A stretch of DNA of 12,538 bases, from positions 1-12,538 of the forward strand of contig CAMLEO010000210.1 of the NCBI GenBank assembly GCA_946478975.1, in the 5' to 3' direction. Origin of the DNA: an uncultured Steroidobacter sp. GTDB lineage: Bacteria; Pseudomonadota; Gammaproteobacteria; Steroidobacterales; Steroidobacteraceae. The notes below the pieces were generated by a model. That model ran no database searches and was not told the origin of the DNA. It was given only the letters and a program-made list of their open reading frames with translations. Position numbers and translations under genes: made by a program. Each line of letters begins with the position of its first letter. The stretch's first letter is position 1. Shown here in pieces: positions 1 through 12,538 of the stretch.

Positions 1-1
1 A

Positions 2-52
2 ACGATTTGTGACTTGGTGCCGGAACGAGCGGCGCTGAGGTACGCATCATGA
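2..52 (+). CDS. 3' end of an upstream gene (partial, unidentified)
   Basis: One forward frame stays open from the window edge and ends in a TGA at 50-52. That stop overlaps the ATG of the next gene as ATGA, the usual sign of translational coupling. The visible tail reads ICDLVPERAALRYAS, which is too short to assign. A second frame (stop TGA at 36-38, tail RFVTWCRNERR) is also open and cannot be excluded. I prefer the first because of the stop/start overlap. No function can be given. Confidence 0.3.
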   Translation, partial: TICDLVPERAALRYAS

Positions 53-1263
53 TTGCAGCCGATCGCCCCACTCAGCGGCCGTCGACAGCGCGCTTGTTAC
101 ATATCGACGAACGCGGCATCGTGCGTCACTTCCCGCGCTCGAATCTCATCGAGCTGCTGCGGCCGGGCGACGTCGTGATTGCAAACGACGCGGCGACGTT
201 GCCGGCGAGCTTACACGGTACGCATGTTCCGTCCGGCCGCGTGATCGAAGTGAGGTTGGCGGGCAAGCCTTCGCTCGCCGCGCGCGATGCGCATCGTTTC
301 ATCGCCGTCGTGTTCGGTGCCGGCGATCATCACACGCGCACCGAAGATCGGCCGTTGCCGCCCACGCTCAACCCAGGCGACGAGTTACAACTCGGCGAGC
401 TGCGCGCGCGAGTGGAAGGTCTGCTGGATCATCCCCGATTCATACAACTGCATTTTGATGCCGCTTCGGAAGAACTCTGGCGCGGGCTCGCAACGCACGG
501 CCGTCCGATTCAATACGCGCACATGAGCGAGCCGCTCGCACTGTGGGATGTATGGACTTCGATTGCCAGCGCGCCGGTCGCCTACGAGCCGCCGTCCGCC
601 GGTTTCGTGCTCGACTGGCAAATGCTCGCGGCATTCGAACAGCGTGGCATCGAGTTCGCGACGCTGACACACGCGGCAGGAATTTCATCGACCGGCGATC
701 CGGAACTGGATCGGCGGCTGCCGCTGGACGAGCCGTATCGCATCCCGGTTGCGACCGAAGAAGCAATTGCCGCGGCATTGTGCGAAGGGCGGCGAATCGT
801 TGCGATCGGCACGACGGTGGTACGGGCTTTGGAGGACAGCGCGGCGACGTTCGGTTCCGTCGCTGCAGGATCGGGCATGGCCCGGCTCCGCCTCGGGCCG
901 CAGACGCGGCTGCAAGTCGTGGACGCAATCCTGTCCGGAACCCACGAGCCGGGCACCAGCCATTACGACTTGCTGCACGCCTTCGCCGACCAGGACGCGC
1001 TCCGGCGCGCAGATGACGCCTTGAACAGTGCCGGCTATCGCACCCACGAATTCGGCGATTCCGTGTTAATTGAACGCGATAGCCGTCGCTATTCGCGCGC
1101 CGTCCGACCGCCGGTCGGTGCAGAAAGTTTTCCGGAAATGCAAGGACTGGTCGAGCGGCGCTCGCCACGTATACTCCCCCGTTTTGCGCGGCGTGAAGCC
1201 CATGTGGTTCAAGAATCTCATCGTCTATCGCCTGCCCGCCGACTGGTCTGTCTCGGCTCGTGA
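49..1263 (+). CDS. Divergent QueA-family protein (S-adenosylmethionine:tRNA ribosyltransferase-isomerase-like)
   Basis: QueA transfers and isomerises the ribosyl part of S-adenosylmethionine onto 7-aminomethyl-7-deazaguanine in tRNA, making epoxyqueuosine. The fold is recognisable in order: VIANDAATLPASLHG (residues 43-57, like the LVFNNTRVIPARL segment), PSAGFVLDW (182-190), LTHAAG (206-211), IVAIGTTVVRALE (250-262), VVDAILSGTHEPGTSHYDLL (290-309) and YRTHEFGDSVLI (330-341). Two normally invariant stretches differ: PTAGLHF reads PSAGFVL and HVGAGTF reads HAAGISS. It may therefore be a paralogue with another substrate rather than housekeeping QueA. A GAGG (37-40) sits eight bases before the ATG. 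QueA normally ends about 15 residues after the GD-containing strand. This frame runs some 60 residues further, through a likely rdgC promoter and 62 bases into rdgC. Family membership is well supported; the reaction is inferred. Confidence 0.8.
   Translation: MIAADRPTQRPSTARLLHIDERGIVRHFPRSNLIELLRPGDVVIANDAATLPASLHGTHVPSGRVIEVRLAGKPSLAARDAHRFIAVVFGAGDHHTRTEDRPLPPTLNPGDELQLGELRARVEGLLDHPRFIQLHFDAASEELWRGLATHGRPIQYAHMSEPLALWDVWTSIASAPVAYEPPSAGFVLDWQMLAAFEQRGIEFATLTHAAGISSTGDPELDRRLPLDEPYRIPVATEEAIAAALCEGRRIVAIGTTVVRALEDSAATFGSVAAGSGMARLRLGPQTRLQVVDAILSGTHEPGTSHYDLLHAFADQDALRRADDALNSAGYRTHEFGDSVLIERDSRRYSRAVRPPVGAESFPEMQGLVERRSPRILPRFARREAHVVQESHRLSPARRLVCLGS
1170..1175 (+). promoter_or_regulatory. 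Possible -10 box of an rdgC promoter
   Basis: TATACT at 1170-1175 matches the sigma-70 -10 consensus in five of six positions and lies 27 bases before the rdgC ATG. No good -35 box is seen at normal spacing. The site falls inside the C-terminal extension of the QueA-like frame, which fits this stretch being regulatory DNA in origin. Confidence 0.35.
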
Positions 1264-2122
1264 GCTCGAAGACAAGCTCGCGGCGCGCCAGCTCCTGCCT
1301 TGCGGCAGCTTCGACATGCAAAGCAAAGGCTGGGTGTTTTCCAGCGACCTGGAACGTTACGTTCACACGGTGAACGGCCAGCACCTGATCGCGCTCGGCG
1401 TCGACCAGAAGCTGCTGCCGGGCTCGATCATTCGCCAGGTGGCGACCGAACGCGCCAAAGAGATGGCGAAGGAGCAGGGGTATCCCGTCGGTCGCCGTCA
1501 GATGCGCGAGCTGAAGATGCGTGTGACCGAAGAGCTGCGCGGCCGCGCACTGACCCGTAAGCGCGTGACGCACGCGTGGATCGATCCGATCAACGGCTGG
1601 CTGGTCGTCAATGCGTCCAGCGAAGGCAAAGCCGAAGAGCTGGTGGAAACATTGCGCGATACGCTCGGCGGCAGCTTGCAAGTCACGCTGCTGGAAACCG
1701 AGCGCTCGCCGTCCGCCACGATCACTTCCTGGCTGATGCTCGGCGACGCGCCGCTCACGTTCACGATCGACGACGATTGCGAGCTGCAGGCTGCAGATGA
1801 AAGCAAGCCGACGATTCGCTACGTGCGTCATCCATTGGACGGCAAAGAGATTCGTGCGCAGCTCCAGGGCGGCATGTACGCGACGCGCCTCGGCCTCACC
1901 TGGAAAGATCGCATTTCGTTTGTGCTGAACGAAAAGCTGCACGTGAAAAAGCTGGATTTCCTGCTGATCGAAAAGGACAAGCCCGAGGAAGGCGCGACCG
2001 CGAACCCCGCCGAGCAGTTCGACATCGACATGACGCTCATGACCGGCGAGCTCAATGCGCTGTTGAGCGATCTCGCGACGGTGTTGGGAAATCAGCAGAC
2101 ACAGCAGGCCGCGGCGGCTTGA
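1202..2122 (+). CDS. rdgC: RdgC, recombination-associated DNA-binding protein
   Basis: RdgC is a ring-shaped dimer that binds double-stranded DNA without sequence preference. It limits RecA filament formation and strand exchange on the nucleoid. The 306-residue product matches the family's usual length of about 300. Landmarks are MWFKNLIVYRL at the start, LLPCGSFDM (31-39), WIDPINGWLVV (126-136), the LTWKDRISFVL segment (232-242, matching LDWQQRIQFVM in E. coli) and FDIDMTLMTGELNALL (273-288). The frame is open further upstream, but the family's conserved N-terminus starts exactly at the ATG at 1202, so I use that start. The ribosome binding site is weak (GAAG, 1192-1195). The first 62 bases lie within the preceding QueA-like frame, in a different register. 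The gene converges on the lipoprotein gene 35 bases downstream, with no clear terminator between them. Confidence 0.97.
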   Translation: MWFKNLIVYRLPADWSVSARELEDKLAARQLLPCGSFDMQSKGWVFSSDLERYVHTVNGQHLIALGVDQKLLPGSIIRQVATERAKEMAKEQGYPVGRRQMRELKMRVTEELRGRALTRKRVTHAWIDPINGWLVVNASSEGKAEELVETLRDTLGGSLQVTLLETERSPSATITSWLMLGDAPLTFTIDDDCELQAADESKPTIRYVRHPLDGKEIRAQLQGGMYATRLGLTWKDRISFVLNEKLHVKKLDFLLIEKDKPEEGATANPAEQFDIDMTLMTGELNALLSDLATVLGNQQTQQAAAA

Positions 2123-2157
2123 GCGCCGCCGCCACGCCAGCAAATTCTAACAAAGGC

Positions 2158-3078
2158 TCAAGGCGTCAGCGGCTCGCCGGCCCAGCGCAGGATGGCTCTA
2201 GATACATCCTGCTCACGCTTCAACTCCGCCATCAGCTTCAACATCTGATCGGAGAATTTTTCTTTCTCCACCTGCGCCGCAACCACCGCGCCTGACGCCT
2301 GGTTCTGATGGCTCAGCGTGTTGATCTTGTCGAGAATCTGCATCGACGCGGGTGAGTTCGGCACCGCCAGGCGCTGCGCAATGCCGAGGCCCACGCCTTC
2401 CGCCAAGGTCGTATCGCTCTTTTGCAAAATCTGTCCGATGCGATCACAACGCACGCGTCGTCCCGGCTCGCGCACTTGTTGCGCGTCGCAGGCGTTGGTC
2501 AGCGGCGTGAACGCCTGCGTCGTCATGCGTGACAAATAGCCGACGGTTGAATTCAACGCGTTGGTCAGCGGCGTCGGGGTCGGCTGCGTGACCGCAGTCG
2601 CAACTGGCGTGTGGCTCACGGGCGGCGTGAGGTGCGCCACCAGCGTGGTCCAATAAACATTGAAATGACTGGCCTTGGCCATCGTGTCCAGGATCTGATC
2701 TTCGGTGCGCGTGTCGTTGTTTGCTTGCGCCCGGGCCAGCGGGCCGAGCCACACGGTGCCGCTGCCGGGGTCGAGCTTGCGCCACTGCGCTTCGATCGAT
2801 TCAGGCTCGCAGCCCGACGTGTCCATGCAGATGCGCGACGCCAGGTACAGCAGTTCCGGCCGTTGTGGCGCGCTTTGCGCGGCCCGCTGAATTTGTGCCA
2901 GCGCTTGCGAATCTCTGGCGTTATCGCCGCCCCAACGAGTGAGTGCGCTGGCGGCGAGTTCGTCCGCATTGCCCGATCCTGCCGGCAGCATGGATTTCTG
3001 CGTCGGGGCGGCGGCACAGGCGGCCAGCAAAACCGCGCTCAGCGGCCACCAGCGAAGTGAATTTGTCCGTTGTTTCAT
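2158..3078 (-). CDS. Uncharacterised lipoprotein
   Basis: A 306-residue protein of no family I recognise. The start (MKQRTNSLRWW) is followed by a hydrophobic stretch and the lipobox LLAAC with the lipidated cysteine at residue 21, so it should be anchored in the envelope. Residues 38-150 look helical and repeat-like (ELLYLASRICMD, QANNDTRTEDQILDTMAKAS), perhaps a TPR-type fold. A Pro/Thr-rich linker (152-171) follows, then a region with Cys197 and Cys211 that could form a disulfide, and a charged, probably coiled-coil C-terminus (264-297). No Shine-Dalgarno sequence precedes the ATG. Instead TTAAAAT lies 7 to 13 bases upstream, so a leaderless or very short-leader transcript is possible. It is divergent from the envelope-sensing locus and convergent with rdgC. 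Confidence 0.85.
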   Translation of the reverse strand: MKQRTNSLRWWPLSAVLLAACAAAPTQKSMLPAGSGNADELAASALTRWGGDNARDSQALAQIQRAAQSAPQRPELLYLASRICMDTSGCEPESIEAQWRKLDPGSGTVWLGPLARAQANNDTRTEDQILDTMAKASHFNVYWTTLVAHLTPPVSHTPVATAVTQPTPTPLTNALNSTVGYLSRMTTQAFTPLTNACDAQQVREPGRRVRCDRIGQILQKSDTTLAEGVGLGIAQRLAVPNSPASMQILDKINTLSHQNQASGAVVAAQVEKEKFSDQMLKLMAELKREQDVSRAILRWAGEPLTP

Positions 3079-3142
3079 GGGCGAATTTTAACACTCACCG
3101 TCAGAGATCCTCCGTTCTCCTGTAGTGTCTGGAAGTCGAGTC

Positions 3143-3223
3143 ATGCAGTATTTTCTTTGGCTACCCATGGTCCTCAATCCGTCACTTGCGTCCGCATCGC
3201 CGTTGGAGGCGTTCGATGAATGA
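3143..3223 (+). CDS. Possible 26-residue leader peptide or small ORF
   Basis: An ATG at 3143 is preceded by GGAAG (3131-3135) seven bases upstream and opens a 26-codon frame ending in TGA at 3221-3223. The peptide starts MQYFLWLPMVLNPSLASASP. It is hydrophobic and has an ASAS stretch that resembles a signal-peptide cleavage site. Its stop lies just past the ATG of the LiaI-like gene (3216), an eight-base overlap that would allow translational coupling. The arrangement suits a leader peptide or a tiny secreted protein. Chance cannot be excluded at this length, and I recognise no family. Confidence 0.35.
   Translation: MQYFLWLPMVLNPSLASASPLEAFDE
3205..3209 (+). promoter_or_regulatory. Ribosome binding site of the LiaI-like gene
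   Basis: GGAGG at 3205-3209 lies six bases before the ATG at 3216. It decides that start over the in-frame TTG at 3186, which would add ten Arg-rich residues and has no such site. Confidence 0.8.
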
Positions 3224-3632
3224 CCCATCCACTTACCATCGACCGCGGCGCTCGCGATTGGTGCTGGGCATTTTTCTGCTGCTGCTGGGTGGGCTGCTGC
3301 TGGCGGTGAACCTGGGCTACGGGCTGCCGGTCGGCTGGTGGCAGTACCTGCCGCTGCTGTTCATCGCCTTCGGCGCCTGGGGCCTGCTGCTGCCCAACCG
3401 CCACGTCGACCGGGTCGGCGGGGTGTGGATGATCGCCACCGGCGTGTATTTCCTGATCGGGATTTTCGACTGGTGGGGCCTGGGCTGGGGCGGCGGCTGG
3501 CCGATTTTCGTGATCGCGGCCGGCCTGGGGTTCATCCTGGGCCGGAACGACGGCGGCTGTTTCGACCTGAAGCACCGAGGTCATTTCGACGAGCGCATGC
3601 CGGGCAACGATCCGGGCAATGGTGATTCATGA
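3216..3632 (+). CDS. Small LiaI/LiaF-type four-helix membrane protein
   Basis: A 138-residue inner-membrane protein with about four hydrophobic segments (near 14-34, 41-60, 68-86 and 95-109) in the repeating LILLGGLLLAVNLG / YLPLLFIAFG / VGGVWMIATGVYFL pattern of the LiaI-LiaF-like membrane domain (DUF5668 type). The tail is short, soluble and rich in Gly, Asp and Asn. It has no catalytic motif and is most likely a membrane partner in stress sensing. The stop overlaps the next gene's start as ATGA (3629-3632), so the two are probably made together and may form a complex. The DNA uses CTG almost exclusively for leucine, giving runs of CTGCTG. The family is inferred from helix spacing and motifs and from the LiaF-like neighbour. 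Confidence 0.8.
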   Translation: MNDPSTYHRPRRSRLVLGIFLLLLGGLLLAVNLGYGLPVGWWQYLPLLFIAFGAWGLLLPNRHVDRVGGVWMIATGVYFLIGIFDWWGLGWGGGWPIFVIAAGLGFILGRNDGGCFDLKHRGHFDERMPGNDPGNGDS

Positions 3633-4426
3633 CTCCCGATCCGCACGGCGATCGCGATCCGCGACACAGCTGGCCGCTGCCGGGCGGCGAGCAGCGGCAG
3701 CGCGAAATGTTTTCCACCCGGTTGATCGTCGGCCTGCTCATCATGTTGCTGGGCGGCACCCTGCTCGCCGACAACCTCGGTTGGATCGAAGCGCGACACG
3801 TGTTGCGCAGCTTGTGGCCGCTGGTGCTGGTGGGCCTCGGCGCCGCCATGATTCGGCGGCCCCAGCATCGCCGCAGCCGCGAATGGGGCTGGGTGCTGGT
3901 CACCGTCGGCGCCTGGATCTTCCTCGACAAGCTCGGCTGGGTGCAGATCAGCCTCGGCCAGCTGTTGTTGCCGGCGATCTTTCTATTCGTCGGCGGCGTG
4001 CTGGTGTTTCGTTCGCTGCGCGGTCACGACGAGTCCATTCCCAAATCCAAGTTGAGCGAGCTGAGCGGCGATACCGCCGCGGCGACCGATCACGCTGAAT
4101 TCGTACGTTCGTTTGCTATGCTTTCGGGCATCGAGCTGCGGCCGGTGTCGCGACCGTTTCGCGGCGCCGATCTCAGCGCGGTGATGGGCGGGATCAAGCT
4201 GGATCTGAGCAGCGCGCGCATGGAAGGCGACAGCGCCATCATCGAAGTGTTTGCATTCTGGGGCGGCGTGGAAATCTACGTTCCGCCCGACTGGACCGTG
4301 ACCAGCGAAGTCACGACCCTGCTTGCCGGCTTCATCGACAAGCGCCGCCCCACCAGCGTCGTGCCGACCAAGACCCTGGTCGTCAAAGGCATGATCGTGA
4401 TGAGCGGCGTGGAAATCAAAAACTAA
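3629..4426 (+). CDS. LiaF-like membrane protein with C-terminal LiaF-type domain
   Basis: A 265-residue protein with a Pro/Asp/His-rich N-terminus, four membrane segments (about 32-48, 60-76, 86-100 and 111-128; LLIMLLGGTLLADNLGW is typical of the LiaI-LiaF-like domain), a charged linker (129-160) and a soluble C-terminal domain (about 161-265). That domain has repeated strand-turn units: FRGADLSAVMGGIKLDLS (177-194), IEVFAFWGGVEIYVP (205-219) and VVKGMIVMSGVEI (251-263). In Firmicutes LiaF holds the LiaS kinase inactive until the envelope is damaged. By analogy this protein would control the kinase encoded next. Its start overlaps the previous stop (ATGA) and its stop overlaps the kinase start (TAATG), which implies a fixed ratio between the three proteins. 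The family is well supported; the inhibitory role is inferred. Confidence 0.85.
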   Translation: MTPDPHGDRDPRHSWPLPGGEQRQREMFSTRLIVGLLIMLLGGTLLADNLGWIEARHVLRSLWPLVLVGLGAAMIRRPQHRRSREWGWVLVTVGAWIFLDKLGWVQISLGQLLLPAIFLFVGGVLVFRSLRGHDESIPKSKLSELSGDTAAATDHAEFVRSFAMLSGIELRPVSRPFRGADLSAVMGGIKLDLSSARMEGDSAIIEVFAFWGGVEIYVPPDWTVTSEVTTLLAGFIDKRRPTSVVPTKTLVVKGMIVMSGVEIKN

Positions 4427-5484
4427 TGCATCCCATCTTCGTTCACCGCGGCCGGCTGTCGCTGTATCTCGCCGTCTGGGTGGTGTTCGGGCTGCTGCTC
4501 GCGGTCGTGTTCGTGTTCGGCGGCAAGGCGCCGGTGGCGTGGTCGCTGGAATTCGCGGTGCCGATCGCGCTCGCGCTCGGATTGCAGTCGCTGTCGTTCT
4601 GGTACGTGGTGCAGGCGATGCCGCCGGGCGATACGCCGGTCGCGCGCATGGCGGTGATCTGGACCATCGCCGGCCTGGTTTCGCTGCTGGTGTGGATCGT
4701 GCTCGCGTACGGCTGGGCGAGGTGGCTGTTGCCCGAAGGGCAACAATACAGCGACTCGGCCATCGATATGTTGCCGCTGCTGATTTTCGCCGGCGCGATC
4801 GGGATTTCCCTGGCGGTGTTGGGTCATTATCTGGTCGGTGCGTTTCAACGCTCGCGCAATGCCGAGCGGCGTGCACTGGAATTGCAGGTGCTGGCGCGCG
4901 AAGCGGAGCTGAAATCGTTGCGTGCGCAGCTCGATCCGCATTTCCTGTTCAACAGTTTGAATTCAGTGGCGGCGCTGATCGGCAACGACACCGCGGCGGC
5001 CCGCCAGATGTGTTTTCTGATGGCGACGTTTTTTCGCAAGAGCCTGACCCTGGCGCGCCAGCAGGCGATTCCGCTGGCGGAAGAGGTGTCGCTCGCGGAA
5101 ACGTTTCTGGCGATCGAGAAGGTGCGCTTCGGCGATCGTCTGCGCACCAGCTTCGACATCGCCGACGACGTGAAGGATGTTTCGGTGCCGCCGCTGATGT
5201 TACAACCGCTGGTGGAGAACGCAGTCCACCACGGCGTCGCGCACATGCTCGAAGGCGGCGAAGTTTGCGTGCAGGCGCGCCGTCGCGAAGGATTTCTCGA
5301 ACTGGTGGTCGCCAATCCTTGCGATCCGGATCGGCCGCCTTCGCGCAGCACCGGCGTCGGGCTGGTGAACGTGCGCTCGCGAGTAGAAACATTGTGCGGC
5401 CATCGAGCCAGCGTCGACGTGGATGCGAGCGACACCGCGTTCCGCGTCTCCATCCTGCTGCCGGCCCTGAGTCATGAAGCTTAA
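4426..5484 (+). CDS. LytS/YehU-type sensor histidine kinase
   Basis: A 352-residue membrane kinase. Four hydrophobic segments (about 11-32, 44-63, 74-97 and 114-138) are joined by very short loops, so there is no periplasmic sensor domain of note. A helix (140-168) leads to the phosphoacceptor motif LDPHFLFNSLN with His172, the signature of the LytS class. The ATPase follows, with PLVENAVHHG (N-box, Asn265) and GVGLVNVRSR (G-box, 310-319). Lacking an extracytoplasmic domain, it probably gets its signal from membrane partners, and the two LiaI/LiaF-like proteins just upstream are obvious candidates. The start ATG shares a base with the preceding stop (TAATG). The partner regulator is encoded 153 bases downstream. 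Confidence 0.95.
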   Translation: MHPIFVHRGRLSLYLAVWVVFGLLLAVVFVFGGKAPVAWSLEFAVPIALALGLQSLSFWYVVQAMPPGDTPVARMAVIWTIAGLVSLLVWIVLAYGWARWLLPEGQQYSDSAIDMLPLLIFAGAIGISLAVLGHYLVGAFQRSRNAERRALELQVLAREAELKSLRAQLDPHFLFNSLNSVAALIGNDTAAARQMCFLMATFFRKSLTLARQQAIPLAEEVSLAETFLAIEKVRFGDRLRTSFDIADDVKDVSVPPLMLQPLVENAVHHGVAHMLEGGEVCVQARRREGFLELVVANPCDPDRPPSRSTGVGLVNVRSRVETLCGHRASVDVDASDTAFRVSILLPALSHEA

Positions 5485-5531
5485 CTGGAGCCATTCCAGG
5501 CACAGGGATGTGCCCGCCGCCGCAGGCGGCG
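5485..5531. repeat. Three consecutive hairpins right after the kinase gene
   Basis: Starting at the base after the kinase stop codon, three inverted repeats follow one another. CTGGA/TCCAG (5485-5489 and 5495-5499) has a 5-base loop. GGCACA-GGGA-TGTGCC (5499-5514) is a perfect 6-bp stem. CGCCGCC-GCA-GGCGGCG (5515-5531) is a perfect 7-bp stem with a three-base loop. No T run follows, so this is not a standard intrinsic terminator. It may be a REP-type dispersed element or an RNA structure that protects the upstream message from 3' decay. One copy is visible in the window. Confidence 0.6.
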
Positions 5532-5585
5532 AGCGCAGGAGCCAAGTTCGACAAACGCTGGGTCGCGCCTTTTACGATCTGCGCC

Positions 5586-5622
5586 ATAGCGCGAGTGGCA
5601 GGATGCCCGAGTCGCTATTTTT
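5586..5622 (+). terminator. Terminator- or attenuator-like hairpin before the response regulator
   Basis: ATAGCG (5586-5591) pairs with CGCTAT (5613-5618). Inside it GGCA (5597-5600) pairs with TGCC (5604-5607) around a GGA loop. The two stems are separated by an internal loop made of the direct repeat CGAGT on both sides. Five T residues (5618-5622) follow directly, just before the regulator's AAGGGG site. It resembles an intrinsic terminator or attenuator, but the internal loop weakens it. Confidence 0.4.
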
Positions 5623-5625
5623 AAT

Positions 5626-5631
5626 AAGGGG
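5626..5631 (+). promoter_or_regulatory. Ribosome binding site supporting a GTG start for the response regulator
   Basis: AAGGGG at 5626-5631 is six bases from the GTG at 5638. The GTG begins the receiver-domain N-terminus MRVLIVDDE, so this non-ATG start is secure. Confidence 0.8.
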
Positions 5632-5637
5632 AATTCC

Positions 5638-6378
5638 GTGCGTGTCCTGATCGTGGACGATGAAACACTGGCCCGGTCCATCCTGTCAGAACATCTGCAG
5701 CAGCTGCCCGACATCGAAATCGTCGGCCAGGCGGCGAACGGGTTCGAGGCGGTGAAGCTGGCCGAGGAACTGAATCCCGACCTGATGTTTCTGGACATCC
5801 AGATGCCGAAGCTGTCCGGCTTCGAAGTATTGGAGTTGTTGGGCGATCGCGCGCCGGCGGTGATATTCACTACGGCATTCGATGAATACGCGCTGCGCGC
5901 TTTTGAGGTTCATGCGGTGGACTACTTGTTGAAACCTGTAGAGCCCCCACGTCTCGCTGCTGCAGTGGAGCGGGCGGCCGAGCGTTTGCGCAATCGCACG
6001 CCGGCGCCTTCAGCGGAACAATTGTCCGCGGCGGCGCGGCCACCGGGACGCACGCTGGAGCGAATCCTGATTCGTCACGAGGGCCGAGTGCACGTGCTGC
6101 CGATGGAACGCATCGATTACATCGAGGCGCAGGACGATTACCTGTCGTTCGCCGCCGGCGGCAAGCACCTGCGCAAGCAGCAGACCATGAGCGAGCTGGA
6201 AACTCAGCTCGACCCCACGCGTTTCGTGCGCATCCACCGTTCGTTCATTCTGAACGTGGAGCGCCTGGCGCGGATCGATCTGTACGGCAAGGACAGCTGG
6301 CTGGCCATCCTCTCGGACGGCACCAAGCTGCCCATGTCGCGTACCGGACACACCAAGTTGAAAGAGTTGATTGGCTAG
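5638..6378 (+). CDS. LytTR-family response regulator
   Basis: A 246-residue transcription factor partnered with the upstream LytS-type kinase. The receiver domain (1-118) has all key residues: acidic pair Asp7/Asp8, phosphoacceptor Asp53 in MFLDIQMP, switch Thr79 and Lys99 in LLKP. A Pro/Ala-rich linker (119-138) joins it to a LytTR DNA-binding domain (about 142-245) with the typical ILIRHEGRVHVLP, IDYIEAQDDYLSF and FVRIHRSFILNV segments. Such regulators usually bind direct repeats upstream of envelope, autolysis or virulence genes. The start is GTG. It is set apart from the kinase by hairpin-rich DNA (5485-5637) and followed after 27 bases by the DUF4342 gene, so it may be transcribed with the downstream genes and partly independently of the sensor. 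A weak promoter-like pair, TCGACA (5548-5553) and TACGAT (5573-5578) with a 19-base spacer, precedes it. Confidence 0.96.
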   Translation: MRVLIVDDETLARSILSEHLQQLPDIEIVGQAANGFEAVKLAEELNPDLMFLDIQMPKLSGFEVLELLGDRAPAVIFTTAFDEYALRAFEVHAVDYLLKPVEPPRLAAAVERAAERLRNRTPAPSAEQLSAAARPPGRTLERILIRHEGRVHVLPMERIDYIEAQDDYLSFAAGGKHLRKQQTMSELETQLDPTRFVRIHRSFILNVERLARIDLYGKDSWLAILSDGTKLPMSRTGHTKLKELIG

Positions 6379-6405
6379 CAAGCGCCACAGCGAAGGAGAA
6401 CCGCC

Positions 6406-6696
6406 ATGGTTGACACGCATTCCACAGGGGCCCGTTCAGAAGAATTTCAGTTCAGCGGCGATACCCTGATCGCCAAGATCAAAGAGATCATCCGCGCCGG
6501 CAATGTCCGTCGCATCGTCATCAAGAACGAGGAGGGCCGCGTGCTGATCGACATTCCGCTGACGCTCGGCGTCGTGGGCACCCTGCTCGCGCCGCAGCTC
6601 GCGGCCATCGGCGCGATTGCCGCGCTGGTGCTGAAGGGCTCGATCGTCATCGAAAAGGAAGTCGAACCGGTCGCGCCCACCACCACCGTGGTTTGA
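6406..6696 (+). CDS. DUF4342 family protein
   Basis: A 96-residue protein matching DUF4342. A short variable N-terminus is followed by EFQFSGDTLIAKIKEIIRAG (13-32, helix), a strand pair VRRIVIKNEEGRVLIDIPLT (34-53), then a long hydrophobic stretch LGVVGTLLAPQLAAIGAIAA (54-73) ending at about residue 77, and a charged tail. One membrane-inserting segment or hairpin is likely. The family's biochemical role is unknown. The ribosome binding site AAGGAG (6393-6398) lies seven bases before the ATG. It sits between the response regulator and the peptidase-like gene, 27 and 13 bases from them, and is probably part of the same envelope-response unit. A role as membrane effector is inference from position alone. 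Confidence 0.85.
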   Translation: MVDTHSTGARSEEFQFSGDTLIAKIKEIIRAGNVRRIVIKNEEGRVLIDIPLTLGVVGTLLAPQLAAIGAIAALVLKGSIVIEKEVEPVAPTTTVV

Positions 6697-6709
6697 TGGA
6701 GAGTCGCGA

Positions 6710-7477
6710 GTGGCGAGGCGATACCACCTGGTTGTTTCCATCGCCTTGATCCTGGCGCCGCTGCGCCTGGTCGCGGCGGCACCGGAACAGCGGCTGGAAC
6801 AATATCTGGATCGCGTCGCCGCCACGCTGCCGGAGCACACCGCGCAAACATTGGCGAAGATCGACGGCACGCCGCGCCGGCTGCTCGCCACTCGATCGTA
6901 TCTGCGAGCCGGCGAAGACTTGCGGACTCGCTGGAGCTGGTCCGCCGAAGAGATCAGCGAACATACTCACTCCCCCGAGTACCGCGCGCTGATCGATGAA
7001 ACCGCCGAAGTGCGCCGCCGCTTCGAAGCGCAGAATCCAGGCTATACGTTGTACGCGAACACAGAGGCACGCAGCCTGGAGTTGCAGGTCTCGCGTTTCA
7101 ACAGCAACAAATCTGTTGAGCGCGCCGCCTGTCAGCTGCAGAAGGCGGCGCTGGCCGAAGTGTTTCGTCCCGAGTACGGCTCGCCGGCCGAGACGGAATC
7201 GGTCGAGCGGTTCAAGCGATTTCTCACCGGCTGGCGCCCGCCTGCGGCTGCGTCGCTCGCGGCGCCCGGCATGTCGCGTCACGGACAACTGCGTGCCATC
7301 GATTTTCAAATCATGAAGAACGGTGCCATCGTCGCGTCCACCGACACCGGCACCGTCAAACGCAATTGGGATGCGCCCGGCTGGACGGAGAAATTGCAGG
7401 CAGCGATATCGGGCACGAAGTTTCAGGGCCCGCTGCGCGCGCCATACGAGCCGTGGCACTACGAATACAACCCTTGA
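6710..7477 (+). CDS. Secreted M15/VanY-like zinc peptidase candidate
   Basis: A 255-residue protein with a signal peptide (MARRYHLVVSIALILAPLRL, likely cleaved after VAAA, residues 21-24). The C-terminal part carries MSRHGQLRAIDF (188-199), in which His191 and Asp198 are seven residues apart as in the SxHxxGxAxD zinc site of M15 D-Ala-D-Ala carboxypeptidases. It ends with PYEPWHYEY (245-253), matching the ExWH motif (Glu247 catalytic, His250 ligand). The Gly is shifted within the first motif, so the match is divergent. The N-terminal 150 residues are helical and Arg-rich, with no assigned domain. Likely periplasmic and acting on peptidoglycan stem peptides. Start GTG at 6710 with GGAG (6698-6701) eight bases upstream; 13 bases separate it from the DUF4342 gene. 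The motifs are seen; the substrate is inferred. Confidence 0.7.
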   Translation: MARRYHLVVSIALILAPLRLVAAAPEQRLEQYLDRVAATLPEHTAQTLAKIDGTPRRLLATRSYLRAGEDLRTRWSWSAEEISEHTHSPEYRALIDETAEVRRRFEAQNPGYTLYANTEARSLELQVSRFNSNKSVERAACQLQKAALAEVFRPEYGSPAETESVERFKRFLTGWRPPAAASLAAPGMSRHGQLRAIDFQIMKNGAIVASTDTGTVKRNWDAPGWTEKLQAAISGTKFQGPLRAPYEPWHYEYNP

Positions 7478-7503
7478 TCGGCCCTGAATATAAAGTGTGC
7501 GTC

Positions 7504-8043
7504 ATGAAAACAGCTGCGTCGTTGTGCGTGTTATCCGTCAGTGCCACCCTGCTTGCGGGCTGCGGCAGCATGCAATCGCGCTCGGATGTGCACGTCGACA
7601 TGGCTGAGAGCGGCCTGCCGAACTGCAAGACGTTCGCGTGGAATCCCACGTCGCAGCAGCCGGCCAATTTCACCGAGCAGCGCATGCAGCGGGAAATCAT
7701 GGCCAAGCTCAAGGAGAAGGGTTACAGCGAGTCCAAGGACAAGCCGGACTGCCGCGTTACCTACGTGCTCGAAGTTCACGAAGTGCCGCGAAGCAAGCCC
7801 AGCGTCGGTGTCGGTGCGGGCGGCGGCTCGGGAGGAATCGGCGGCGGCATCGGCGTGAGCCTGCCGATCGGCAAGAGGAATCAACAGGCGGGTACGTTCA
7901 CCATCGACGTCATCGATGCGGCGAAGAATGCACAGGTGTGGAGTGGATCCGTGGACGGCAGCTTTGCCAAGGCGGAGCTGAACGATGACGAAGCTCACGA
8001 AATCGTCGGCAAAGTCCTGGAGCGCTTCCCCGACCGCAAGTGA
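7504..8043 (+). CDS. DUF4136 lipoprotein
   Basis: A 179-residue lipoprotein with signal MKTAASLCVLSVSATLLAGC and lipidated Cys20. The mature part fits the DUF4136 pattern: TFAWNP (43-48), a helix EQRMQREIMAKLKEKGY (58-74), CRVTYVLEVHEV (83-94), a Gly-rich insert (101-117), then FTIDVIDAAKNAQVWSGSV (132-150) and a C-terminal helix (157-175) with VGKVLERFP. The biochemical role of the family is unknown. The frame is open further upstream, but the lipoprotein signal fixes the start at 7504. No strong ribosome binding site is seen, and the gap to the peptidase-like gene is 26 bases, so coupling to it is likely. It is probably the last gene of the envelope locus. Confidence 0.88.
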   Translation: MKTAASLCVLSVSATLLAGCGSMQSRSDVHVDMAESGLPNCKTFAWNPTSQQPANFTEQRMQREIMAKLKEKGYSESKDKPDCRVTYVLEVHEVPRSKPSVGVGAGGGSGGIGGGIGVSLPIGKRNQQAGTFTIDVIDAAKNAQVWSGSVDGSFAKAELNDDEAHEIVGKVLERFPDRK

Positions 8044-8058
8044 GGCCGCGCGCGGCCT
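8043..8058 (+). terminator. Perfect palindrome at the end of the envelope locus
   Basis: AGGCCGCGCGCGGCCT (8043-8058) is perfectly self-complementary and begins on the last base of the DUF4136 gene's stop codon. A pyrimidine-rich but interrupted tail (8064-8073) follows. It may end transcription of the upstream operon; the missing uninterrupted T run makes this uncertain. Confidence 0.35.
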
Positions 8059-8136
8059 GATACACTTTCTCTCCAACACAGTTCGTGGTTTGGGGCGCCG
8101 CTGGAATCGCGGCGTCCGTTGCGATGGGGAGTGGAC

Positions 8137-8955
8137 ATGGACAGTTTGTTTGTACGCACCGGCCCGTTGATGGACATCGAGAGTTATCCCGTATGGCTGC
8201 GGGATGTCGTGCATCGCTGCGCGCCCGCGCGCCACGAAGTCGTCAATCATGCGTTGATTCGCGGCATGCGCGACGGCACGTTGCCCGCCGCCGCAATGTG
8301 GCGTTTCCTCACCGGACTGTGGCCGGTCATCGAGCAGTTCCCGCAGTACATGGCGATGAACCTGCTCAAAGTGCAGTATCACGAAGGTCCGGGCCACACC
8401 ATGGCGCGCACCTACCTGATTAGAAACATTCGCGTCGAGCAGAATCACGTCGAGTACTGGCTCGACTGGGCGCACGGCCACGGCATCGGCCGGGAAGAGT
8501 TGTTTCATGCCTCGCGCTCCGGCGCGATGGATGCGTTGAGCCACTGGTGCTGGCGCACGTGTCACGTCGATCCACTGCCGATCGCGATGGCGGCGACGAA
8601 TTATGCGATCGAAGGTGCGACCGGCGAGTGGGCGACGCTGGTGTGCGAGTCGGCGGAATATTCAAACAAGTTCGCACCGGACGCGCGCAAGCAGGCGATG
8701 AAATGGCTGCGCGTTCATGCACAGTACGATGACACGCATCCGTGGGAGGCATTGGAGATCATCGCGACCCTGATCGGGCCCAATGCCTCGGCGAGACAGG
8801 TCGCGACACTCACGTCCGCGATCCTGAAGAGCTACGAATACATGGTGATGGCGTTCAACGACTGCCTGATGATCGCCGGCGGCGAAGAGCTGCCCGTTAG
8901 AGACTTGGCGTCGGCGTGGACGCGTGAGTCTTCTCATATAACTCCTGACACGTGA
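8137..8955 (+). CDS. undA: UndA-like diiron fatty-acid decarboxylase (1-alkene forming)
   Basis: UndA uses two irons and O2 to decarboxylate medium-chain fatty acids such as lauric acid to terminal alkenes such as 1-undecene. The 272-residue product has the haem-oxygenase-like (TenA/PqqC) helical fold. From the ATG at 8137 the residues I recall as the UndA metal ligands fall at the same numbers: Glu101 and His104 in RVEQNH, Glu159 in NYAIEGATGEW, His194 and Asp198 in VHAQYDD. The RTGPLM start, the LSHWCWRT segment (134-141) and the HPWEALEII block (201-209) also fit that family. GGGGAG (8126-8131) lies five bases upstream and supports this ATG over an in-frame TTG at 8119. Automatic annotation often calls such proteins TenA regulators; nothing here suggests DNA binding. 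The 3' end overlaps the convergent DksA-like gene by 59 bases. The family is confident; the exact substrate is inferred. Confidence 0.78.
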   Translation: MDSLFVRTGPLMDIESYPVWLRDVVHRCAPARHEVVNHALIRGMRDGTLPAAAMWRFLTGLWPVIEQFPQYMAMNLLKVQYHEGPGHTMARTYLIRNIRVEQNHVEYWLDWAHGHGIGREELFHASRSGAMDALSHWCWRTCHVDPLPIAMAATNYAIEGATGEWATLVCESAEYSNKFAPDARKQAMKWLRVHAQYDDTHPWEALEIIATLIGPNASARQVATLTSAILKSYEYMVMAFNDCLMIAGGEELPVRDLASAWTRESSHITPDT

Positions 8956-9286
8956 CACAGCGCTCCGCGGTCGGCTCCGCTTCCAGGCGAGCCGTCGCGA
9001 TCGGCTGGCCGCAGTCCGCACACTCGCCATACGTGCCAGCGGAGATGCGTTGCAACGCCGAGTCGATCATGCGCAGCTCGTCCACGTCGCGATCCATCTC
9101 CGCCAGGTTGGTGTGGACGATCAGGTCGGCAAACGAATCGTCCTCGCTGTCCCGTGCACGGTCCGCAATGTTCGCCGGCGTCTCCTGCAGCGACCGCTCG
9201 CGCGCTCGCTGCACTTCCTCACGCAGCTGAGTCGCCCGGTCTCGCAACCGGGTCTTGAAGCTCAGCGTCTGCTGTTGATCGATCAT
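8897..9286 (-). CDS. DksA/TraR-family zinc-finger protein
   Basis: A 129-residue protein with a helical N-terminal hairpin and a C4 zinc finger: ECADCGQPI (Cys89, Cys92) and RCVTCQELYEK (Cys110, Cys113), with LEAEPTAERC as in DksA. DksA-type proteins insert a coiled-coil tip into the RNA polymerase secondary channel and, with ppGpp, change initiation at many promoters. The tip here reads NIADRARDSE (39-48). Asp42 and Ala44 align with DksA Asp74 and Ala76, but Asn39 takes the place of Asp71. It is shorter than DksA (about 150), so it is a paralogue rather than the main DksA. GAGG lies upstream of the ATG. It shares its last 59 bases with the end of the convergent UndA-like gene. Confidence 0.9.
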   Translation of the reverse strand: MIDQQQTLSFKTRLRDRATQLREEVQRARERSLQETPANIADRARDSEDDSFADLIVHTNLAEMDRDVDELRMIDSALQRISAGTYGECADCGQPIATARLEAEPTAERCVTCQELYEKTHASTPTPSL

Positions 9287-9322
9287 GGGCGTGGCCTCGA
9301 ATACCCTTTTCAGTCCCTATGT

Positions 9323-9345
9323 AACCCGCCGCTACGCGGCGGGTT
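9323..9345 (-). terminator. Strong hairpin between rsgA and the DksA-like gene
   Basis: AACCCGCCGC (9323-9332) and GCGGCGGGTT (9336-9345) form a perfect 10-bp stem with a three-base loop, 18 bases beyond the rsgA stop. No T run follows on the minus strand. It is probably a 3' end or RNA-stabilising structure for rsgA, or a weak terminator. Confidence 0.5.
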
Positions 9346-9363
9346 CCAGGTACTCAATTTCAG

Positions 9364-10422
9364 TCAGGCCTGCTCCTTATTTTTCCGCTTGATTTGCATC
9401 GACGAGTTCGCCATCCGGCTGAAGCGCCGGTCGCGCTCGCGGCGGGCCGCGGTGGACAGATTGGCGTGCGCGGCTTCGCGTTGCAGTTTGTGATAGCTCG
9501 CGAGACGCCTCGGGTCGAGCTGACCGGCAGCGATTGCGGCGAGCACGGCACAGCCCGTTTCGGATTCGTGGCGACAATCGCGAAAGTGACATTGGGTCGC
9601 GAGTGCTTCGATGTTGTCGAACACCGAGCGCAGGCCGCTCTCGATCGCGCCCACCTTGAGCTCGCGCATGCCCGGCGTGTCGATCACCCAGGCGCCGCTG
9701 GCAAGAGCAAACATTTCACGCGCAGTCGTGGTGTGACGACCTCTGCTGTCGTCTGCGCGAATGCCGCCCGTCGCCTGCGATGCATGACCGAGCAGCGTAT
9801 TCACCAGCGTGGATTTACCGACGCCGGATGAACCCGCGAACGCGACTGTCTGTCCGGACTGCACCCACGGTTCGAGCGCTGCTGCCGCAGTCGCTGACGT
9901 GGCATTCACCGCCACGGCTTGCACCGAGTTCGCCAGCGAACGGGCCTGGTCGATCAGATCGTCGACCTGCTCACAAAGGTCCGCTTTCGTGAGCACGATC
10001 ACCGGCTCGACTCGCGCCTCATACGCCATCGCGAGATAACGTTCGAGCCGCGAGCGATTGAAATCGTGATTGCAGGAAGTCACAACGAACAGCGTGTCGA
10101 GATTGGCCGCGATCGCTTGCAGCCGATGCTCGCTTCCCGCTGCGACTCGTGCGACCACGCCATACGCGTCGAGCACTCGCACCACTCGCGGCGCTTCGTT
10201 TTCGATCAAAACCCAATCGCCCACGGTGACGGGCCGATCGAGTTGTTCCAACAGACGAGGAGGAATCGTCACGGTCTGCGAGCCGCGTTCGGACAGAACG
10301 ATCAAGCCGCTCCGATGCACGCTGCTCACGCGCGCGGGATGAGCGGATCCGAGCTCTTCTAGAGACAGTTGCTGAGAATGAAACGGACGCCAGCCGAGCT
10401 GGAGCAGGGAATGAGAGGACAT
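9364..10422 (-). CDS. rsgA: RsgA (YjeQ), ribosome small-subunit-dependent GTPase
   Basis: RsgA is a circularly permuted GTPase that checks late maturation of the 30S subunit and releases assembly factors. The 352 residues hold an N-terminal OB-fold (about 28-90), then the G motifs in permuted order: TKAD (145-148, G4), GSSGVGKST (197-205, G1), RGRHTTT (227-233, G2) and DTPGM (248-252, G3). The zinc site is QCHFRDCRHESETGCAV with Cys278, Cys283, His285 and Cys291. The C-terminus is Arg/Lys-rich (RRERDRRF, KRKNK), suited to rRNA binding. I start at the ATG at 10422, since LLQLGWRPFHSQQL is a typical beginning for this subtype. A GTG at 10479 would add 19 residues. A GGGG is 7 to 10 bases upstream. 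A second RsgA may exist elsewhere in the genome. Confidence 0.94.
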   Translation of the reverse strand: MSSHSLLQLGWRPFHSQQLSLEELGSAHPARVSSVHRSGLIVLSERGSQTVTIPPRLLEQLDRPVTVGDWVLIENEAPRVVRVLDAYGVVARVAAGSEHRLQAIAANLDTLFVVTSCNHDFNRSRLERYLAMAYEARVEPVIVLTKADLCEQVDDLIDQARSLANSVQAVAVNATSATAAAALEPWVQSGQTVAFAGSSGVGKSTLVNTLLGHASQATGGIRADDSRGRHTTTAREMFALASGAWVIDTPGMRELKVGAIESGLRSVFDNIEALATQCHFRDCRHESETGCAVLAAIAAGQLDPRRLASYHKLQREAAHANLSTAARRERDRRFSRMANSSMQIKRKNKEQA

Positions 10423-10509
10423 GCGTAAACCCCAAAGTAATGCGACATGACGCTGCTCCGCGAGGCGGAACAGGCGCACCAGCGCCGGGGCAAACGCGAT
10501 CGGGTCAGA

Positions 10510-10551
10510 TCAGCGGCAGGTCCCGGCGGAGAACGCGGTTCGCGCAGTCAT
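10510..10551 (-). CDS. Possible 13-codon upstream ORF in the rsgA leader
   Basis: On the minus strand an ATG (10549-10551) opens the frame MTARTAFSAGTCR and stops at 10510-10512. AGGAGAGG (10564-10571) precedes it by 12 bases, a strong site at longer than ideal spacing. It lies between the putative rsgA promoter and rsgA, so it could be a regulatory mini-ORF. At this length it may also be chance. Confidence 0.2.
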   Translation of the reverse strand: MTARTAFSAGTCR

Positions 10552-10592
10552 AGTTCTAACAAACCTCTCCTGTTGGGATTGATGGGGCGGGA

Positions 10593-10601
10593 AGAATAGC
10601 A
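10593..10601 (-). promoter_or_regulatory. Possible extended -10 promoter for rsgA
   Basis: On the minus strand the stretch reads TGCTATTCT, an extended -10 element (TGn plus TATTCT), with no good -35 box. It lies between the cytochrome c' stop and rsgA. A start near 10586 would give rsgA a leader of about 160 bases containing the strong AGGAGAGG and the small ORF. Confidence 0.35.
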
Positions 10602-10625
10602 TCCCGCGGGCGCGGTGATGAATTC

Positions 10626-11093
10626 TCAGTCGTGCTCTTTGGCGCGGAACTGCTGATGACAGTTCTTGCACGACTTGCCCACATCGCCGAACGCCGTCTT
10701 GATCGCAGCGACATCGCCCGCCGCTGCGGCAGCATTCAGTTTTGGTGCTGCCTCGCTGAACATCTTCATCGCCGCTTTGAATTCTTCGGGCCTGGCCCAG
10801 ATGTCCGCCAATGCCTGCGTCTTGCCGGCTTCCGGGCCGGTGCCCGCGGGGAACCACTTCTCCTGATTCATCGACGCATCGTTGACCTTCTTGGCCGCAG
10901 TCTTGATCGCCGCGAGGTCCGGGTTGCTGGCGCGTGTTTGATCACGCACGACCTTAAAGGCATCGCCGAGCTCTTCGTAATGCTCATGCCGGGCGTGCTG
11001 CAGCTCTTTGGCCGAAGGCTCGGCCAGCACCACGACAGCAGGCATCATCAACGTTGCGACGACGGCGGAGCACAGAACGCGATTCAGAGTCAT
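10626..11093 (-). CDS. Cytochrome c' (cytochrome c-556-like)
   Basis: A 155-residue periplasmic haem protein. The signal peptide MTLNRVLCSAVVATLMMPAV is probably cleaved after VLA (residue 24). The mature part is a four-helix bundle rich in Ala, Lys and Glu. The single c-type haem site CKNCH (Cys142, Cys145, His146) is close to the C-terminus, as is standard for cytochrome c'. WFPAGTGPEAG (80-90), then a segment ending in ALADIWARPEEF (94-105), is the conserved stretch between helices. No clear methionine sixth ligand is seen in helix 1 (ARHEHYEELGDAFK), which fits a five-coordinate, NO-binding c' type better than c-556; this is inference. AGGTG (11099-11103 on the complement) lies five bases before the start. 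Roles in the family include electron transfer and nitric oxide protection. Confidence 0.92.
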   Translation of the reverse strand: MTLNRVLCSAVVATLMMPAVVVLAEPSAKELQHARHEHYEELGDAFKVVRDQTRASNPDLAAIKTAAKKVNDASMNQEKWFPAGTGPEAGKTQALADIWARPEEFKAAMKMFSEAAPKLNAAAAAGDVAAIKTAFGDVGKSCKNCHQQFRAKEHD

Positions 11094-11267
11094 CGATGCA
11101 CCTGGCGAATGGCTGGAATGGAAGGCGCAAGCTTAACGAGATGAACTGACGAGAGCCTGACTTTCCACGACGTCTCCCGCGCACTTTCTTGATCGGTTTG
11201 TTACATGCCTCGACGTTTGCGCTTGACGCCCTGGGCTAAGCTGGCAACTCACGTTCAGGGAGCAGTA

Positions 11268-11669
11268 ATGAGCCAATTACGGACTGGATTGCGACTGGCG
11301 CTGGTCACGATTGCAGCCATGCTGGCGGCGGCGTGCGCGTCGTCACCGTCGCAGCCCAAGCCACCCAAAGGCCGGGACTTGTCCGGCGAGTGGGTGTTGA
11401 CGACGCAGAGCCAGATGGGCGCGCAGGACGCGGTGATGACGGTGCGTCAGTCCGGCAGCGCGTTGGCTGGCACCATTCGCGATCGCGCAGGCGCTGTCGA
11501 TTACACCGGCTCCGTGCACGGCGCCGCCGTGGCATTCGATTTCACGATCAAAGTGCAGGGCACCGACCTGAAGCTCGACTACAACGGCACCGTGGAAGGC
11601 GACACCATGCAAGGCAAAGCGGTGTTCGGCCAGTTCGGCGAAGGCACGTTCACGGCGAAGCGGAAGTAA
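11268..11669 (+). CDS. Small beta-rich lipoprotein of unknown function
   Basis: A 133-residue lipoprotein. The start MSQLRTGLRLALVTIAAMLA leads to a lipobox LAAAC with Cys23, then a Ser/Pro/Lys linker (24-36). The remaining 95 residues alternate strands and Gly turns: SGEWVLTTQSQ (39-49), MTVRQSGSALAGTI (57-70), DYTGSVHGAAVAFDFTI (78-94), LKLDYNGTVEGDTMQGKAVF (101-120) and GEGTFTAKR (124-132). This resembles a small beta-barrel of the lipocalin-like kind; no enzyme motif is visible. GGGAG (11258-11262) five bases upstream fixes this ATG over an upstream in-frame ATG at 11205. The last 20 bases overlap the convergent membrane protein gene. The binding partner or ligand is unknown. Confidence 0.85.
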   Translation: MSQLRTGLRLALVTIAAMLAAACASSPSQPKPPKGRDLSGEWVLTTQSQMGAQDAVMTVRQSGSALAGTIRDRAGAVDYTGSVHGAAVAFDFTIKVQGTDLKLDYNGTVEGDTMQGKAVFGQFGEGTFTAKRK

Positions 11670-12538
11670 CTCGCTCGCCCGAATCGTTGCTCAGCAAATC
11701 GAGCCGCGGCGGAGTCCACTGCGGCACGAACATCGGGCACGTCGGCTGAGCGTCGATCTGCAGCTCCGAAAAGCCCAGGCCGACTTCGCGGTCGTAACGC
11801 AGATCGCCGAGCACCAGATCGTCTTTCACTTTCCCCAACCACGGCGCGCGCATGAAACGAAGCGCCGCGGCCGCTTCGCAATTCGTGCTTGCGAGTTCGC
11901 GCAGTTGATCCAGCGGCGATGCGATCTGCCCGTACCACTTCACTTCGGGCGTGTTCGCACGCGGCACCTTGGCGAGCGGCGCCGTCACGGGTAGATCGAG
12001 GCTGCGCGTCAAACATTCATCTGCTGAAAACAACGACGGCACGCGTGCAAACATCGCGCGACGAAGCACCGCCGTGTCGGCTTCCTTTTGTATCAGCATG
12101 ATCTCCCAACAGAACGGATTGCTGGGCATGGGAGTGACGACGTGATCGAGCAGCACGCTATCGGCAAACTGCTCTTGCGCAATCTCCTCTATCCGTGACT
12201 TCGCGCTGTGAGCTGCGAGCACGAACATCAGCGTCGCACTCAGCCACAGCGTGACACCTGCAGTGAGCGCTACGCCTGGCTTGGCGCGCCAGCCGAGAAA
12301 CAGCATCGCGGCGACGAGCAGCGAATAAACCGCTGCGATCGGCCGCGGCACCATGCCGATAAAAAACACCAGGCCGATGGCGACCACCATCAAGGTCCAC
12401 ACGATGAAGCGTGCCGGACGTGTGCGGAAGATAAAGGCGAGCGGCGCGCAGGCGGCCCAGAACAGCGGCTCGATGATGAAAATCGAATCGCCGTAAAACC
12501 AGCGGTCATCCAGCGGCCAGAATGGATGCACGCCGTAG
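11650..12538 (-). CDS. YdjM-like inner-membrane metal-dependent hydrolase family, C-terminal part
   Basis: The frame runs off the window, so the N-terminus is missing. The first visible codons continue through a GTG that is a valine (YGVHPFWPLDDRWFYGDSIF), not a start. The HPFWP...DRWFYGDSIFIIEPLFW stretch is the recognisable block of the YdjM/YbcI membrane-bound hydrolase family (PF04307 type), where its His is conserved. Counting from that valine, four hydrophobic segments follow (about 16-35, 42-60, 65-80 and 84-107). A soluble domain of roughly 185 residues then follows, probably periplasmic, ending in LGDLRYDREVGLGFSELQI and a Pro-rich tail. The reaction is unproven for the family. It converges on the small lipoprotein gene with a 20-base overlap. 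Confidence 0.8.
   Translation of the reverse strand, partial: YGVHPFWPLDDRWFYGDSIFIIEPLFWAACAPLAFIFRTRPARFIVWTLMVVAIGLVFFIGMVPRPIAAVYSLLVAAMLFLGWRAKPGVALTAGVTLWLSATLMFVLAAHSAKSRIEEIAQEQFADSVLLDHVVTPMPSNPFCWEIMLIQKEADTAVLRRAMFARVPSLFSADECLTRSLDLPVTAPLAKVPRANTPEVKWYGQIASPLDQLRELASTNCEAAAALRFMRAPWLGKVKDDLVLGDLRYDREVGLGFSELQIDAQPTCPMFVPQWTPPRLDLLSNDSGERVTSASP

Follow-up and report, generated by a model that had tools for sequence, protein, structure and literature searches.

A LiaI/LiaF, LytS and LytTR operon of Steroidobacteraceae is a probable envelope-stress switch sharing a predicted operator with phage-shock genes

Introduction

The window analysed here is a stretch of 12,538 nucleotides from an uncultured Steroidobacter sp. 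It carries the genes of two LiaI/LiaF-type membrane proteins next to those of a histidine kinase and a response regulator, and it raises the question of what such a set of genes controls in a gammaproteobacterium. In E. coli and in Bacillus the phage-shock response is switched on by regulators of other kinds. LiaR, of the LiaFSR system, is a NarL-type regulator, and PspF is a sigma54 enhancer-binding protein. In LiaFSR, LiaF is described as inhibiting the kinase (PMC10269926), and LiaH of the LiaFSR-LiaIH system is a PspA homologue (PMC9239133).

For proteins with LiaI-LiaF-TM/Toastrack domains, Ravi et al. 2024 (PMC11237479) reported a neighbouring two-component system in a few Proteobacteria (ABD83157.1) and a LytTR neighbour in Firmicutes, and proposed a role in membrane-stress signalling. 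The pairing of LiaF with a two-component or LytTR system is therefore not wholly new. The main-text parts of that paper on these proteins give no operator, regulon, pspA target (for the proteobacterial case) or DUF4342. What is new here is the likely output of the module, namely phage-shock genes that share its repeat.

Results

Gene content and conservation

The initial annotation had described two overlapping LiaI/LiaF-type proteins, a LytS-class kinase, a LytTR regulator and further genes downstream, and the domain matches and coordinates confirm this (Table 1). In the window, liaI and liaF overlap by 4 bases, and liaF and the kinase gene by 1 base. The regulator gene starts 153 bases past the end of the kinase gene; in most relatives these two genes touch or nearly touch.

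Table 1. Predicted operator and genes of the operon, with positions in the window.
Feature	Position	Strand	Length	Evidence
Predicted LytTR operator, liaI promoter	3094..3123	+		CTCACCGTC-N12-TTCTCCTGT; degenerate copy of YTYRCCGGY-N12-TTYRCCGGT
LiaI-type membrane protein	3216..3632	+	138 aa	LiaF-TM domain only; PF22570 47 bits (cut-off 27), PF18917 37.6 bits
LiaF-like protein	3629..4426	+	265 aa	LiaF-TM PF22570 59 bits, LiaF-like_C PF09922 30.9 bits
LytS-class histidine kinase	4426..5484	+	352 aa	His_kinase PF06580 80 bits
Response regulator with LytTR DNA-binding domain	5638..6378	+	246 aa	Response_reg PF00072 87 bits, LytTR PF04397 78 bits
DUF4342 protein	6406..6696	+	96 aa	PF14242 90.7 bits
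Secreted M15B-like predicted zinc peptidase	6710..7477	+	255 aa	Conserved M15-type residues
DUF4136 lipoprotein	7504..8043	+	179 aa	PF13590 90 bits

Conserved synteny had been chosen beforehand as the point on which the proposal of a module could fall. The order liaI-liaF-kinase-LytTR is kept in all 13 related, Steroidobacteraceae-type loci, from which it is concluded that the arrangement of the first four genes is not due to chance. In each of the 13, liaF and the kinase gene overlap or lie at most 160 bases apart, and an overlap of the two is also seen in L052, a locus of a distant gammaproteobacterium. The module is patchy, being found in 13 of 200 genomes of the family. A pspA gene is present in 10 of 13 module-bearing genomes compared with 1 of 20 module-lacking ones, and DUF2807 in 12 of 13 compared with 2 of 20.

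The LiaF-like protein

The protein combines the LiaF-TM domain (PF22570) with the C-terminal domain (PF09922) as expected of a LiaF, the latter match being barely above its cut-off of 29 bits; with NCBIfam's LiaF_C_term, a stricter model, the score is 24.3 bits, below the cut-off of 57. Mean column identity is 62% over 31 rows, made up of the window and 30 of the 120 homologues among the matches listed. The predicted structure has a pLDDT of 66 and no meaningful match in the PDB, so that the model gives no confirmation of the C-terminal fold, and a fold-based reading of the protein was dropped.

Among other Gammaproteobacteria, LiaF-TM matches were found in only 10 of 369 genomes, two of which were already known to carry the module. 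The surroundings of four of the remaining eight (G343, G246, G272 and G064) were read, and a kinase and regulator stand beside LiaF in G343 only. The four outside this reading are G024, G177 and G286, where the matches are frames of 60-65 aa, and G324, a further match. The LiaF of G343 occurs in 2 of 53 genomes of its own family, one copy being a fragment, and has 31 homologues among the matches listed.

The kinase and regulator

The membrane part of the kinase has four hydropathy peaks, and the loops that join them are no longer than about 22 residues. The kinase therefore has no periplasmic domain, as had been claimed from the initial reading. H172 (in DPHFLFN) and N265 are invariant in 14 of 14 rows, and D53 and K99 of the regulator are invariant in the aligned rows (8 of 14 regulators). 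The PF06580 kinase, whose H and N boxes are intact, and the adjoining REC-LytTR regulator together make up a LytS/LytTR two-component system, and not the LiaS-type kinase and NarL-type LiaR of LiaFSR. When plasmids were searched with the kinase, every match was below 60% identity. Common ancestry of its membrane part with that of a Prevotella LytTR protein was considered and dropped, the similarity being absent.

The downstream genes

The DUF4342 gene follows the regulator gene in all 12 related loci that are uncut at that point. The M15-like protein matches no family above cut-off (VanY 12.3 bits, against 25). Its SRHG...D and EPWH motifs do not vary in any of the 30 aligned rows, which comprise the window and 29 of the 120 homologues among the matches listed, and they conform to the pattern SxHxxxxxxD and ExxH, which we take to be the Zn ligands and catalytic Glu of M15B. 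Foldseek placed VanY/LdcB chains on top, none of them significant (best E 0.09), and a profile search had no M15 chain among its matches, and assignment to M15 by fold was rejected on these grounds.

The claim that envelope-repair outputs lie inside the operon is less well supported. The genes are codirectional and close downstream in most loci, but the M15-like gene is absent from 2 of the 12 loci with a readable downstream side (L010 and L057), and in L008 and L009 the DUF4136 gene is displaced by more than 2 kb, with no site scoring at least 13 before it.

A direct repeat at the liaI promoter

The aligned liaI promoters share two directly repeated 9-bp half-sites separated by 12 bp, YTYRCCGGY-N12-TTYRCCGGT. 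Published LytTR sites consist of two 9-bp direct repeats with 10-13 bp between them (PMC11347149), and in operons of LytTR Regulatory Systems (LRS) the spacing is mostly 12 bp, with the site just upstream of -35 (PMC6193735). The predicted site has this geometry, 9-12-9, in 14 of 14 loci. In leave-one-out scoring it is also the top match in all 14; three of these loci came from a protein search made when the motif had already been read. The window repeat scores 13.8 and ranks first of 25016 positions on both strands. It is a weak, degenerate copy, and for the window's own genome the evidence covers this operon repeat only. The liaI-type repeat was looked for in the distant L052 module, which has LiaF, kinase and regulator, and is absent there.

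The repeat before phage-shock genes

A matrix trained on liaI promoters only was used to scan the 700 nt upstream of candidate targets, with a threshold score of at least 12. Upstream of pspA, pspC, lemA and DUF2807, families chosen after sites had been seen, 31 of 43 regions reached the threshold in module-bearing genomes, against 1 of 32 in genomes from the same family that lack the module; these counts ignore kinship, and the module-lacking genomes may be more distant. By gene, the module-bearing and module-lacking counts were 8 of 10 and 0 of 1 for pspA, 3 of 6 and 0 of 12 for pspC, 10 of 13 and 1 of 17 for lemA (the one being that of G448, with a score of 14.9), and 10 of 14 and 0 of 2 for DUF2807. 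Three upstreams of pspC, three of lemA and four of DUF2807 in module-bearing genomes thus fall below the threshold. Reversed sequences of the target upstreams gave 0 of 43. Other genes in the module loci reached the threshold in 3 of 52 cases, two of which are the liaI site read on the opposite strand.

In 9 of the 10 pspA promoters of module-bearing genomes the top match has the same location, 131-150 nt ahead of the pspA match. These include the two that are below threshold (G004, 11.9, and G005, 10.1); one of the eight above it (G006) scores best elsewhere. The repeat was also seen before nfeD (2 loci), yqiJ-flotillin (3 loci) and HlyD (3 loci), as sightings outside the controlled scan. For the DUF2807 lipoprotein, Pfam was silent on a 75-residue piece and gave a match with the full protein. 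The fetched sites were hand-picked, and some genes behind them are unrelated to the envelope, for example a beta-oxidation enzyme at L104.

Genome-wide, the pattern with one mismatch gave 113 sites in about 81 Mb of module-bearing genomes (reversed control 13) and 60 sites in about 69 Mb of the 20 module-lacking genomes (reversed control 23). The density is only mildly higher in the former, implying that many sites are background, and these counts are by themselves too weak as evidence. The recurrence before pspA, pspC, lemA and DUF2807 is almost confined to module-bearing genomes.

No sigma54-like site, judged by a consensus with at most two mismatches, was present within 400 nt upstream in the pspA loci inspected (7 of 11, all module-bearing). 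In this they differ from the E. coli PspF-PspABC system, with its sigma54 promoter before pspA, even though the target set here likewise includes pspA and pspC.

Discussion

We conclude that the operon, in which a LiaI/LiaF pair is joined by a LytS-class kinase and a LytTR regulator, is probably an envelope-stress switch, which would run a phage-shock-type regulon through the predicted 9-12-9 repeat. Since a repeat learned from liaI promoters recurs before pspA, pspC, lemA and DUF2807, the module is likely to act on such a phage-shock/Lia-type regulon in trans. The envelope-stress role, already suggested by the initial annotation, gains independent support from the genes that follow the repeat, namely those of PspA, PspC, LemA, DUF2807, NfeD and YqiJ/flotillin.

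By analogy with LiaFSR, the LiaF-like protein would keep the kinase, which lacks a periplasmic sensor, inactive, and membrane damage would free it. The intact H and D residues suggest that the kinase could then phosphorylate D53 of the regulator. From the shared repeat, the regulator is predicted to activate its own operon, giving positive feedback, and to activate pspA, pspC, lemA, nfeD, yqiJ-flotillin and DUF2807 in trans. The likeness to LiaFSR-LiaIH of Bacillus and Enterococcus lies in LiaI/LiaF-type membrane proteins that adjoin a kinase and regulator, and in a predicted target that includes a PspA homologue. The differences are the PF06580/LytS-class kinase, the LytTR-type regulator, the gammaproteobacterial host, a PspA gene elsewhere in the genome, and the predicted direct-repeat operator.

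It is unlikely that a different factor, for example another LytTR protein of these genomes, binds the repeat, with the LiaF operon as one target among others and its own regulator acting elsewhere. Module-bearing genomes have 3 to 12 LytTR matches each, so that the binder could be another LytTR regulator; the link from repeat to regulator is made by co-occurrence and by the operon's own promoter; and L052 has the three proteins without such a repeat. Against this, LytTR proteins are also found in 15 of the 20 module-lacking genomes, where the target upstreams almost all stay below threshold. Furthermore, a two-gene run in Prevotella (L011), coding for a LiaF-like protein and a membrane LytTR protein, has a similar upstream repeat, TTCACCGAT-N13-TTTACCGAA, which was equalled by 7 of 2000 shuffles. 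The Prevotella LytTR protein is 36% identical to the LytTR domain of the window.

An AlgZR-type LytS/LytTR pair that has the LiaF-like genes beside it by chance is improbable. AlgZ-AlgR and other such pairs do share the PF06580 kinase, an AlgZ/LytS-like H-box and the LytTR regulator, and the repeat part CCGTTCACC is two bases off the AlgR core CCGTTCGTC (PMC4064291). The relevant portion of that review names no LiaF partner or phage-shock regulon. Against such a pair stand the close spacing of liaF and the kinase gene, which extends to L052, and the presence of phage-shock genes behind the repeat. Least probable of all is the earlier reading of a self-contained envelope-repair module with the neighbouring DUF4342, M15-like and DUF4136 proteins as its outputs and no regulon in trans: these genes could share the liaI transcript, but two of them are missing or displaced in some loci, and the repeat also stands upstream of phage-shock genes at a distance from the operon.

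More tentatively, the LiaF family might be a general sensor partner of LytTR regulators whose sites are direct repeats of TTYACCG. In Steroidobacteraceae it would act via a LytS kinase, controlling the whole phage-shock regulon (PspA, PspC, LemA, NfeD, YqiJ-flotillin and DUF2807) instead of PspF/sigma54; in Prevotella it would act via a kinase-less membrane-bound LytTR protein, with nearly the same operator across phyla. A minimal LRS has no kinase and comprises a LytTR regulator together with its inhibitor in the membrane (PMC6193735). The module described here differs in having a kinase, and the Prevotella pair is closer to LRS.

Read as an envelope-stress switch, the operon is no longer just a suggestive gene order but a circuit that can be tested, with a defined operator and named targets. 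If this reading is correct, the candidate envelope-stress effectors would include the M15-like family and small secreted proteins about 50 aa long, and the LemA, DUF2807, NfeD and flotillin genes, whose function is often unclear, would gain a common regulatory setting. A gammaproteobacterium would then control its PspA response by a sensor of the Lia type and by a regulator of the LytTR type, as a rewired phage-shock regulon.

Operon genes and conservation of gene order

The first three genes of the operon overlap in the window, by 4 bases at liaI/liaF and by 1 base at liaF/kinase (see table). The hydropathy profile of the kinase has four peaks, and the loops between them are all short. All 14 aligned kinase rows carry H172 and N265, and all 8 aligned regulators carry D53 and K99, so that the phosphorelay parts of the module look intact. 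The kinase-regulator spacer is longer than in most relatives, in which the genes touch or almost touch, and contains by eye a GC-rich stretch resembling an inverted repeat. The M15-like protein is of a secreted M15B-like family with invariant SRHG...D...EPWH residues, although Pfam gives no family over its cut-off. The high identity of DUF4342 among related loci (76–90%) suggests that it is part of the module core; it is not named in any paper of the open-access literature searched. Among the 120 homologues listed for the LiaF-like protein, most organism-named matches are from Steroidobacter (about 63–68% identity), while the closer ones (up to 97%) are metagenome proteins; this places the window in a gammaproteobacterium like the Steroidobacteraceae.

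When one genome per species was scanned using the LiaF alignment, 12 loci were recovered, 10 of them from Steroidobacter, Peristeroidobacter, Povalibacter or other gammaproteobacterial genomes. All 10 keep the order liaI-liaF-kinase-regulator-DUF4342; L010 lacks the M15-like gene, and in L008 and L009 DUF4136 sits at a distance of over 2 kb. The remaining two are from Prevotella (L011) and Thermobifida (L012, a LiaF-like match only). Within the same family, 13 of 200 genomes searched have a LiaF-like gene, three of them previously unseen, and liaI-liaF-kinase-regulator is kept in all three added loci (L057 lacks the M15-like gene; L058 stops shortly past the regulator). The initial annotation's expectation that gene order would be conserved in other gammaproteobacterial genomes is thus upheld for the core liaI-liaF-kinase-regulator (13/13 related loci), though the distribution of the module is patchy: it is present in 2 of 196 genomes sampled from the order. 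Across the class, 10 of 369 genomes have a LiaF-TM match, two of which are module genomes; of four further ones that were read, one (G343, locus L052) has overlapping genes for LiaF, kinase and LytTR regulator. In three other Gammaproteobacteria (G024, G177 and G286; loci L025, L026 and L028) the LiaF-TM frames are 60–65 aa, two with an internal stop, and perhaps represent single-module or decaying proteins.

Features and their coordinates
Locus	Coordinates	Feature	Remark
Window	3094-3123	Repeat CTCACCGTC-N12-TTCTCCTGT	Predicted operator, from leave-one-out score
Window	3216-8043	LiaI-type, LiaF-like, LytS-class kinase, LytTR regulator, DUF4342, M15-like, DUF4136	Seven same-direction genes
Window	5485-5637	Kinase-regulator spacer	153 bp
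Window	6710-7477	M15B-like protein	
L011 (Prevotella)	8007-9547	LiaF-like gene and membrane LytTR gene	
L090	2566-2715	~50-aa secreted protein	After repeat
L111, L122, L134		~50-aa secreted protein	After repeat
L102, L145		~50-aa secreted protein	After repeat; by first codons

A direct repeat at the liaI promoter

Upstream of liaI, promoters that have otherwise diverged share the repeat YTYRCCGGY-N12-TTYRCCGGT. It is followed by GCTGG in most liaI promoters, and by a TAAGGT/TAACGT-like −10 in about half, and lies at the same position in all three loci found later through the protein search. When each locus in turn was excluded from matrix training, the liaI site outscored every other position on either strand, and did so in 14 of 14 loci. 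The window repeat ranks first of 25016 positions, but is a weak copy (13.8, compared to 20.1 to 27.6 in other loci). LytTR proteins are reported to recognise paired 9-bp direct repeats spaced by 10–13 bp (PMC11347149), and in operons of LytTR Regulatory Systems (LRS) the spacing is mostly 12 bp, directly upstream of the promoter (PMC6193735).

Genes behind the repeat

Allowing one mismatch, the pattern gave 113 sites in the 13 module-bearing genomes (13 for the reversed pattern) and 60 in the 20 module-lacking family genomes (23 reversed), and therefore many genome-wide sites are background. Sixty of the 113 were chosen by hand and retrieved, of which 24, read by translation, precede genes that fall into seven kinds, namely DUF2807 lipoprotein (8), LemA (5), YqiJ (3), HlyD-type protein (3), PspA (2), NfeD (2) and PspC (1). 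Pfam was used to confirm one or two representatives per kind plus several downstream neighbours, namely flotillin after yqiJ, an ABC ATPase after the HlyD-type gene, a TPM domain and M48 peptidase after lemA, YceI after pspC, and an AAA ATPase after pspA (in G604). The start of this AAA ATPase, MPAPxGxPAW, was also seen in several of the pspA loci L149–L158, where no pspF-like gene was recognised by eye beside pspA.

Several of the other 36 sites precede genes for small secreted proteins, about 50 aa long, one of which begins MLTAISRKTQTVVCMFLSAVIVSGSLSLGAYAAE; the one protein scanned has no Pfam match. Here the repeat is accompanied by a GTAACCC...GTGTCCTAAC promoter that resembles those of ECF sigma factors. 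Single sites precede an M19 dipeptidase, an acyltransferase-ABC protein and a beta-oxidation enzyme, and many of the remainder look like chance matches within genes.

A controlled comparison was made using 33 family genomes (13 with the module, 20 without), searched for PspA, PspC, LemA and DUF2807 (for LemA, 30 of 60 matches, those with a locus, one per genome). The 700 nt upstream were scored with a matrix trained solely on liaI promoters. Scores of at least 12 were obtained in module-bearing versus module-lacking genomes for 8/10 versus 0/1 pspA, 3/6 versus 0/12 pspC, 10/13 versus 1/17 LemA and 10/14 versus 0/2 DUF2807 upstreams. Pooled, this is 31/43 versus 1/32 (Fisher 4e-10, a figure that ignores kinship and our choice of families). 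Reversed upstream sequence from module-bearing genomes gave 0/43, and other genes within module loci 3/52, two being the liaI site seen from the opposite strand. The top-scoring position falls 131–150 nt ahead of the match start in 9 of 10 pspA promoters, with two of the nine scoring under 12 (G004, 11.9; G005, 10.1). The G006 pspA promoter, one of the eight counted, has its best score elsewhere, although TTGACCGGC-N12-CTCACCGGC is readable at the usual place. Two of the 10 pspA sites (G604 and G007) belonged to those that first pointed to PspA. No sigma54-like site (up to 2 mismatches to the consensus) was found within 400 nt at the seven pspA loci inspected. The genes themselves are unevenly distributed, PspA being in 10/13 module-bearing versus 1/20 module-lacking genomes, and DUF2807 in 12/13 versus 2/20. 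The PspA, PspC, LemA and DUF2807 genes probably belong to a regulon that the module controls in trans.

The candidate binding protein

The module's LytTR regulator is the candidate binder of the repeat. In its favour, all 14 loci carry the site at the promoter of the module itself; and LytTR proteins occur in 15 of 20 module-lacking genomes, yet the site is missing from 31 of 32 target upstreams in this group. Against it, there are 3 to 12 LytTR matches per module-bearing genome, and the repeat is absent from the distant module L052. The Prevotella locus also counts in favour of the module regulator. Here the LiaF-like gene overlaps one encoding a membrane protein whose C-terminal LytTR domain is 36% identical to that of the window, and TTCACCGAT-N13-TTTACCGAA lies upstream (7 of 2000 shuffles were as good, for one locus noticed post hoc). 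This pair has no kinase, and resembles LRS systems.

Proposed mechanism and relation to known systems

In LiaFSR of Firmicutes, LiaSR signalling is inhibited by LiaF in the absence of stress (PMC10269926). By analogy, the LiaF-like protein would keep the kinase inactive as long as the membrane is undisturbed; after a disturbance, the regulator would switch on its own operon plus the phage-shock genes.

Ravi et al. 2024 (PMC11237479) describe LiaI-LiaF-TM/Toastrack proteins adjoining LytTR in Firmicutes and, in a few Proteobacteria, adjoining two-component systems, and they unify DUF2807 with Toastrack. Among the matches listed from the open-access literature, no description of a LiaF-LytTR-phage-shock circuit was found in titles and abstract openings. 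The circuit is therefore placed as a variation on known systems. The module has Lia-like parts and predicted output, whereas its wiring is of the LytTR type.
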